Shown here in pieces: positions 1 through 64,000 of a stretch of 64,000 nucleotides of DNA; within the stretch, counting starts at the first letter, position 1, and every line of letters begins with the position of its first letter. The stretch lies in the NCBI RefSeq assembly GCF_003031405.1, contig NZ_CP020469.1:3472001-3536000 (forward strand). Reading direction: 5' to 3'. Source of the stretch: Halomonas sp. 'Soap Lake #6'. Lineage in GTDB: Bacteria; Pseudomonadota; Gammaproteobacteria; Pseudomonadales; Halomonadaceae. The translations under genes were made by a program, and so were the position numbers. The notes beneath the pieces are model-generated. The model was not told where the DNA came from. It saw only the letters and a list, made by a program, of their open reading frames with translations, and ran no database searches.

Positions 1-276
1 ACTTAAGACATACGCCTTCTCTTTCATATCGGCGGGGCTTACATCCGCCACCACGGCACCTCGGTTTGGTGATATCACTACCAGCCCTTCCGCAGCAAGA
101 ATCTTCAGCGCCTCCCGCAAAGGGGTACGTGATACTTGAAGTTCAACCGCCAATGTCCGTTCAGGCAAACGTTGGCCAGGCTGAAAATGGTCCATCACGA
201 TATGTTCACGCAGGTAATTCGCGACTTTCTCCACAAGTCCAGGCTGATTTGGCTGGGTGACTTCTTCCATTGGCAT
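1..276 (-). CDS. GntR/FCD-type transcriptional regulator (3' end outside window)
   Basis: The reverse strand encodes the N-terminal winged helix-turn-helix of a GntR-family regulator. Visible blocks are LREHIVMDHFQPGQRLPER, VSRTPLREALKILAAEGLV and NRGAVVADVSP, the classic FadR/FCD pattern. The gene runs off the left edge, so the C-terminal ligand domain is not seen and FCD membership is inferred from the HTH style. Two in-frame ATGs (ending at 276 and 270) could start it; neither has a clear ribosome binding site. It is divergent from the acid-sugar operon starting at 510, and palindromes in the gap suit this family, so it probably controls that operon. Confidence 0.85.
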   Translation of the reverse strand, partial: MPMEEVTQPNQPGLVEKVANYLREHIVMDHFQPGQRLPERTLAVELQVSRTPLREALKILAAEGLVVISPNRGAVVADVSPADMKEKAYVLS

Positions 277-303
277 ATTCACATAGTAAGCGAGCGCCAA
301 GAA

Positions 304-313
304 TGGCATACCA
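304..313. promoter_or_regulatory. Candidate GntR operator, imperfect copy
   Basis: TGGCATACCA is a one-mismatch version of the perfect palindrome at 440-449. It lies about 30 bp upstream of the gntR start, so it could mediate autoregulation. The pairing of the two sites is seen; binding is inferred. Confidence 0.4.
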
Positions 314-439
314 AAAAAACTCTTTCAAACAAATAGCGTTAAAATCGTGATTTTTTAAATTCATATTTATCAACATCATAAATACAAAAGAAGGCGTCTC
401 AATACCAAAGTATTAACACCAACCAATTGACCCTAAAAA

Positions 440-449
440 TGGTATACCA
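440..449. promoter_or_regulatory. Candidate GntR/FCD operator, perfect palindrome
   Basis: TGGTATACCA is a perfect 10-bp palindrome of the type bound by FCD-subfamily GntR regulators (GTATAC-centred sites). It lies 61 bp upstream of the 510 start in the AT-rich divergent gap. A further interrupted inverted repeat (AATAC/GTATT, 401-414) lies between this site and the regulator gene. Confidence 0.5.
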
Positions 450-509
450 CTACATTCCATACATACGTTCACTAAAACGCTCACCTCGTTAGCGACATGA
501 AGGCACAAC

Positions 510-1979
510 GTGTCATCGCAGCAGTCTGACCAGCAAAGGGAAACCCCACACCCTATGAACTACTTACAACATTTTGAAAAAGACAAGGTGGTTGAGGCCT
601 GTATCGCGGGCGCTGGCGACTTTGGCCGCGGTGTTTTGCGCCAAGCACGGCAGATGGAAAAACTATCAGCGCGTATCGCAATCGACATTAATCCTGAAAA
701 AGCAGCTGAAGCACTGCGCCATGCGGGCATCTCTAACACACAAATAATGGTATGCCATTCTCAAAGTGATGCTGAAATCGCGTGGCAAAAAGGGTTGTTT
801 ATCGCCACCGCTGCCTTTGAAACCATTCAATCACTTCCCTTCGATATTTTAGTGGAGTCCACCGGCATTCCTGATGCAGGTGCACGCTATGCAGAAGCCG
901 CGTTACTGGCAGGTAAGCACGTTGGCATTGCCACTAAAGAGACAGAATCTGTAGTGGGTCCATATTTGACTCGCCTAGCCTATCAACAGGGTCGCCTATT
1001 CACGCCATTAGATGGCGACCAGCCTAGTCTGCTTATTGGCTTGCTCACCTGGGCCAAAACCCTGGGCTTTGAAATTATTGCAGCAGGTAAAAGTAGTGAA
1101 TATGACTTTATATGGGATGAAGCAAGTAGCACCGTTACCTGTAATGGCACTGAGTTCCCTGCCCCCGGTTTAAACGAGCTATGGGAGTTGCCAACAGGAC
1201 GTGAGCGTGAGGTGGTGGAGGCTCGCAGCAAATTACTCGCTGCAATCCCACAAATTTCGGTGCCCGACCTGTGCGAAATGGTCAACGTGGCTAATGCCAC
1301 TGGATTAAGCCCAGACCTACCTGAATTTCACGCCATGGTGCTGCGCACAGCGGAAGTACCCACACTGTTGGATCTTCAGACTCAAGGCGGCGTACTGCAG
1401 GAGCTTGAGCGCTTGGAGGTATTTAACTGCCTACGCCGCCCGGACGAGCTTAGCTTTGCTGGGGGGGTCTTTGTGGTGGTGCGCTGTGAAGATCCCCATG
1501 TATGGGGCCTGCTGCGGGATAAAGGTCATGTATTAAGCCGCAGCGGCAATAGTGCAATGATTTACCTACCCCGCCACCTGCTAGGTTTGGAAGCACCGAT
1601 TTCACTTTTGGATGTGGTCATCAATGGCCAAACTTCCGGCGGCGGACAGGCCACGACGCCTAAATTTGATCTCACCGCGCGCACCACACAGTCCATTAAG
1701 GCAGGCCAAAAGCTAGCGATGCGCGGTCACCACCGGCATATCGAGGGTTTACGCCCGGAGCTTCACCCCGCCGCGCCACTATCATCAACTGAAAAAGTAC
1801 CGTTTTATCTGCTTCCTGGTGCTGACGTGATTCGTGATATTGCACCGAACCAACCGATCACCTTAGCGGATGTTGCGTTGCCTGAATCTACTTTAAAACG
1901 GCTGCGCGAAAAACAGGACCAGTTGTTCAAACTGGATATATCAGCCCCCGAAGCCACAGTCGTTAGCACGCACGACTAA
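510..1979 (+). CDS. NAD(P)-dependent oxidoreductase, homoserine-dehydrogenase-like with C-terminal SAF domain
   Basis: This 489-residue protein opens with a Rossmann motif (CIAGAGDFGRGVLRQ, about residues 31-45) and a STGIPDAG block as in homoserine-dehydrogenase-like proteins. The last 110 residues (about 375-485) look like a SAF domain. The start is GTG with GAAGG six bases upstream; an alternative ATG is at 555. It heads an apparent operon with a TctCBA transporter and the acid-sugar genes otnK and otnC. In known DUF1537 kinase pathways a dehydrogenase oxidises the four-carbon acid before phosphorylation, but those described enzymes belong to other families (beta-hydroxyacid dehydrogenase, SDR, PdxA). 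Its role as the oxidising step here is an inference; the substrate is unknown. Confidence 0.75.
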   Translation: MSSQQSDQQRETPHPMNYLQHFEKDKVVEACIAGAGDFGRGVLRQARQMEKLSARIAIDINPEKAAEALRHAGISNTQIMVCHSQSDAEIAWQKGLFIATAAFETIQSLPFDILVESTGIPDAGARYAEAALLAGKHVGIATKETESVVGPYLTRLAYQQGRLFTPLDGDQPSLLIGLLTWAKTLGFEIIAAGKSSEYDFIWDEASSTVTCNGTEFPAPGLNELWELPTGREREVVEARSKLLAAIPQISVPDLCEMVNVANATGLSPDLPEFHAMVLRTAEVPTLLDLQTQGGVLQELERLEVFNCLRRPDELSFAGGVFVVVRCEDPHVWGLLRDKGHVLSRSGNSAMIYLPRHLLGLEAPISLLDVVINGQTSGGGQATTPKFDLTARTTQSIKAGQKLAMRGHHRHIEGLRPELHPAAPLSSTEKVPFYLLPGADVIRDIAPNQPITLADVALPESTLKRLREKQDQLFKLDISAPEATVVSTHD

Positions 1980-2030
1980 CCCTTCATCGCGGGATAAGAA
2001 AAGCAATAACAATTAGATTGGAGAAACACC

Positions 2031-3014
2031 ATGTTTACCAAACTCTTACTCACTAAGCATGCCCTCAAAATGGTCACTCTCAGCGTCACTTTGGTTAGCT
2101 TAGCCGCTGCTACCAACGCTGACGATGCAGCAGATTACCCAACGAAACCTATCCAGTTCCTGGTAGCAGCAGGCGCCGGTGGCGGTACGGATAACTTTGC
2201 TCGTGTGGTTCGCCCAATGTTTGAAGAAGCCCTGGGCGGCGCTCGTATCACTGTGGTCAACCTGCCTTCAGCGTCCGGCGCCCTGGCTCACCAGCGCACC
2301 GCAAATGGCGCACCGGACGGGCACACTCTTGATTTCGCTTCCACTACCCTGGTGACATCATTGGCCGCCGGGCAAAACCCAATCGGCTTAGACCAGCTCA
2401 CGCCCGTGGCACGTATGCAGTCCGATGTGATGGCACTGTTTGTTAATCCCAACCGCTATCCGGATTTTGAATCCTTTATGGAGTATGCCCAGGCCAATCC
2501 AGGCAAGGTAACAGTGGGTGGCACTCACACTGCTAGCCCTGACCATGTCGCCTTTCTTTCCTTGCGCGACGCCTCTGGTCTGGATATGAACTTCATTCCT
2601 TACGATAGCACCGGTAATGCCACGGCAAACGTGCTAGGCAACAACATAGACGCTACCACCACGTCACTTAGTCCGCTGCTGAGCTATATAGAAGCGGGCC
2701 AGATGATGCCGATTTTGGTGTTCAGCGATGAGCGCTTGGCCGACTACCCAGATGTTCCCACCACTGTAGAGTACGAGTGGGACCTTACCGACGGTAATGA
2801 TCGTGCGATTTTTGTGCACGCCGATACGCCTGCACCCATTCTTCAACGCATCGAAGCAGCGTTCAAAGAAGTTTATGACTCAGAAGAGTACCAAACATAC
2901 GCTGAGCGCGTGAACCTCACCTACCGCGAAGGCTGGATGGATAGTGATGAATACCGTCAGCGCCTTGAGAACAATTATGAGCTCTATTCGCGGCTGCTAA
3001 GTAACGAACAATAA
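2031..3014 (+). CDS. tctC: Tripartite tricarboxylate transporter substrate-binding protein (Bug/TctC family)
   Basis: The 327-residue protein has an N-terminal signal peptide ending near AAATNADD, followed by YPTKPIQFLVAAGAGGGTDNFARV, the standard Bug/TctC opening. A good ribosome binding site (GGAGAAACACC) precedes the ATG. Bug proteins bind carboxylates in the periplasm and pass them to the TctA/TctB membrane pair. The operon context (otnK, otnC) suggests a four-carbon sugar acid rather than citrate; that is inference. Confidence 0.88.
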   Translation: MFTKLLLTKHALKMVTLSVTLVSLAAATNADDAADYPTKPIQFLVAAGAGGGTDNFARVVRPMFEEALGGARITVVNLPSASGALAHQRTANGAPDGHTLDFASTTLVTSLAAGQNPIGLDQLTPVARMQSDVMALFVNPNRYPDFESFMEYAQANPGKVTVGGTHTASPDHVAFLSLRDASGLDMNFIPYDSTGNATANVLGNNIDATTTSLSPLLSYIEAGQMMPILVFSDERLADYPDVPTTVEYEWDLTDGNDRAIFVHADTPAPILQRIEAAFKEVYDSEEYQTYAERVNLTYREGWMDSDEYRQRLENNYELYSRLLSNEQ

Positions 3015-3036
3015 ATAGCCAATAAAGCACTATGCG

Positions 3037-3065
3037 AAGGCAGGTAAATAACTTGCTTGCCTTTT
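3037..3065 (+). terminator. Possible stem-loop between tctC and tctB
   Basis: AAGGCA (3037-3042) can pair with TGCCTT (3058-3063), followed by two more T residues. The loop is long (15 nt), so this is at most a weak attenuator. It sits where such structures often make binding-protein transcripts more abundant than those of the membrane subunits. Confidence 0.3.
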
Positions 3066-3129
3066 GATACTCACTGGCAGGGGCTTCTGTCATCAGGCAG
3101 TTTCTGCCACCTTCCCTTCGGGGTTTATC

Positions 3130-3618
3130 ATGCACGCCAGGATTTCTCTTTTCGCTCTCGCGGTGGTGTTGCTAGCACTGATCAGCTTGGTACCCACACT
3201 GCAGTTTCCCAGCTCCGCGGAAGTTTCGACCTTTATTGGCCCTCGGGTATGGCCTCTAGCCTTAATCATTGCACTTCTAGGGCTGGGTGGCGCGCTGCTA
3301 TTGATCACTTGGCGTGATGCTCGACGAGGCACCACTTACGACGATGAGTCGGAAGCACTCTCCCAACCCCAGAGCGCTCCAGTCACAACTCAGCGTTTCA
3401 CATTAGCGTCTACGCGGCATTGGTGGTTGATAGCCACCACCCTTATCTACACCTGGTTGATAAGTGAAGTTGGCTTTTTATTCGCCAGCATTGCGTTCAC
3501 GTTGGTGTGTACCTTGCTGCTTGGCGCACGCTCTTGGCGCACGATTCTTATCACCTTGGTGGTTGCCACGCTGCTTATGCAGGGTGTCTTCGTCATGCTA
3601 CTTGGCATCCCGCTATGA
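3130..3618 (+). CDS. tctB: Tripartite tricarboxylate transporter small membrane subunit (TctB)
   Basis: About 162 residues with four hydrophobic segments (opening MHARISLFALAVVLLALISL and closing VATLLMQGVFVMLLGIPL), the pattern of TctB. The frame is open further upstream from a TTG, but the ATG at 3130 starts cleanly at the first membrane segment. The TGA stop (3616-3618) overlaps an ATG (3615-3617) that begins a run of 15-bp repeats leading to tctA. TctB pairs with TctA in the inner membrane. Confidence 0.8.
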   Translation: MHARISLFALAVVLLALISLVPTLQFPSSAEVSTFIGPRVWPLALIIALLGLGGALLLITWRDARRGTTYDDESEALSQPQSAPVTTQRFTLASTRHWWLIATTLIYTWLISEVGFLFASIAFTLVCTLLLGARSWRTILITLVVATLLMQGVFVMLLGIPL

Positions 3619-3689
3619 CACATATTTCTATGACACATATTTCTATGACACATATTTCTATGATGCATAGCTCTATGACACATAGCTCT
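3615..3689 (+). repeat. 15-bp tandem repeat, five units
   Basis: Three identical units ATGACACATATTTCT (3615-3629, 3630-3644, 3645-3659) are followed by ATGATGCATAGCTCT (3660-3674) and ATGACACATAGCTCT (3675-3689). Related 15-bp units occur at the starts of nicD and nicE nearly 50 kb away. The unit is a multiple of three, so copy-number changes keep the reading frame. Confidence 0.95.
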
Positions 3690-3734
3690 ATGACGCTCCC
3701 CGATAACCACTACTGCTTCCTGTTTAGGAGTTGA
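3615..3734 (+). CDS. 39-codon repeat mini-ORF bridging tctB and tctA
   Basis: An ORF of 39 codons starts with an ATG sharing bases with the tctB stop (ATGA at 3615-3618). It ends with TGA at 3732-3734, whose last A is the first base of an ATG at 3734 in the tctA frame. Its first 25 codons are five 15-bp units reading M-T-H-I-S three times, then M-M-H-S-S and M-T-H-S-S. Each unit starts with ATG and no stop occurs in this frame until tctA. There is no resemblance to a known protein. The arrangement looks like a translational relay: ribosomes ending tctB could re-initiate, read the mini-ORF and stop on the tctA start. That is inference; it may not make a functional peptide. Confidence 0.4.
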   Translation: MTHISMTHISMTHISMMHSSMTHSSMTLPDNHYCFLFRS

Positions 3735-3736
3735 TG

Positions 3737-5227
3737 ATGCTAGAGAATTTTCTAGGCGGGCTGACCGTAGTGATGCAGCCACTCAACCTGCTACTGCTTA
3801 CCTCTGCGGTATTTATCGGGTTCATCGGCGGTGCACTACCCGGTATCAGCGGCGTTATTCTGGTGGTTATCCTGTTGCCCGTTACCTACGGCATGGACTC
3901 CACTACCGCCTTTATGCTGTTAACCGCCATTTATGGTGCAACTGTTTTTTCTGGTTTGATTACCGCCATTCTCTACCGCGCGCCAGGCACGCCAGAAGCA
4001 GTAATGACCGCTTTTGATGGCTACCCAATGACCCAGCAGGGGCAGGCAGGTAAAGCACTGGGCATTGGCGTACTGAGCTCGGCGATTGGCGGCTTGGTGG
4101 GTACGGTTGCGCTGATTATCTTTACCCCCATGCTGGCCAAATTAGCGTTGAGATTCTCTTCTCCTGAGTATTTTGCCTTAGCAGTACTGGGCCTTACGGT
4201 GGTGGCATCGCTGGGCGGCCGACTAATCTATGGCCTGATTGGAGCCGCCCTGGGACTATTTATTGCCACTATCGGCACCGACCCACTCACCGGTACCAGC
4301 CGCTACACGTTTGATAACCTCAACCTTATGGAAGGGGTGGGGCTGATCCCAATGATCGTGGGCCTCTTCGCCATTTCGGAGGTCATGAAGCGCTCGCTCG
4401 ACCAAGATACTCATCAACCGCTGAAGAAGGTTAAAGTTAAAATTTTTGACCTGCCGATTTTGCGCCAGATCGGCAACACTCTGGCACGCTCCTCCATTAT
4501 CGGTGTGGTCATCGGCATTCTGCCAGGTATTGGTGCCAGTACCGCCGCTATGGTGAGCTATAGCGAAACGGTGCGCTGGTCCAAGCATCCCGAGAAATTT
4601 GGCAAAGGAGCGCCGGAAGGAATTGCTGCTCCGGAATCAGCCAATAACGCTGCTGCCATGGGCGCCTTAGTGCCGCTGTTTGCCCTGGGCATTCCGGGCA
4701 GTGGTACCACAGCGGTGATTTTGGGTGCTTTTATCATGCACGGTCTGCAGCCTGGCCCGATGTTTATGATGACTCACAGCAGCCTAATTTATGCAGTATT
4801 CGCAGGCTTGTTTATCGTCAATTTTATGATTTTGCTGTTCGCGAAGCCCTTTATCACCCTATTTACCAAGCTTTTGAACGTACCCTACTCAGCACTCGGC
4901 CCAATCATCATTATGTGCTGCATCGTAGGCACCTACTCAGTGCGTAACTCAATGTTTGATGTGTGGCTGATGCTAGGTTTTGGCGTACTGGGTTATCTAC
5001 TGGAAAAGCTAAAATTCCCGCTGGTATCGATCATTCTCGGTTTGGTACTTGGTCCCATTGCAGAGAGCGAGCTGCGCCGCACGCTATCGATGTCTCAAGG
5101 CGATATTTCGATTTTCTTTACCCGCCCCATCAGCGCCACCCTGCTTGCCATCGCAGCACTGCTACTGGCAGTAACGATCATCACACCATTAATAAAACGC
5201 GCGCGCATGAACGCTGCCACGCACTGA
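3737..5227 (+). CDS. tctA: Tripartite tricarboxylate transporter large membrane subunit (TctA)
   Basis: About 496 residues, highly hydrophobic with many transmembrane segments. Family signatures include GFIGGALPGISGVILVVILLP near the N-terminus and the second gate-like loop GVVIGILPGIGASTAAMVSYSE. A TAGGAG ribosome binding site ends six bases before the ATG at 3737; ATG 3734 and TTG 3731 are in the same frame. TctA is the main transport channel of TTT systems, driven by an ion gradient. It lies between tctB and the acid-sugar kinase, 22 bp before otnK. Confidence 0.9.
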   Translation: MLENFLGGLTVVMQPLNLLLLTSAVFIGFIGGALPGISGVILVVILLPVTYGMDSTTAFMLLTAIYGATVFSGLITAILYRAPGTPEAVMTAFDGYPMTQQGQAGKALGIGVLSSAIGGLVGTVALIIFTPMLAKLALRFSSPEYFALAVLGLTVVASLGGRLIYGLIGAALGLFIATIGTDPLTGTSRYTFDNLNLMEGVGLIPMIVGLFAISEVMKRSLDQDTHQPLKKVKVKIFDLPILRQIGNTLARSSIIGVVIGILPGIGASTAAMVSYSETVRWSKHPEKFGKGAPEGIAAPESANNAAAMGALVPLFALGIPGSGTTAVILGAFIMHGLQPGPMFMMTHSSLIYAVFAGLFIVNFMILLFAKPFITLFTKLLNVPYSALGPIIIMCCIVGTYSVRNSMFDVWLMLGFGVLGYLLEKLKFPLVSIILGLVLGPIAESELRRTLSMSQGDISIFFTRPISATLLAIAALLLAVTIITPLIKRARMNAATH

Positions 5228-5249
5228 CCCCTGACGACGGAAGCGACTT

Positions 5250-6548
5250 ATGACAATTGTATTAGGTGCCATCGCCGACGACTTTACCGGAGCCACTGAC
5301 CTCGCCAATAACCTGGTGCGCGGCGGCATGCGCTGCCTGCAGGTGATTGGCGTGCCGTCTGGCGTGCCGTCGGATGAGATCGATCTACAGGACATTGACG
5401 CGGTGGTGGTGGCGTTAAAGTCTCGCTCCTGCCCGGTAGATGAGGCCCTGGCGGATTCCCTCGCGGCGCTGGATTGGCTACGCCAGCAAGGGGCTCGACA
5501 ACTGTTCTTTAAGTACTGCTCCACCTTTGATTCCACCGATCAGGGCAATATTGGACCGGTGGCGGATGCTCTTCTCAAAGCCCTGGGGGCTAACCAAACC
5601 GTGATGGTGCCCGCCTTTCCGGTTAATGGCCGCACGGTTTATCAGGGGCATCTGTTTGTAGGTGATCGCTTACTTAACGACAGCGGTATGCAGCACCACC
5701 CGCTGAACCCGATGCAAGACGCGGATCTTGTGCGAGTGCTCTCCCGCCAAACTCCACACCCGGTGGGTCTGGCCAACCGTGCCGTGCTGGCTAAAGGGGC
5801 GGAGACCACCCGTGCTCATTTATCCGCACTGGCGGAGCAAGGCGTGCGCCATGTGATTTGTGATTCCCTGGATGAACAGGATCTGGGCGTATTGGCCGAA
5901 GCCACGGTGTTGATGCCGTTAGTCACCGGGGGTTCTGGTCTGGGACAGGCGCTGCCCGCCCAGTACCGCGCCCAGGGTTGGTTAGACTCCATCGATGAGC
6001 CGGGACGTTTATCCCCACCCTCTGGCAGTGCGCTGGTGCTCTCCGGCAGTTGCTCACGGGCAACGCTGGCCCAGGTGGCGGATTTTCTGGCCAAACACCC
6101 TGACGGCGGCTTTGCCCTGGACCCCTTATCGCTGGCGGAAGGAGACAAACAGTGGGAACAGGCGCTGGCCTTTGCTCTGGAGCGCTTATCCAGCAACGCC
6201 CCGGTACTGATCTACGCTTCGGCGGACCCAGAGAAGGTGAAAGCTGCGCAAGCCGAACTGGGCGTGGACCGTGCGGGGCATCTCGTCGAAGAGGCATTGA
6301 GTCAACTGGCAGTTACGCTGGTCAACGAAGGCGTGGGCCGCTTGCTGGTGGCTGGGGGCGAAACCTCTGGCGCGGTGGTCTCGGCACTCGGCATTACCAC
6401 TCTGCGCATCGGTGAACAAATTGACCCCGGAGTGCCCTGGACTCAGGCCCCGTGGGTGGGCCGTGAGGCGCCACTGTCGCTGGCACTGAAATCCGGCAAT
6501 TTTGGTGGAGTGGACTTCTTTACCCGAGCGTTTGAGGTGCTGGTATGA
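5250..6548 (+). CDS. otnK: Four-carbon acid sugar kinase (DUF1537, OtnK family)
   Basis: 432 residues. The N-terminal MTIVLGAIADDFTGATDLANNL block is the DUF1537 (SBD_N) signature, with KYCSTFDSTDQGNIG further in. The C-terminal nucleotide-binding half contains LLVAGGETSGAVVSAL. The OtnK/DtnK/LtnK/DenK family phosphorylates C4 sugar acids or their 3-oxo forms. Its stop overlaps the otnC start by ATGA (6545-6548), which is typical of coupled otnK-otnC pairs. Residues 34-41 are a small in-frame duplication (GVPS twice, from a 12-bp DNA repeat). The exact substrate (threonate, erythronate or other) cannot be read from sequence. Confidence 0.85.
   Translation: MTIVLGAIADDFTGATDLANNLVRGGMRCLQVIGVPSGVPSDEIDLQDIDAVVVALKSRSCPVDEALADSLAALDWLRQQGARQLFFKYCSTFDSTDQGNIGPVADALLKALGANQTVMVPAFPVNGRTVYQGHLFVGDRLLNDSGMQHHPLNPMQDADLVRVLSRQTPHPVGLANRAVLAKGAETTRAHLSALAEQGVRHVICDSLDEQDLGVLAEATVLMPLVTGGSGLGQALPAQYRAQGWLDSIDEPGRLSPPSGSALVLSGSCSRATLAQVADFLAKHPDGGFALDPLSLAEGDKQWEQALAFALERLSSNAPVLIYASADPEKVKAAQAELGVDRAGHLVEEALSQLAVTLVNEGVGRLLVAGGETSGAVVSALGITTLRIGEQIDPGVPWTQAPWVGREAPLSLALKSGNFGGVDFFTRAFEVLV
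5349..5372 (+). repeat. 12-bp tandem duplication inside otnK
   Basis: GGCGTGCCGTCT (5349-5360) is followed by GGCGTGCCGTCG (5361-5372), encoding Gly-Val-Pro-Ser twice. It is a small frame-preserving duplication like others seen in this window. Confidence 0.85.
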
Positions 6549-7204
6549 GTATTCATTTGCATCGCCATCATCAGAACAGCCTGCGGGAGCAGATCAGCAC
6601 CCTGGGAAAATCGCTGTTTGATCGCGGCTTCACTATGGGCTCCAGCGGCAATATCAGTGTGCGTTTGGACGATGGCGGCTGGCTGATGACGCCCACTAAC
6701 GCCTGTTTGGGGCGGCTCGACCCCGCACGGATATCGCATCTGGATGCACAAGGCCAACTGCTCAGCGGCGATGCGCCCACCAAAGAGCAGTTTCTGCATA
6801 TGGCGATGTATGAGGAGCGCCCGCAGTCCGGCGCCATTGTGCATCTCCACTCTACCCACTCGGTGGCAGTATCGTGCCTGCCGGGCGTCGATCCCTGCGA
6901 CTGTATTCCACCGCTGACCGCCTACTACGTGATGAGCGTAGGCAAGCTGCCGCTGATTCCCTATCACATTCCCGGTGACCCAAAACTGGGCGATGCGGTG
7001 CGGGGCTTAGCGGGTAAACACAGCGCGGTATTGTTGGCCAACCACGGCCCGGTGGTGGCGGGGAAAAACCTGGAAGCAGCGGTGTATGCCACTGAAGAAC
7101 TGGAAGAGACCGCCAAGCTCTACTTGCTGCTGCGGGGCGAGAACCCTCGGGGGTTAACGCCGGAACAGGTGGCCGAATTGGAAGCACGTTACCCTAGAGA
7201 CTAA
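6545..7204 (+). CDS. otnC: Class II aldolase/adducin family, 3-oxo-tetronate 4-phosphate decarboxylase (OtnC)
   Basis: 219 residues of the class II aldolase fold. The GSSGNISVRLDDGGWLMTPTN block and the metal-binding HLHSTHS motif are present, with a later NHGPVV block supplying a further histidine. Paired with otnK by a 4-bp overlap, it fits the decarboxylase that converts 3-oxo-tetronate 4-phosphate to dihydroxyacetone phosphate. The usual isomerase partner otnI is not in this window. It ends 4 bp into the convergent Lrp-type regulator gene, so no terminator separates the two. Confidence 0.82.
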   Translation: MSIHLHRHHQNSLREQISTLGKSLFDRGFTMGSSGNISVRLDDGGWLMTPTNACLGRLDPARISHLDAQGQLLSGDAPTKEQFLHMAMYEERPQSGAIVHLHSTHSVAVSCLPGVDPCDCIPPLTAYYVMSVGKLPLIPYHIPGDPKLGDAVRGLAGKHSAVLLANHGPVVAGKNLEAAVYATEELEETAKLYLLLRGENPRGLTPEQVAELEARYPRD

Positions 7205-7707
7205 ATCGGCACCTTATGGGTCGATACCACTTGCCGCAGTCCCATAAATGAGCGGATCTGGCGCACGCCGGGCAGGTAGAGCAACTGCTCGGCGTGTAGC
7301 CTGTTGAAGCTTTGGCTATCTCGAGTGCGCACCAGCATAAAGTAGTCAAACTCCCCTGTGACTACATGGCACTCCATACAGCCGGAGACCTTCTGGGCTG
7401 CCTCTTCAAAGGCCGCAAAGGATTCCGGCGTTGAGCGATCCAGCACCACGCCAATCAACACCACCATGCCCGCCTGCAGCTGCTCCGGATCTAAATGTGC
7501 CACCACCCGGTTGATGACTCCATCCCGCTTGAGCTTTTCAACCCGGCGTAAACAGGCGGCCGGGCTTAAGTTAACTCGCTCGGCCAAGGCCACATTGGAG
7601 AGCGTGGCATCCTCCTGAAGCAGCTTAAGAATACGCCGGTCGGTACGGTCCAGCTCCGCCGCCTGATCATCAGGCTCAGCGCGCGAACGCGAAGTTTTTG
7701 AACGCAC
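7201..7707 (-). CDS. acdR: Lrp/AsnC-type regulator, likely AcdR
   Basis: 168 residues: an AsnC-type helix-turn-helix (LDRTDRRILKLLQEDATLSNVALAERVNLSPAACLRRVEKL, about 18-60) followed by an RAM/Lrp ligand domain (VTGEFDYFMLVRTRDSQSF). It is divergent from the ACC deaminase gene with a 250-bp gap. This arrangement is the established acdR-acdS layout, in which AcdR activates acdS in response to ACC. Assignment rests on context plus family. Confidence 0.82.
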   Translation of the reverse strand: MRSKTSRSRAEPDDQAAELDRTDRRILKLLQEDATLSNVALAERVNLSPAACLRRVEKLKRDGVINRVVAHLDPEQLQAGMVVLIGVVLDRSTPESFAAFEEAAQKVSGCMECHVVTGEFDYFMLVRTRDSQSFNRLHAEQLLYLPGVRQIRSFMGLRQVVSTHKVPI

Positions 7708-7775
7708 TATTATTTACCTTATTGATCTTTTCACACTATTTAAAAACACAATTTCCCTATTTATACAATTTTCAT

Positions 7776-7787
7776 TGCTTATAAGCA
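7776..7787. promoter_or_regulatory. Palindrome in acdR/acdS divergent promoter region
   Basis: TGCTTATAAGCA is a perfect 12-bp palindrome about midway in the AT-rich gap (7708-7958). It is a candidate Lrp-type operator. Function is inferred from position only. Confidence 0.35.
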
Positions 7788-7958
7788 GCCAATTTTGCAA
7801 CACAAAAATTATAACTACCCCGTACTATAAATAGCAGAGAGTACGCCAACGGTTCACACAGATTTTATACACAGATCTATCACAAAGACCTTTTACACAG
7901 ACCCTTGCTCAGCAACCTTTCGAAATCGCATTCAATACCTGAAAAGCAGGAGCTTGTT

Positions 7959-8975
7959 ATGAACCTTGAACGCTTTCCACGTTACCCGCTTACCTTTGGC
8001 CCCTCCCCGATCACTCCCCTAAAACGGCTAAGCGCACACTTAGGCGGTGAAGTGGAGCTGTATGCCAAGCGCGAAGACTGCAATAGCGGACTGGCCTTTG
8101 GCGGTAATAAAACCCGTAAACTTGAATATCTGATCCCCGAGGCACTGGAACAGGACTGCGATACGCTGGTTTCGATTGGCGGCATTCAGTCTAACCAGAC
8201 CCGCCAGGTAGCAGCCGTTGCCGCACACTTGGGCATGCAGTGCGTGCTAGTGCAGGAGAACTGGGTTAACTACTCAGATGCGGTATATGATCGAGTGGGC
8301 AATATAGAAATGTCACGCATTATGGGCGCCGATGTCCGTCTGGACGACGCCGGTTTCGATATCGGTATTCGCCCAAGCTGGGAGCAAGCGATGGAAGATG
8401 TTCGCCAGCGCGGCGGCAAGCCCTTCCCGATCCCCGCTGGCTGCTCCGAGCACCCTTACGGTGGTTTAGGCTTTGTGGGCTTTGCCGAAGAGGTGCGCCA
8501 GCAGGAGAAAGAGCTGGGCTTTAAATTCGACTACATCGTGGTGTGTTCCGTCACCGGCAGCACCCAGGCAGGCATGGTAGTGGGCTTTGCCGCTGATGGC
8601 CGCGCCCAGCGAGTAATCGGCATCGACGCCTCTGCCAAGCCCGAACAAACCCGCGAACAGATTCTGCGCATTGCCCGCAACACCGCCGAACTGGTGGAAT
8701 TGGAAGGTGGCATTAGTGATGACGATGTAATTCTGGACACCCGCTACGGCGGCCCGGAATACGGCCTGCCCAACGAAGGCACTCTGGAAGCCATTCGCCT
8801 GTGCGCCCGCCTGGAAGGCGTACTCACCGACCCGGTTTACGAAGGCAAATCCATGCACGGCATGATCGACATGGTGCGCAACGGTGAATTCCCCGCTGGC
8901 TCCAAAGTGCTGTATGCCCACTTGGGTGGCGTGCCTGCATTAAATGCCTATAGTTTCCTGTTTCGTAACGGGTAA
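7959..8975 (+). CDS. acdS: 1-aminocyclopropane-1-carboxylate (ACC) deaminase
   Basis: 338 residues, the standard length. The ATG at 7959 has AGGAG six bases upstream and gives the family start [21 protein letters not shown]. Lys51 (GGNKTRK) is the PLP lysine. Tyr294-Glu295 (DPVYEGKS) and Leu322 (AHLGG) match residues that separate true ACC deaminases from D-cysteine desulfhydrases. The PLP enzyme cleaves ACC to 2-oxobutanoate and ammonia, giving the cell a nitrogen source and lowering ethylene in plant or algal hosts. It is convergent with the downstream gene, with a 3-bp gap. Confidence 0.95.
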
Positions 8976-8978
8976 AGA

Positions 8979-10100
8979 CTAAACAACAACCCACTGCCCT
9001 CTCTGATTTGATGTTTCGATAGCATCGATCAAGCGATTGACCCGGGCGGCTTCATGAAAATCGGGGTAGAGGGGGCGGTGGTTAATAATACCCTCAACCA
9101 GATCACGCACCTCGATAATCTTCTGATCGTTATAGCCCAAGCCATGGCCCGGCGCGGGGCTGAATGCCGCATAATCAGGGTGTTCGGGCCCCGCTAACAG
9201 GGTAGTAAAACCGCGCCTACCGTAGGCATCGCCGTGGCGATATAGCTGCAGCTCGCTCATACGTTCCTGGTCAAACACAATGGCACCTTTGGTGCCGGTT
9301 AGCGTGTAGGCCAAGCCCATTTTGCGCCCAGCGGCTACCCGGGATGTCTCGATATTGCCGATTAATCCCCGATCAAAACGCAGCATCGCCTGGGCCTGAT
9401 CGTCGTTTTCCACTGCGGCCATACCACTACCGTCGGCATTGGAACGCATAGCAATGACGGTCTGAAGCTGGCCGCATACCTCAGTAATACGCTGCCCAGT
9501 TAAAAATTCGGCCATATTGAGAATATGCGACCCTACATCGCCTAATGCTCCGGCGCCTGCGGTCGCCCGCTGTGTATGCCAGTCATGGGGCTTTTGCGGG
9601 TCGAGTAGGTAATCTTCATTGTGTCGCCCGCGAAAGTGAATCAACTCGCCGATTTCACCGCTGGCGACAATTTGACGGGCCAGTTGAGTCGAGGAGTTGC
9701 GAATATAGTTAAAGCCCACCAGCGTTTTAACACCCGCCGCTTCAGCAGCAGCGACCATCTCGTCGGCGTCTGCAGTGCTAAGCGCCAGCGGCTTTTCGGC
9801 GTAAACATGCTTGCCAGCAGCAATGGCGGCCAGCGCCATCTCTTTATGTAGGAAATTGGGCGCGCAGATATCCACCACATCCACCTCACTGTCTGTCACC
9901 AAGGCACGCCAACCATCCGTGGCACGGTTAAACCCCCAGGCACGCGCCCGGCTCTGCGCGTTGGCAAGGTTAACATCTGCTAGCAGCTCACAAACGGGCT
10001 TGGCAGGTAGCTCAAAAACGCTGGGCGCTGCATTAAAAGCAATAGCGTGTGCCTTGCCCATAAAGCCGGTGCCGATTAGGCCAATCTTGAGGGTTTTCAT
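8979..10100 (-). CDS. Gfo/Idh/MocA-family oxidoreductase in the inositol cluster
   Basis: 373 residues. The N-terminal Rossmann motif is KIGLIGTGFMGKAHAIAF, followed by AEKPLAL with the family's catalytic lysine and the GDVGSHILNMAEFLTG block. It is the last gene of the iolCJ-iolD-iolE run. It is longer than and distinct from the iolG at 19131, so it may oxidise another inositol isomer or an oxidised intermediate. The specific substrate is unknown. Confidence 0.85.
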   Translation of the reverse strand: MKTLKIGLIGTGFMGKAHAIAFNAAPSVFELPAKPVCELLADVNLANAQSRARAWGFNRATDGWRALVTDSEVDVVDICAPNFLHKEMALAAIAAGKHVYAEKPLALSTADADEMVAAAEAAGVKTLVGFNYIRNSSTQLARQIVASGEIGELIHFRGRHNEDYLLDPQKPHDWHTQRATAGAGALGDVGSHILNMAEFLTGQRITEVCGQLQTVIAMRSNADGSGMAAVENDDQAQAMLRFDRGLIGNIETSRVAAGRKMGLAYTLTGTKGAIVFDQERMSELQLYRHGDAYGRRGFTTLLAGPEHPDYAAFSPAPGHGLGYNDQKIIEVRDLVEGIINHRPLYPDFHEAARVNRLIDAIETSNQRGQWVVV

Positions 10101-10118
10101 TATGGTTACCCCTAATAT

Positions 10119-11021
10119 TTAGCTGGCCACATCAAAACCCGCCTGCTCGGCAAGTTGACGTAAGTTGCGATAACCCAGGCGAGCGTAAGTCAGCGGGTGG
10201 GCAACTTCAGGGTCTTGTTCGGCCTCCACCACCAGCCAGCCCTGGTAGCCCTGTTCGCACAGGTGGGTAAGCGCAGGCAAAAAATCCACATTGCCATCCC
10301 CCGGCACGGTAAACAGGCCATCCAGCACGCCGTTTAAAAAGCTTTTGTCGCGGTTGCGCACCGCATCCAACACCGGGAAGCGCAGGTCTTTACAGTGAAC
10401 ATGATGGATACGCTGGCTGTAGCGCTTGGCAATAGCCAGCGGATCACCGCCTACACCGCGTAGATGACCAAAATCCAGCAGCAGACCGACACCTTCGCCG
10501 GTGTTGTCCATTAAGCGCTCAACGTCGGCTTGGCTCTCGATCACCGTGCCCAAATGGTGGTGGTACACCAGCTGAATGCCTTGTGATTTAAGGTAGTTGC
10601 CCACCACATCCAGGCCGTGCAGCAGGCGCTGCCACTCATCCTCGGAAAGATGCGGACGCTGGGAGAGCGGGCGCTCCTGATCGCCGTGTACACAGTGGGT
10701 CACTTCACACAGCACCATGACCTTGGCGCCGCACTGCTTGAGCAGGTTCATATGATCCTGAACGGCTTCAATCTCTTCTTCTGGGCTGCGCTCCAGCAGG
10801 CGTGCGGAGTACCAGCCCGAAACCAGTGATAAATCGTGGGCACCAAGTACTTGGCTAAGTGCCTCAGGGGTGCGGGGAAATTTATTGCCCAGTTCAAAGC
10901 CGCTAAAGCCCGCCTCGCGCCCCTCTTGCAGGCAGGTTTCCAATGAAGTTGATGCCCCCAGGCTGGGTAAGTCATCGTTCGTCCAAGTGAGCGGATTGAT
11001 GCCTAAAGTGACCGTTGGCAT
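10119..11021 (-). CDS. iolE: Myo-inosose-2 dehydratase
   Basis: About 300 residues starting MPTVTLGINPLTWTNDDLPSLG, the family opening. The ATG ending at 11021 has AAGGAA at normal spacing; the frame extends upstream without support. It is a TIM-barrel of the xylose-isomerase type with metal-binding blocks VYHHHLGTVIES and LLLDFGHLRGVGGDP. It dehydrates 2-keto-myo-inositol to the diketone used by IolD, which lies just upstream in the operon. Confidence 0.92.
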   Translation of the reverse strand: MPTVTLGINPLTWTNDDLPSLGASTSLETCLQEGREAGFSGFELGNKFPRTPEALSQVLGAHDLSLVSGWYSARLLERSPEEEIEAVQDHMNLLKQCGAKVMVLCEVTHCVHGDQERPLSQRPHLSEDEWQRLLHGLDVVGNYLKSQGIQLVYHHHLGTVIESQADVERLMDNTGEGVGLLLDFGHLRGVGGDPLAIAKRYSQRIHHVHCKDLRFPVLDAVRNRDKSFLNGVLDGLFTVPGDGNVDFLPALTHLCEQGYQGWLVVEAEQDPEVAHPLTYARLGYRNLRQLAEQAGFDVAS

Positions 11022-11052
11022 AGCGTATTCCTTGTGATTATGTTTGTTGGTA

Positions 11053-12900
11053 TTAGTGGCGTTGGCGCTGTTTGGCTTCCCGATAGCCCTGATAGGCTTG
11101 CTTAACCTCTTCACGCTCGGAGACTTCGGGCACGGCGACTTCCCACCAGGCGCCGCCTTCCTGGGTGCTGGGTAATGGGTCGGTATCCAGGGCGATCACA
11201 TAGGTTGATTGGGCTGCGCGAGCGCGCACCAGTGCTTGTTCCAATTCCGCAATACCGGTCACTGACTCAGCCTCACAGCCCAGGGATTTGGCGTGGGCGG
11301 CAAAATCGGTTTTGGGTGCGCCTGCCTCGACGCTGCGACAGTCCTGCAGCAGGTTGTTGAACCCGGCGCCGCCGGTGGCATGCTGTAAGCGGTTGATACA
11401 GCCGTAGCCACGGTTATCCAACACCACCACAATCAACTTGTGGCCCAGCATCACCGAGGTGGCCAGCTCCGAGTTGTGCATCAGGTAGCTGCCATCGCCC
11501 ACCATCACCACCACTTCCCGCTCAGGCTTGGCCATCTTGACGCCTAGACCACCGGCAATTTCATAGCCCATACAGGAGAAGCCATACTCCACGTGGTAGC
11601 TACCTGGGCCTGAACACTGCCAGAGTTTATGCAGCTCTCCAGGCAAACCACCAGCGGCGCATACCACGGTGGTATCGTTGCCTGCCTGGCGATTAACCGC
11701 GCCAATCACCTGGGCGTCGGTGGGCAGCGCCAGCCCTTGATCGGCGGTTACACGGTGTACTGCCTCGGCCCATTCGCGCTTGAGCGTTCCGATCTGTTCG
11801 CGCCACTCATCGCTGCCTCGCCAATCGCCCAACGCTTCATCGAGTTGGTCAAGCCCAATCAAGGCATCGCAGGTGAGTGGTAGCGCTTGATGCTTAACGC
11901 TGTCGAAACGACCCACGTTAAGGGCGATCAGCGTTTTATCATTGCCTTCAAACAACGCCCGGGAGCCAGTAGTAAAGTCTTGTAGCCGTGTGCCTATGGC
12001 GAAGATGACATCCGCCTGCTCCGCCAACTGATTAGCGGCTGCGCTGCCGGTGACCCCAATGGCACCCACCGCCCAAGGGTGGCTATCGGCCAGTGCGCCT
12101 TTGCCTGCCTGGGTTTCGGCCACCGGGATGCCTCGCGCCTTGGCAAACTCCGCCAAGGCTTCGCAGGCAGCGGCGTAATGCACGCCGCCACCGGCAATGA
12201 TCAGTGGGCGTTTGGCCTGTTGTAGCGCAGCGACCGCTTGGCGTAGCTCATAAGCATCCGGTGGCGGGCGGCGAATGCGATGTACCTTGGGTTCAAAAAA
12301 GACTTCTGGGTAGTCATAGGCAAAGGTTTGCACATCCTGAGGCAGCGCCAGGGTCGCCGGGCCGCAGTGCTCAGGATCCAGCAGAGTAGCCATCGCCTGG
12401 GGCAAGCTGGTTAGCAGCTGTTCCGGGCGATTAATACGGTCGAAGTAGCGCGACACCGGGCGAAAACAGTCGTTGACGGTAATGGTCGGGTCGCCGAAAT
12501 GTTCCACCTGCTGCAGAACCGGATCCGGTTCGCGGGTGGCAAAGGTATCCCCCGGCAGTAGCAAAATCGGCAGTCGATTGGCGTGGGCCAGCGCCGCAGC
12601 AGTCACCATATTGGTCGCCCCAGGGCCAATCGAGCTGGTCGCCGCCATTAAGCGCTGACGGCCATTGGCCTTGGCAAAAGCAATGGCCGCGTGGGCCATG
12701 GTCTGTTCGTTATGGGCGCGGAAGGTGGGCAGTATGTCTTGCACCTGGTAAAGCGCTTCACCCATTCCTGCCACATTGCCATGACCAAAAATCGCAAACA
12801 CGCCTTCAAACAGCGCCACTTCCTGACCATTTACTTCAATACGCTGGGCGGCAAGGTACTTGACCAGCGCCTGGGCCATGGTGAGTCTAATGGTGCTCAT
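11053..12900 (-). CDS. iolD: 3D-(3,5/4)-trihydroxycyclohexane-1,2-dione hydrolase (TPP-dependent)
   Basis: 615 residues with the acetolactate-synthase-like three-domain fold. The N-terminal domain carries the GHGNVAGMGEAL and FRAHNEQTMAHAA blocks (catalytic glutamate region). The C-terminal thiamine diphosphate motif runs from VVMVGDGSYLMHNSEL to LDNRGYGCINRLQ. It opens the inositol ring to 5-deoxy-glucuronate. It starts 1 bp after the iolCJ stop region, indicating tight coupling. Confidence 0.93.
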   Translation of the reverse strand: MSTIRLTMAQALVKYLAAQRIEVNGQEVALFEGVFAIFGHGNVAGMGEALYQVQDILPTFRAHNEQTMAHAAIAFAKANGRQRLMAATSSIGPGATNMVTAAALAHANRLPILLLPGDTFATREPDPVLQQVEHFGDPTITVNDCFRPVSRYFDRINRPEQLLTSLPQAMATLLDPEHCGPATLALPQDVQTFAYDYPEVFFEPKVHRIRRPPPDAYELRQAVAALQQAKRPLIIAGGGVHYAAACEALAEFAKARGIPVAETQAGKGALADSHPWAVGAIGVTGSAAANQLAEQADVIFAIGTRLQDFTTGSRALFEGNDKTLIALNVGRFDSVKHQALPLTCDALIGLDQLDEALGDWRGSDEWREQIGTLKREWAEAVHRVTADQGLALPTDAQVIGAVNRQAGNDTTVVCAAGGLPGELHKLWQCSGPGSYHVEYGFSCMGYEIAGGLGVKMAKPEREVVVMVGDGSYLMHNSELATSVMLGHKLIVVVLDNRGYGCINRLQHATGGAGFNNLLQDCRSVEAGAPKTDFAAHAKSLGCEAESVTGIAELEQALVRARAAQSTYVIALDTDPLPSTQEGGAWWEVAVPEVSEREEVKQAYQGYREAKQRQRH

Positions 12901-12901
12901 T

Positions 12902-14860
12902 TTACGCCTCCTCCGTGTGGGCCAGCGTTTGCGGCTGCGCCTGCCTTAATTGCTGCCACGCCTTTATCAGTTCGGCATAATTCTGAGCAACCTGCTGTAC
13001 CAGACCAGCATCATCAATACGCCCCGCCAGCCAGTCGCGACTGGCGCTGGCAAATAGCGTGCGGCCAACGGTAAAGCCTTTACAGCAGGGATGGCGGGCC
13101 GCTGCTTCAAAGCCGCGTTTCATATCGTCCATAGGGGCATCAAGCCCAAGCAGAACGACCCCTCGGCAGTAAGTGTCTTCGCGTTCAATCGTCTCGCCCA
13201 CCGCCTTCCAGGCTGCATCTGACATGGCAGGTAGTTTCCACCAGTCTGGGCGAATACCTAGGTTGTAGAGCCGCTGCAGGCTGCGCGGCAGCGTGGTGTC
13301 ATCGCTGGACATATCGGTAGGGGGAATTATCTCAATCAGTAACTCCAGCCCATACGTACACGCCGCCTGGTAGAGCTGACGCAGGCGCTCCTCCTGCTCT
13401 AGGCGTAGCGAAACGTCATCGTCGGGATGGTAAAACACCAGGCATTTAATGACCTGCTCCCGGGGCCAGTGGCGCAAGCAGGCACCTAAATCGTCGCCAT
13501 GCTGGAAGCGCAGCGGACGAGAGCTAGGTAGCTCTACCGGGCGACCAATCCACCAGCCTTTTCCACTGGCTTGATTGAGTGCGTCTTGACCCAGCACGTC
13601 GTCTACTAGAATCGCGGGAGTGGTAATGCCTCCCAGCTTTGCGCCCGCCTCGGCGGCAGTGACCAACAGTTTTTTAAGCCTAGGCAGGCGTGCACTGTCG
13701 GCATGCTCTTCGCGGGCCATATCGGTGAGCTGGCGGCGATGGTCAAATGCCAGGCCCAATACTTCAGGCCACTGAACAGGCACTCGGGTAGTGACCCGGT
13801 GCAAATGGTTCAGGCGTTGATCGATATCCGGACGGGGCACCTCGTCGCGGCGCGCCAGGTAATCAAATAACTCATCTTCGGTGGGCATCGCCGGGGCGCA
13901 ACCATGGCGGGAGACCACCAAGGCACCGCAGGCGTTGGCGTAACCGGCGCTTGTTTGCCACGGTTCGCCGCGTAACCAGCCGCGCAGTAATCCACTCATA
14001 AAGGCATCACCGGCACCCAGTACATTGAGCACCTCAACCTGTACGCCCTTAACCAAAATACCGTCTTCAATGCGCTCAGGAATAGCACCTTCAAACACCA
14101 CACAGCCCATGGGCCCCAGCTTGCATACCAGTGTAGCTTTGCTAACTTCGCGCACCGCACGCAGGGCCGCCAAGGTGTCCGTACTTCCACCGGCAATGTG
14201 AAACTCCTCTTCGGTGCCCACTATCAGATCAAAATCCGCTAGCCAGCGCTGTAGGTCGTTGGTCACTTTTTCATCGGCGATAAAGCGGGTTTCACCATCG
14301 CCGGGGTTGGTCAGCCCCCACAGTACCGGGCGGTAGTCGATATCCAGCACCCGCTTCACGCCATAATGAGCGGCGGCGTCCAGCGCCTTACGGCAGGCTC
14401 GGCGGGTGGTATCGGTAGAAAGGTGAGTGCCGGTAATCGCCAGTGCTTTTGCCCGGGCGATAAACTCAGGATCGATGGCGTCGGCATCAATAGCCATATC
14501 GGCGCAGTCGCGGCGATAAAACAGCAGCGGAAAGCTTTCGCGGTCTTTTAAGGCCAGCAACACCAAGCCGGTGTGGCGCTCGGGATCGGTCTGGAGGGCG
14601 GTAGTATCTACGCCTGCGCGCGCAAGCTCTTCGCGCACAAAGTTGCCCATCTGTTCGTTGCCCACCCGCGAGAGCATGGCGGACTTCAACCCTAGCCGTG
14701 CGGTGCCGTAGGCTACATTGCCCGAGCTACCGCCCAGGTACTTGGCAAAACTGGCGACATCTTCCAGGCGACTGCCAATTTGCTCGGCGTAAAGGTCAAC
14801 TGCTACGCGACCCAGGCAAATCAGGTCAAGCGGCCGGTGTTGCATATTGTTGTTCAGCAT
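12902..14860 (-). CDS. iolC: Bifunctional 5-dehydro-2-deoxygluconokinase / DUF2090 aldolase (IolC-IolJ fusion)
   Basis: About 652 residues. The first half (to about 325) is a PfkB/ribokinase-type sugar kinase with DLICLGRVAVDLYAEQIG and the anion-hole motif NVLGAGDAFMSGLLRG. The second half (about 335-640) matches DUF2090, which in many proteobacteria is fused to IolC and assigned the 2-deoxy-5-keto-gluconate-6-phosphate aldolase step. The ATG ending at 14860 has GGGGAG at correct spacing, better than the upstream in-frame start. It is first in the iolCJ-D-E-dehydrogenase run. Confidence 0.92.
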   Translation of the reverse strand: MLNNNMQHRPLDLICLGRVAVDLYAEQIGSRLEDVASFAKYLGGSSGNVAYGTARLGLKSAMLSRVGNEQMGNFVREELARAGVDTTALQTDPERHTGLVLLALKDRESFPLLFYRRDCADMAIDADAIDPEFIARAKALAITGTHLSTDTTRRACRKALDAAAHYGVKRVLDIDYRPVLWGLTNPGDGETRFIADEKVTNDLQRWLADFDLIVGTEEEFHIAGGSTDTLAALRAVREVSKATLVCKLGPMGCVVFEGAIPERIEDGILVKGVQVEVLNVLGAGDAFMSGLLRGWLRGEPWQTSAGYANACGALVVSRHGCAPAMPTEDELFDYLARRDEVPRPDIDQRLNHLHRVTTRVPVQWPEVLGLAFDHRRQLTDMAREEHADSARLPRLKKLLVTAAEAGAKLGGITTPAILVDDVLGQDALNQASGKGWWIGRPVELPSSRPLRFQHGDDLGACLRHWPREQVIKCLVFYHPDDDVSLRLEQEERLRQLYQAACTYGLELLIEIIPPTDMSSDDTTLPRSLQRLYNLGIRPDWWKLPAMSDAAWKAVGETIEREDTYCRGVVLLGLDAPMDDMKRGFEAAARHPCCKGFTVGRTLFASASRDWLAGRIDDAGLVQQVAQNYAELIKAWQQLRQAQPQTLAHTEEA

Positions 14861-14972
14861 AAAATCTCCCCACGTCACTGTCGTGGCCCAGCCCATCGCC
14901 ACATACCTGGATGGACGTTAAAGCGAAAAAGCGCCGCATAGAATCTAGGATCTGTTGATGTTTCATCGCTCG

Positions 14973-15866
14973 CTAGTAGCCGCCCGCCAAGCGTTTCTCT
15001 GGATCACAGGCACTCTTACCGCCAGTCATTGATGCGGGTTGGTCTGCAGCGGCACTATTAGCTTTTTTTTCACGGTCGCTGCGTTGGAACTCGGCGAGTT
15101 CCGCGTCCAGACTCTCAAGTTCGGCTCCACCGGCCATCATATTGAGCACTTCTTCACGAGTGACGTCTTCTTTACGGAAGGAGCCTAAGCTGCCACCGCG
15201 TGACAACAGGGTGAAAGCATCAGCTACGGGATAGGCGTGGTGAACGTTGTGGGTAATAAAGATAACCGCAAGGCCATCGGCGCGGGCTTTAGCAATGTAA
15301 CGCAGTACGACGGAGGCCTGTTTGACCCCGAGCGCTGACGTGGGCTCATCAAGGATCAACACCTTGGCGCCAAAATAAACCGCCCGGGCAATGGCCACAC
15401 ACTGGCGTTCACCACCGGAAAGTGTCCCCACTGGCTGGCTAGGATCGCGTACATCAATACCGATTTTGGCCATTTCCTCTTTGGCAACCCGGTCGGCATA
15501 TTTCCAATCGATGCGCTTAAACGGCCCCCAGCCAACCGTGGGTTCGCGACCCATAAAGAAGTTACGGGTAATCGACATCAATGGCACCATTGCCAGATCC
15601 TGGAATACGGTGGCGATACCAGCGTCTAGCGCATACGCCGGTGACTTAAAGCGGGTGGGCTCACCATCCAGTAGCATCTCGCCATGGGTGGGTTGATGAA
15701 CCCCAGAAAGGGTTTTGATCAGCGTTGACTTGCCTGCGCCGTTATCGCCAAGTAGGCACATCACTTCGCCGGAATAGACCTGCATCGAGATATCACTTAA
15801 GGCTATAACGCTACCGAAGTGCTTGCTGACGCTGCGCATTTCAATCATTGGCGTACGTATGGTCAT
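14973..15866 (-). CDS. Sugar/inositol ABC transporter ATP-binding protein
   Basis: 297 residues, a single nucleotide-binding domain. Walker A is [12 protein letters not shown], the signature is [14 protein letters not shown] and Walker B is [15 protein letters not shown]2 importers usually carry two fused ATPase domains; this is the one-domain type, as in FrcA-like systems. It follows the permease by 1 bp. Context gives the likely substrate as myo-inositol. Confidence 0.88.
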
Positions 15867-15867
15867 G

Positions 15868-16998
15868 TTACTTGGCCTCCATCGCCTTCTTGCGCATGTA
15901 ATTGTTAAACAGCACCGCCACCAGCAACATCACGCCCAGGAAGACCTGGAACCAGTCAGTGTTAACGCCGGTATAGAAGATGCCCATTTGCACCATACCG
16001 AAGATCAACGCACCCAACGCTGCCCCGATGGCGGAGCCATAGCCTCCGGTCAGTAAAGCACCGCCAATCACCACCGCAATAATGGCTTCCAGCTCTTTTA
16101 ACATGCCGCGAATGGTATCTGCCGAGCCGGTATCCATTACCTGGATGCAGGCAAAAATGGTGGCGGAGAAGGCCGTAAACATAAACAGTGAGATCTTGAC
16201 GCGGTGTACCGGCACCCCTGAGTTGCGCGCGGCGTTAGCATCGCCACCGCTGGCGAAAATCCAGTTCCCGTAAGGCGTGCACAGCAATACCCAGGTCGCC
16301 AACGCGGTTAAGCCCAACCACCAGACGATGGAAACCGGAATGCCCGAGACCACGGGGTTGCCCGCAAAGTTAGTTGCCATCCAGCCATTGGCTGCCATCC
16401 AGGTGAATAGGCCTGTGGCCACCTCGCCGGAAAATAGCGCCGCGAACCAGTCACCGGGGATATGCGCTTGAACGCCACCCACCTGTGTACGCCCGGTTAG
16501 CAACCGGCTGATACCGATAGCCAGGCCACGCAGAATAAATAGAAAACCCAGCGTCACAATAAAAGAAGGCAGCCCAGTGCGATTAACTAAATTGCCGTTA
16601 ATCCACCCCACCAGGGCTGCACAGGAGAAGGCCAGCAAGATAGCGGCCCACAGTGGCCAGCCATACTCCACCGCAGGAATGGCGATCAGAATACCGGCCA
16701 AGCCGATCATCGAACCAATCGACAGATCAAACTCACCGCCGATCATCAGTAGCGCAGCCGCCGTAGCGATGATGCCAAGCTGAGCGGCAACTTCGAGAAA
16801 GTTAATAATACCTGCAGGCGTAAACATCCCGGTGCCGCTAGAGGCGACAATAAAGAAAGAGAGCACCAACACGGCACCTGCCAACGCCCCCAACTCAGGG
16901 CGATTTAACGCTTTCTTCCAGAAGGACACTCTCTGGATACGCTCGTCTTGGGCAACCACTGTTGGCGCAGCCGGCTGCTTAACTTCATTGGAATTCAT
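15868..16998 (-). CDS. Sugar/inositol ABC transporter permease
   Basis: 376 residues with about ten hydrophobic segments of the RbsC/BPD_transp_2 family, including [20 protein letters not shown] and [26 protein letters not shown]. It lies between the binding protein (54-bp gap) and the ATPase (1-bp gap). It forms the inner-membrane channel of the importer. Confidence 0.9.
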
Positions 16999-17052
16999 GG
17001 CGATCGACTCCCAGGGCTCGGCACCGCCGAGCCTTTTCTGATTAGGTAGGTA

Positions 17053-18006
17053 TCAGCGAATGCCCTGACTGCTAAGCTCAATGACCTGTGCTGCGTTGTC
17101 TTGAGTGACAAACCCAGGGCCTGTCGCGACGTCCCCCGCGGGTAGCAGACCGTTCTTGACGAACTGATCAAGGAACATCACCGGCAAGTAACCCTGCATG
17201 TATTGCTGCTGATCGATCGCAAAATCCAGCTCACCCGCGTTAAGTGCTTCCAGAATGCCTGGCGAGAGATCAAAGGTACCCAGGGTGAACATATCGGTAG
17301 CCCCTTGCTCACGCATGGCACGAATCATTGGGTCTGCCGCCAATGCACCCAGCGTTAAAATACCGCGCACGTCACTGTTCTGATTCAAGTACGCCACGAT
17401 GGCATTGCGGATGGCAGTGGGGTCATAAGTCGTCGCCAATTGCTCGGCGTTGCCATTGAAGCCATCAACAAAGCCATCACAACGCTGATCTAAACCCTGG
17501 TTACCCTGTTCATGATTGACGCAGACACCTTTCTCAACGCCCATTTCCTGCATACGTTCGGCAGCCTGCTTACCCGCCTCGTACTCACTTTGCCCAACGT
17601 GCAGCCGGGCACCATAGTTCCGCGCCACGTCGCCACCGGAGTTAATCGTGATCACTGGAATGCCATTGTCGACCGCGTTCTGAACAACGCTGCCCAATGC
17701 GTTTTCATCCGTGAAAGAGAGGATCAATCCATCCGGGTTAGATGCCACCGCCGCCTGCACAAGCTGCTGCATCATGGCCATATCAAACGTTGAGGGCGCG
17801 CGGTACTCCAAGCGTGCCCCCACTAATTCGGCAGCGGCTTCAGCACCGTTTTTAACTACCGACCAGAAAGGGTCAGAGGGAACGCCATGGGTCACCATAA
17901 CGAAGCGGCTTTCTTTTTCCGGTTCTTGTGCTTGAGTCTGTGCGGCACCTGCTACTAGCGTTGTGGCGGTGATAGAGGCAAGAAGCCAGCGGGTAAGACG
18001 TGCCAT
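17053..18006 (-). CDS. Sugar/inositol ABC transporter substrate-binding protein
   Basis: 317 residues: a signal peptide (LTRWLLASITATTLVAGAAQTQA) then a periplasmic-binding fold of the Peripla_BP_4 class, with FVMVTHGVPSDPFWSVVKNGAEAAA and GIPVITINSGG. It is the first gene of the importer operon and faces iolR across a 274-bp gap that holds a strong palindrome. Probably binds myo-inositol. Confidence 0.9.
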   Translation of the reverse strand: MARLTRWLLASITATTLVAGAAQTQAQEPEKESRFVMVTHGVPSDPFWSVVKNGAEAAAELVGARLEYRAPSTFDMAMMQQLVQAAVASNPDGLILSFTDENALGSVVQNAVDNGIPVITINSGGDVARNYGARLHVGQSEYEAGKQAAERMQEMGVEKGVCVNHEQGNQGLDQRCDGFVDGFNGNAEQLATTYDPTAIRNAIVAYLNQNSDVRGILTLGALAADPMIRAMREQGATDMFTLGTFDLSPGILEALNAGELDFAIDQQQYMQGYLPVMFLDQFVKNGLLPAGDVATGPGFVTQDNAAQVIELSSQGIR

Positions 18007-18131
18007 AGGTAAATTCCTCTTCGTATTATCATTATTTATTTGTGAGGCAGCATTGGATGCTGCTGGCGCTATGAAATATAGATTCTAAAAAGCAAAACTA
18101 GCAAATTATTTATTCTATACTTTGGTATAAA

Positions 18132-18147
18132 TGGAATATTTATTCCA
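18132..18147. promoter_or_regulatory. Candidate IolR operator (GGAA-N6-TTCC palindrome)
   Basis: TGGAATATTTATTCCA is a 7-bp perfect inverted repeat with a 2-bp centre, lying between the divergent importer operon and iolR. It contains GGAA-N6-TTCC, the motif reported for the RpiR-type IolR of Sinorhizobium meliloti. The surrounding 100 bp are AT-rich and promoter-like. Confidence 0.6.
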
Positions 18148-18280
18148 AACGACTAGACTGCATAGCAAGCCACCACTTTGCTTATTTTTACGGCAGCCCC
18201 GGTTTTACAGCCGCCCAGCTTTCCATAAGCCTGATGGCCTATAAGACGAGTGGTACACGCGTTAACGCTAAGGAATTTGT

Positions 18281-19117
18281 ATGCCGCAGCCGCCACAAAG
18301 CTATCGCGAGCTAGAAATGCTGATCACCGCCGAGTACGCCACACTAAGCAAACGGCTACAGCAAACCGCACGCTTTATGCTCGACCATCCTCAGGAAGTA
18401 GCCCTGGCCACCGTGGCCAAAATTGCCGAGCAAGCGGATGTCACCCCATCCACCCTGATTCGCTTAGCCAATAGCCTGGGATTTAAAGGCTTTTCCGAGA
18501 TGCAGCAGCTATTTCGCAGTCGCTTGGTCGACGAGTTGCCTAACTACACCGAACGCATTCGTGCAGTGCGTAGCGCTACCGGCGAAACCCCAGATAGCAC
18601 ACAACTTTTATGGGAATTTGCCGACGCCAACCGCGCTGTTCTTGAGCAACTACCCAGCCGCATCGACCCAGCCAGCCTGGAGAAAGCGTTGGATATCTTT
18701 GAACAGGCCCATGCCATCCATGTGATGGGCGCCCGACGCAGCTTTGTCGTAGCCAGCTACATGACCTACGCCCTGGCCCACGTGGATAAACCCGCTTTAC
18801 TGGTCAGTGGTTTGGGTGGCATGTACGGCGAGCAGCTGCGCGCCATGAGCCAACAAGATGCGCTGTTAACGATCAGTTTTTCGCCCTATGCCGAAGAGAG
18901 CCAGCAAGCCTGTGCAGACGCTCATCAGCGTGGCCTGCCTATTGTGGTGATCACCGATTCACTGCTTAGCCCCCTCGCCCACTTCGCTGATGTTGTCTTT
19001 GTGGTAAATGAAGCCGAGGTCAAAAGCTTTCGAGGCTTAACCGCCTCACTTTGTCTAACCCAGGCCCTGGCGATTGGCCTTGGAGTACGCCAAGACAAGC
19101 GCCGCCAAAAACAATAA
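18281..19117 (+). CDS. iolR: RpiR/MurR-family regulator of inositol catabolism
   Basis: 278 residues: N-terminal RpiR helix-turn-helix (LSKRLQQTARFMLDHPQEVALATVAKIAEQADVTPSTLIRLANSLGF) and a C-terminal SIS sugar-phosphate-binding domain (AIHVMGARRSFVVASYM, LLTISFSPYAEESQ). AAGGAA precedes the ATG. It sits between the importer operon and iolG-iolB and should sense an inositol-pathway phosphate and repress the regulon; that role is inferred from family precedent. Confidence 0.9.
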   Translation: MPQPPQSYRELEMLITAEYATLSKRLQQTARFMLDHPQEVALATVAKIAEQADVTPSTLIRLANSLGFKGFSEMQQLFRSRLVDELPNYTERIRAVRSATGETPDSTQLLWEFADANRAVLEQLPSRIDPASLEKALDIFEQAHAIHVMGARRSFVVASYMTYALAHVDKPALLVSGLGGMYGEQLRAMSQQDALLTISFSPYAEESQQACADAHQRGLPIVVITDSLLSPLAHFADVVFVVNEAEVKSFRGLTASLCLTQALAIGLGVRQDKRRQKQ

Positions 19118-19130
19118 GAGGAGAACGCAT

Positions 19131-20126
19131 ATGAAACTCGCGCTAATCGGCGCTGGACGCATCGGCAAGGTGCATGCCCAGGCCATTTATTCCCACCCTG
19201 ATGTTACGCTGGCAGCGGTGGCCGATTTTTATCAGCCTGCTGCAGAGGCGCTGGCCAAGCAGTACGACAGCCGAGCGGCGACTGTTGACGAGATTTTCGC
19301 CGACGACGCCATTGATGCGGTACTGATTGCCTCAAGCACGCCCACCCACGCGGAGTATCTGGAGCGTGCCGCCCGTGCTGGTAAGGCAATTCTGTGCGAA
19401 AAACCCATCGCCCTGGACTTGGCTCGCACCCGCGATGCCTTGCAGGTGCTTAGCGAACACCCAGTGACCTGCGCGTTAGGCTTTAATCGCCGCCACGATC
19501 CCCAGTTTGCGGCGCTTAAACAGGCCATCACCCAAGGGCGTATTGGCGTGCTTGAAACCCTCACCATCATCAGCCGCGACCCTTCTCCCCCACCAGCCGA
19601 GTATGTGGCTGAGTCCGGTGGGCTATTTCGCGACATGATGATTCATGACCTGGATATGGCCCGCTGGCTACTGGATGAGCCGATTGAGAGCGTCTTTGCC
19701 GTAGGTAGTTGTCTTATCGACCCTGCCATTGGTGAAGCAGGCGATGTGGATACCGCCATGGTCACCCTCACCACCGCTAGTGGCAAGCTGTGCCAAATCA
19801 GCAACTCACGGCGCGCCTGCTATGGCTACGATCAGCGTATTGAAGCCTTTGGCAGCCAAGGCATGCTCCAGGCACAGAATGAGTGCGACACCCGGCTACG
19901 CTTTACCGGCGAAGCCGGGCAAGTAGAGGAAAAACCCAAGTGGTTCTTCCTGGAACGCTACGCCGACGCCTATCGGCTTGAAATTGGCGACTTTGTGGCA
20001 GCGTGGCAGGAAAAACGCGCCCCCGTAGCGGGCGCGCTGGATGGTTTGGAGGCGCTACGTTTGGCCGATGCCGCGGAGCGTTCGCTGCGAGAGGGTCGCA
20101 AAATCCTGCTTGATGCAGCGGTTTAA
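19131..20126 (+). CDS. iolG: Inositol 2-dehydrogenase
   Basis: 331 residues starting MKLALIGAGRIGKVHAQAIYS, with AGGAGA upstream of the ATG at 19131. The CEKPIALDL block carries the Gfo/Idh/MocA lysine, and the MMIHDLDMARWLL block the conserved Asp and His. It oxidises myo-inositol to 2-keto-myo-inositol with NAD. It follows iolR by 13 bp and precedes iolB. Confidence 0.92.
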   Translation: MKLALIGAGRIGKVHAQAIYSHPDVTLAAVADFYQPAAEALAKQYDSRAATVDEIFADDAIDAVLIASSTPTHAEYLERAARAGKAILCEKPIALDLARTRDALQVLSEHPVTCALGFNRRHDPQFAALKQAITQGRIGVLETLTIISRDPSPPPAEYVAESGGLFRDMMIHDLDMARWLLDEPIESVFAVGSCLIDPAIGEAGDVDTAMVTLTTASGKLCQISNSRRACYGYDQRIEAFGSQGMLQAQNECDTRLRFTGEAGQVEEKPKWFFLERYADAYRLEIGDFVAAWQEKRAPVAGALDGLEALRLADAAERSLREGRKILLDAAV

Positions 20127-20208
20127 ACAGGCGCAAACAACCACGCTATTTTTCCGATTTTAGATTTCAGCTGCCAGCAGAGCTGTTAGCCATCAAAAGG
20201 AGCGAAAG

Positions 20209-21012
20209 ATGCCATCCCTACTGGTACGCCCCACCGCCCCAGATGCTCAAGGCACCGTGATTGACGTTACCCCAGCATCAGCAGGCTGGACCTATGTCGG
20301 CTTTCGGGTGCATAAACTTTCCAAAGGCCAGCGCCTTGAAGCAAGCAGCGAGAATCAGGAGGTCTGCCTGGTGCTGTTAACAGGCCGCGCCAATGTTATC
20401 TGCGGCGAGCATCGCTTTGACGATATTGGTGAGCGTATGGATATCTTCGAGCAAATTCTTCCCTACGCGGTGTATCTGCCCAATGGGGTTAGCTATGCAG
20501 TGGAAGCAACCACCGATCTTGAACTAGCGATATGCACCGCCCCTGGCCATGGCAACCACGCTCCACGGCTGATCGCGCCTGACAACATCAAGAAGAGCAC
20601 CCGTGGCCAGGGTACCAATACCCGCCATATCCACGATATTTTGCCGGAAAGCGAACCCGCCGATAGCCTGCTGGTAGTCGAAGTATTTACCCCCGCGGGC
20701 AACTGGTCGAGCTACCCGCCCCATAAACACGATGTGGATAACTTACCCCAGGAGTCACTGCTGGAGGAGACCTACTACCACCGTATTTACCCTAAACAAG
20801 GGTTTGCCTTCCAGCGCGTTTATACCGACGACCGATCCCTAGATGAAACTATGGCCGTCGAAAATGGCTGCTGCGTGTTAGTGCCCAAAGGCTACCACCC
20901 GGTGGGCGCCTCTCATGGCTACTCGCTCTACTATCTAAACGTGATGGCCGGTCCCAAACGGGCGTGGCAGTTCCACAACGACCCTGACCATGAGTGGCTA
21001 ATGAACGCTTGA
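20209..21012 (+). CDS. iolB: 5-deoxy-glucuronate isomerase
   Basis: 267 residues of the KduI/IolB bicupin fold. The conserved metal site is visible in NWSSYPPHKHDVDNLPQESLLEETYYHR (written in part), followed by VLVPKGYHPVGASHGY and AGPKRAWQFHNDPDHEW near the end. It converts 5-deoxy-D-glucuronate to 5-dehydro-2-deoxy-D-gluconate, the substrate for the IolC half of iolCJ. AGGAG precedes the start; a strong terminator follows. Confidence 0.93.
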   Translation: MPSLLVRPTAPDAQGTVIDVTPASAGWTYVGFRVHKLSKGQRLEASSENQEVCLVLLTGRANVICGEHRFDDIGERMDIFEQILPYAVYLPNGVSYAVEATTDLELAICTAPGHGNHAPRLIAPDNIKKSTRGQGTNTRHIHDILPESEPADSLLVVEVFTPAGNWSSYPPHKHDVDNLPQESLLEETYYHRIYPKQGFAFQRVYTDDRSLDETMAVENGCCVLVPKGYHPVGASHGYSLYYLNVMAGPKRAWQFHNDPDHEWLMNA

Positions 21013-21061
21013 GCAGCTGCCTATTTTGCCTGTAAGGCTTTACCTAGTGCTATGCTGTTGT

Positions 21062-21085
21062 GCCCCGCACCCGCGGGGCTTTTTT
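21062..21085 (+). terminator. Rho-independent terminator after iolB
   Basis: GCCCCGC (21062-21068) and GCGGGGC (21073-21079) form a 7-bp GC stem with a 4-base loop, followed by six T residues. It closes the iolR-iolG-iolB operon 50 bp after iolB. Confidence 0.9.
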
Positions 21086-21120
21086 ATGTATGGCTTTTAT
21101 TACAGACTAATGAGGCCCCC

Positions 21121-21864
21121 ATGCTTCCCGACTACTCCGCCATCGCCTGGCTGCTAATCATATTTTCTGTTTACCTCACCGGCATTTCAAAGGGTGGTTT
21201 TGCGGGTGGCTTCGGTACGCTTTCAGTGCCGCTCATGGCACTGGCGATTAGCCCCACCCAGGCAGCGGGTTTGTTGTTACCGCTATTGCTGGTGATGGAC
21301 GTATTCGCGGTAAAAGCGTGGTGGGGTAAACAGGCTGCCGCCGAAGTCTGGCGCTTTGTGCCGGGGCTGTTTGTGGGTGTGACCATAGGCACTCTGCTAT
21401 TTGGTAGTTTAAGTGAACAGGGGCTACGCCTTATTCTCGGTATTATTACCTTACTGTTCGCCACTTACATGCTGCTAAAGCCTGCTGCCAAGAAACCTAT
21501 TTCCACCCGGTGGGCGTTGCCAGCAGCAAGTGTCTGCGGTTTTACCAGTTTTATGGCCCATGCTGGCGCGCCGCCGCTGAATGTTTATCTAATGCCGCGC
21601 AAACTGCCTAAAGAGACCTTTATAGCTACCTGCGCCGTCTCGTTTGCAGTGGTCAATGTGATCAAACTGGGCCCATATATGTGGCTTGGCGAAGTGAACG
21701 TCACCAGCGTTTGGGCGTCGCTGTTGCTGGTGCCTGTCGCCTGGTTTGGCGTACGAAATGGCCTGTGGCTGCAAAGCCGCGTTAACGAAGCGCTATTCTA
21801 CCGCTTAGTGATCATCGCCATGTTCTTGGTTGGTATCAATTTGGTGTGGCAGGCAGTGAGTTAG
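21121..21864 (+). CDS. TauE/SafE (TSUP) family membrane transporter
   Basis: 247 residues with seven or eight hydrophobic segments and the family blocks GISKGGFAGGFGTLSVPLMAL and FMAHAGAPPLNVYLMPRKL. The ATG at 21121 follows the iolB terminator; an in-frame ATG at 21052 would read through the hairpin and is less likely. TSUP proteins export or import sulfite, sulfoacetate and other small anions. The substrate here is unknown. Confidence 0.85.
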   Translation: MLPDYSAIAWLLIIFSVYLTGISKGGFAGGFGTLSVPLMALAISPTQAAGLLLPLLLVMDVFAVKAWWGKQAAAEVWRFVPGLFVGVTIGTLLFGSLSEQGLRLILGIITLLFATYMLLKPAAKKPISTRWALPAASVCGFTSFMAHAGAPPLNVYLMPRKLPKETFIATCAVSFAVVNVIKLGPYMWLGEVNVTSVWASLLLVPVAWFGVRNGLWLQSRVNEALFYRLVIIAMFLVGINLVWQAVS

Positions 21865-22010
21865 CACGCGCTTAATTATTGAGTTGCAAAACTTAGCACT
21901 CAAATGCACTCCTCCCCTCACCTACGCCCTCTTACTCGTTAACAAGGAGGGTTTGGATCATCTGACATATCGTCATTTTGTTATTAACAATGACAACACA
22001 GGTGATATTC

Positions 22011-23402
22011 ATGTTTTCCAAATATGCTTTCATTCTTGCCGCCAGCACTTCATTGGGAATAGGGCTAACCACCCAGCCAGTTAACGCCAACACGTTTGTA
22101 CATTTATTTGAGTGGCCATGGGACGATATCGCGCAAGAGTGCGAAAACTGGTTAGGCCCCAAAGGTTATAAGGCCGTGCAAGTGTCACCACCGCAAGAGC
22201 ACATCCAGGGTGATGCTTGGTGGACGCGCTATCAGCCTGTTAGCTACCAATTGGAAAGTCGAAGCGGCTCCAGTACAGCGTTTACCCACATGGTTCAACG
22301 CTGTGAAGCGGCAGGGGTCGATGTGTACGTCGACGCTGTGATTAATCACCTAGCCCACGGCAAGGGCCAAGGCACCGCAGGGTCCCACTATGACCACGAG
22401 ACCCTGAGCTACCCTCATTACCAGCCCCAAGATTTTCACGAACCTTGCGGTATCGAACAAGACGACTATACCCATAACTCAGAGCGTGTTCGCCGTTGCC
22501 AGTTGGTAGGCCTTCCCGACCTCAAAACCGGCAACCCTGCCGTGCAAAACAGCATTGCCGAATACCTGAATAGGCTAGCCGAACTAGGTGTGAAGGGCAT
22601 TCGAATTGATGCCGCTAAACATATGGCCCCTAATGATATTGCGCACATTCTAGAACGGCTGGAATATCCACTTTATGCCTTTCAGGAAGTTATTGACCTA
22701 GGAGGCGAAGCGATTAGCGCCCTTGAGTACCAAGGCATTGCCGATATCACCGAGTTTCGCTATAGCGCGTACCTGGGTGATATTTTCAATAACCAGCCAC
22801 TGGTCAACCTCCGTCGGCTGGGCGAAGAGCATGTGCTTTTACCCAGCGAAATAGCCGTTGTATTTACCGATAACCACGACAATCAACGTGGACATGGTGC
22901 CGGAGGTGATAATATTTTGACACACCAAGACGGCAACCTTTACCGCCTGGCCAATATGTTTATGCTTGCTTGGCCTTACGGCTATCCCAAAATCATGTCG
23001 AGCTACACATTTACTGACAGCGACCAAGGCCCACCAAAAACAGCGGTATATCAACAAGAAGAAATACAGTGTGGAGAAGCCTGGGTATGCGAACACCGCT
23101 GGCCCGAGATTGCCAATATGGTCGCGTTCCGCCAATACACTGAGGGCGCAGACGTTACGCACTGGTGGGATAACGGCAATAACCAAATAGCGTTTAGCCG
23201 AGACACTCAAGGCTTTCTTGCTATTAACCGTGAACACAACGATTTAACACGCACATTCGACACCAACATGGCCGATGGCCACTACCAAAACGTCGTGGAT
23301 GATGACCAATGTGTTGCCGTTGAAGACGGACAACTCACGTTAAACATCCCTGGCATGTCTGCCGCCGCGCTACATGTCGGCGCCCCCTGCCCAGCGCCAT
23401 AA
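22011..23402 (+). CDS. Secreted alpha-amylase, GH13
   Basis: About 463 residues. The ATG at 22011 has AGGTGA five bases upstream and gives a clear signal peptide (MFSKYAFILAASTSLG, cleavage near VNAN). The GH13 regions are visible: VDAVINHL, GIRIDAAKHM (nucleophile Asp), AFQEVIDLGGEA (acid/base Glu) and FTDNHDNQRGHG (third acidic residue, chloride-dependent animal-type style). It is a compact enzyme of the domain A/B/C class, with no starch-binding module seen. It would hydrolyse alpha-1,4-glucans outside the cell. It appears to be a single-gene unit. Confidence 0.92.
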   Translation: MFSKYAFILAASTSLGIGLTTQPVNANTFVHLFEWPWDDIAQECENWLGPKGYKAVQVSPPQEHIQGDAWWTRYQPVSYQLESRSGSSTAFTHMVQRCEAAGVDVYVDAVINHLAHGKGQGTAGSHYDHETLSYPHYQPQDFHEPCGIEQDDYTHNSERVRRCQLVGLPDLKTGNPAVQNSIAEYLNRLAELGVKGIRIDAAKHMAPNDIAHILERLEYPLYAFQEVIDLGGEAISALEYQGIADITEFRYSAYLGDIFNNQPLVNLRRLGEEHVLLPSEIAVVFTDNHDNQRGHGAGGDNILTHQDGNLYRLANMFMLAWPYGYPKIMSSYTFTDSDQGPPKTAVYQQEEIQCGEAWVCEHRWPEIANMVAFRQYTEGADVTHWWDNGNNQIAFSRDTQGFLAINREHNDLTRTFDTNMADGHYQNVVDDDQCVAVEDGQLTLNIPGMSAAALHVGAPCPAP

Positions 23403-23513
23403 CTCTGGGTATGCGATACAGGCCCTCAGCCGCTGCCTCACTAGCATTTATTTGCTATCGCTTGGCGGTTGATCATGTTTTCCGCTTATTGGTCGGCGCT
23501 GCAAGGTACGGTT

Positions 23514-24407
23514 TTACAGCGCGACAAGCACCAGCCCCAAGAGCATTACCAATGTACCGACGGCTTTGGCCGTCGATGCTGGCTCTTTTAGCCATAGCAC
23601 GCCCATCAATACACCCACTGGGATAGACAACTGACGCAGCGCCACGATGTAACTGACTTCTTCTGTGAGCGCTAGGGCGATTAATACCAGGCCGTAGGTG
23701 CAGGTCATCATCAGGCCTGTGGCGACTAGCATGGTTAATCCCTGCTGGCGCAGCGCAGGTAGGCGGCGGCGCTCCGCCGGTAGCAGCGCCAGTAGCGGGA
23801 GCGCCCAGGTTAGCGTCATCAACGCTTGCAGCACCATGAACACCGCTCCGGCGGTTAACCCGCTATGCCCCACACCCTGCATTAACCCCAACGCCTGCTT
23901 ATCTATTAGTGAGTAACCAACAGTGCCTACCGCTGCCAGCAACGCAAAGCCCATGGCAGGTGTGAGGTAGGTGGATAGCCTGCGCGCGTCTGGGTGGCTA
24001 AGCGGCAGGCAAAGTGCGCCAGCCACTACTAATGCCATGCCAATGCCATCCCAACCATCCAGCACGCGATTACCCAGCAGCGCAATGGAGACCAACGGCA
24101 CTAGCACCACCGGCAGCGCCCGAGCGATGGGGTAAAGCACACTGACTTCACCTCGGGCATAGGCCCAGGCTAAGCCGCCCATATAGAGCATTTGGCACAG
24201 TCCAGAAAGCGCCAGCCAGCCCCAGAAGGCAGTTGGCAGCGCGCTCAACGATGGCCCCAACCATAACAGCGGAATAAGCACTGCCCCACCTGCACCGTAG
24301 GCCAAGGAAAACGCTCCCAACGAAGGTGCATTGCGTTTCCCCAGTACGTTCCACCCGGCATGCATACATACTGAAACCAGCACTAATGTTAAGGCGGCTG
24401 GGCTCAA
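23514..24407 (-). CDS. EamA/DMT-family transporter
   Basis: 297 residues with ten hydrophobic segments in two EamA repeats (opening [22 protein letters not shown]; second repeat near [21 protein letters not shown]). Its ATG overlaps the phnX stop by 4 bp, so it is translated as the last gene of the phosphonate operon. Substrate unknown; export of a by-product or uptake of a related amino compound is possible. Confidence 0.82.
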
Positions 24408-25222
24408 GGACGCTCTCCCTGTTGAAGACGACGGTTAATGGCCTCGACCACGCCGGGCAATTCGGCAATGGTGGCAATGCAGTAGTGCGGTTGTGAGGAA
24501 GCAAACTGGGCAGCCACACGCTCATGGGCAGCTAGGCGCTCTGCCTCGCTAAGCGCCTGATACTGATCAAAGGTTAACCCAAGGGCATTGCCCGAGCAGG
24601 TAAGCGCAACTGTCCACATACCGGCACTGCGCCCTTCAAGAATGCCCGGTGTGGTGTCGTCGACTTTCACACAGGCGGCTACATCGCTAATGCCCAAGGC
24701 AATCACATTGGCCAGCGCCTGGGCAGGATGCGGGCGGCCATTGGGCACGTCATCGGTGGCCACCACATGATCCAGTTGCAAGCCGTTGGCCGCTGCCAGG
24801 GAGACGACTTTTTCCATCACCACTGCGGGGTAGCCAGAACATGAACCAACCTTGAGCCCCTGGGCACGCAGCGTGACTAAGGTGTCGAGTGCGCCGGGAA
24901 TAACCGCCGAGTGGTCAGCAATTTTGGCAATCTGCAACGGCATAAAACGCTCGTAAAGCACCGTAACATCGTTATCTGTTGGCGTATGGCCTACCGCTTC
25001 CGCAAAACGTGCGGCGATAGCCGGTTGATTGCACAGGGTACGGATATGGTCCCACTTACCCATCCCCATGGGGCCCCGGGCTTCTTCTAAACTAATCGCC
25101 ACACCAAGCTCGGCAAAGGCCTCAACAAAGATCTGGGTCGGCGCAAAGGAACCAAAATCAACCAGCGTGCCTGCCCAGTCGCTGATAACCGCTTGAAGGT
25201 GCTGAGGAGATTGATACTGCAT
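24404..25222 (-). CDS. phnX: Phosphonoacetaldehyde hydrolase (phosphonatase)
   Basis: 272 residues of the HAD superfamily. The nucleophile motif is [14 protein letters not shown], and the cap block [14 protein letters not shown] contains the Schiff-base lysine typical of Phn[21 protein letters not shown] is the HAD acidic motif. It cleaves the C-P bond of phosphonoacetaldehyde to acetaldehyde and phosphate. Its ATG shares one base with the phnW stop (TAATG). Confidence 0.93.
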
Positions 25223-26382
25223 TAGGCACTCCCTGATTGTGAAGATAGGTCAGCAATAAGAGAAATACCCATCTCGGTTAGCGCCTCTTGAATGGCACTG
25301 ATCAGTTGTGCAATTACCGTAATGCCTAGCTGACCAATACAACCGATGCGAAAGCTTTCTACCTCGGTCAACTTGCCGGGGTAGATTAAAAATCCACGCG
25401 CCTTTAGTGCCGCGTAGAAGGCGCCAAACTCAAAGGCAGGATCAGTAGGGCTCAAAAACGTGGTGATAATAGGCGATAGCCATTCGTCTTCCAGCAGCGT
25501 GCTAAATCCTAACGCTCGCATGCCTTTTACCAGCGCATCTCGATTGCGGGTATAGCGTGCGCAGCGCCCTGCTACTCCGCCCTCTTCCCGATGTTGGGCA
25601 AGCGCTGCCTGAAAGGCGACGACACTGTGAGTAGGAGGGGTGAAGCGCCATTGACCGGTGCGCTCCATATATTCCCACTGGGCATATAAATCCAGGCTCA
25701 GCGAATGGGCCCGCCCCTTACCTGCTTCAAGCAGTGTTCGGCGGAGGATCACAAAACCAAAGCCCGGCACACCTTCGATGCACTTATTGGAGGAGGAGAT
25801 GAGTACGTCGATGGGCGTCTGTACCACGCTGATCGGCACGCCACCAAACGAGCTCATGGCGTCCACTATTAGCGTCTTACCTGCGGCATGTACCACATCA
25901 GCAATTGCCTCTAAGGGGTTCAAAATGCCCGAGCTGGTTTCGCAGTGGACCAAAAATATCGATGTAATCTCTGGATATTGCTCCAGTAGCGCCGCCACTT
26001 CATTAGGCTGGGGTGGCAGGTAGTCACCTTTATCTAACGTGATATAGGCACGCCCCATGGTATCTAGCAGCTGAGCGGCGCGCTTACCGTAAGCACCATT
26101 CATCAGCACCAGCACTTTGCCATCCGGTTCGGTAGCGCAAGCCAGCGCACTCTCAACGGCAAAGGTACCACTGCCCTGCATCGGTACACAGGCGTACTCA
26201 TCGCTTGGCGCTTCCGCCATAGCAAGCAGTTGAGTGCGAATACTGGCGGTGACCTGGTTAAAGTCTTCATCCCAGGAGCCCCAGTCACGCATCATCGCCG
26301 CTTTGGTAGCATGGGAGGTAGTTAGTGGCCCTGGGGTTAATAGATAGGGCTCTTTTACGTCATGAATTACGTTGTCAATCAT
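25222..26382 (-). CDS. phnW: 2-aminoethylphosphonate:pyruvate transaminase
   Basis: About 386 residues, PLP aminotransferase class V. The N-terminal [17 protein letters not shown] block, [10 protein letters not shown] and [14 protein letters not shown] (PLP lysine) are family hallmarks. It converts 2-aminoethylphosphonate to phosphonoacetaldehyde. The chosen ATG ends at 26382 and lacks a clear ribosome binding site; the frame stays open to a GTG at 26424. A perfect copy of the phosphonate operator lies 1 bp upstream of the ATG, so an internal promoter and a very short leader are possible. Confidence 0.9.
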
Positions 26383-26383
26383 T

Positions 26384-26395
26384 TGGTCTATACCA
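26384..26395. promoter_or_regulatory. PhnR operator copy 2, at phnW start
   Basis: TGGTCTATACCA is the exact reverse complement of the site upstream of phnS (30394-30405). It nearly touches the phnW ATG. TGGTATAGACCA is known as the binding motif of the related HutC-type regulator PhnF of mycobacteria. Binding by PhnR here is inferred. Confidence 0.7.
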
Positions 26396-26444
26396 GATAT
26401 TAACCGCAGGTTAGCCGTTAGCACAGCGGCTGTCTATGTATCGC

Positions 26445-28163
26445 CTATCCCGCTTGGCGCCAGCGCTGGGCGTTATTTAATAGAACATGGGTAAGTGCAG
26501 CATGAAGCAGTTTAACCACCAAGGATGTCAGGAATATCAGCACCGCCATGGCCGCCGCACTGGCAAAGTAGCCCGCCTCGTCCAAGTGCAGCACCGCCAC
26601 CGAGGCAAGCCGTGTATCACTGTTATAGAGAAACACCACCGCTGAAACCGTTGTCATTGCATTGACGAACAGGTACACCGAAATATCCAGCACGGCGGGC
26701 AGTGACACCGGCAGTGTCACCCGGCTGAATGTGGTCCAAAACGGTACTTTTAATGAAGCCCCTACCGCTTCAAACTCGGGGTCGAGTTGTTTCAGCGCGG
26801 TAATCGAGGTGAGATGACACACCGTATAAAAGTGCACCAGCGTATTGAGCACTAAAATCGCCATGGTGCCGTACAGCCAGTTAAGGGGGTTGCCTGTCTG
26901 ATTGAAGAAGAAGATATAGGCCAGCCCCAAGACCATGCCAGGAACAGCCATGGGCAGCATGGCCATAAAGTGTAGCCCTTGGCGCAGCGGGCGGTAGCCT
27001 TCGCTCTTTTCAATTAACCAGGCGTTAAAGAAAATCACCAGTGTGCCGATCAGTGCCACACTAAAGGCCAGCTTCAGTGAGTTAAACCACGCCCCCCAGC
27101 CACCGCCGCCTAAGCCTTGAAAGGTATAGTGCTGCAGCGTAAATGACAGGTTGTAGGGCCAGAACTGTATCATTGAGGCATACACTGCCGTACCGATCAC
27201 CAGCAAAATAATACCGGCCACGCTGTAGCACAGTAGCGCAAAAATCCAGTCCCGCACGGGGCTTGGAGTGGGCTGCCAAGGTACCGCCCGAGCCGAAAGT
27301 TGGGCGACTTGGCGGCGCTGTATCCAACGGTCAACGATAAACGAGAGCACCGCAGGCAGCAGAAGAATCACGCTGACCACTGCGCCCATTTGGAAGTTCT
27401 GCTGGCCCACTACTTGGCGGTATACGTCGGTGGCTAACACGCTGAACTGGCCGCCGATAATTTTAGGCACGCCAAAATCGGTAATCGCCAATGTAAACAC
27501 TACAAACAAGCAGGAAATTAGCCCATAGCGAACACCAGGTAGGGTAATCGTTAAAAACGTCCGCCACTTTGGTGTACCCAGCGCTTCGGCCGCTTCGTAG
27601 AGCCGTGCATCGCTATTGGTCAGCGCAGTGGTCAGCAGCATTAATGCGTGAGGAAAAATCCAGAAGCTCATGCCCATCACAATGCCGATCGGCCCATAAA
27701 TCGAGTGGCCAGCCAGAACATCGCGCAAAAACCCTTGATTGCCGAATAGGTAAACCAAACTGATAGCAGGTAGCAGCGACGGTGCCAAAATAGGCAGAAT
27801 CGCTAGCATACGAAATAGTCGCTTGCCCGGCATGCAGGTACGGGTAATGCCATAGGCGCATAGAAACGCCAAGCTCACCACGCTGACCGTGGCCATCAAT
27901 GCCACACTCAACGAGTTGGCGATGGAGTTAACCAGCGCGGGGGTTTGAAAATAGCGAGTGAAGTTAGCAAGACCAATAAAGTCGCCGCTGCGATCCTGAA
28001 CACTTTTGACCAGCATCGCGAATAGCGGAAACAGCAGCCCCACCACCAGCAGTGCAACGCCTGCGAGCAATACCAGCAAACGGATTAACGCCTCAGGTGA
28101 AACAGTCATGCCACGCCTTGGCAAAGACTTGGGAAAAGTCTTGGGCAAAGAGCTGTCCGTCAT
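26445..28163 (-). CDS. 2-aminoethylphosphonate ABC transporter permease, two-domain fusion
   Basis: 572 residues containing two binding-protein-dependent permease domains in tandem (about 30-290 and 330-560), each with six hydrophobic segments and an EAA-like loop (LYEAAEALGTPKWRTFLTITLPG; DPEFEAVGASLKVPFWTTFSRVTLP). This matches the fused AEP-type permease of the iron/phosphonate-like importers. Its ATG overlaps the ATPase stop (ATGA). The first 18 residues are low-complexity (PKTFPKSLPRRG) from a 12-bp DNA repeat; a second ATG follows them. Confidence 0.88.
   Translation of the reverse strand: MTDSSLPKTFPKSLPRRGMTVSPEALIRLLVLLAGVALLVVGLLFPLFAMLVKSVQDRSGDFIGLANFTRYFQTPALVNSIANSLSVALMATVSVVSLAFLCAYGITRTCMPGKRLFRMLAILPILAPSLLPAISLVYLFGNQGFLRDVLAGHSIYGPIGIVMGMSFWIFPHALMLLTTALTNSDARLYEAAEALGTPKWRTFLTITLPGVRYGLISCLFVVFTLAITDFGVPKIIGGQFSVLATDVYRQVVGQQNFQMGAVVSVILLLPAVLSFIVDRWIQRRQVAQLSARAVPWQPTPSPVRDWIFALLCYSVAGIILLVIGTAVYASMIQFWPYNLSFTLQHYTFQGLGGGGWGAWFNSLKLAFSVALIGTLVIFFNAWLIEKSEGYRPLRQGLHFMAMLPMAVPGMVLGLAYIFFFNQTGNPLNWLYGTMAILVLNTLVHFYTVCHLTSITALKQLDPEFEAVGASLKVPFWTTFSRVTLPVSLPAVLDISVYLFVNAMTTVSAVVFLYNSDTRLASVAVLHLDEAGYFASAAAMAVLIFLTSLVVKLLHAALTHVLLNNAQRWRQAG
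28117..28152 (-). repeat. 12-bp tandem repeat in permease N-terminus
   Basis: Three diverged 12-bp units on the plus strand (CTTGGCAAAGAC, TTGGGAAAAGTC, TTGGGCAAAGAG) encode Ser-Leu-Pro-Lys-like repeats right after the start codon. The unit keeps the frame. Confidence 0.7.
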
Positions 28164-29284
28164 AGGGTATTACTCCCCGCCGGATAGAGTCGTGCTGCCT
28201 CAGCCGGTAGCTGAATACCCAACGTCTGCCCCATATGAAGACCTAAGGTGGTACTGTCACGGCTGGGCACATCAGCCAGCAGTGTTTGAGTAGCGCCTGC
28301 TAGCTGCAGGGTAACGCGCTGAAAAGCGCCCAGGAACTCAATGCCAATGACCTCGCCCGCCAGTCCTCCCACTTGGCGTGTTAACGCAACCGCTTCCGGG
28401 CGCACCGCTAACCATGCAGCCTCCCCTACTGGCAAACTATGGGGCTGGCAAGTTAAGCGCACTGCTGCGAGCGTCACTTGCTCAGCGCTGTGTACCGCCA
28501 CATCGAGGAAGTTCATGGTGCCGATAAACGATGCCACAAAGGCACTGGCAGGCTGGTGGTAAATCTCCGCAGGGGTACCCACTTGCTCAATCACACCATG
28601 ATTCATCACCACAATGCGGTCGGCCATCGTCAGCGCTTCTTCCTGATCGTGGGTGACCATAATGGTGGTCACGCCCAGACGTGCCTGGAGCGCTTTAATC
28701 TGGCTGCGCAAATGACCGCGCACTCTGGCATCCAGTGCCGAGAGCGGCTCGTCAAGCAGCAACAAACCTGGCTCTGTGGCTAGTGCCCTTGCCAACGCGA
28801 CCCGCTGCTGTTGACCGCCGGAAAGCGCTGCCGGGTACTTCTGTTCGCTACCGCTGAGGTTGACCAGCGCTAGTAGCTCGGCCACCCGGGTATTGATACG
28901 CGCCCGATCTACCCGGCGGTTACGCAGCCCATAAGCGACGTTGTTAAACACTGTTAGGTTGGGGAACAGCGCATAAGATTGAAATACAATGCCGAAATCC
29001 CGTGCCTGGGGCGGCAGTGTGGAGATATCGTTGCCGCGCTGGACCAGCGTGCCGGATGTTTGGCGGGCAAGCCCGGCGATGGTGCGCAGTAGAGTGGTTT
29101 TACCGCAGCCGGAGGGTCCTAAAAAGCACACAAACTCCCCTTCTTTAATCGTCAGGGAAATATTGTCCAGGGCGGTAAAGCTGCCAAAACACTTGGTCAC
29201 CGCTTCAATGCATAAATGCGGCGTTGTCTGGGTCATCACCGTCGGCGAGTCCGCCGTCAGCAGCGAGGTTATAGTGGTTTGCAT
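28160..29284 (-). CDS. 2-aminoethylphosphonate ABC transporter ATP-binding protein
   Basis: 374 residues. Walker A GPSGCGKTTLLRT, signature LSGGQQQRVALARAL, Walker B LLLDEPLSALD and a C-terminal TOBE-like domain (VRPEAVALTRQ). The start at 29284 has GGAGAT; a large hairpin lies immediately upstream. It powers uptake with the fused permease and phnS. Confidence 0.9.
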   Translation of the reverse strand: MQTTITSLLTADSPTVMTQTTPHLCIEAVTKCFGSFTALDNISLTIKEGEFVCFLGPSGCGKTTLLRTIAGLARQTSGTLVQRGNDISTLPPQARDFGIVFQSYALFPNLTVFNNVAYGLRNRRVDRARINTRVAELLALVNLSGSEQKYPAALSGGQQQRVALARALATEPGLLLLDEPLSALDARVRGHLRSQIKALQARLGVTTIMVTHDQEEALTMADRIVVMNHGVIEQVGTPAEIYHQPASAFVASFIGTMNFLDVAVHSAEQVTLAAVRLTCQPHSLPVGEAAWLAVRPEAVALTRQVGGLAGEVIGIEFLGAFQRVTLQLAGATQTLLADVPSRDSTTLGLHMGQTLGIQLPAEAARLYPAGSNTL

Positions 29285-29295
29285 AACATCTCCAA

Positions 29296-29317
29296 GCCCC
29301 GGCATTTAAGCCGGGGC
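29296..29317 (-). other. Intercistronic stem-loop between phnS and the ATPase gene
   Basis: GCCCCGGC (29296-29303) pairs perfectly with GCCGGGGC (29310-29317) around a 6-base loop. No T-run follows on the minus strand; the ribosome binding site of the ATPase gene follows instead. Such hairpins stabilise the upstream binding-protein message and lower downstream expression. Role inferred. Confidence 0.65.
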
Positions 29318-29337
29318 AACTAATCGCGAATCTCGGC

Positions 29338-30375
29338 TTACTGCTCGGTTTTGCCGTCATAGCGGCGCTGCCATTCGGCCAGCACGCGCTCGCGGTTAAC
29401 CGCTGCCCACTGGAAGTCAGCGTCGATCATGCGATCGGTAATATCGGAGGGGTAGTTTTCGATCGGCTGTGCCACACCTGGGTAGGCCACCACCGCATAG
29501 CCTTCGTTATAAAGCTCGTTGGCATCCCGGGAGACAATCCAATCCATCAGGGTTTGTGCGGCGTCGAGTTTATTCGTGCCCTCCACAATAGCGGCGGCTT
29601 CCATGTCCCACCCCAGACCTTCTTCAGGGAAGACAACTTCGATCGGTGCACCCTGTGATTTCAAACGTGCTGCGCGGAAGGCAAAGGACACACCAATTAC
29701 CGCTTCACCGGTGGCAGCCAGGCTGCAAGGTGCTGAGCCAGAGTGGGTATAGCGAGCGATATTGTTATGCAGGCGATCCATATAGTCCCAGCCCTGCTCT
29801 TCACCCCACAGCTGCAACCAGCTGGCCACATCCAGGTAGCCGGTGCCGGACGAATTGGGGTTGGGCATGATCACATGGCCGGCATATTCAGGCTGGGTCA
29901 GATCTTCCCAGGAAGTCGGCATCGGCACGCCATGGCGCTCGCCCTCAATAGTGTTGTAACAAATAGCAGCTACCCAGGCGTCCATACCTACCCAGGCGGG
30001 GTCTTCACCATCCTGATAGGCTGGGTCGACAAACTTAGTGTCTAAGTTATCCACGCCTTCAGGCGCGTAGCGCGCCAGCATTTCCTCTTCTTCCAGCACC
30101 AGCAGGCTAGTGGCGGCCAGGCCCCAGATCACGTCGGCTTGAGGATTATTTTTTTCCGCCAGCAAGCGAGCGGTAATCACGCCGGTAGAGTCGCGCACCC
30201 AGTTAATTTTGATATCTGGATGTGCGGCGTTAAAACGCTCGGCGTATTTTTGTAGGTCATCTGACTCAACAGCGGTGTAAACCGTCAACTCTGTGGCATG
30301 AGCAGCGCTAGAAAGTACTAGGGCAACAGCGCCTGCAACGATCTTAGGTTGGAAAAAGCGATGAAAAGTAGGCAT
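29338..30375 (-). CDS. phnS: 2-aminoethylphosphonate ABC transporter substrate-binding protein
   Basis: About 345 residues with a signal peptide (KIVAGAVALVLSSAAHA) and the Fbp-like ELTVYTAVESDDLQKYAERFNAAHPDIK opening (shown in part). The ATG ending at 30375 has GGAAGA upstream, and the operator at 30394-30405 lies just before it, supporting this start over the upstream frame extension. It delivers 2-aminoethylphosphonate to the importer. Confidence 0.88.
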   Translation of the reverse strand: MPTFHRFFQPKIVAGAVALVLSSAAHATELTVYTAVESDDLQKYAERFNAAHPDIKINWVRDSTGVITARLLAEKNNPQADVIWGLAATSLLVLEEEEMLARYAPEGVDNLDTKFVDPAYQDGEDPAWVGMDAWVAAICYNTIEGERHGVPMPTSWEDLTQPEYAGHVIMPNPNSSGTGYLDVASWLQLWGEEQGWDYMDRLHNNIARYTHSGSAPCSLAATGEAVIGVSFAFRAARLKSQGAPIEVVFPEEGLGWDMEAAAIVEGTNKLDAAQTLMDWIVSRDANELYNEGYAVVAYPGVAQPIENYPSDITDRMIDADFQWAAVNRERVLAEWQRRYDGKTEQ

Positions 30376-30393
30376 GGCGGTCTTCCGATGGCT

Positions 30394-30405
30394 TGGTATA
30401 GACCA
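30394..30405. promoter_or_regulatory. PhnR operator copy 1, upstream of phnS
   Basis: TGGTATAGACCA is a 12-bp near-perfect palindrome, 18 bp upstream of the phnS ATG. It equals the published PhnF-type HutC-family motif and is repeated in reverse orientation before phnW. Confidence 0.75.
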
Positions 30406-30506
30406 GAAGTTTGCCGCCATTAAGTGACAGTGCGATGACGCTTGTTTGAACGATTTTTTAAGTTGTGATGTACGCGCTTCAAAACCCGCTTATCAAAATA
30501 ACCCAG

Positions 30507-31217
30507 TTACTGCTGGCCAGAGAGTTCCACGCTAATACACAGCGAATCGTGCAACCAGTGCTCCTCATCAAATTCAATGGGGTGCTGCTGATCATCTAAA
30601 ATAGCACGGCAAATGTTTAGCCCTGCGGTGCCAGGTGCAACAAATAGCTCTTCAGCATCCACTGGCGCAAGCGCTTCAGACACCATACGGATGGAGCGAT
30701 TGGCTAAATGGTGGCCCCAACGCCCACGCAACAGCCCCCATAGCGACTGGTCGCTATAGATGTCTAATAGCTCAGGGGCGCGCTCCGGCACCACCCATAG
30801 CGACTCCACTAATACTGCTCGGTTATCCACATAGCGGCGACGGCGGATATGGTGAAACGGTTGGTCATCCGGTAGCCCCAGGGCACGTGCAGCGGGAAGA
30901 TGCAGGCGTGTTTCCATGCCCAACACGACAGTATACGGCTGCCGTCCCTGGGCCCGTACATAGTCATTAAAACCTGCATCCCGAGTGGGGTCGTAAACCA
31001 AACGCGCAGGCGAAACAAACCAGCCGCGCCTGTTACTGCGGTGAATAAGGCCCTCGCCCTCAAGTTGTGCCAGCGCCTGCCTGAGGGTCACGCGGGTAGT
31101 AGCAAAACGTTCGGCCAGCGCGCGTTCAGCGGGTAACTTTCGTTCCCCCAGGGCAGTATTTTGATCGATCAGATAGCGCAGCTGTTCGGTTAACTGTAAG
31201 TAGTAGGCATCAGGCAT
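30507..31217 (-). CDS. phnR: GntR/HutC-family phosphonate regulator
   Basis: 236 residues: GntR winged helix (ERKLPAERALAERFATTRVTLRQALAQLEGEGLIHRS) and a UTRA ligand domain (DQPFHHIRRRRYVDNRAVLVESLWV and ISVEL end). It lies directly upstream of phnS and overlaps the HAD gene by 8 bp. The two HutC-type operators in the operon are its likely targets, with 2-aminoethylphosphonate or an analogue as ligand; those points are inferred. Confidence 0.88.
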   Translation of the reverse strand: MPDAYYLQLTEQLRYLIDQNTALGERKLPAERALAERFATTRVTLRQALAQLEGEGLIHRSNRRGWFVSPARLVYDPTRDAGFNDYVRAQGRQPYTVVLGMETRLHLPAARALGLPDDQPFHHIRRRRYVDNRAVLVESLWVVPERAPELLDIYSDQSLWGLLRGRWGHHLANRSIRMVSEALAPVDAEELFVAPGTAGLNICRAILDDQQHPIEFDEEHWLHDSLCISVELSGQQ

Positions 31218-31941
31218 GTACCGATTTTCCTGGCGAGGCGTTGGGTGGCGAAACGCCTGATGGCGCTGATGTTCGCCAGTCTAAGCGCCGCCATCCTTCA
31301 ACGCTAGCCACCTCAGCTAATACCGGGTCTGGGTTTACCGCTACAGGGCAGTCGACGTATTGCAGTAACGGTAAATCATTGCGGGAATCTGAGTAAAAGG
31401 TGGTGTGGCTGGGGGTGATTTTCTGTTCAGCGAGCCACTGCTGAAGACGCAGCACCTTACCACCGCGATAAGAGAAGATACCTTCGCTTTGGCCGGTATA
31501 GCGCGCTTCTTCGTTAACGCCACGCTCTATACTAAGCTCTACCGCCAGCACGTGCTCAATCCCTAAGGTAGCCGCAATAGGCGCTACCAAGTGGCGCGAC
31601 GAAGCGGAAATCAACACCAGGGTGTCGCCAGCCTGACGGTGTGCTTCGATGCATACCCAGGCTTGTTCAAAAATACGCGGCTGCAGATGCGTGGCAACAA
31701 AGCGCTCAACTTCTTTGTTCACATCCGCCACCCGGCGACCACGCAGTGGTGCCAGGGTCATGGCAAGGTACTCTTCCAGCTTCAACTTGCCCGCATGATA
31801 GGCCTGTTGCATCTGCTCTGCGCGCGCCATAAACGTCTCGGCATCGCTAATCCAACCTTGCTCTATCATCCATAAATTCCAGCGATCGCTGCAGTCTCCA
31901 TCCAGGAGGGTGTCATCAAGGTCAAACAGGGCCAGACGCAT
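31210..31941 (-). CDS. HAD-IB family hydrolase (SerB-like)
   Basis: 243 residues. The nucleophile motif LALFDLDDTLLDGDCSDRW, motif II LVLISASSRHLVAPIA and the acidic motif FYSDSRNDLPLL are clear. It is co-transcribed with phnR (8-bp overlap). Members dephosphorylate small metabolites; the substrate is unknown. Its place at the head of the phosphonate operon suggests a phosphorylated intermediate or phosphate release, which is speculative. Confidence 0.85.
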   Translation of the reverse strand: MRLALFDLDDTLLDGDCSDRWNLWMIEQGWISDAETFMARAEQMQQAYHAGKLKLEEYLAMTLAPLRGRRVADVNKEVERFVATHLQPRIFEQAWVCIEAHRQAGDTLVLISASSRHLVAPIAATLGIEHVLAVELSIERGVNEEARYTGQSEGIFSYRGGKVLRLQQWLAEQKITPSHTTFYSDSRNDLPLLQYVDCPVAVNPDPVLAEVASVEGWRRLDWRTSAPSGVSPPNASPGKSVHA

Positions 31942-32030
31942 GGTAGCACTCCTATCTTCGCGGGTTGGCGGTGCGTAGGGTATGCTAAAGGTGATGACAG
32001 AAAGATGACGCTAGCTATGAGGGCCAGGTA

Positions 32031-33809
32031 TTAGGTGGTAGGCGCTAACCACTGCGTCGCAAACGCATCCGCCGGTAATGGCCGGCCAAACCAGTAGCCT
32101 TGGGCTTGATTACAGCCCATTTCAGCCAGCAAGCGAGCCTGCTCTCCGGTTTCTACTCCTTCCGCTATGGTCTTCATCTCGAGAGCCTTCGCCATGGCAA
32201 TGATCGTTTGCACAATAGTGCGATCATTTTTGTTATCAAGCATCTCGCGCACAAAGGAGATATCAATTTTTAGCGCATCGGCAGCGAAACGCCGCAAATA
32301 GGAGAGCGATGAATAGCCAGTGCCAAAATCGTCGATAGAGAGAGCATAACCCGCCTGGCGCATTGCCTGGGTAATGATGATCGCTTGATCAGGATCGCGC
32401 ATAAAGTCACTCTCGGTAAGCTCCAGGGCAATCGCGCTGGGTGATACTCCAGCTGTCAGTTGCGCAATGTGGGCCGTGAGCTGTGGGTCAACAAACTGCT
32501 GGGCCGACATATTGATCGATAACCTTCCTGGCAACGGCGTGCCTCGGGACTGCCAAGTGATGAGCTGGCTGGCCGCTTCCGCTAGTATCCAATCACCTAA
32601 CATACAAATCAGCCCGCGCTCTTCTGCCAGCGGGATAAACTCCCCTGGGCTTACCCAGCCCCACTCAGGATCGTGCCAGCGACATAATGCCTCGGCCCCC
32701 GTTAGCGCATGGCTGGCTAGGTCAACCTGCGGCTGAAAATAGAGCTCTAAGCGGCACTCAAGGATGGCGCGATGGAGTCGTTCGGTCATCCATTGACGGC
32801 GTTCCATAGACTGCCGCATAGCTAGAACGTAGGGGAAGCAGTTGGTATTTTCGCCTTTCTTGGCATGGTGCAGAGCGATACTAGCGGCGTTAAATAACTC
32901 ACTAGCGTCAGGGATATGACTTGGATAGCAGGCAAATCCAATGCTGACATCTAAGTGAAATACACGATGCTCTAACTGGATAGGCTGCTGGATGACATCA
33001 CATAACTGCTCGACGGTCGCCAACAACTGCTCTTCATCGTCCTTGGGCAACAGTAGTGCAAACTCGTCCCCAGATAGCCGAGCAACCGCATGTTGGACTA
33101 GCAGCTGTAAACGGCCAGCGACTGTTGCAAGCAGCTGGTCTCCCACGTAGTGCCCATGTAGGTCGTTAATCTCTTTAAATCGGCGTATATCTAATAATAG
33201 TAGTGACAGCGGGTGCCCTAATTGCATCGCCTCTTCACCCATGCTTGCGAGAAGCTCTATAAAGCGAATACGGTTGGGTAGCCCCGTAATACCATCGGTG
33301 TAAGCAAGGCGATACATATGCCGATGGTCGCGGCGACGTTCAAGCTCAGCCCCTGTTTGGGCCGCGACAATGCGCAGAATCTCGTTTTCAAAACCATCAA
33401 ACTGCATTGCTTGACTGTGGAGTATGGCTAATAGGCCAATTGCTACACCACTTGAGTCAAATAGTGGCAGCCCCATATAGCTCTCAGCTCCCAGTTGACC
33501 AAGCAACTCATCTTTGGGAAAACGTGCTTGCACACCACAGGGATAAAGACAGGGCTCACGGCCAACAACTGTTTCACAGGGGGTTCCCGCCAAGGGGTAG
33601 GAAATGTTGGTTTGTAGACTTCCATTCGACCAGATGGCTAAGGTATCAGCCATATGTAACTCTGTGACAGACGCCACCAAGACGTGATCAACACACAACA
33701 AGCGGGCAAGTTGTTCCACCTGAACCGCAAAGAAATTAGGCGTACCGCTGTGTGCCAACCCTTCCGCTAGCTGGCGGAAGGTCTCCGCTGCGTCATTCCG
33801 TCTGTGCAT
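32031..33809 (-). CDS. GAF-GGDEF-EAL cyclic-di-GMP protein
   Basis: 592 residues. An N-terminal GAF-like sensor (about 1-155) is followed by a GGDEF domain whose active-site loop reads RLSGDEFALLLPK (SGDEF), then an EAL domain with GAEALCRW, ELTESDFM and IDDFGTGYSSLSYLRR. The EAL signatures are intact, so phosphodiesterase activity is likely. The first glycine of GGDEF is replaced by serine, so cyclase activity is uncertain. It is divergent from the HDOD gene, 206 bp apart. No membrane segment seen. Confidence 0.9.
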   Translation of the reverse strand: MHRRNDAAETFRQLAEGLAHSGTPNFFAVQVEQLARLLCVDHVLVASVTELHMADTLAIWSNGSLQTNISYPLAGTPCETVVGREPCLYPCGVQARFPKDELLGQLGAESYMGLPLFDSSGVAIGLLAILHSQAMQFDGFENEILRIVAAQTGAELERRRDHRHMYRLAYTDGITGLPNRIRFIELLASMGEEAMQLGHPLSLLLLDIRRFKEINDLHGHYVGDQLLATVAGRLQLLVQHAVARLSGDEFALLLPKDDEEQLLATVEQLCDVIQQPIQLEHRVFHLDVSIGFACYPSHIPDASELFNAASIALHHAKKGENTNCFPYVLAMRQSMERRQWMTERLHRAILECRLELYFQPQVDLASHALTGAEALCRWHDPEWGWVSPGEFIPLAEERGLICMLGDWILAEAASQLITWQSRGTPLPGRLSINMSAQQFVDPQLTAHIAQLTAGVSPSAIALELTESDFMRDPDQAIIITQAMRQAGYALSIDDFGTGYSSLSYLRRFAADALKIDISFVREMLDNKNDRTIVQTIIAMAKALEMKTIAEGVETGEQARLLAEMGCNQAQGYWFGRPLPADAFATQWLAPTT

Positions 33810-34015
33810 TTGTGCACTCGCCTTTTCATTTTAATTATGGGGCACCCGGCACCGACTCAATAAAAGTCTAGAGACTTACAAAGCACAAACGGCTACCTTA
33901 ACTCATCTGCACTATCCGTCTATGGCAATGCCAACACTTTCTGGGTATATGGTAAAATCCATAAAATACATCATGATGGCTGGTCACTACGCTTAAAAGT
34001 GCGCTAGGAGAGAAC

Positions 34016-35098
34016 GTGATTAAACTTTCGACTAAGGATGAAGTACTCTACGTAACGCTTACAGAAGCACTTCCTAGTTTTCTAATCAGCGATTTTCTTA
34101 AGTGCCAGCGCTTACCATCGCTTCCCTCAGTCGCATTGCGCATACTTAAATTAACGCAATCTTCAGATGCGAGCATCAACGATTGTGCCAACACAATTGA
34201 GCATGATCCAGCATTAACGACTCGGCTAATATCACTATCAAACAGCGTTCATCACACTCGTTCCGCCCATCAGGCACAGACCTGTCTTGAGGCTATCCAG
34301 CGTTTGGGTCTCGATGCGACATTAACCGTCGTACTGAGCTTTAATCTGTTTAAGCATCCCAGTAAGGGGGCCAAGCATACAAAAATCTGGCAGCGATCAA
34401 TCATGTCTGCGCTTATCGCACGCCAGCTGGCTGAGCAAGCGTGCCCGAAACAGGCAGGCAATGCTTTTACAGCGGCTCTCCTGCAGGACATAGGGATATT
34501 GGCGTTAAGCGTGACGTACCCTGAACACGCCGATGAACTATATATTGATAGTTCAATACCGCATGCCCTCCTCATCGAAGAAGAGAAACGTTTCTTTGGT
34601 TGTGACCACACTCTCATTGGGGCTTGGCTTGCCGCAAAATGGGGTATCCCAACGGCTATGGTTAACGCGATTCGCTTTAGCCATGACAGTTATACAACTG
34701 GGAGCCTTATGGAAATGTGTGTACGCATCTCTGGGCCTATAGCGGATGCTTGTTTTTCAACTACTCCCGAAGAGCAGCTTGCCACTCTCATGCATGATTT
34801 AAACACCATGGTCGGTATTCCCTCCTTCTCGCTTAAACACGTGTTGCAAGAAGTTCAGCCTAAAATGGAGCTCATCGCCAAAACACTGATGATGGACACC
34901 CCATTAACTATTGATCCCCAAGAGCTACTTGAAAGTGCGCAACAGCTCTTGCTAAACCATACACTCTTACTCAATAGTCGCAGAGAAACTCAGCACAAAG
35001 CATTAAATACACTACGCCAAAGGTATGGCGCTCAGGATAGGTTTAGCAACGACACCGCATTCAACAAGCTCGGCCTCCCACCCAATACCAAATCTTAA
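34016..35098 (+). CDS. HDOD-domain signalling protein
   Basis: 360 residues. The HDOD domain (about 20-220) shows LPSLPSVALRILKLTQSSDASINDCANTIEHDPALTTRLISLSNS (given in part) and later ALLQDIGILAL. The start is GTG with AGGAG five bases upstream. HDOD proteins relate to HD phosphohydrolases and often act in motility or c-di-GMP signalling; the divergent GGDEF-EAL neighbour supports a shared circuit. No catalytic HD-GYP motif is seen. Confidence 0.85.
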   Translation: MIKLSTKDEVLYVTLTEALPSFLISDFLKCQRLPSLPSVALRILKLTQSSDASINDCANTIEHDPALTTRLISLSNSVHHTRSAHQAQTCLEAIQRLGLDATLTVVLSFNLFKHPSKGAKHTKIWQRSIMSALIARQLAEQACPKQAGNAFTAALLQDIGILALSVTYPEHADELYIDSSIPHALLIEEEKRFFGCDHTLIGAWLAAKWGIPTAMVNAIRFSHDSYTTGSLMEMCVRISGPIADACFSTTPEEQLATLMHDLNTMVGIPSFSLKHVLQEVQPKMELIAKTLMMDTPLTIDPQELLESAQQLLLNHTLLLNSRRETQHKALNTLRQRYGAQDRFSNDTAFNKLGLPPNTKS

Positions 35099-35106
35099 TC
35101 CGCCGC

Positions 35107-35143
35107 GACCAGAGCAGCATGCACTTTATCAAGCGCTCTGGTC
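35107..35143. terminator. Inverted repeat between HDOD and dctM genes
   Basis: GACCAGAGC (35107-35115) and GCTCTGGTC (35135-35143) are perfect 9-bp arms between two convergent genes. No T-run is present. It may act as a two-way terminator. Confidence 0.45.
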
Positions 35144-35161
35144 ACAGCGACCATAACCAGG

Positions 35162-36466
35162 TTACCGGTTCATCGCCTGAGGTAGGTAGAGGGCGATCTC
35201 GGGAAAGATATGCATAAGTGCAATAGCCAATGCCATTAGCAGAAAGAAAGGCAGCGTCGCCTTAGTGATAGTAAAAATATCCTTACCTGTTAGCCCCTGA
35301 ATAACAAACAGATTAAAGCCTACTGGTGGGGTTATCTGCGACATTTCGACAACGATAACCAAGTAAATACCGAACCAAATCAGGTCGAACCCAGCGGCAC
35401 TGACAACCGGCATAATAATGGCGGTAACCAGCAGGATCAGTGAAATACCGTCAAGAAAGCAGCCCATGATGAGCAACAGTAACGTTAACGCTATTAACAG
35501 CATGGTAGGCGAAAGTCCCATTTCTCCAATAGAGCGTGCTAGCTGCATTGGTACTTGGGTAAAGCCCATGGCTGAGGTAAGAAACGAGGCACCGGCAATA
35601 ATAAACGCAATCATGCATGCAGTGCGCACAGCGGCAAACAGCGAGCTGGTAAATACCTCGCGGTTAAAGTGACCATTGAAATACGCGATCACCATGGAGA
35701 GTACAACACCCACCGCAGCTGCTTCCGTAGGTGAGGCAAGCCCACCATAAATTGTTACGATAATCCCGCCGATCAGCAACAAAATAGGCACTAGCGCCCA
35801 GGTGTTACGCAGTTTTTCAACAAAGCTCATGCTTGACTCATCAGCGCCGGTTAAACCTTCTCGATTACCTTTGATTAATGCCCAAAGCACCAAGTAAGTC
35901 ATAAACATCGCTAATATCATCAAGCCCGGCCCAATCCCCGCCATAAACAAACGTGAAATAGACTGCTCGGTAACCACGCCGTAAACAATCAACACGATGG
36001 ACGGGGGGATTAGCAACCCAAGCGTCGAGGCACTCGCCAAAGTGCCAATCGCCATATTGCTGTCATAACCCCTTCGCTCCAGCTCTGGCAGGGTCATTTT
36101 GCCGACGGTTGCGCAGGTTGCCGCAGAGGAACCACACACGGCTGCAAACATGCCGCTACCAATAACATTGGTATGTAGTAAACGTCCCGGAAGACGGTTT
36201 AGCCAAGGTGACAGGCCACGAAACATATTGTCGGCAAGCCCGGAGCGAAACAGAATTTCTCCCATCCAGATAAACATCGGCAGTGCCGTTAAGTCCCAGC
36301 CATAACTTGCGCCCCAAAAGTCAGAAGCTAAAATTGGCCCCGGCGAAAAGGGGCTAAAAAATTCCAGCGCAATCCATGCAGTGCCGATTAATGCAAAGGC
36401 GATCCACACTCCGCTACCCAGCAACAGTACCAGGGTAAAAACAGTAGCCAAACTTAGTAATAGCAC
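35162..36466 (-). CDS. dctM: TRAP transporter large permease (DctM)
   Basis: 434 residues, about twelve hydrophobic segments. Family blocks include GSSAATCATVGKMTLPELERRGYD, LGLLIPPSIVLIVYGVVTEQS and ITPPVGFNLFVIQGLTG. It is the ion-coupled channel of a TRAP system and is last in the lysR-dctP-dctQ-dctM run. Confidence 0.93.
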   Translation of the reverse strand: MLLLSLATVFTLVLLLGSGVWIAFALIGTAWIALEFFSPFSPGPILASDFWGASYGWDLTALPMFIWMGEILFRSGLADNMFRGLSPWLNRLPGRLLHTNVIGSGMFAAVCGSSAATCATVGKMTLPELERRGYDSNMAIGTLASASTLGLLIPPSIVLIVYGVVTEQSISRLFMAGIGPGLMILAMFMTYLVLWALIKGNREGLTGADESSMSFVEKLRNTWALVPILLLIGGIIVTIYGGLASPTEAAAVGVVLSMVIAYFNGHFNREVFTSSLFAAVRTACMIAFIIAGASFLTSAMGFTQVPMQLARSIGEMGLSPTMLLIALTLLLLIMGCFLDGISLILLVTAIIMPVVSAAGFDLIWFGIYLVIVVEMSQITPPVGFNLFVIQGLTGKDIFTITKATLPFFLLMALAIALMHIFPEIALYLPQAMNR

Positions 36467-36496
36467 AGCAAATTCTCCAGGGTAGAAAGCTCAGGC

Positions 36497-37060
36497 TTAG
36501 TGCATTTCACTGTCGTCAGTCGCTGTGGCCTCACGAAAACTGGAGGGATCACGAGCGGCAATACGCAGCGCCATGAATAGGGCTTCAGCAAGCGCCAAGC
36601 ACAGCAGTCCTACGCTGGTAGCGAGAACGGTTTGGGGGATCCATAGGGGAATCGCTAAAAAACCTGATGAAACATCGTTGTACTGCAGGCTCTCTCTCGC
36701 CAGCTCAATCAGGCCATAACCTAGTAGCAGGCTGATCGCCAACGCGACAATCAAGCCAAACACTTCAAACCAAACACGGATTGCCGACGGCAACCGCGAA
36801 ATTAGCAACGTCACACGAATATGCGCGTGATGCACAAAGGTATAAGCAAGCCCTAGAAACGTGGCACCAACCAATAGGTAAGCCGCCATTTCAGAGACGC
36901 CGGTGATGCTAATACCTAAGCGGCCTTGGCCCACTAATATTAGCAGCGCATCGAGGAGACGAAACGTGACTTGCAGTGCAATCAGCGCACAAATAGCGAC
37001 CATGCACGCTGCTGCCCCCCACGCTCCCAGGCGGTAGAGTTTATCGAATTTAAACGTCAT
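36497..37060 (-). CDS. dctQ: TRAP transporter small permease (DctQ)
   Basis: About 187 residues with four hydrophobic segments and the DctQ block YLLVGATFLGLAYTFVHHAHIRVTLL. The ATG ending at 37060 (MTFKFDKLYRLG) is preferred to the upstream extension. It lies 30 bp before dctM. Confidence 0.88.
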   Translation of the reverse strand: MTFKFDKLYRLGAWGAAACMVAICALIALQVTFRLLDALLILVGQGRLGISITGVSEMAAYLLVGATFLGLAYTFVHHAHIRVTLLISRLPSAIRVWFEVFGLIVALAISLLLGYGLIELARESLQYNDVSSGFLAIPLWIPQTVLATSVGLLCLALAEALFMALRIAARDPSSFREATATDDSEMH

Positions 37061-37137
37061 GTTCGCAGTCCCATAAAGCACGTGGACGAAAGAGGCGGCC
37101 AACCTACCGCCTCTTGAGCACTACTCAACAGCATTTT

Positions 37138-38121
37138 TTAGTCAGCAAGCTGTTCGCGGTAAGCTTCTAATGCTTGCTTGGCGTCATCGTCAGCTCGAGT
37201 TTCCCAGTCGGCAAATAATTTTGCGCCAGCGGCTTGCAAGGCGTCCGCAACTGCCTCGTTCGGTTCAGAAACCGCTATACCGTTTTCAATAAGCGCTGCA
37301 GTGCTTGTATCGTTGTTATCACGACTCATCTGCCAACCACGCTCTTCAGCTCGTGCAGCTGCTTCCAGCAAGGCTTCTTGGGTAGCCTCATCCAAACGGT
37401 CGAAGCTGCGCTGGCTCATGAAGACTATGTTTTTAGGCAACCAGAGGTTGGCATCGGTGTAGTCGGTTACATAATCCCAGGCGGCCATGGCATTACCGGT
37501 TGCGCTTGAGGTAATCATCGCGTCTACACGCCCCGTGCTAAATGCCGTGGGGATATCAGACTCTTCTGTTTCTGTTGGACTGCCACCTAAGTTATTCACA
37601 AAGCGTTGGGTATTAATGTTCGGCGCTCGAACGCGTAAGCCTTCAAACTGTGCGGGGTCTGTTAGCGGCTTAGCGGTATAAATACCCTGGGCAGGCCAAG
37701 CAACCGCATACAGGGGGATCAGCCCTTCATAAGCGAAAAGCTCGGTAATCATTGGCTTGGTGGCTTCCCACAATGCGTAGGCATCCTCGTAGCTACCCGC
37801 TAAGCCCGGAAGAGTATCCACTTCAAAAATCGGGTCATCGTTGGAAAGTACCGAGAGGAACACCTCCCCCGCGTCAATCGTGCCACGGCGTACCGATGGT
37901 TTAATTTCGCCATGGGATACCAACGAGCCACCACTGTGTACGGTAATTGTTAGCTCACCATTCGTCGCCTCGGCTACATCCTCTGCAAACTGTTTTGTAT
38001 TTTGAGTATGGAAGCTCGCATCGCCATAGGGCGTTGCCATAGTCCATTGGGCGGCATGTGCAGTGGCAGACAGACCGCAGGCAGTAGCTAGAAGCAGTGG
38101 AGTGATAATGCGTGTACGCAT
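37138..38121 (-). CDS. dctP: TRAP transporter substrate-binding protein (DctP family)
   Basis: About 327 residues with a signal peptide (TRIITPLLLATACGLSATAHA) and DctP-family blocks such as LYAVAWPAQGIYTAKPL and PTAFSTGRVDAMITSSATG. GAGGGA precedes the ATG ending at 38121. The frame continues upstream into lysR without support. The ligand is probably a carboxylate; adjacency to pxpABC suggests 5-oxoproline or a related compound, an inference. Confidence 0.9.
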   Translation of the reverse strand: MRTRIITPLLLATACGLSATAHAAQWTMATPYGDASFHTQNTKQFAEDVAEATNGELTITVHSGGSLVSHGEIKPSVRRGTIDAGEVFLSVLSNDDPIFEVDTLPGLAGSYEDAYALWEATKPMITELFAYEGLIPLYAVAWPAQGIYTAKPLTDPAQFEGLRVRAPNINTQRFVNNLGGSPTETEESDIPTAFSTGRVDAMITSSATGNAMAAWDYVTDYTDANLWLPKNIVFMSQRSFDRLDEATQEALLEAAARAEERGWQMSRDNNDTSTAALIENGIAVSEPNEAVADALQAAGAKLFADWETRADDDAKQALEAYREQLAD

Positions 38122-38138
38122 AGGAAAATCCCTCTTAT

Positions 38139-39128
38139 TCATATTAGTGGAGGTGTTGCTTTGGGGGTAAGAACGGAGCTGTGAGGAGGCACCCAGTGAC
38201 CGGTCAAGTGAGCCGTTGTCATGTCGGCTTGGCTGGCATAGGCGTATTGGGAGGCACACTCCTGAGCAAGTCTCGCGACGCTGCGGCAAAAACGTGGATG
38301 GCTGGCGCTACGCCATATCACATCATAGTTCATTGGTGATAAAGGTCTGGGTAGCGCCAGCCGGCACAGTTCGCCACGACGCCACTCATCTAGCACTGTG
38401 GCTACCGGTAGTGCGCCTATACCTAACCCTTCGGTAGTTAATCGTACAATGGTCATTAGCGTACTAACGCTATGGATACGAGGTTGCTTCAAACCCTGGT
38501 CGGCTAAGTAACGCACTAGCTCTTCATAAGGGCGAGCTTGTTTGCCAAAGGAGATAAAGGGTAGCGTGCGACACCATGCATCAGCATTTTCGCTAAGCAT
38601 ATCAAGGTGTCGAGGTGCTACAAACATCCCCATTTCATAGGGGCTGAGGGTGTCGTACTCAATATGTTCTGGCGATAAATAGCCATTCATCGCCAATAAA
38701 ATATCTAACTCGTTGCTTATCAACCGCTCATTCAGTACGGCCGAGTAGTCAACGGTCAGCTCAATCATTAATTTTGGGTAGCGCTCGGTAAGCCGCTGCA
38801 TAAACGCCGGGAACCAACTGTGAGCAATGGTCTCAATAGTGCCGAGCCTTAGCGGTGCCGAAAACGTTTCTTCACTATCGAATATTTTTAGCGCTTCATC
38901 ACGTTGGTGCAACATGCGCTCAGCATGCAGAAAAAACTCTCGGCCGCGCATTGTGGGCTGAATAGGACGCGCCGACCGCTCAAGTAGCAGCTCTCCCACT
39001 GTCGTTTCCAGGCGCGATATGCGCTCAGACACTGACGGCTGGGTGATATGTAAGCGCACAGCTGCCTTACGAAAGGAGCCAAACCGCACTGCCCACACAA
39101 AAGCTTCGAGTTCCTTAAAATCGAGCAT
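38139..39128 (-). CDS. LysR-family regulator
   Basis: 329 residues: N-terminal LysR HTH (FKELEAFVWAVRFGSFRKAAVRLHITQPSVSERISRLE, given in part) and an effector domain. It lies 17 bp upstream of dctP on the same strand and diverges from pxpABC across a 450-bp gap, so it can control both. Confidence 0.9.
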   Translation of the reverse strand: MLDFKELEAFVWAVRFGSFRKAAVRLHITQPSVSERISRLETTVGELLLERSARPIQPTMRGREFFLHAERMLHQRDEALKIFDSEETFSAPLRLGTIETIAHSWFPAFMQRLTERYPKLMIELTVDYSAVLNERLISNELDILLAMNGYLSPEHIEYDTLSPYEMGMFVAPRHLDMLSENADAWCRTLPFISFGKQARPYEELVRYLADQGLKQPRIHSVSTLMTIVRLTTEGLGIGALPVATVLDEWRRGELCRLALPRPLSPMNYDVIWRSASHPRFCRSVARLAQECASQYAYASQADMTTAHLTGHWVPPHSSVLTPKATPPLI

Positions 39129-39577
39129 AATATTGCCTAACCAGCATTTTTAGATACATTTACCAGGATCCTGCACAGGCGCCGATGAACTGGCTTGCCT
39201 TACCGTTCCGTGATGCAGTGCGCCACCGATTATAGGCCTTGGCACTGCCGCGTCTGGCTGGCGTATACGTCTCTTTTTTTATCTTCTTATTGAAGCGCTT
39301 TATTTAGTTGATAATCGCATAGAGCCTTAGCGTCAACTATTTTCCCACTAAATAACAGCACGATAGGAAGCGCCGATACAAAACATCGTCAAAAACGATT
39401 GGCACTTAGCAGGCTAGCTCAATATATTGGATTTACGTTGTTAACTAACTAACCGTGCTTACTAACTTAATTTTATATTTAACAACTAATAGCCGTGTTT
39501 ATTTACGCTGTTCTTTAACCGTTTTCATTAATAAAAAAACCACCATCCCTAATAAAACCCAACACCCAGGAGACGTT
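39129..39577. promoter_or_regulatory. Divergent regulatory gap between lysR and pxpA
   Basis: About 450 bp without a supported gene. The left part is GC-rich; the pxpA-proximal 250 bp are AT-rich, with tandem TAACTAAC-like tracts near 39441-39470. Several T-N11-A type arrangements fit LysR binding, but no single site is clear. The pxpA frame is open upstream to 39455 but lacks coding character. Confidence 0.5.
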
Positions 39578-40330
39578 ATGGCCATCCCCTTGCTTAACTG
39601 TGATATGGGCGAAAGCTTCGGTAACTGGTCAATTGGCTTGGATGCTGAGGTCATGCCCCACGTCGATTGTGCCAACATAGCCTGCGGTTATCACGCTTCT
39701 GACCCTCACGTAATGCGCCGTACCGTCGCCCTTGCCACTCAACATAACGTGCGCATTGGTGCCCACCCGGGCTACCCTGATTTAATGGGTTTTGGTCGCC
39801 GCTCAATGGCCTGCTCGCCGGAGGAAGCAGAAGATATAGTGCTCTACCAAGTAGGCGCGCTGGCCGGCATTTGCCAGGCGGAAGGCGCCCGGCTCAGCTA
39901 CATCAAACCTCACGGTGCGCTATATAACGACATGGCCGCTAACCCAGCGCTACTTGAAGGAGTCATGCGAGCGGTACGTGCTTATGACCCCAGCCTACCG
40001 TTAATGATTATGTCGACTGCCAACCCCGAGCCACACCGTGAGTTAGCTGCCAAGATGGGCATAACCCTGTGGTTCGAGACATTTGCAGATCGCGCTTACG
40101 ATGCTAAAGGCCACTTGGCCTCAAGACGGCTACCTAACGCCGTGCATCACGACCAGAACACCATCGTCAACCAGGCCGTTATGCTGGCCAAGGGAGAGCC
40201 GCTTACCGCACTTGACGGCACACCACTGCAGTTAGCCTGCGATACGCTCTGCGTTCACGGCGACAACCCTGAGTCGGTGGCCGCCGTACGCGCTATTCGT
40301 GAGGCCTTTCAGACGCTGGAGCGGGCGTGA
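39578..40330 (+). CDS. pxpA: 5-oxoprolinase subunit A (LamB/YcsF family)
   Basis: 250 residues. [29 protein letters not shown] and [15 protein letters not shown] are the LamB/YcsF signature blocks. CAGGAG precedes the ATG at 39578. With PxpB and PxpC it opens 5-oxoproline to glutamate using ATP. Its TGA overlaps the pxpB GTG. Confidence 0.93.
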
Positions 40331-41052
40331 AACCCAATAACGAAAGACGTCTTGAAACGCGCATTGAAACCACCGCCATGGACGCCCTGATGGTGCGCCT
40401 GTTCGACACCATTGAAGAATCCAATATGGCATGGGTAATCGCCGCTGACCAAGCGTTGCGCAGTGCTTTCGGCGCCGCGTTAATAGACTTGGTGCCCTCT
40501 TACACCACGCTGTTAGTGCATTACGACTGCCAGCAGGTGAACCACACAGAGGCTCTTCGACTTATTAACAAGGCACTTTCAGGCCTTACCCCTGTGGATA
40601 CTAAATCTGGTGAGCTGCATGATATTCCTGTGTGGTACGACGAAAGCGTCGGTCCTGAGCTGCCCCTGGTCGCCAAGCGCGCAGGCATAAGCGTGGACGA
40701 GCTGATTAAGCAGCACTGTAACCACGACTACTGCGTTTTCGCCCTGGGCTTTGCCCCTGGCTATGGGTTTATGGGCCTGGTGGATGAGACGCTGGAAACT
40801 CCACGCCTGAAGACACCACGCCGCAAAGTTGCGGCGGGTAGCGTAGGCATTGCCGATCGCCAAACTGCCATTTATCCACTGCTCTCTCCCGGAGGATGGA
40901 ATATTCTTGGGCGCACCAACGTGCCGCTGTTTGAGCATGCAAAGCGCGGCCAACCGCTGTTTCGTCCTGGTGATAAGGTGCGCTTTAGGGCGATCTCCCG
41001 CACAGAGTTTGAAGCAGGCGGTGGCGATACCACGCCCATGGAGGAGCGCTAA
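40327..41052 (+). CDS. pxpB: 5-oxoprolinase subunit B (carboxyltransferase C/D domain)
   Basis: 241 residues, KipI-like. Blocks [36 protein letters not shown] and [27 protein letters not shown] are typical. The GTG start overlaps the pxpA stop (GTGA) with GGAG five bases upstream; the next in-frame ATG is at 40378. Confidence 0.92.
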
Positions 41053-42008
41053 TGAGTCAAAATACTGCGCATAAAGAGCAAAAGGGCGTGATCATTAAGC
41101 AGGCGGGGCCGCTTGCACTAATTCAGGATGCTGGACGCTTTGGCGTCGGCCACTTAGGAGTTACCCAAGGCGGCGCTGCCGACTGGATATCTTTTCGCTG
41201 GGCCAACTGGCTGCTTGGGAATGCCTTAAACAGTGCCGCTCTGGAAATAGTCATGGGAGGCGGTTTAAGCTTTGAAACCGAAAGCGAGGTGCGCCTAGCA
41301 CTGACCGGCGCTGATCTTGACGCCCAACTCAACGATAAGCCACTTGCCCCCAACGTTAGCTTTAAACTACTACCCGGCCAGCGCTTGGTATTTCGCCAGC
41401 CGCGCCATGGCCTGCGCGCCTATCTTGCCTTTCCCGGTGGGCTGAATGCACCAGAAGTGCTGGGCAGCCGCTCCTGCACCGCAAGGGAGCAGCTGGGCGG
41501 CCTGCATGAAGATGGCAAGCCCCTGAATGCTGGCGACCGCCTAACCTGGAAAGGCACCGCTCCAGCGGTACGGCGGATTACCGAAGGCCAAGGCCCTCGC
41601 ATGCCCGTTTCGGGCTGCCACTTGCCCATCGTACTCGGTTCACAAATCGCCTCATTCAACGGCAGGGCGCTTTTCCAAGCGTTCAACCAACCATGGAAGG
41701 TGGATAACCGCGCCGACCGAATGGGTATTCGCCTCACTGGCCCGGCCCTACGCGGCTCGTTGACAGGGATTATTTCCGAAGGTATTCCGCTCGGAGCAGT
41801 GCAGGTACCACCAGATGGCCAACCCATTGTGCTGATGAATGACCGCCAAACGATTGGCGGCTACCCTCGTCTAGGTGCCCTCACCCCGATGGCCTGCGCC
41901 ACCCTTGCCCAGTGTTTGCCCGGTACCGAGGTATGGCTAACGCCGGTCAGCGCCAGCCAGGCCCAGGATGATTACCGACAGCAGCTAACCACCTGGTATT
42001 CGTACTAA
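41052..42008 (+). CDS. pxpC: 5-oxoprolinase subunit C (carboxyltransferase A/B domain)
   Basis: 318 residues, KipA/biotin-dependent carboxyltransferase-like. Blocks LALIQDAGRFGVGHLGVTQGGAADWISFRWAN (part) and MNDRQTIGGYPRLGAL are family hallmarks. Its ATG shares one base with the pxpB stop. Confidence 0.92.
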   Translation: MSQNTAHKEQKGVIIKQAGPLALIQDAGRFGVGHLGVTQGGAADWISFRWANWLLGNALNSAALEIVMGGGLSFETESEVRLALTGADLDAQLNDKPLAPNVSFKLLPGQRLVFRQPRHGLRAYLAFPGGLNAPEVLGSRSCTAREQLGGLHEDGKPLNAGDRLTWKGTAPAVRRITEGQGPRMPVSGCHLPIVLGSQIASFNGRALFQAFNQPWKVDNRADRMGIRLTGPALRGSLTGIISEGIPLGAVQVPPDGQPIVLMNDRQTIGGYPRLGALTPMACATLAQCLPGTEVWLTPVSASQAQDDYRQQLTTWYSY

Positions 42009-42025
42009 TCGCCTAAAGGCCCACA

Positions 42026-42053
42026 TGAAAAAGGCACCCGCTTGGGATGCCTT
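42026..42053 (-). terminator. Hairpin terminator for the phoX-like gene
   Basis: AAGGCACCC (42031-42039) pairs with GGG-A-TGCCTT (42044-42053) around GCTT. A T-run lies on the minus strand side (42026-42032), so it works best for the minus-strand gene ending at 42101. It may also stop pxpABC transcripts. Confidence 0.7.
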
Positions 42054-42100
42054 CGTTCAGAGCCGATGCGACTTACTGGGGACGACGACTCGCTAAAGCA

Positions 42101-44119
42101 TTAGGCTCCGATGATTCCGCCATCTTCTCGCGTAATCACCAGTGTGGCAGAGCGAGGAATAGCGCTGCCACCTTCTGGCCAATGGCTGCTAAAGTTGCCG
42201 TTAGCGAAATCATCCTCGGTGGTTGTCGCACCGGGATGCTGTACGTTGACGAACATAGTACGCTGATCTGGCGTTGTCACCACACCAGTTATCTCTTGCC
42301 CAACAGGCCCTGTCAGGAAGCGCTTAATATCACCGGTTTCAGGATTAGCGACCAACATTTGGTTATTACCGAACACCTCAAAGATACCGGTGTTCATTAC
42401 GGATTCGCTGATATCTGTCTGTATCCATACCCGGCGATCAGGGTCGATCCATAAACCATCCGGGCTACAAAAAATATTGTCATCGTTCAGTGAGTTACCA
42501 GCCAAGTCGCGACTGTCTTCATGATCCCCGGCAATCACAAACAGATCCCACTCAAAACGCTCACCAGCATGGCTACCCTCTTCTTGCCAGCGAATGATAT
42601 GCCCAAAACTATTATTGGCACGCGGGTTGGCGGGATGCTCGTCTCCCTCTTCGCGGCGGGTATTGTTAGTCAGCGTGAAGTAGACCTGCCCCGTACCAGG
42701 GTCAACCGCCCCCCATTCAGGCCGATCCATCTTTGTAGCCCCAACAAAGTCCGCAGCACTGCGGGTATTCACTAAAATATCGGCCAAATCGGCAAAGCCA
42801 TTATCGGGCGTCAAACCGTGCTGGCCAGGCGCTAGTGCTAACCATTCGCCACTGCCATCGTCGTTAAATTTGGCAACGTACAGAGTGCCTTCATCCAACA
42901 ACGAGCCATCGGCGGTTGCGGCCTGATACGGTTGGCTAGACACAAATTTATAGATGTACTCAAAGCGGGCATCATCACCGGAGTAAGCAACCACCGGCTG
43001 TCCTTCAACCGCAGGGGCGAAAATAACGCCTTCATGGGCAAAGCGCCCCAAGTGCGTGCGCTTAATGGGGGCGGACTCTGGTGCCATCGGATCAATTTCT
43101 ACCATCCAGCCAAAGGCATGGGGCTCGTTACGGTAGTCGTCAGTGGCACTTGCCCCCTTGCTGCTGGCATCAAAACGCGTGAACATTTCGTCGTCGCGGT
43201 CAGCACGATGCCACTGATAGCGCCCGGTATCACGCGTCTCTATTCCATAGCGAGCCTGGCGACGGTCGATGTCAGTATCTTCATTGGCGAAGTAGCCCGC
43301 CCAGTTCTCTTCTGCAGCCAAATAGGTGTTCCATGGGGTCACGCCATGGGCACAGTTATTAAGCGTGCCCCGTGTCATGGTGCCGTCAGGACTATATTTG
43401 GTTTTCACATGATCTGTCTCAGCCACTGGTCCGGCAAGACGCATGGGAGTTTGTCCGGTAACACGGCGGTTTAGCGCGTCCTGTACAACCTCCCACTCAC
43501 CGCCCTCACTTTGGCGGATGCGTACAATCGTAACGCCGTGAGCATTCATCTCCTTGATCACTTGGTCGGTGTCCCGGCTGCCATCCTCATGTTGAGGAAA
43601 GCCATTTCGATCCAGGGACAGTCCGCTGGCAGCCGTATGCATAAAGCGCGGCTCCACATACTCATGGTTAAGCACTAGCAAACCATCGGTGGAGCTGCCA
43701 TTTAGCGGAAAGAAGTGCATACCGTCGTGGTGGCTTCCCACCTGATGCGCCTGATCATCGCCGCTGGCATTCTGGGTAAAGGCAGGCATATCACCACTAA
43801 TGGGGGTACCCCACGGAATAAAGCTCCGCACACGATAACCTTCAGGGACTATCACGTTATCCGCAGCGCTAACAGCAACTGGCTTAAACCCCAGACTGGG
43901 AGAGGCAAGGCTACCTTGTGCTGCAAAGGCATTGGTAAGAGGAAGTTTAGTTGCCATCAAACCAGCAATAACCGTTGCCAAGCCACCTTTCAACACACCC
44001 CGCCGACTTAAACGTTTTTCGAGAATATCTCCAAAATAAGCGTTGTTAGATGGGTTACTAAGCGGCTCATCACCGTCTGCCAAAATAGGGTCGACGTAGC
44101 CAGATATATTACGTTTCAT
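42101..44119 (-). CDS. PhoX-like phosphatase (DUF839), Tat-exported
   Basis: 672 residues. A twin-arginine signal (SRRGVLKGGLATVIAGLMATKL) lies after an N-terminal leader of about 35 residues. The body matches DUF839/PhoX: LNHEYVEPRF, TLNNCAHGVTPWNTYLAAEENWAGYF (in part) and SPDGLWIDPDRRVWIQTD. PhoX enzymes are calcium/iron alkaline phosphatases of the periplasm. A single-gene unit. Phosphatase activity is inferred from family. Confidence 0.88.
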   Translation of the reverse strand: MKRNISGYVDPILADGDEPLSNPSNNAYFGDILEKRLSRRGVLKGGLATVIAGLMATKLPLTNAFAAQGSLASPSLGFKPVAVSAADNVIVPEGYRVRSFIPWGTPISGDMPAFTQNASGDDQAHQVGSHHDGMHFFPLNGSSTDGLLVLNHEYVEPRFMHTAASGLSLDRNGFPQHEDGSRDTDQVIKEMNAHGVTIVRIRQSEGGEWEVVQDALNRRVTGQTPMRLAGPVAETDHVKTKYSPDGTMTRGTLNNCAHGVTPWNTYLAAEENWAGYFANEDTDIDRRQARYGIETRDTGRYQWHRADRDDEMFTRFDASSKGASATDDYRNEPHAFGWMVEIDPMAPESAPIKRTHLGRFAHEGVIFAPAVEGQPVVAYSGDDARFEYIYKFVSSQPYQAATADGSLLDEGTLYVAKFNDDGSGEWLALAPGQHGLTPDNGFADLADILVNTRSAADFVGATKMDRPEWGAVDPGTGQVYFTLTNNTRREEGDEHPANPRANNSFGHIIRWQEEGSHAGERFEWDLFVIAGDHEDSRDLAGNSLNDDNIFCSPDGLWIDPDRRVWIQTDISESVMNTGIFEVFGNNQMLVANPETGDIKRFLTGPVGQEITGVVTTPDQRTMFVNVQHPGATTTEDDFANGNFSSHWPEGGSAIPRSATLVITREDGGIIGA

Positions 44120-44319
44120 CGCGATGACTCTCCCTGACGAGTGCTATATTAGCGCAGCTTGTATGAAGCACTGCTTATAAAATCAGGGAACAAGCATCGT
44201 CGATGTTCATGACTAAGTAATGACACTCAAGTTACGTTTTCTGGGCGCACGTTTGAGGCATAAGCCAGCAGACTGAAAGGTAGACGCCCAATCAAGGGCA
44301 ATCTATATAACGTAAACGC

Positions 44320-45351
44320 CTAGTGGCGGCGCATTTGCAACTCTTTAACGACGATATCGCCATCAATGACAATAGGCTCATCATCAAGGAACAGCGAGCA
44401 ATTGCGCATTGGAATATCGAGATGGCAGGCAGTGTCGTTAGGGCCGCCTAGCTCACTATTCGGGCCTGTTGAGAACATCACGTTGCCGTAGAAACTACGT
44501 GGTTCCATGCCCATGCCACCAGGGAACTCACCCGGCACCATACGGTGCCATTTGGCATTAGGGTTCATACCCCAACCCACATGACTCATTCCCAAACCAC
44601 GCGGGTCGTTAAAGCTATCCATATAGGATTTCACCAGCTCAGCATCAAGCCCACCACGTATATCGCTAATCCAGCCCTTCTCAATGGTGTAAGTAATTGG
44701 CTCTCTTACATACATATTCTGCGGTAGCAAGATGTCGCCTGGAGCCACCACAATGGTGCCATCAACACCATCGTCATCACCGCCGGTAAACACAAAGCCA
44801 GAGGGCCAGTGGTCCCAACGGCCTGGCTCATCGGTGCAAGCATACTCGGCAACGGTAGCGTAAGTATTCAGTTGGTAGGTAACATCGGTTCCGTGCGGCG
44901 AGGTGATGCGCATCACCTTGGCTTTTGCCAGCAGCGCAGCGGCCAGCTCGACCTTTTCCCGTAGCTCTTTTGAAGGCAGCATTCTGGCCAGCAGCTCCGG
45001 GGGCTCAACCGCCGTTAGAATGCGCGTGCCCGCGGCTTGAATTGCCATTTGCTCCGGCGAGAACAGCAGAAAAATACAGTCGATCAGCATATCGCAGTTT
45101 TTAAGCGCTTCCACCGCATCAGGCATGCTGGCAAGCCCTGTTGCTCCCACATTCCAACCACCGGTGGGTAACGGCGCAGGCAAACGCATATGGTACATAT
45201 TGGCACCTAAACGCTGCCCTGCCGCCATAAAGGCGTCAGCATAATCAAGGCGTTCACTGCCCTGGGTCAACACCACCAGTTTCTCGCCTTCATGTACACC
45301 AGACATTTTTAGCTGGTGAAGGCAAATTTCCGTAAAGCTTGCATGATCCAT
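44320..45351 (-). CDS. nicX: 2,5-dihydroxypyridine 5,6-dioxygenase
   Basis: 343 residues of the NicX family, related to M29 aminopeptidases. His257 (SHVGWG), His310 and Asp312 (CHLDIP) correspond to the iron ligands known in Pseudomonas putida NicX. It opens 2,5-dihydroxypyridine to N-formylmaleamate, the substrate of NicD. GAGGAG precedes the ATG. It is the last gene of the nicA-led operon, 134 bp after the symporter. Confidence 0.92.
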   Translation of the reverse strand: MDHASFTEICLHQLKMSGVHEGEKLVVLTQGSERLDYADAFMAAGQRLGANMYHMRLPAPLPTGGWNVGATGLASMPDAVEALKNCDMLIDCIFLLFSPEQMAIQAAGTRILTAVEPPELLARMLPSKELREKVELAAALLAKAKVMRITSPHGTDVTYQLNTYATVAEYACTDEPGRWDHWPSGFVFTGGDDDGVDGTIVVAPGDILLPQNMYVREPITYTIEKGWISDIRGGLDAELVKSYMDSFNDPRGLGMSHVGWGMNPNAKWHRMVPGEFPGGMGMEPRSFYGNVMFSTGPNSELGGPNDTACHLDIPMRNCSLFLDDEPIVIDGDIVVKELQMRRH

Positions 45352-45485
45352 AACGACTCCTCACTTCCCAGCCTTAAGCTCAGGTTATAGCGTGCCGGGA
45401 AAAGCTAGCTGAGAGCGCTTGGTTACGGGTAAGCAACACAAACGCTCTATTGATTGTCGGGTATTCAAGAGTGCGCCTAGCTGCG

Positions 45486-46994
45486 CTAGGCAGCCGCCTC
45501 TTTAGTAGCCTGATCGGTGACAAGACGGCGCTTTTTACCCAGCTCTTCTGCGATAGCGCCAAAGAAAGCATCGGTGGAGGCTTGGTGAGGCTTGGTGGCT
45601 AAACTAACGCCGACAAACAGTCCACTCGCCACCACAATGCCCCATATGCCGGAGGGCATGCCGAACAGTGAATTGCCGGTGGCATACATCAACAGCACGA
45701 AGGCACTGGTGCCCACCACACTCGCCAATGCACCGGCAGACGTACCGCGTTTCCAGTAAAAAGCACCGATAATGGCAGGTACCATAGCCACTAAGCCTGA
45801 CGATGCAGCCACCGACAGCACCGCAATAAGATCAAGCTGAAGCTCAGCAAACCCCAACGCCATTAGCGCAATCACCGGCACCACAAATTTACCCACCAAC
45901 AGTTGGCGTTTTTCACTAACGTTAGGTTTGACGTTGGCATAGACATCACGGGAAACCATAGAGGCCAGGGTCAGCATGATCGAATCAATGGTGGAGACAG
46001 CCGCGGCCATAATGCCAATCATCACAATCACCCCTAGCACCGGCGGTACAAACTCGGAACCCAGCAGTGTTGGCGTGGCCAAGTCAGCACGTTCCAAGCT
46101 AGGAAAGGCAGCTAAGGCAGAGAAGCCCCACAGCACAGAGACCATGGTGTAGATAAAGCCAAACACCAGGAACCCAATCAGCATATGGCGCATTGAGCGC
46201 AGCGAAGCGGGCATAAACAGGCGCTGACTTACCTGAGGATTGGAGAGACTAAAGAAGAACCAGGGAATCGTTAGCCCTAGGAAAGTAACGAAACTGAACA
46301 GACCTGAGCCCGGTACTGTTAGTGACTGGGGATGTTCCGTTGCCAACGTATCGAAGAGTGCACCGAAGCCCCCCAGGCCTTGAACCACTAGGTAAGCCAC
46401 CAGCGTTGAGGCCACAATCATCATTATTGCCTGAAGCGAGTCGGTCCACATCACCGAACGAATACCCGCCACATAGGAGAAGAAAATAGCGATCACCGTG
46501 GCCAGCACCACTCCGGTGGTAAAAGTAATTGCCCCATCGGTAATACCTTGCAACAGGTAACCAACACCAGCGAGCTGGACGGCCGAGTAAGGAATCAAAA
46601 AGATACAGCTGGCAACCGAGACAGCCATGGCAACATGCTTGCTGTTGTAACGGTGGCCTAGCATTTCGCTGGGCGTCACAAAGCCGAACTTTTTTCCCAC
46701 CGCCCAGAATTTGGGCCCGAAAATAGCGACAAGCGAAACACCGGCAAAATAGATAATTTCAAAACCCAGCGCACCGACGCCCCCAGCATAAGTAAGACCT
46801 GCCAGGCCCACCATCATAAAAGCACTGTACGTTGTGGCACTGTAACTCAGCGCCGAGACAAAGCCGTTCATCTGCCGGTTACCCAGGAAGTAGCCAGACA
46901 TGCTTTCTGAAGGGCCTTGGCGGGACATAATTGCAATGCCTATGGCGATCAATAAATAGATGGCAATCGACCACCAGATTAGTGACTCAGTCAT
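45486..46994 (-). CDS. Sodium:solute symporter (SSS family), probable nicotinate uptake
   Basis: About 502 residues with about thirteen hydrophobic segments. Blocks include GNRQMNGFVSALSYSATTYSAFMMVGLAGL and IRSVMWTDSLQAIMMI (sodium site region). GAGGAG lies eight bases before the ATG ending at 46994. It overlaps the upstream small membrane gene by 8 bp and sits between nicB and nicX, so nicotinate or a hydroxylated derivative is the likely cargo. Known nic clusters use an MFS transporter (NicT), so this is a substitution. Confidence 0.88.
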   Translation of the reverse strand: MTESLIWWSIAIYLLIAIGIAIMSRQGPSESMSGYFLGNRQMNGFVSALSYSATTYSAFMMVGLAGLTYAGGVGALGFEIIYFAGVSLVAIFGPKFWAVGKKFGFVTPSEMLGHRYNSKHVAMAVSVASCIFLIPYSAVQLAGVGYLLQGITDGAITFTTGVVLATVIAIFFSYVAGIRSVMWTDSLQAIMMIVASTLVAYLVVQGLGGFGALFDTLATEHPQSLTVPGSGLFSFVTFLGLTIPWFFFSLSNPQVSQRLFMPASLRSMRHMLIGFLVFGFIYTMVSVLWGFSALAAFPSLERADLATPTLLGSEFVPPVLGVIVMIGIMAAAVSTIDSIMLTLASMVSRDVYANVKPNVSEKRQLLVGKFVVPVIALMALGFAELQLDLIAVLSVAASSGLVAMVPAIIGAFYWKRGTSAGALASVVGTSAFVLLMYATGNSLFGMPSGIWGIVVASGLFVGVSLATKPHQASTDAFFGAIAEELGKKRRLVTDQATKEAAA

Positions 46995-47175
46995 TGCTGT
47001 GCTCCTCAAAATCTTTAGTGATAAACACATTGAGAGCAATGACCGCTAACCCTGCACACGACCAAAACAGGAAGCTGCCGTACCAGAGCGCGACACTGCT
47101 CAATAGGGTGTAAGGCACTAAATAGCAAAGCAAGACGACCGCCCAAACTAACCATATCCATTTACTACGTTTCAT
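46987..47175 (-). CDS. Small membrane protein (DUF3311-like), symporter partner
   Basis: 62 residues with two hydrophobic segments (WIWLVWAVVLLCYLVPYTLL and YGSFLFWSCAGLAVIALNVFI). Small proteins of this type precede SSS permeases such as PanF in many bacteria. It has GAGGTGG before its ATG and overlaps the symporter start by 8 bp. Function is unknown; a small symporter subunit is likely. Confidence 0.75.
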   Translation of the reverse strand: MKRSKWIWLVWAVVLLCYLVPYTLLSSVALWYGSFLFWSCAGLAVIALNVFITKDFEEHSND

Positions 47176-47196
47176 AGTCCACCTCGATTTATTACG

Positions 47197-50100
47197 TCAG
47201 GGAGTAGAGTGTGTGTTGTTGTGGTGAGGCTGGCGTAAATCAGTGATACGTTGTTCTAGTTGTTGCCAAGGCGCTTTCTCAGGTGCAAAACGCGCTCGCA
47301 GATAGGTCACTAAATCAGCGATTTGGGTATTACTGAAGCTGTCATCAAAGCCCGGCATATTACCGATGCCAGGCACATGATCCGCGTGGACACCACCAAG
47401 AATTGACTGAATGACATTATCGGGGTGATCGCTGTACAAGTTGGTATTCAGCGCCAGGTGGGTACTGGCGCGTGAAAAAGCAGGGACACCGGTCTCCACA
47501 TGACAAGCCGCACAGGCGCCCTCAAAAAGACGTTCCCCCGCTTCCATCCCTGGTGAGCTAACCGCTGAACGGATTACCCGCTGCTCCGCCTTCGCCACGG
47601 TCGCCGGGCTATTACCCGTGGGTGCCTGCATCTGGGCGGCCACATAGTGGGCAATGGCCCGAACATCGTATTCAGGTAGCTCTGCCAAGCCCGCCACAAC
47701 AGGAGCCATAGGGCCAGAGGCAACACCATGCAGCTGCGACTCGCCATGGCGCAGATAGTCGTAAAGCGATGCTTCACTCCAAGGAGTGGGGGCACGTGAC
47801 AAGGTATTAAGCGGCGGTGCTTCCCAGCCATCCACAAAAGCACCAGCCAAATACGCGTTACCGCTTTTCTCGGCGCCCATGGCATTGCGTGGGCTATGGC
47901 AGGCGCTGCAGTGGCCTAACCCTTCGGCCAGATAGGCTCCCCGGTTATACAGTTCGCTTTGCATGGGGTCTGGCTGGAAAGGGGTGGGATCGTGATAAAG
48001 CGCATTCCAGCCCGCCATTAAACTGCGCACGTTGAAGGGGAAAGAAAGTTCATTAGTCGGCTTTTCAGCAGCGACGGGGGGCTGGGCCATTAAGTAGGCA
48101 TAGAGCGCTTGCAAGTCAGTATCACTTGTTTTGGCAAACGCCGTATAAGGGAAAGCAGGATAAAGGTGGCTACCATCACGGCTGATGCCATGGCGCATCG
48201 CCCGCTCAAATGCTGCGTAGGACCACTGGCCAATCCCGGTGGCTTCATCCGGTGTAATGTTAGTGCTGTAAAGCGTACCAAAGGGTGTTTCAAAAGCCCG
48301 CCCTCCCACATTGGTACTTCCCCCTTCAGAGGTGTGGCACGCCGCGCAGTCACCGGCGGCAGCGACCAAGCGCCCGCGCTCAATGGTCTCGGCAGAATAA
48401 AGATTTGCGGCCGGGCGAGCGACCGGCGCAAGGGCACTTTTCCAGGGCCAGGCCATCACCGCAGTACCTGCTATCGTGGTCAAGGCGGCGGCGGCAACCC
48501 AGCGGCGACCACTGGCTCGCTTCTCTAAGCGCTGCTTTGCTGTTCCATCCGCTGCCGACTCGTTTAACGCCTCCCTCACACGCTTGGCCGTAAAAGGGGG
48601 CTGGCGAAAACGGATGCCAGTGGCATCAAAGAGTGCATTGGCAATAACCGCAACGCCAGGGGAAAGCTCTGCAGAGGTTAATATGTCAGCAGGTGCGGGG
48701 CGTAGCCGTGATGTTTTTGTTTGGGTAACGGCAGGGCTATCGCGTTTAACAAGCGCGTTTGGTGCTATCTCACCGCGCTTTTCTGGCACATCACTGCCAT
48801 CGCCCCACTCATCAAACCCAGGTGTTTGCCCTAAAAGAGGGCGGACTTTACCCAATATTCGCTCTTGGAGCGTTTGCTGAAGGCCCGCAGTATCCACCTC
48901 AGGGCCATCATCTTGGCCAACAATTAATCGCGTTAGCTGGACATCGCCCGTAACACGGTTGACCGCAACATCAGCAATCCAAGCTGAGCGAACCCCGGCT
49001 TCCATCCGCTGATGACGATCAGGCAACTGAGCAAAAGCAAAACCGCGCCCCTGCAGCAGGTCTTGCGGCGCTGAGTCGGCGGGTTTCTCGAATGGCACTT
49101 GCCACCCCGCGCGCTTGACCACCGACTCAATTAGCTCGATAGAACGCGCATCCTTAAGGTGACGAAGACGCAGCGACACGGGGTCTTGCCCGCTGTCGCG
49201 AGCCACCTCATCTAAAAAGGATTCCCGCGCAAAAGCCTGCTGTATACCTACTAGCGTGGCGCTGCTAGGAGTCTGCTCAGGTTGCTGGAGGCGCACCGAA
49301 AGGTATTGATCTCGAAAGACATAGGGTGACAAAACAGAGGGTGGCAAGACAGAAGAAGACAACGGCGCTGGATCGCTATCGTCTGCTGGCACTTCCGGTA
49401 TCGTTTCTGGAATAGATTCTGGCATCGTTTCTGGAATAGTTGCTGGCATCGTTTCTGGAATAGCGGCTGGCTCAGTTGCCCTACCGCTTAACCAGAGACC
49501 AACCGCAGCTACTTCACCGCTGCTGTTAGCCTGCCTGTATTGATAACGGGCTATCTCGCCGCTATCGGTAAGCTCAGCTTTTAACGACATTCGCTGGGCT
49601 TGGCCCAGCGCTTCCACATCTCGTGTATAGCGCGCATCTAGCCAAACCGCTACCGGGCAACCCAGTGCTTGGGACATAAGCGCGGCATCCACGGCGGCAT
49701 CATCGCCGCAGTGGCGCCCAAGCCCGCTCGCTGGGTGAGATATCTGCTGCTGATCACTGCTGTAAAGCTCGATCCGCCTCGCATCCAGGCCGGTTAATCT
49801 AGACAAATCCTGCTTAAGCGCCACGGGAGTCGTGGTTTGTCCCCATACCTTCAAATGGTGACCGCTACAATCAGCGGCTGCCCAGCTGGGGTGACTGCCC
49901 CAGCGCATGCGGCTGGGCCAGCCGTATATACGCTGCTCTGAGACTCCAGCTTGTGGCTCCTTATAACGCAGCTCACCACCCATCTCCTCACTATGCTTTA
50001 GCGTTTTATTCAGCTCGCTGCGAAACGCCTGCCACTCAATATGCAGCTGTTTAGCGGCATCCCTGGCCACCGCTAAACTCTCCGCAACCACGCCAACGAA

Positions 50101-50304
50101 ATTCCCCTCCACCACCACATCAACCTGACCCGGCAGTGAAGCCAAGCTGGCGCTATCGACACCCACCAAGTGGGCGCTCTCAAACCGCTCACCATTCCAG
50201 CGGTAGTAAGGTGGACGAACAACGACGCCATAGCGAGCATTGGTAAGCTGGAAAGGTAGGCCTTCGCAACCACCCTCCTGCGATGCCACCATTCGCTTAC
50301 TCAT
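47197..50304 (-). CDS. nicB: Nicotinate dehydrogenase NicB-type subunit, degenerate molybdopterin domain plus three cytochrome c domains
   Basis: 1035 residues from the ATG ending at 50304, which overlaps the nicA stop (ATGAGTAA) and has AGGAGG six bases upstream. Residues 1-585 resemble a molybdopterin hydroxylase large subunit but start at the point equal to residue about 225 of the second copy (55511-57784). The second copy's GVGE motif (Glu709 there) is replaced by unrelated sequence (about residues 540-553), with Ser in the gapless alignment. A transmembrane segment (about 602-620) precedes three haem motifs: CAACH 653-657, CSACH 799-803 and CAACH 931-935. A Pro-rich repeat (about 282-306) is inserted. 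It most likely serves as the electron-transfer subunit, with catalysis by the second copy. Confidence 0.88.
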   Translation of the reverse strand: MSKRMVASQEGGCEGLPFQLTNARYGVVVRPPYYRWNGERFESAHLVGVDSASLASLPGQVDVVVEGNFVGVVAESLAVARDAAKQLHIEWQAFRSELNKTLKHSEEMGGELRYKEPQAGVSEQRIYGWPSRMRWGSHPSWAAADCSGHHLKVWGQTTTPVALKQDLSRLTGLDARRIELYSSDQQQISHPASGLGRHCGDDAAVDAALMSQALGCPVAVWLDARYTRDVEALGQAQRMSLKAELTDSGEIARYQYRQANSSGEVAAVGLWLSGRATEPAAIPETMPATIPETMPESIPETIPEVPADDSDPAPLSSSVLPPSVLSPYVFRDQYLSVRLQQPEQTPSSATLVGIQQAFARESFLDEVARDSGQDPVSLRLRHLKDARSIELIESVVKRAGWQVPFEKPADSAPQDLLQGRGFAFAQLPDRHQRMEAGVRSAWIADVAVNRVTGDVQLTRLIVGQDDGPEVDTAGLQQTLQERILGKVRPLLGQTPGFDEWGDGSDVPEKRGEIAPNALVKRDSPAVTQTKTSRLRPAPADILTSAELSPGVAVIANALFDATGIRFRQPPFTAKRVREALNESAADGTAKQRLEKRASGRRWVAAAALTTIAGTAVMAWPWKSALAPVARPAANLYSAETIERGRLVAAAGDCAACHTSEGGSTNVGGRAFETPFGTLYSTNITPDEATGIGQWSYAAFERAMRHGISRDGSHLYPAFPYTAFAKTSDTDLQALYAYLMAQPPVAAEKPTNELSFPFNVRSLMAGWNALYHDPTPFQPDPMQSELYNRGAYLAEGLGHCSACHSPRNAMGAEKSGNAYLAGAFVDGWEAPPLNTLSRAPTPWSEASLYDYLRHGESQLHGVASGPMAPVVAGLAELPEYDVRAIAHYVAAQMQAPTGNSPATVAKAEQRVIRSAVSSPGMEAGERLFEGACAACHVETGVPAFSRASTHLALNTNLYSDHPDNVIQSILGGVHADHVPGIGNMPGFDDSFSNTQIADLVTYLRARFAPEKAPWQQLEQRITDLRQPHHNNTHSTP
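49390..49461 (-). repeat. 24-bp tandem repeat inside nicB
   Basis: Three 24-bp units (49390-49413, 49414-49437, 49438-49461) encode I-P-E-T-M-P-x-x repeats. They sit in a spacer of the degenerate molybdopterin domain, followed by a shorter 15-bp periodic stretch (Ser-Val-Leu-Pro/Ser-Pro, near 49326-49358). Confidence 0.9.
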
Positions 50305-50785
50305 GAGGTGCCTCCTGCTGCGCGGCGGCATTGATCACCACTGCGCGCTGAGCGGCTTGCAAAATCTCCACATGAGTGCCACAGCGGCAGAGGTTATGTT
50401 CGAGGGCTGCACGTATCTGTTGAGTAGAGGGCTGCGCGTTATGATTTAGCAGCGCACGAATCGCCATAATCATACCGTTCAAACAGTAACCACACTGGGC
50501 TGCCTGGGCCTCGATGAATGCCTGCTGCACGGGATCAAGCTGACCATTCTGAGCAAGGCCATCAAGCGTTGTAATGTCATAGCCAACGGCGGCGGATACG
50601 GGCAGCACGCAAGTGCGTGCAATCATGCCATCCATCAGCACGCTACACGCGCCGCACTCGCCCAAACCGCAGCCATATTTAGGCCCATTGAGCGTCAGGT
50701 CATTACGCAACACATTGAGCAGCGGGGTCTGCGGCGGTACCGACAGTTCACGCTCCTTACCATTGACTGTTAGCTTTAGCGTCAT
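50297..50785 (-). CDS. nicA: Nicotinate dehydrogenase small subunit, two [2Fe-2S] clusters
   Basis: 162 residues. The plant-type [2Fe-2S] motif is YGCGLGECGACSVLMDG, and the C-terminal cluster motif is QCGYC...CRCGTH. NicA passes electrons from the molybdenum site to the cytochrome subunit. It is the first gene of the nicA-nicB-symporter-nicX operon and is divergent from nicC. Confidence 0.94.
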   Translation of the reverse strand: MTLKLTVNGKERELSVPPQTPLLNVLRNDLTLNGPKYGCGLGECGACSVLMDGMIARTCVLPVSAAVGYDITTLDGLAQNGQLDPVQQAFIEAQAAQCGYCLNGMIMAIRALLNHNAQPSTQQIRAALEHNLCRCGTHVEILQAAQRAVVINAAAQQEAPHE

Positions 50786-50973
50786 AGGGGATCATCATCA
50801 TTATTGTTAAGCCTGCCCTCTTGCTCTGATGGGGCTTGGCTGTGACTTAGATGTTACTAATAAACACTACCTGCCAAATACGCTTCGTAGCACCTTATAC
50901 CCAGCCTATTCCCTCCTTGGTCACTCATCTTGCACCAGCTGAGTGCAGAGCCAACTCGCAACCGAACATTAAA

Positions 50974-50986
50974 GGTGCACACACCA
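50974..50986 (-). promoter_or_regulatory. Candidate NicR operator, nicA side
   Basis: On the minus strand this reads TGGTGTGTGCACC, with GGTG/CACC arms. It fits the consensus TGGYGTRYRCRYY shared with the nicC and nicB2 promoters. Confidence 0.45.
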
Positions 50987-51157
50987 TAAAAAAAGCACCC
51001 TAATAAACGTATAGCACTCAATTTCAGCTTTCTTCAAGTTTTTAACAATCTTTAAAATATAATAAAAAATACATAAAAATCATACAAATAATAAACAAAT
51101 CAAGCACCAGCCCTTATGAAAATATTTTCATAAATTAATTCTTGACCGACAAATAAA

Positions 51158-51170
51158 TGGTGTATACGTT
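51158..51170 (+). promoter_or_regulatory. Candidate NicR operator, nicC side
   Basis: TGGTGTATACGTT, about 90 bp upstream of nicC, just after a TTGACC box. It shares the TGGYGTRYRCRYY consensus. Confidence 0.5.
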
Positions 51171-51228
51171 GTTTTATAGCATTCACGGACTTCTTTGAAA
51201 TCGCTTCGTAATGCAGCATTTTCAATAG

Positions 51229-53267
<2,039 letters not shown>

Positions 53268-53276
53268 CAAAGGCCA

Positions 53277-54095
53277 ATGATCATGACGCAAAGCTCCATG
53301 ACTCATAATTCCACAACCCACAATTCCATGACCCACAATTCCATGATCAGGACATACCGTATCGGCCAGATTGTGCCCAGCTCCAACATCACCATGGAGA
53401 CCGAAATCCCAGCGATGCTGGCAGCGCGGCAGTTGATTCGACCAGAACGTTTTACCTTCCACTCCAGCCGTATGCGTATGAAAACCGTCAGCAAGGACGA
53501 GCTGGCCGCTATGGATGCTGAGTCAGACCGCTGCGCCCTGGAGCTGTCTGACGCGGCAGTCGATGTCATGGGCTACGCCTGTCTGGTGGCCATCATGGCC
53601 ATGGGCCCCGGCTACCATCGTGAATCCCAGAAACGGCTACGCAGCCGTACCCAAGAGAATGGCTGCGACACACCAGTGGTCACCAGTGCAGGTGCGCTGG
53701 TGGATGCCCTAGGTGTGATGAAGGCCAAGCGCGTGGTGGTGGTGGCACCCTATATGAAACCGCTGACCGAGATGGTGGTGGACTATATCCGCCAGGAAGG
53801 TATTGAGGTGCTCGACTACCGGGCGCTTGAGATCCCCAACAACCTGGATGTTGCCCGCCACGACCCCGCCAATCTCCCCGAGATTGTCGCTAGCCTCGAC
53901 TTAACCAATATCGATGCGATTGTGCTGTCAGCCTGCGTGCAAATGCCCTCGTTACCGGCTGTCGCCAAGGTAGAAGCTTTAACTGGCAAACCAGTGGTGA
54001 CCGCTGCTATCGCGACTACCTACGCCATGCTTAAGGCGCTAGATTTAGAGCCTATTGTGCCGGGTGCTGGTGCTCTCTTATCAGGGGCTTACTAG
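53277..54095 (+). CDS. nicE: Maleate isomerase
   Basis: 272 residues, Asp/Glu racemase superfamily. The conserved protein starts at MIRTYRIGQIVPSSNITMETEIP (in part; ATG at 53343). The two catalytic cysteines lie in YACLVAIMAMG and LSACVQMPSLPAVAKVE. It isomerises maleate to fumarate, the last pathway step. The ORF reaches upstream through four 15-bp repeat units with in-frame ATGs at 53277, 53283, 53298, 53328 and 53343. An AAAGG at 53269-53273 could serve the first two, so the true start is uncertain. Confidence 0.93.
   Translation: MIMTQSSMTHNSTTHNSMTHNSMIRTYRIGQIVPSSNITMETEIPAMLAARQLIRPERFTFHSSRMRMKTVSKDELAAMDAESDRCALELSDAAVDVMGYACLVAIMAMGPGYHRESQKRLRSRTQENGCDTPVVTSAGALVDALGVMKAKRVVVVAPYMKPLTEMVVDYIRQEGIEVLDYRALEIPNNLDVARHDPANLPEIVASLDLTNIDAIVLSACVQMPSLPAVAKVEALTGKPVVTAAIATTYAMLKALDLEPIVPGAGALLSGAY
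53283..53342 (+). repeat. 15-bp tandem repeat at nicE start, four units
   Basis: Units ATGACGCAAAGCTCC, ATGACTCATAATTCC, ACAACCCACAATTCC and ATGACCCACAATTCC encode M-T-x-x-S type repeats. They match the tctB/tctA unit in length, register and the M-T-H-x-S reading. Confidence 0.92.
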
Positions 54096-54106
54096 GAGAT
54101 AGCGCC

Positions 54107-54775
54107 ATGACGAACCCCAGCCAAGCAAGCAGCGGCAGCGGTGCTAGTGACAGCTCATTAGATGACAACTACAAAGGCGTCTGGGATGGCCGCATTGGTT
54201 TTGGTAAAAAACCCGTGTTACTGGTAGTTGATTTTATGCAGGGCTACACCACCCCAGGCTCACCGCTATTTGCCCAGGGCGTGGTAGATGCCGTGGCCAA
54301 TATGCCACCACTCTTGAACATCGCGCGGCAGACGGGCACGCCCATTATCCACACCAATATTCTGTATCACGCCCCGGATCAAATTGATGGCGGAATCTGG
54401 GTTAAGAAAGCACCGGTAATGCGGGCCATGGTGGCGGGCAACCCCTACGCGGCGTTCTGCCCTGAGGTGACCCCTCGTGAAGATGAACTGGTGATGACCA
54501 AGCAGTATGCCAGCGCCTTCTTTGGCACCTCGCTTGCCTCAACGCTCGTCGCAATGGATATCGATACACTGATCATCACCGGTTGCTCCACCAGCGGCTG
54601 CATCCGCGCCACCGCCGTGGATGGCCTGCAATATGGCTTTCGTGTGATGGTCGTTCGGGACTGTGTCGGTGACCGCCACCCAGCGCCCCATGAAGCCAAT
54701 CTGTTTGATATCGATAGTAAGTATGGCGATGTGATAGGGCTGGATGAAACGCTGGCCTGCTTAGAGGGCCGCTAG
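54107..54775 (+). CDS. nicF: Maleamate amidohydrolase
   Basis: 222 residues, isochorismatase-like hydrolase. Catalytic Asp in VLLVVDFMQGYTTPGSP and nucleophile Cys in IITGCSTSGCIRATAVDG. It hydrolyses maleamate to maleate and ammonia. The first 25 residues are Ser/Gly-rich. Converges on nicR. Confidence 0.93.
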   Translation: MTNPSQASSGSGASDSSLDDNYKGVWDGRIGFGKKPVLLVVDFMQGYTTPGSPLFAQGVVDAVANMPPLLNIARQTGTPIIHTNILYHAPDQIDGGIWVKKAPVMRAMVAGNPYAAFCPEVTPREDELVMTKQYASAFFGTSLASTLVAMDIDTLIITGCSTSGCIRATAVDGLQYGFRVMVVRDCVGDRHPAPHEANLFDIDSKYGDVIGLDETLACLEGR

Positions 54776-54779
54776 TAAG

Positions 54780-54798
54780 CCACTTGCCATGCAAGTGG
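54780..54798. terminator. Hairpin between nicF and nicR
   Basis: CCACTTGC (54780-54787) and GCAAGTGG (54791-54798) are perfect 8-bp arms around CAT between convergent genes. No T-run, so a weak two-way terminator at best. Confidence 0.45.
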
Positions 54799-54818
54799 AA
54801 CTTCCCACCCTCATGGCA

Positions 54819-55301
54819 TCACCCATCCGCATTCATTTTTTCCAGCAGGTGCATCAAGGCAACTCGCTCTGCAGGATTGAGATTCTTCATGGTCTGATCG
54901 CTGATCTGCTTCGCGCTGGGCACCATTTCTTCTACCAGTGCGGCCCCCGGTTCGGTGATCACGACCATGACTTTACGCTGATCGTTAGGATCGGTGGTTA
55001 AGGTAATCCATTCACGCGCTTTGAGGCGTTTAATAACACCACGGATTGTCGCAGGGTCTATCGCCGTGGCGTTGACGATTTCGGTCAGTGAACTGGGGCC
55101 ACGTTCCATCACTGTACACAGCGTGACAAACTGGATGGCCGTTAACTGTTTATCGCTGCTGTAGCGCTGAAAAATGGCCGTATGCCGCTGGTAGGCTTTA
55201 CGTAGTAGGTGGCCCACTTGTTCAGAAAAATCATACCCCTGCTCTGAAGGCGTGGGGTGCTCGCCGGAAGACGAGTGATTGAGCGCACTATCCATTGTCA
55301 T
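54819..55301 (-). CDS. nicR: MarR-family regulator of nicotinate genes
   Basis: 160 residues with a MarR winged helix (LTAIQFVTLCTVMERGPSSLTEIVNATAIDPATIRGVIKRL, given in part) and the wing WITLTTDPNDQRKVMVVIT. In P. putida NicR is a MarR-type repressor of nicCDEFTP induced by 6-hydroxynicotinate. Location between nicF and the nicB2 operon supports the same role. Confidence 0.9.
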   Translation of the reverse strand: MTMDSALNHSSSGEHPTPSEQGYDFSEQVGHLLRKAYQRHTAIFQRYSSDKQLTAIQFVTLCTVMERGPSSLTEIVNATAIDPATIRGVIKRLKAREWITLTTDPNDQRKVMVVITEPGAALVEEMVPSAKQISDQTMKNLNPAERVALMHLLEKMNADG

Positions 55302-55413
55302 TACCTATCCTTAAATATTGGCGACGTCGTAAATCGAGTATGGCACTGGTTATCACGATGATGCATCAACGTATGAAATACTGCTTGCGCTGAATCAATC
55401 CAGCATGCTTTTA

Positions 55414-55426
55414 TGGCGTACACGCT
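55414..55426 (+). promoter_or_regulatory. Candidate NicR operator, nicR/nicB2 gap
   Basis: TGGCGTACACGCT, with GCGT/ACGC arms, abuts a consensus TATAAT (55426-55431) on the plus strand. A repressor bound here would cover the -10 box. It fits TGGYGTRYRCRYY. Confidence 0.55.
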
Positions 55427-55431
55427 ATAAT
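55426..55431 (+). promoter_or_regulatory. -10 box for the nicB2-xdhC-mobA operon
   Basis: TATAAT is a consensus -10 hexamer 80 bp upstream of the nicB2 ATG. No good -35 hexamer is seen at 16-18 bp, which suggests activation or an extended promoter. Confidence 0.5.
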
Positions 55432-55510
55432 TTTATCTTAATTTTTGCCAAGTAATCAGCTAAAACTGACACAACCACACGAAACTCAGAGCTTGCTCGG
55501 GAGGCACGTC

Positions 55511-57784
55511 ATGGCTGTTAAATCAGACTATACAAGACAGTCACTGTTGCTTGACCCCGACCTTCTGGTTATCTATCGAGACCCAATCACACCTCCCAAG
55601 CCTGCGCCAGGACAACCAGGTACACACTCGGATTTTACCCCACGCGAGCCCGAAATCTTCATTGCTGTATTGAGCGACGGCCATATCCTCGCATTCAACG
55701 GACACGTGGATTTGGGCACCGGCATACGCACGGCATTGGCGCAAATTGTCGCTGAAGAGTTAAGCGTGCCTTTCGACAACGTCACCATGGTACTGGGCAA
55801 CCCCTTTGAGGTACCCAATCAAGGGCCTACTATTGCCAGCGCGACCATACAAATCACCGCCGAACCACTGCGCCGAGCAGCAGCGCAAGCACGGGAATAT
55901 CTGCTCACGCTGGCGGCACGCCACCTAAGCGTCGAGCGCGAAGCACTTCGCTGCCAAGACGGGTATATACAACACATCAGCGATAAGCACCTTGTATCGG
56001 TTAGCTATGGCAAGCTGCTCGTCGGTGCTCGGCATGCGTTGAAATTAGCTGACAGTGCCCCCCTCAAGCCAATCAGCGATTACACATTAGTAGGACGGCC
56101 TACCTCTCGTGTGGATATACCTGACAAAGCCACCGGCAAATTAACCTTTGTGCATGACCTACGCCTACCCGACATGCTACATGGGCGCGTCATTCGCCCA
56201 CCTTATGTGGGCCACGACAGCGGTGATTTTATCGGTAGCAGCTTAGTGGCTGTCGACGAAAGCTCCGTGGCGCACTTACCAAGTGTGGTTAGCGTCGTCG
56301 TCATAGGCGACTTCGTCGGCGTCGTGGCTGAGCGGGAAGAGCAAGCTGCGGAGGCTGCAAGGCAGCTCAAGGTTGAGTGGCGCCCCATCGAAGACTTGCC
56401 CCAGTTGGATAATATCGAGAAAGCGCTGCTGGAGCTGCCCAGCAAGCAGCGCATACTGCTCGAAGAGGGCGATCTCGATAGCGCCCTTGCCGCTGCAGAC
56501 CAACCACTCAGTCGCCACTACGTTTGGCCTTTTCAACTGCATGGCTCCATAGGCCCCTCTTGCTCGGTTGCCGATGCCAAACAGGACGCATTGCACCTTT
56601 GGTCAGGCACCCAGAACCCGCATAGTCTAAGAGCCGATCTCGCCCGCCTTACCGGCCTGGATGAAAGTGTCATTACGATTACCCGCATGGAGGCCTCGGG
56701 TTGCTATGGGCGCAACTGCGCTGATGACGTTGGCGCCGATGCGGTGCTGCTTTCCCAGGCGGTGGGGCGCCCGGTGCGCGTGCAATTAACCCGCGAGCAG
56801 GAACACACCTGGGAGCCCAAGGGGGCAGCTCAATACATGGCCATTCAGGGTGGTTTGAATGCCGACGGCAGCCCGGCTGGCTACCGTTTTAGCACACGCT
56901 ACCCCTCTAACAGCGCACCGACGCTTGCGCTACTACTGACCGGGGCCGCTCCTCCTATCGATATCCCCTTTGAGATGGGCGACCGAACGTCGGTACCGCC
57001 CTACCGCTACCCCCATCGGCAGATTATCTGTGAGGACGTGCCCACCCTTATCCGCGCCTCCTGGCTGCGCGGTGTCTCAGCGCTGCCCAACACTTTCGCC
57101 CACGAAAGCTATATCGATGAACTTGCCTATTTGGCGGACGAAGATCCGGTCATCTATCGGCTGCGTTACCTGGCTGACGCCCGCGCCTGTGAGCTTGTTG
57201 AAGCACTCATCAAACGCGCGAACTGGCAGCCTGGCACCGCCAACGCCAATCCAGTCAGCGATGGCGATTGGCGCTATGGCCGCGGCTTTGCTTATGCCCA
57301 ATACGTGCATAGTAAATTCCCTGGCTTTGGTGCTGCGCTAGCTGCTTGGGTCGTTGAGCTTAAGGTCAATGTGAAGAGCGGCCGCATCGTCGTCGAACAG
57401 CTATACATCGGCCAGGATGCCGGCCTCATGGTAAATCCCGCCGGGGTGCAACATCAGGTGCATGGCAACGTGATCCAGATGCTCAGCCGCACCTTAAAAG
57501 AGCGGGTCACCTTTGAAGATGGCTTACCTACCAGCAAAGAGTGGGGCGGATACCCAATCCTGCGTTTCTCTGAGCTTCCTCCTATCGACGTCATGCTGCT
57601 TGATCGCCCTGAGCTGCCGCCATTAGGCGTCGGTGAGTCCACCTCACTACCTGGCGCTCCAGCGATAGCTAACGCCCTCTTCGATGCTACGGGGGCTCGC
57701 TTTACGTACCCTCCCTTTACCCCTGAAACAGTACGCGACGTATTAAAAGGGTATTTTCAGCAGCCGTTGGAGGCCGTCCTTTAA
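55511..57784 (+). CDS. Molybdopterin-binding large subunit, intact, without cytochrome domains (second NicB-like)
   Basis: 757 residues; the ATG at 55511 has GGGAGG seven bases upstream, better than the TTG at 55445. The full molybdopterin-domain order is present: GHVDLGTGIRTALAQIVAEEL near 65-85, GCYGRNCADDVGADAVLLSQAVGRPVRVQ (in part) in the middle, ASWLRGVSALPNTFAHESYIDELA (in part), and PPLGVGESTSLPGAPAIANA with likely catalytic Glu709. No signal peptide and no CxxCH. It is homologous to the first half of nicB at 47197-50304 but complete. It is probably the true catalytic subunit of the nicotinate dehydrogenase, pairing with NicA; a different hydroxylase is the alternative. Confidence 0.85.
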   Translation: MAVKSDYTRQSLLLDPDLLVIYRDPITPPKPAPGQPGTHSDFTPREPEIFIAVLSDGHILAFNGHVDLGTGIRTALAQIVAEELSVPFDNVTMVLGNPFEVPNQGPTIASATIQITAEPLRRAAAQAREYLLTLAARHLSVEREALRCQDGYIQHISDKHLVSVSYGKLLVGARHALKLADSAPLKPISDYTLVGRPTSRVDIPDKATGKLTFVHDLRLPDMLHGRVIRPPYVGHDSGDFIGSSLVAVDESSVAHLPSVVSVVVIGDFVGVVAEREEQAAEAARQLKVEWRPIEDLPQLDNIEKALLELPSKQRILLEEGDLDSALAAADQPLSRHYVWPFQLHGSIGPSCSVADAKQDALHLWSGTQNPHSLRADLARLTGLDESVITITRMEASGCYGRNCADDVGADAVLLSQAVGRPVRVQLTREQEHTWEPKGAAQYMAIQGGLNADGSPAGYRFSTRYPSNSAPTLALLLTGAAPPIDIPFEMGDRTSVPPYRYPHRQIICEDVPTLIRASWLRGVSALPNTFAHESYIDELAYLADEDPVIYRLRYLADARACELVEALIKRANWQPGTANANPVSDGDWRYGRGFAYAQYVHSKFPGFGAALAAWVVELKVNVKSGRIVVEQLYIGQDAGLMVNPAGVQHQVHGNVIQMLSRTLKERVTFEDGLPTSKEWGGYPILRFSELPPIDVMLLDRPELPPLGVGESTSLPGAPAIANALFDATGARFTYPPFTPETVRDVLKGYFQQPLEAVL

Positions 57785-58752
57785 TGCACCACCTAGACCT
57801 ACAGGTGATTGAACGCGCGCTTAAATGGGCTAATCAGGGAGTTACTGTTTGGCTCTGTACGGTATTGAGAACCTTTGGTTCGTCACCTAGGGAACCAGGG
57901 GCCATGCTGGCCACCTGCCAATCAGGTGAATACGTGGGTTCACTGTCAGGAGGATGTGTCGAAGAAGACTTTATCGCACGGCTCCAAAATGGTGAGTTTG
58001 AAGAGCCGGTACAGCGGGTACGCTATGGTGGTGAGGACAGCTCAACGGATATCCGTTTACCCTGCGGAGGTAGCCTTGAAGTACTGGTTGAGCGGCTAGC
58101 GCCAAACACCGAAAACCTCATCCATCTAGAAGTGATGCATGCCACGCTACTGGGTCGCCAACCGTTAACCCGCTGTATCAGATTGGATGGCAGCGGCAAA
58201 CATTTTAACCCCTCAAATAACACCGAGCCCACCGTTACTTTCGATACGGCTAGAGTCAATATCCGCATCGGCCCTGCGTTACGGCTGATTATCGCGGGGG
58301 TCTCCTCAATCTCATCCCCCTGTGCACTATTTGCCCAATCGCTCGGTTTTGAAGTGATCGTTTGCGATCCCAGAGATGAGATCCGGAAGAACTTCAACAT
58401 ACCCGGCGTAGAAGTACAGGCAGTGCTGCCCTCTGTATTTATCGCCTCAGGCGCTTGCCACGCTAACACTGCCGTTGTCGCTTTGACCCATGATCCGCGT
58501 ATTGATGATTTAGCGATGATTGAGGCCGTTCGTACGGAGGCGTTCTACATTGGTGTGATGGGCTCCCAGCAGACCTCGCAACAGCGTGCCAAAAGACTGC
58601 TACGCTCCGGAGGTCTGACGGAAACCCAAGTAGCAAGAATCGCCATGCCGGTTGGGCTCAATCTGGGTAGCAAAACACCGGCTGAGATTGCACTAGCCGT
58701 GATGGCCGATATTGTTCGCCTCTATCGTGGAAAAGAGCGCCATGCCTTGTAG
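57784..58752 (+). CDS. XdhC/CoxI-family molybdenum cofactor insertion protein
   Basis: 322 residues. N-terminal CoxI block (TVLRTFGSSPREPGAMLA, GCVEEDF) and a C-terminal Rossmann-like XdhC domain (VVALTHDPRIDDLAMIEAV, FYIGVMGSQQTSQQRAKRL). XdhC-type proteins modify and insert molybdenum cofactor into hydroxylases. Its ATG shares one base with the nicB2 stop, so it is a dedicated maturase for that subunit. Confidence 0.9.
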   Translation: MHHLDLQVIERALKWANQGVTVWLCTVLRTFGSSPREPGAMLATCQSGEYVGSLSGGCVEEDFIARLQNGEFEEPVQRVRYGGEDSSTDIRLPCGGSLEVLVERLAPNTENLIHLEVMHATLLGRQPLTRCIRLDGSGKHFNPSNNTEPTVTFDTARVNIRIGPALRLIIAGVSSISSPCALFAQSLGFEVIVCDPRDEIRKNFNIPGVEVQAVLPSVFIASGACHANTAVVALTHDPRIDDLAMIEAVRTEAFYIGVMGSQQTSQQRAKRLLRSGGLTETQVARIAMPVGLNLGSKTPAEIALAVMADIVRLYRGKERHAL

Positions 58753-59374
58753 TGATGTTATTGTCATCGTGATGGCAGCAGGCCAATCAAGACGCTTTGG
58801 CAGTGATAAAAGAGCCGCCAAACTGAGTAGCGGAGAAACACTACTTAGCACCACTTTACTGACTATCCAAAAATACTTCTTACATAGCCGCGTTGTGATT
58901 AAACCCGAAGATAACGCCCAATCACTTGGCCTATCGTTAATGACTCCCACCATTATTAGCCCGCGCAGCCATTTAGGTCTGGGATTCAGTATCAGTGATG
59001 CTTTCACACATTTAATCCAAGATAAAGATATGCACCACTATCATGCTGCGGCGATATGGCTTGGAGACTTACCGTGGGTAAGTCTCCAAACATGCAGCTT
59101 ATTAACCAAGCTGGTCACTCCAGAGAGCATCGTACAGCCGCTATATCAACGAAAACCGGGGCATCCCGTTATTTTTGGAAGAAAATTCTGGTGTGAACTA
59201 GCACATTTAGAAAACGAAAAAGGCGCAAACTCCGTCATTAAAAAGCATAGCAACCGTATTATTAACGTCACAATAAGCGACCCAGGCGTGTGCTCTGATG
59301 TCGATTATCCTGATGATTTAATCAAACTACCAAACAACAAAAAGACACATAAACGCCATATAACAACCCAATAA
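58742..59374 (+). CDS. MobA/MocA-like molybdenum cofactor nucleotidyltransferase
   Basis: 210 residues. VIVMAAGQSRRFGSDKRAAKL is the NTP-transferase signature, and WLGDLPWVSLQT the metal site. MocA-type enzymes make the cytosine dinucleotide form of the cofactor used by xanthine-oxidase-family hydroxylases. It overlaps xdhC by 11 bp; GGAAAAG lies upstream. Confidence 0.85.
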   Translation: MPCSDVIVIVMAAGQSRRFGSDKRAAKLSSGETLLSTTLLTIQKYFLHSRVVIKPEDNAQSLGLSLMTPTIISPRSHLGLGFSISDAFTHLIQDKDMHHYHAAAIWLGDLPWVSLQTCSLLTKLVTPESIVQPLYQRKPGHPVIFGRKFWCELAHLENEKGANSVIKKHSNRIINVTISDPGVCSDVDYPDDLIKLPNNKKTHKRHITTQ

Positions 59375-59531
59375 AAATTACATTAAAAGATGAAAATATT
59401 GAGCAAGCGCATTATCAGCCGCAGGTGAATAGCGGTAGTAGCATAATTTCCAGGGAACCATTAAACAGCCAGAGTATGACACTTACCAACCCGCCTAGGA
59501 TCTACTTCTGGCCAACACTACGAGGCAACAA

Positions 59532-61523
59532 ATGAAAAAAATTTCTCGTCTTTCACTGACGCAGAAACTTCTGGCTGCGGTCGCCATTCCGCTATTTGTG
59601 GTGGCCATTATTCTCGGCATTGTCGTCAATCAACAGCTTAACCGGGCGGTCACTGATCTCGTGGAAAATGCGAGTACCAACCAGGTAGAAGCACGTGCAG
59701 ATGAAATCAGCCGCTGGATTGCAGGCCACCGTGACTGGATAGCCGTATTGGCTCAAGACGAGCGGCTCGCAGAGGATACTCCTATCAACGCTCATTTGGG
59801 CTGGCTGGCAAAGCGGCATCCTGCAGGTACCACCATTGAATCGCTATTTTTCAGTAATGCAACGGGCGCTACCTTAACCCATGCAGGTGTGGCACTGGAT
59901 GTCACGGAGCGCGCTTATTTCAAAACCCTCGTCACCGAGGGCACCAGTGATAGCCTACTCATTGATCCTGTGGTCTCTATGGTCAGCGGCCTGCCCACAG
60001 CGATTGTGGCCGACACAGTGTTTGATGAACGTGACAACCGAGTAGGCTTACTGGGTATGACCGTTTCTATGGCGGCGGTCTCTGATATCACCTCAGCAAT
60101 CGATGTTGGCGAAGGTAGCTACGGGTGGATGATTGACAGCCAGGGCCAAGTGATTGCGCACCCGGATGAAGCCTCACGCATGACGCTGAATTTTACAGCC
60201 GCCGACCAGCATGGCTACCAAGGTATGGATAACCTCAGCCAGGAGATGCTAAGTGGGACAGCGGGTTCAGGGGTGGTAACACTCCCTAATGGCCAACGCG
60301 ACGCCATTATGTGGAGCCCAGTCGAGGGAACCTCGTGGGTAGTCGGTGTGAATGTGCCCCTCAGCACCTTCACAGCGGTGACTAGCGACCTGTTACGCTC
60401 TCTGCTTATTGCTGGCGCGCTGCTGCTGATTATTTTATTACTCATCGTCGCATTTGCTGCTCGACGTGCGCTTGCTCCAATTAAACACACGGCCAGTGCC
60501 ATGGCGGATATTGCCCAAGGCCAAGGTGATTTAACACGCCGTTTAGAAGCCAAAACCCAGGATGAAATTGGTGACCTTGCCCATGGATTCAATGCTTTTG
60601 TAGAACGTATGCAGTCCACTCTTCAGGAAGTGCGCCAAAACGCTCGCACGGTATTGTCAGATGCCAGCGATATGGCAGCGGGTACTCAAGAGCTTTCGTC
60701 ACGCACCGAACAAGCGGCGGCCAACCTCCAGGAAACATCTGCCTCAATGGAGCAGATCCACTCCACGGTATCGCATACTTCCCAGGCTTCGGAACAGGCG
60801 AATAGCTTGGCCCTTGAAGCTGCTAATGCCTCAGAGCGCGGCACTGAGTCCATGAACCAAATGGAAGCCAAGATGGTCGCCATCAGCGAATCCGCTAATA
60901 AAATCAGCAATATTATTGGCTTGATTGACTCGATTGCTTTTCAAACCAATATCTTAGCACTCAACGCATCAGTTGAAGCTGCCCGTGCCGGTGAGCAAGG
61001 CCGCGGGTTCGCCGTGGTTGCCAGCGAAGTACGCACACTGGCCAGCCGCTCAGCGGCAGCCGCTCACGACATTCGGGCTTTGATTGATATGTCTGTTACC
61101 CACTCAAAAGAAGGGGGCGACATCGTCAAGGCAGCGGCTGAACGCATGCAAGAAATTCGACAAAGCGTCACCCAGGTGTCGGATGTAATCGCTGAAATTG
61201 CTGCAGGTGCCCGAGAGCAAACCACTGGCATCCAACAAGTCAACACAGCGGTTGCCGAGATGGATATGATGACCCAGCAGAATGCAGCCATGGTCAGTCA
61301 AAGTGCAACGCTTGCCTCGAACATGCGAGACAACGCCCAAAGGCTTGATCAATTGATGAGTGATTTTGTGCTTAATGAAGGTGGCGCTTCCACCACCGCG
61401 CTGCCTTATACCGCATTTCACCAAGCGCGCCCTGCAACAGGTGCTGCATTACCCCAAACACCCAAACGCCCGACCCCGCCTGCTAAGCAAAAGCATGAAG
61501 TAGCAGAGTGGGAAGCGTTCTAA
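59532..61523 (+). CDS. Methyl-accepting chemotaxis protein with dCACHE sensor
   Basis: 663 residues: transmembrane 1 (about 10-35), periplasmic double-CACHE-like sensor (about 40-285), transmembrane 2 (LLIAGALLLIILLLIVAF), HAMP, and a signalling domain with the hairpin tip SIAFQTNILALNASVEAARAGEQGRGF (in part). It ends EVAEWEAF, resembling the CheR/CheB-tethering pentapeptide. Downstream of the nic genes, it may sense nicotinate or another organic acid; the ligand is unknown. Confidence 0.93.
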   Translation: MKKISRLSLTQKLLAAVAIPLFVVAIILGIVVNQQLNRAVTDLVENASTNQVEARADEISRWIAGHRDWIAVLAQDERLAEDTPINAHLGWLAKRHPAGTTIESLFFSNATGATLTHAGVALDVTERAYFKTLVTEGTSDSLLIDPVVSMVSGLPTAIVADTVFDERDNRVGLLGMTVSMAAVSDITSAIDVGEGSYGWMIDSQGQVIAHPDEASRMTLNFTAADQHGYQGMDNLSQEMLSGTAGSGVVTLPNGQRDAIMWSPVEGTSWVVGVNVPLSTFTAVTSDLLRSLLIAGALLLIILLLIVAFAARRALAPIKHTASAMADIAQGQGDLTRRLEAKTQDEIGDLAHGFNAFVERMQSTLQEVRQNARTVLSDASDMAAGTQELSSRTEQAAANLQETSASMEQIHSTVSHTSQASEQANSLALEAANASERGTESMNQMEAKMVAISESANKISNIIGLIDSIAFQTNILALNASVEAARAGEQGRGFAVVASEVRTLASRSAAAAHDIRALIDMSVTHSKEGGDIVKAAAERMQEIRQSVTQVSDVIAEIAAGAREQTTGIQQVNTAVAEMDMMTQQNAAMVSQSATLASNMRDNAQRLDQLMSDFVLNEGGASTTALPYTAFHQARPATGAALPQTPKRPTPPAKQKHEVAEWEAF

Positions 61524-61544
61524 CTCCTCATCATTAATACGGCT

Positions 61545-61574
61545 AAAAGGTACCCGACTGGGTGCCTTTTAGTT
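61545..61574 (+). terminator. Rho-independent terminator after the chemoreceptor
   Basis: AAAAGGTACCC (61545-61555) pairs with GGGTGCCTTTT (61560-61570) around GACT, with T-rich sequence after it. An 11-bp stem with one G-U pair. Confidence 0.9.
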
Positions 61575-61685
61575 TCTATCTAATCGATTCAAAACAGTCC
61601 GACCAGAGGCTTTTAAGTTAAAAAATTAAGACTAAATATGTGCCTACCGATACTGCAAAAATAATTTATTATTAGGCCATTATTA

Positions 61686-63254
61686 ATGCATACAACAAGG
61701 ACCTCTTTAGTGCGATACCACTCACTCTCACTTCCACTACTGATAACTGGCTTATTGGTTTTATCAAATGCTACTGCCGCTGAGCCAGAGCGCACAATGG
61801 CATCAGCTGAGACGTTACTAGGAAGCTGGCAAAATCCGGATGAAGATGGCGACGGCGTACCAGATTGCATGGATGACTACCCGTTTGATGCAACACGCAG
61901 CCGATACCCTGAGTTTGCTGATGAAGAGCCTAACGATAGCCCTCCCAATGCCGTCAATACCAATACTTATCCTGGGTTCCGTGTCACCGGCGCTTTATCG
62001 TCTAATTCTGACAATGCTGATTTGTTCCGCTTTAAAGCCAAAGAAGGTCAATCGATTACCGCACTGCTGCGAAAAACAGACCTGAGCTCTTCATTTGAAC
62101 CCTTGCTTAGCTTTGCTGGCCTAGATGGTAATGCGCTGAACTTTGTCACTTTAAGCCGAGATGCACCCACGCATTATGGCATTGCAGCGATTAACTATGT
62201 GGTGCGCGAAGATCGTGAGTTACTTTTGCTTGTTGCCGATAAAAACGCCAGGGGAGGCAGTGATTTTGGCTACAACGTTACGGTATTCCTAGACTCGAAT
62301 ATCAATGGTGTAGATGACCAACAGATGTTAGCCATGGGCGTAGAGCCAAAGCTACAAAGCTCAAGTGGTGATGGCATTCGGGACTTATGGAAAGTCGTGT
62401 TTGCTAACACCTGTGAAGAACTTGATTATGATGGCGATGGTGTCCCCAATATTTTGGATACCGATAGCAATGGCGATGGCATCCCCGACCATATCAAGGG
62501 AATAGGTGATGCTGATGGAGACGGTGTACCAAACTTTTTAGATACTGACAGTGATGGCAACGGTATTCCAGACATTGTAGAAGTAGGGCCAGACCCACTG
62601 CGGCCACTGGATAGCAATCGCAACGGTGTTCCGGACTTTTTAAACCTGGACGATGATGGTGATGGCTTGCTTGACACCTGGGACAATGACCGCCTCCAGC
62701 CAATCGCGGAAGCACCATATAGCGGCCCGGATGCCCGATCCATACTGAGCTTATCTGGTGTTTATGACCACGGAGTAGCGGCATTTCACTACCGTGCTGG
62801 CGATATGGTGAAAATACGAGGTTTTGGTTTGCAGGGCTCCCAGGACGATATCATCATCGCACTTACTGGTAGTGGAACTCCGCTTAACATGCGCCCGGAG
62901 CAAGTCCAAAGCGATGGTCTCGTGTTCAGGATGCCAGAGGAAGAGTACTCCAATTTATTTGTTGCTATTGATAATAAAAGGACAGGTATTTTCAGACTGA
63001 ACACTCAGCCTGCTAACTCCCCAGTGATTGTGGGCAGTACCTTTCGCACTCTAACAGCAGGTGAAGAAGTAACTATACAAGGCGCGGGCTTTGAGGGTGA
63101 CGCCAAGGTTGTATTCAACAACATAGTACAGAGCCCTGTGCAGATTAGCCCTGACGAGATCCAGGTTCAGGTTCCCAATCAAGCAACTGCCGGCGAGTTC
63201 TTCGTGCAAGGACTCAATGGGAACAGCAATACAATTGCTTTCGATATGAATTGA
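61686..63254 (+). CDS. Secreted protein with thrombospondin type 3-like calcium repeats and an IPT/TIG domain
   Basis: 522 residues: signal peptide (SLPLLITGLLVLSNATAA), a pre-peptidase-like beta region (about 75-200, FRVTGALSSNSDNADLFRFKA), then Asp-rich repeats (about 230-335) with DGDGVPN, NGDGIPD, DGDGVPN, DGNGIPD, NRNGVPD and DGDGLLD. The C-terminus (about 440-522) is an IPT/TIG Ig-like fold (VTIQGAGFEGDAKVVFNN). The repeats bind calcium in known proteins. A surface or secreted adhesion role is inferred. Confidence 0.8.
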   Translation: MHTTRTSLVRYHSLSLPLLITGLLVLSNATAAEPERTMASAETLLGSWQNPDEDGDGVPDCMDDYPFDATRSRYPEFADEEPNDSPPNAVNTNTYPGFRVTGALSSNSDNADLFRFKAKEGQSITALLRKTDLSSSFEPLLSFAGLDGNALNFVTLSRDAPTHYGIAAINYVVREDRELLLLVADKNARGGSDFGYNVTVFLDSNINGVDDQQMLAMGVEPKLQSSSGDGIRDLWKVVFANTCEELDYDGDGVPNILDTDSNGDGIPDHIKGIGDADGDGVPNFLDTDSDGNGIPDIVEVGPDPLRPLDSNRNGVPDFLNLDDDGDGLLDTWDNDRLQPIAEAPYSGPDARSILSLSGVYDHGVAAFHYRAGDMVKIRGFGLQGSQDDIIIALTGSGTPLNMRPEQVQSDGLVFRMPEEEYSNLFVAIDNKRTGIFRLNTQPANSPVIVGSTFRTLTAGEEVTIQGAGFEGDAKVVFNNIVQSPVQISPDEIQVQVPNQATAGEFFVQGLNGNSNTIAFDMN

Positions 63255-63274
63255 TATCCTCCCTTTCCTTCTAG

Positions 63275-64000
63275 TTACAAAGCACCCTGGGGCGACCGGT
63301 TGCTGTGTAACAACTCAAGCACAGTGAAGATATTGTGTAGCTCACTGTGCAACTGCCCGCAGAAGGGTAAGTCGACAACGGCTATTTCTGCGGCTGGCGT
63401 CGTCAGCGCTCTCTGATCAGTGTCGATCAATAATAATATCTGCTGATTGAACATACTCACCGCTATACCTGAGTCGGCATATTGCTCAGATAAACTAGTC
63501 AAACGCTGCATTAATGCGGGTGTAAGCCAAGCTCTGGCTGCAATTTGGTCTGTGCTGTGCACAGTAAAGCGCTGATTGAAATCAGCATCCTCTAGGAATA
63601 CCTGCTCCGTGTTGGCAATATCAACTGTTAACTTAAAACGTGACGCTAAGGTTTTTTGCTGCACGAGGGTGGTGACACCGTCAAAGCCGGTTGGTGCAGC
63701 TAAACACAGCATCAAGCCATGCAAGCTTTTGCGTGTCCGTTGATGGCTGCGCTGCCTACCGTAAAACTCGGCATGACTGAGCTGAAAGTAACACTGCCGA
63801 TAATACCCAGCGATATAGTCTTCCTGAAATACGTCTACATCGTGTGGTGGCAAAATACCTGATGCCGCCAGTTGCTGTATTGGCATATGGCCATACCGCT
63901 GGTAGTCCAGTGCACCAAACTCAGAGAGTAATAGTGGTATCAGTCGCTGTTTACAGTTATCAATATAGCGGAGATAGGGACCAGCAAAACAAATATAGCT
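63275..64000 (-). CDS. DUF3137-like protein (5' end outside window)
   Basis: The minus-strand frame is open from 63275 to the window edge, so the gene continues to the right; an ATG ending at 63886 is internal. Visible blocks are CKQRLIPLLLSEFGALDYQRYG, FQEDYIAGYYRQCYFQLSHAEFYG (in part) and LMLCLAAPTGFDGVTTLVQQK, resembling DUF3137. No known function. Confidence 0.65.
   Translation of the reverse strand, partial: SYICFAGPYLRYIDNCKQRLIPLLLSEFGALDYQRYGHMPIQQLAASGILPPHDVDVFQEDYIAGYYRQCYFQLSHAEFYGRQRSHQRTRKSLHGLMLCLAAPTGFDGVTTLVQQKTLASRFKLTVDIANTEQVFLEDADFNQRFTVHSTDQIAARAWLTPALMQRLTSLSEQYADSGIAVSMFNQQILLLIDTDQRALTTPAAEIAVVDLPFCGQLHSELHNIFTVLELLHSNRSPQGAL

Follow-up and report, generated by a model that had tools for sequence, protein, structure and literature searches.

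A degenerate molybdenum domain under purifying selection on the cytochrome subunit of a probable three-subunit nicotinate dehydrogenase in Halomonas

The window analysed here, a stretch of 64,000 nucleotides from Halomonas sp. 'Soap Lake #6', carries a gene cluster encoding an enzyme thought to start the breakdown of vitamin B3 (nicotinate). The protein under study, NicB-psi (47197..50304, minus strand; 1035 amino acids; a name chosen here to avoid nicB1 and nicB2, both already used in print), combines a degenerate molybdenum (Mo) domain (residues 18-590; 48535..50253, minus strand), a probable membrane helix and a three-haem cytochrome c. NicB-Mo (55511..57784, plus strand; 757 amino acids) is a complete molybdenum subunit without cytochromes, with a GVGE motif at residues 706-709 (57626..57637, plus strand). 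The [2Fe-2S] subunit NicA (50297..50785, minus strand) has two [2Fe-2S] domains (Fer2 and Fer2_2). The linked nicCDEF genes, recognised by their Pfam families and the order of the cluster and named by position, are all on the plus strand: a nicC-like FAD monooxygenase (51235..52422; FAD_binding_3); a nicD-like alpha/beta hydrolase (52419..53267; NCBIfam matches below the cut-off); a nicE-like isomerase (53277..54095; Amdase); and a nicF-like isochorismatase-fold amidohydrolase (54107..54775; Isochorismatase). A nicR-like MarR regulator (54819..55301, minus strand; MarR) lies before NicB-Mo; an XdhC-like cofactor insertion chaperone (57784..58752, plus strand; XdhC_CoxI and XdhC_C) and a MocA-like molybdenum cofactor cytidylyltransferase (58712..59374, plus strand; NTP_transf_3, with a TIGR03310 score of 93.4 bits, below the cut-off of 186.45) follow it.

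Because NicB-Mo is 62% identical to the molybdenum part of the fused Pseudomonas putida NicB (P0187, 1187 residues), it is the likely catalytic counterpart; the cluster and this identity point to nicotinate as the probable substrate, which would be oxidised to 6-hydroxynicotinate. On the other side of NicB-psi lies a sodium:solute symporter, likely for uptake (45486..47039, minus strand; SSF), whose gene adjoins NicB-psi in 38 of the 42 family loci fetched. The 343-residue protein encoded at 44320..45351 (minus strand) has no Pfam or NCBIfam match; it is probably NicX, a dioxygenase, a name given because homologues with 42-48% identity sit within the nic clusters of several relatives. A dCache chemoreceptor gene (59532-61523) also adjoins the cluster, with a homologue recognised in 23 of the 42 fetched loci, and its product might sense nicotinate or a related compound.

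The open frame of NicB-psi spans 47197-50331 (minus strand), with the ATG at 50304. The sequence-only reading had taken this as the real start, and the two features it relied on are present: an AGGAGG ribosome binding site (50316-50311, minus strand; 6 nt spacing to the ATG) and an 8 nt overlap between the start of NicB-psi and the 3' end of nicA. Its exclusion of a missed exon or a frameshift holds as well, given these features, the 1035 open codons, the lack of room upstream and the purifying selection described below. The distance between the nicA stop and the first conserved motif of NicB-psi (RPP) was measurable in 42 of the 43 family loci and is at most 87 nt in all of them, which leaves no room for an N-terminal domain; a search of the genome itself found no N-terminal remnant near NicB-psi, the locus matching only residues 218-490 and 525-746 of NicB-Mo. 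Open frames were taken from the first start codon, and some exceed the true protein length. The top relative among the database matches listed is a Halomonas sp. protein (98%). P0001, 98% identical to NicB-psi, is four residues shorter (1031 vs 1035 amino acids) at an unstructured linker within the degenerate domain, rich in Pro, Glu, Thr and Ile and encoded by three copies of a 24-nt unit (49400..49471, minus strand). In one of the 43 family loci (G006, L076) NicB-psi is in several pieces, adjoining a NicB-Mo of 774 codons.

NicB-psi and NicB-Mo are 32% identical over 598 positions aligned by BLASTP, starting at about residue 18 of the former and residue 217 of the latter. The N-terminal loss described from the sequence is real, its size being nearer to 200 residues than to the 220 proposed. 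The GVGE motif of NicB-Mo has no counterpart in NicB-psi, in agreement with the same reading; nor have Gln368 (TQNPH) and Arg520 (WLRG), which are invariant in active relatives. These positions were followed in three sets of sequences: truncated forms (132 rows, 130 distinct: the window protein, 83 proteins and 48 loci), separate molybdenum proteins (134 rows: the window protein, 82 proteins and 51 loci) and fused proteins (223 rows: 146 proteins and 77 loci). The protein searches feeding the sets contributed their best 120 matches each; two full-length proteins with a variant motif (P0096, P0327), one piece of a fused protein (P0309), 14 proteins put into an 'other' class, molybdenum-only proteins numbered below P0121 and loci L229-L262 were dropped. 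Because the N-terminal motif helped to define the sets, its own counts carry a circularity from which the counts for Gln, Arg and GxGE are free. None of the 132 truncated rows has Arg520 or GxGE, and the Gln is kept in two only (P0107 and L108). A Glu occupies the GxGE column in 14 of the 132 truncated rows, in none of them within a GxGE. The loss is common to the whole clade of truncated forms, and not peculiar to one genome. The Pfam MoCoBD_1 score of NicB-psi (24.6 bits) falls below the cut-off of 27, and the complete domain with Gln, Arg and GxGE that marks a catalytic subunit of the xanthine oxidase family is found in NicB-Mo and not in NicB-psi; the complete molybdenum domain and the three CxxCH motifs that NicAB enzymes carry on one polypeptide are here split over the two proteins.

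Many framework residues of the molybdenum domain are still present in NicB-psi, and many core strands and helices of its structural model have pLDDT values above 90; in the unstructured repeat linker, residues 293-318 have values below 50. The domain is predicted to keep much of the molybdenum-domain fold, the model having been built from an alignment of 68 rows, 11 of them active proteins, a possible bias towards the parent fold; in a Foldseek comparison with 8gy3_C the TM values were 0.49/0.41 and the rmsd 10.7. With the family fold kept in this prediction, the catalytic residues lost and the gene under selection, NicB-psi is a candidate pseudoenzyme.

All three CxxCH motifs are intact, as the sequence-only reading stated (residue 653, 48334..48348; residue 799, 47896..47910; residue 931, 47500..47514; all minus strand), and the last approximately 400 residues match 8gy3_A (E 7.1e-107, query 613-1033), a match over the whole of a three-haem cytochrome c subunit. 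The membrane segment, described as intact in that reading, is still there (residues 602-620; 48445..48501, minus strand; mean hydropathy 1.33; six Lys/Arg before it and two after), with a weaker hydropathy than in fused NicB: the best 19-residue mean is 1.38 in 131 truncated rows vs 1.93 in 223 fused rows, and values above 1.6 are reached in 21% and 82% of these rows, respectively. The N-terminal flank of the helix has more Lys and Arg than the C-terminal flank in 110 of the 131 truncated and 215 of the 223 fused rows, a positive-inside pattern by which the Mo-like domain of NicB-psi is likely to lie on the cytoplasmic side. No export signal was seen by eye in NicB-Mo or NicA. Haem c attachment takes place necessarily outside the membrane, and haems outside do not match a cytoplasmic-looking NicA and NicB-Mo on the path of electrons across the membrane; the same mismatch exists in fused NicB.

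Among 250 genomes of the family, 78 match the degenerate domain: 43 encode a truncated NicB-psi, and the remaining 35 matches are weaker (E 2e-26 at best) and correspond to other proteins of the superfamily. A NicB-Mo with at least 60% identity is found in exactly those 43 genomes, each time on the contig of NicB-psi. In the 42 relatives fetched, nicA with NicB-psi and nicC run divergently, nicR and NicB-Mo lying further along, some nic genes being unrecognised in some loci. A full-length NicB at the position of NicB-psi in close relatives was looked for and found in none of the 43 family loci. Outside the family, the pair occurs in five genomes of the order (L209-L213), near Alloalcanivorax and Endozoicomonas by their NicB-Mo, the order scan giving 18 matched genomes, all read except G521; in a Herbaspirillum assembly, Cupriavidus necator and C. 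pauculus (L121, L152, L161); in four of 300 Burkholderiales genomes (L229, L230, L231, and L232 with L245); and on plasmids of Caballeronia insecticola and Burkholderia arboris (L246, L247). Wherever the neighbourhood of a truncated NicB-psi was read (57 of 57 loci), NicB-Mo was there as well; truncated proteins known solely from protein searches lie outside this count. No truncated NicB-psi without NicB-Mo was found among the 20 matched genomes, all read, of the Burkholderiales scan (300 genomes; cut-off E 1e-60, below which strongly eroded copies can slip, as the G1102 copy did): four encoded the truncated form, each together with NicB-Mo, and the others encoded fused NicB, more distant molybdenum proteins (36-38% to NicB-Mo) or bare cytochromes. 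A class-level scan of 369 genomes was too sparse. A scan of contigs from 549 relatives gave at least 80 loci, including at least 75 fused NicB, at least three truncated forms (among them L121, which runs into a contig end) and at least two molybdenum frames cut by contig ends.

More distant relatives display other arrangements. Some of them have a full-length fused NicB (e.g. L214, L215, L256, L257, L260); in L214, L215 and L260 it adjoins nicA, and no separate NicB-Mo was seen within the fetched stretch. Five loci (L208, L223, L234, L248, L258) encode a NicA-like protein, a separate molybdenum protein and a bare three-haem cytochrome without a molybdenum remnant, with no nicCDEF within the fetched stretch; electron exit thus needs no Mo-like domain in principle. 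The domain is even shorter in Burkholderia arboris (L247), where the first haem lies at residue 456 of the open frame and no N-terminal hammerhead part was seen; G1102 (L245) has an open frame of 904 codons and also a shorter domain. Not all of the domain is therefore essential everywhere, and these two loci look as if erosion were ongoing in some lineages.

In the tree of the molybdenum region, all 28 truncated rows sampled fall on one side of a branch (support 100/100, which may be inflated, the dead rows being long branches in this tree); 27 truncated rows form one group (92/98) among fused NicB in the cytochrome tree, in which they lack such long branches. Each tree unites the truncated forms, which is most simply explained by a single origin, from a fused ancestor. 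An earlier and rougher FastTree of 133 rows, rooted at the midpoint, placed P0105 and P0107 with the active proteins, apart from the other truncated rows. Constraint tests did not single out a sister lineage: holding the truncated rows with the separate molybdenum proteins cost 0.00 log units (p-AU 0.508), holding them with the fused proteins was 3.39 log units better than the free tree (p 0.577), and holding them with the X group was 5.71 log units worse (p 0.28). Consequently, no duplication of NicB-Mo itself is proposed here; the branch that sets off the separate molybdenum proteins (25 rows, L208 excluded) has a support of only 56/97.

The gene had been proposed to be still under selection as an electron-transfer subunit, and purifying selection is evident both in its cytochromes (median dN/dS 0.081, 177 pairs of family loci) and in the dead domain (0.209 for the whole domain and 0.166 for its core, 177 pairs each). 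The linkers of the domain reached 0.458 (165 pairs); the values for the other genes were 0.092 for NicB-Mo (192 pairs), 0.116 for NicA (191 pairs) and 0.037 for NicC (192 pairs). These pairs share branches and are non-independent, and come from 41 of the 43 loci (L076, in pieces, and L105, cut by a contig end, were left out). The core of the dead domain changes at roughly twice the rate of the cytochromes; the domain is not evolving neutrally, yet is less tightly constrained than an active one. Partial correlations of rate with the dead domain, given the other genes, were 0.37 for NicA, 0.28 for NicB-Mo and 0.09 for its own cytochrome part, from 820 non-independent pairs, too weak to count as evidence.

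The cluster shares with the fused NicAB of the Pseudomonas putida type (L215) the iron-sulfur subunit NicA, a molybdenum domain, one helix, three CxxCH motifs and linked nicCDEF genes; in that type a single NicB of about 1187 amino acids holds the molybdenum domain and the cytochromes, whereas here there are two proteins, with a dead molybdenum domain beside the cytochromes. A tripartite arrangement is already known in outline from two reports: the nicotinate hydroxylases of Burkholderia gladioli and Bordetella consist of NicA, NicB1 and NicB2 (PMC10269826), and in Delftia acidovorans Cs1-4 nicB2 adjoins nicA and nicB1, called an aldehyde dehydrogenase, lies at the far end of the cluster (PMC4572682). 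Judged by gene position alone, the Delftia nicB2 would be the cytochrome copy and nicB1 the molybdenum copy, and the systems of these three groups probably have the arrangement found here. The nicotinate dehydrogenase of Comamonas testosteroni JA1 is described in a review as having subunits of 21, 82 and 46 kD, the third being called a flavoprotein (PMC10331938); the separate large molybdenum subunit is a likeness, whereas a 46 kD subunit is too small for a molybdenum remnant plus a three-haem cytochrome. The best solved match for both the molybdenum part and the cytochrome part is the Gluconobacter membrane aldehyde dehydrogenase (8gy3), in which the molybdenum chain and the three-haem cytochrome chain are likewise separate; its cytochrome chain (444 residues) aligns over the cytochrome part only and has no molybdenum remnant, unlike NicB-psi. 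In the open-licence papers searched, among which most subscription journals are missing, no dead, selected molybdenum domain on a cytochrome NicB was found.

The cluster is best read as encoding a three-subunit nicotinate dehydrogenase in which NicB-psi is the membrane dock for NicA and NicB-Mo (probability of roughly 0.6). What was observed is that the catalytic signatures are lost, that the truncated forms group together, that NicB-Mo was present at all the truncated loci read, and that the domain is under purifying selection; the retained fold and the side of the membrane are predicted, whereas the docking, the electron route, the substrate and the scaffold role suggested by the sequence-only reading are inferred. 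NicB-Mo would be the catalytic molybdenum subunit oxidising nicotinate; NicA would take the electrons and hand them on through its iron-sulfur clusters; and NicB-psi would be the membrane-bound exit subunit, whose cytochromes carry them away. The molybdenum domain of NicB-psi would descend from a working fused NicB (molybdenum domain, helix and cytochromes, as in Pseudomonas), which then lost its N-terminal cofactor-binding part and its catalytic residues, the dead domain being kept as a folded protein-binding module. Being likely cytoplasmic, the Mo-like domain would offer a natural dock, placing NicA and NicB-Mo on the membrane beside the helix and the haems. The general statement, that a pseudoenzyme of the xanthine oxidase family, a dead molybdenum subunit probably of single origin and retained across beta- and gammaproteobacteria, serves as a cytoplasmic dock tying a soluble molybdenum/iron-sulfur hydroxylase to membrane cytochromes, is more tentative, and we put it a little short of even odds.

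The dead domain might instead be a tolerated relic of the fused ancestor, retained only because translation or the helix would suffer without it, with the cytochromes alone being of importance. The fast linkers (dN/dS 0.458), the variable repeat linker, the smaller domains of B. arboris and G1102 and the existence of bare-cytochrome systems are in keeping with a relic; the core, however, is constrained (0.166 over 177 pairs), some of the domain is present in all 57 loci read, and many core strands and helices are modelled with pLDDT above 90, so that we regard a relic as unlikely. Somewhat less likely again, the domain could pair with NicB-Mo as one half of a heterodimer, tuning or maturing it without any docking at the membrane. 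Enzymes of the xanthine oxidase type are often dimers, the NicB-psi domain is a paralogue of NicB-Mo (32%), and its rates co-vary slightly more with NicA (0.37) and NicB-Mo (0.28) than with its own cytochromes (0.09), in non-independent pairs; against this, the stretches fetched from fused and bare-cytochrome relatives contain no such partner.

Binding of the molybdenum cofactor by NicB-psi, or a second activity, is very improbable: the Gln kept in P0107 and L108 and the many remaining framework residues would favour it, but Arg520 and GxGE are gone in 132 of 132 rows and the N-terminal cofactor part is missing (in rows chosen by that loss). A pseudogene, a frameshift or a mis-called start has a negligible probability and was rejected; the gene in pieces in one of the 43 family loci (G006, L076) would suit it, but the frame of 1035 open codons, the ribosome binding site, the nicA overlap, the upstream room of at most 87 nt in relatives, too little for a longer N-terminus, and the purifying selection all contradict it.

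If NicB-psi is the dock of a three-subunit enzyme, the roles of the two NicB proteins in tripartite nicotinate hydroxylases would be explained, with a caution against annotating both of them as catalytic. Fused NicB, split NicB with a dead domain and bare cytochrome would then form a clean series for the re-wiring of a redox enzyme to the membrane after a split. The finding would be a precise addition to a known group of enzymes, rather than a new kind of system.
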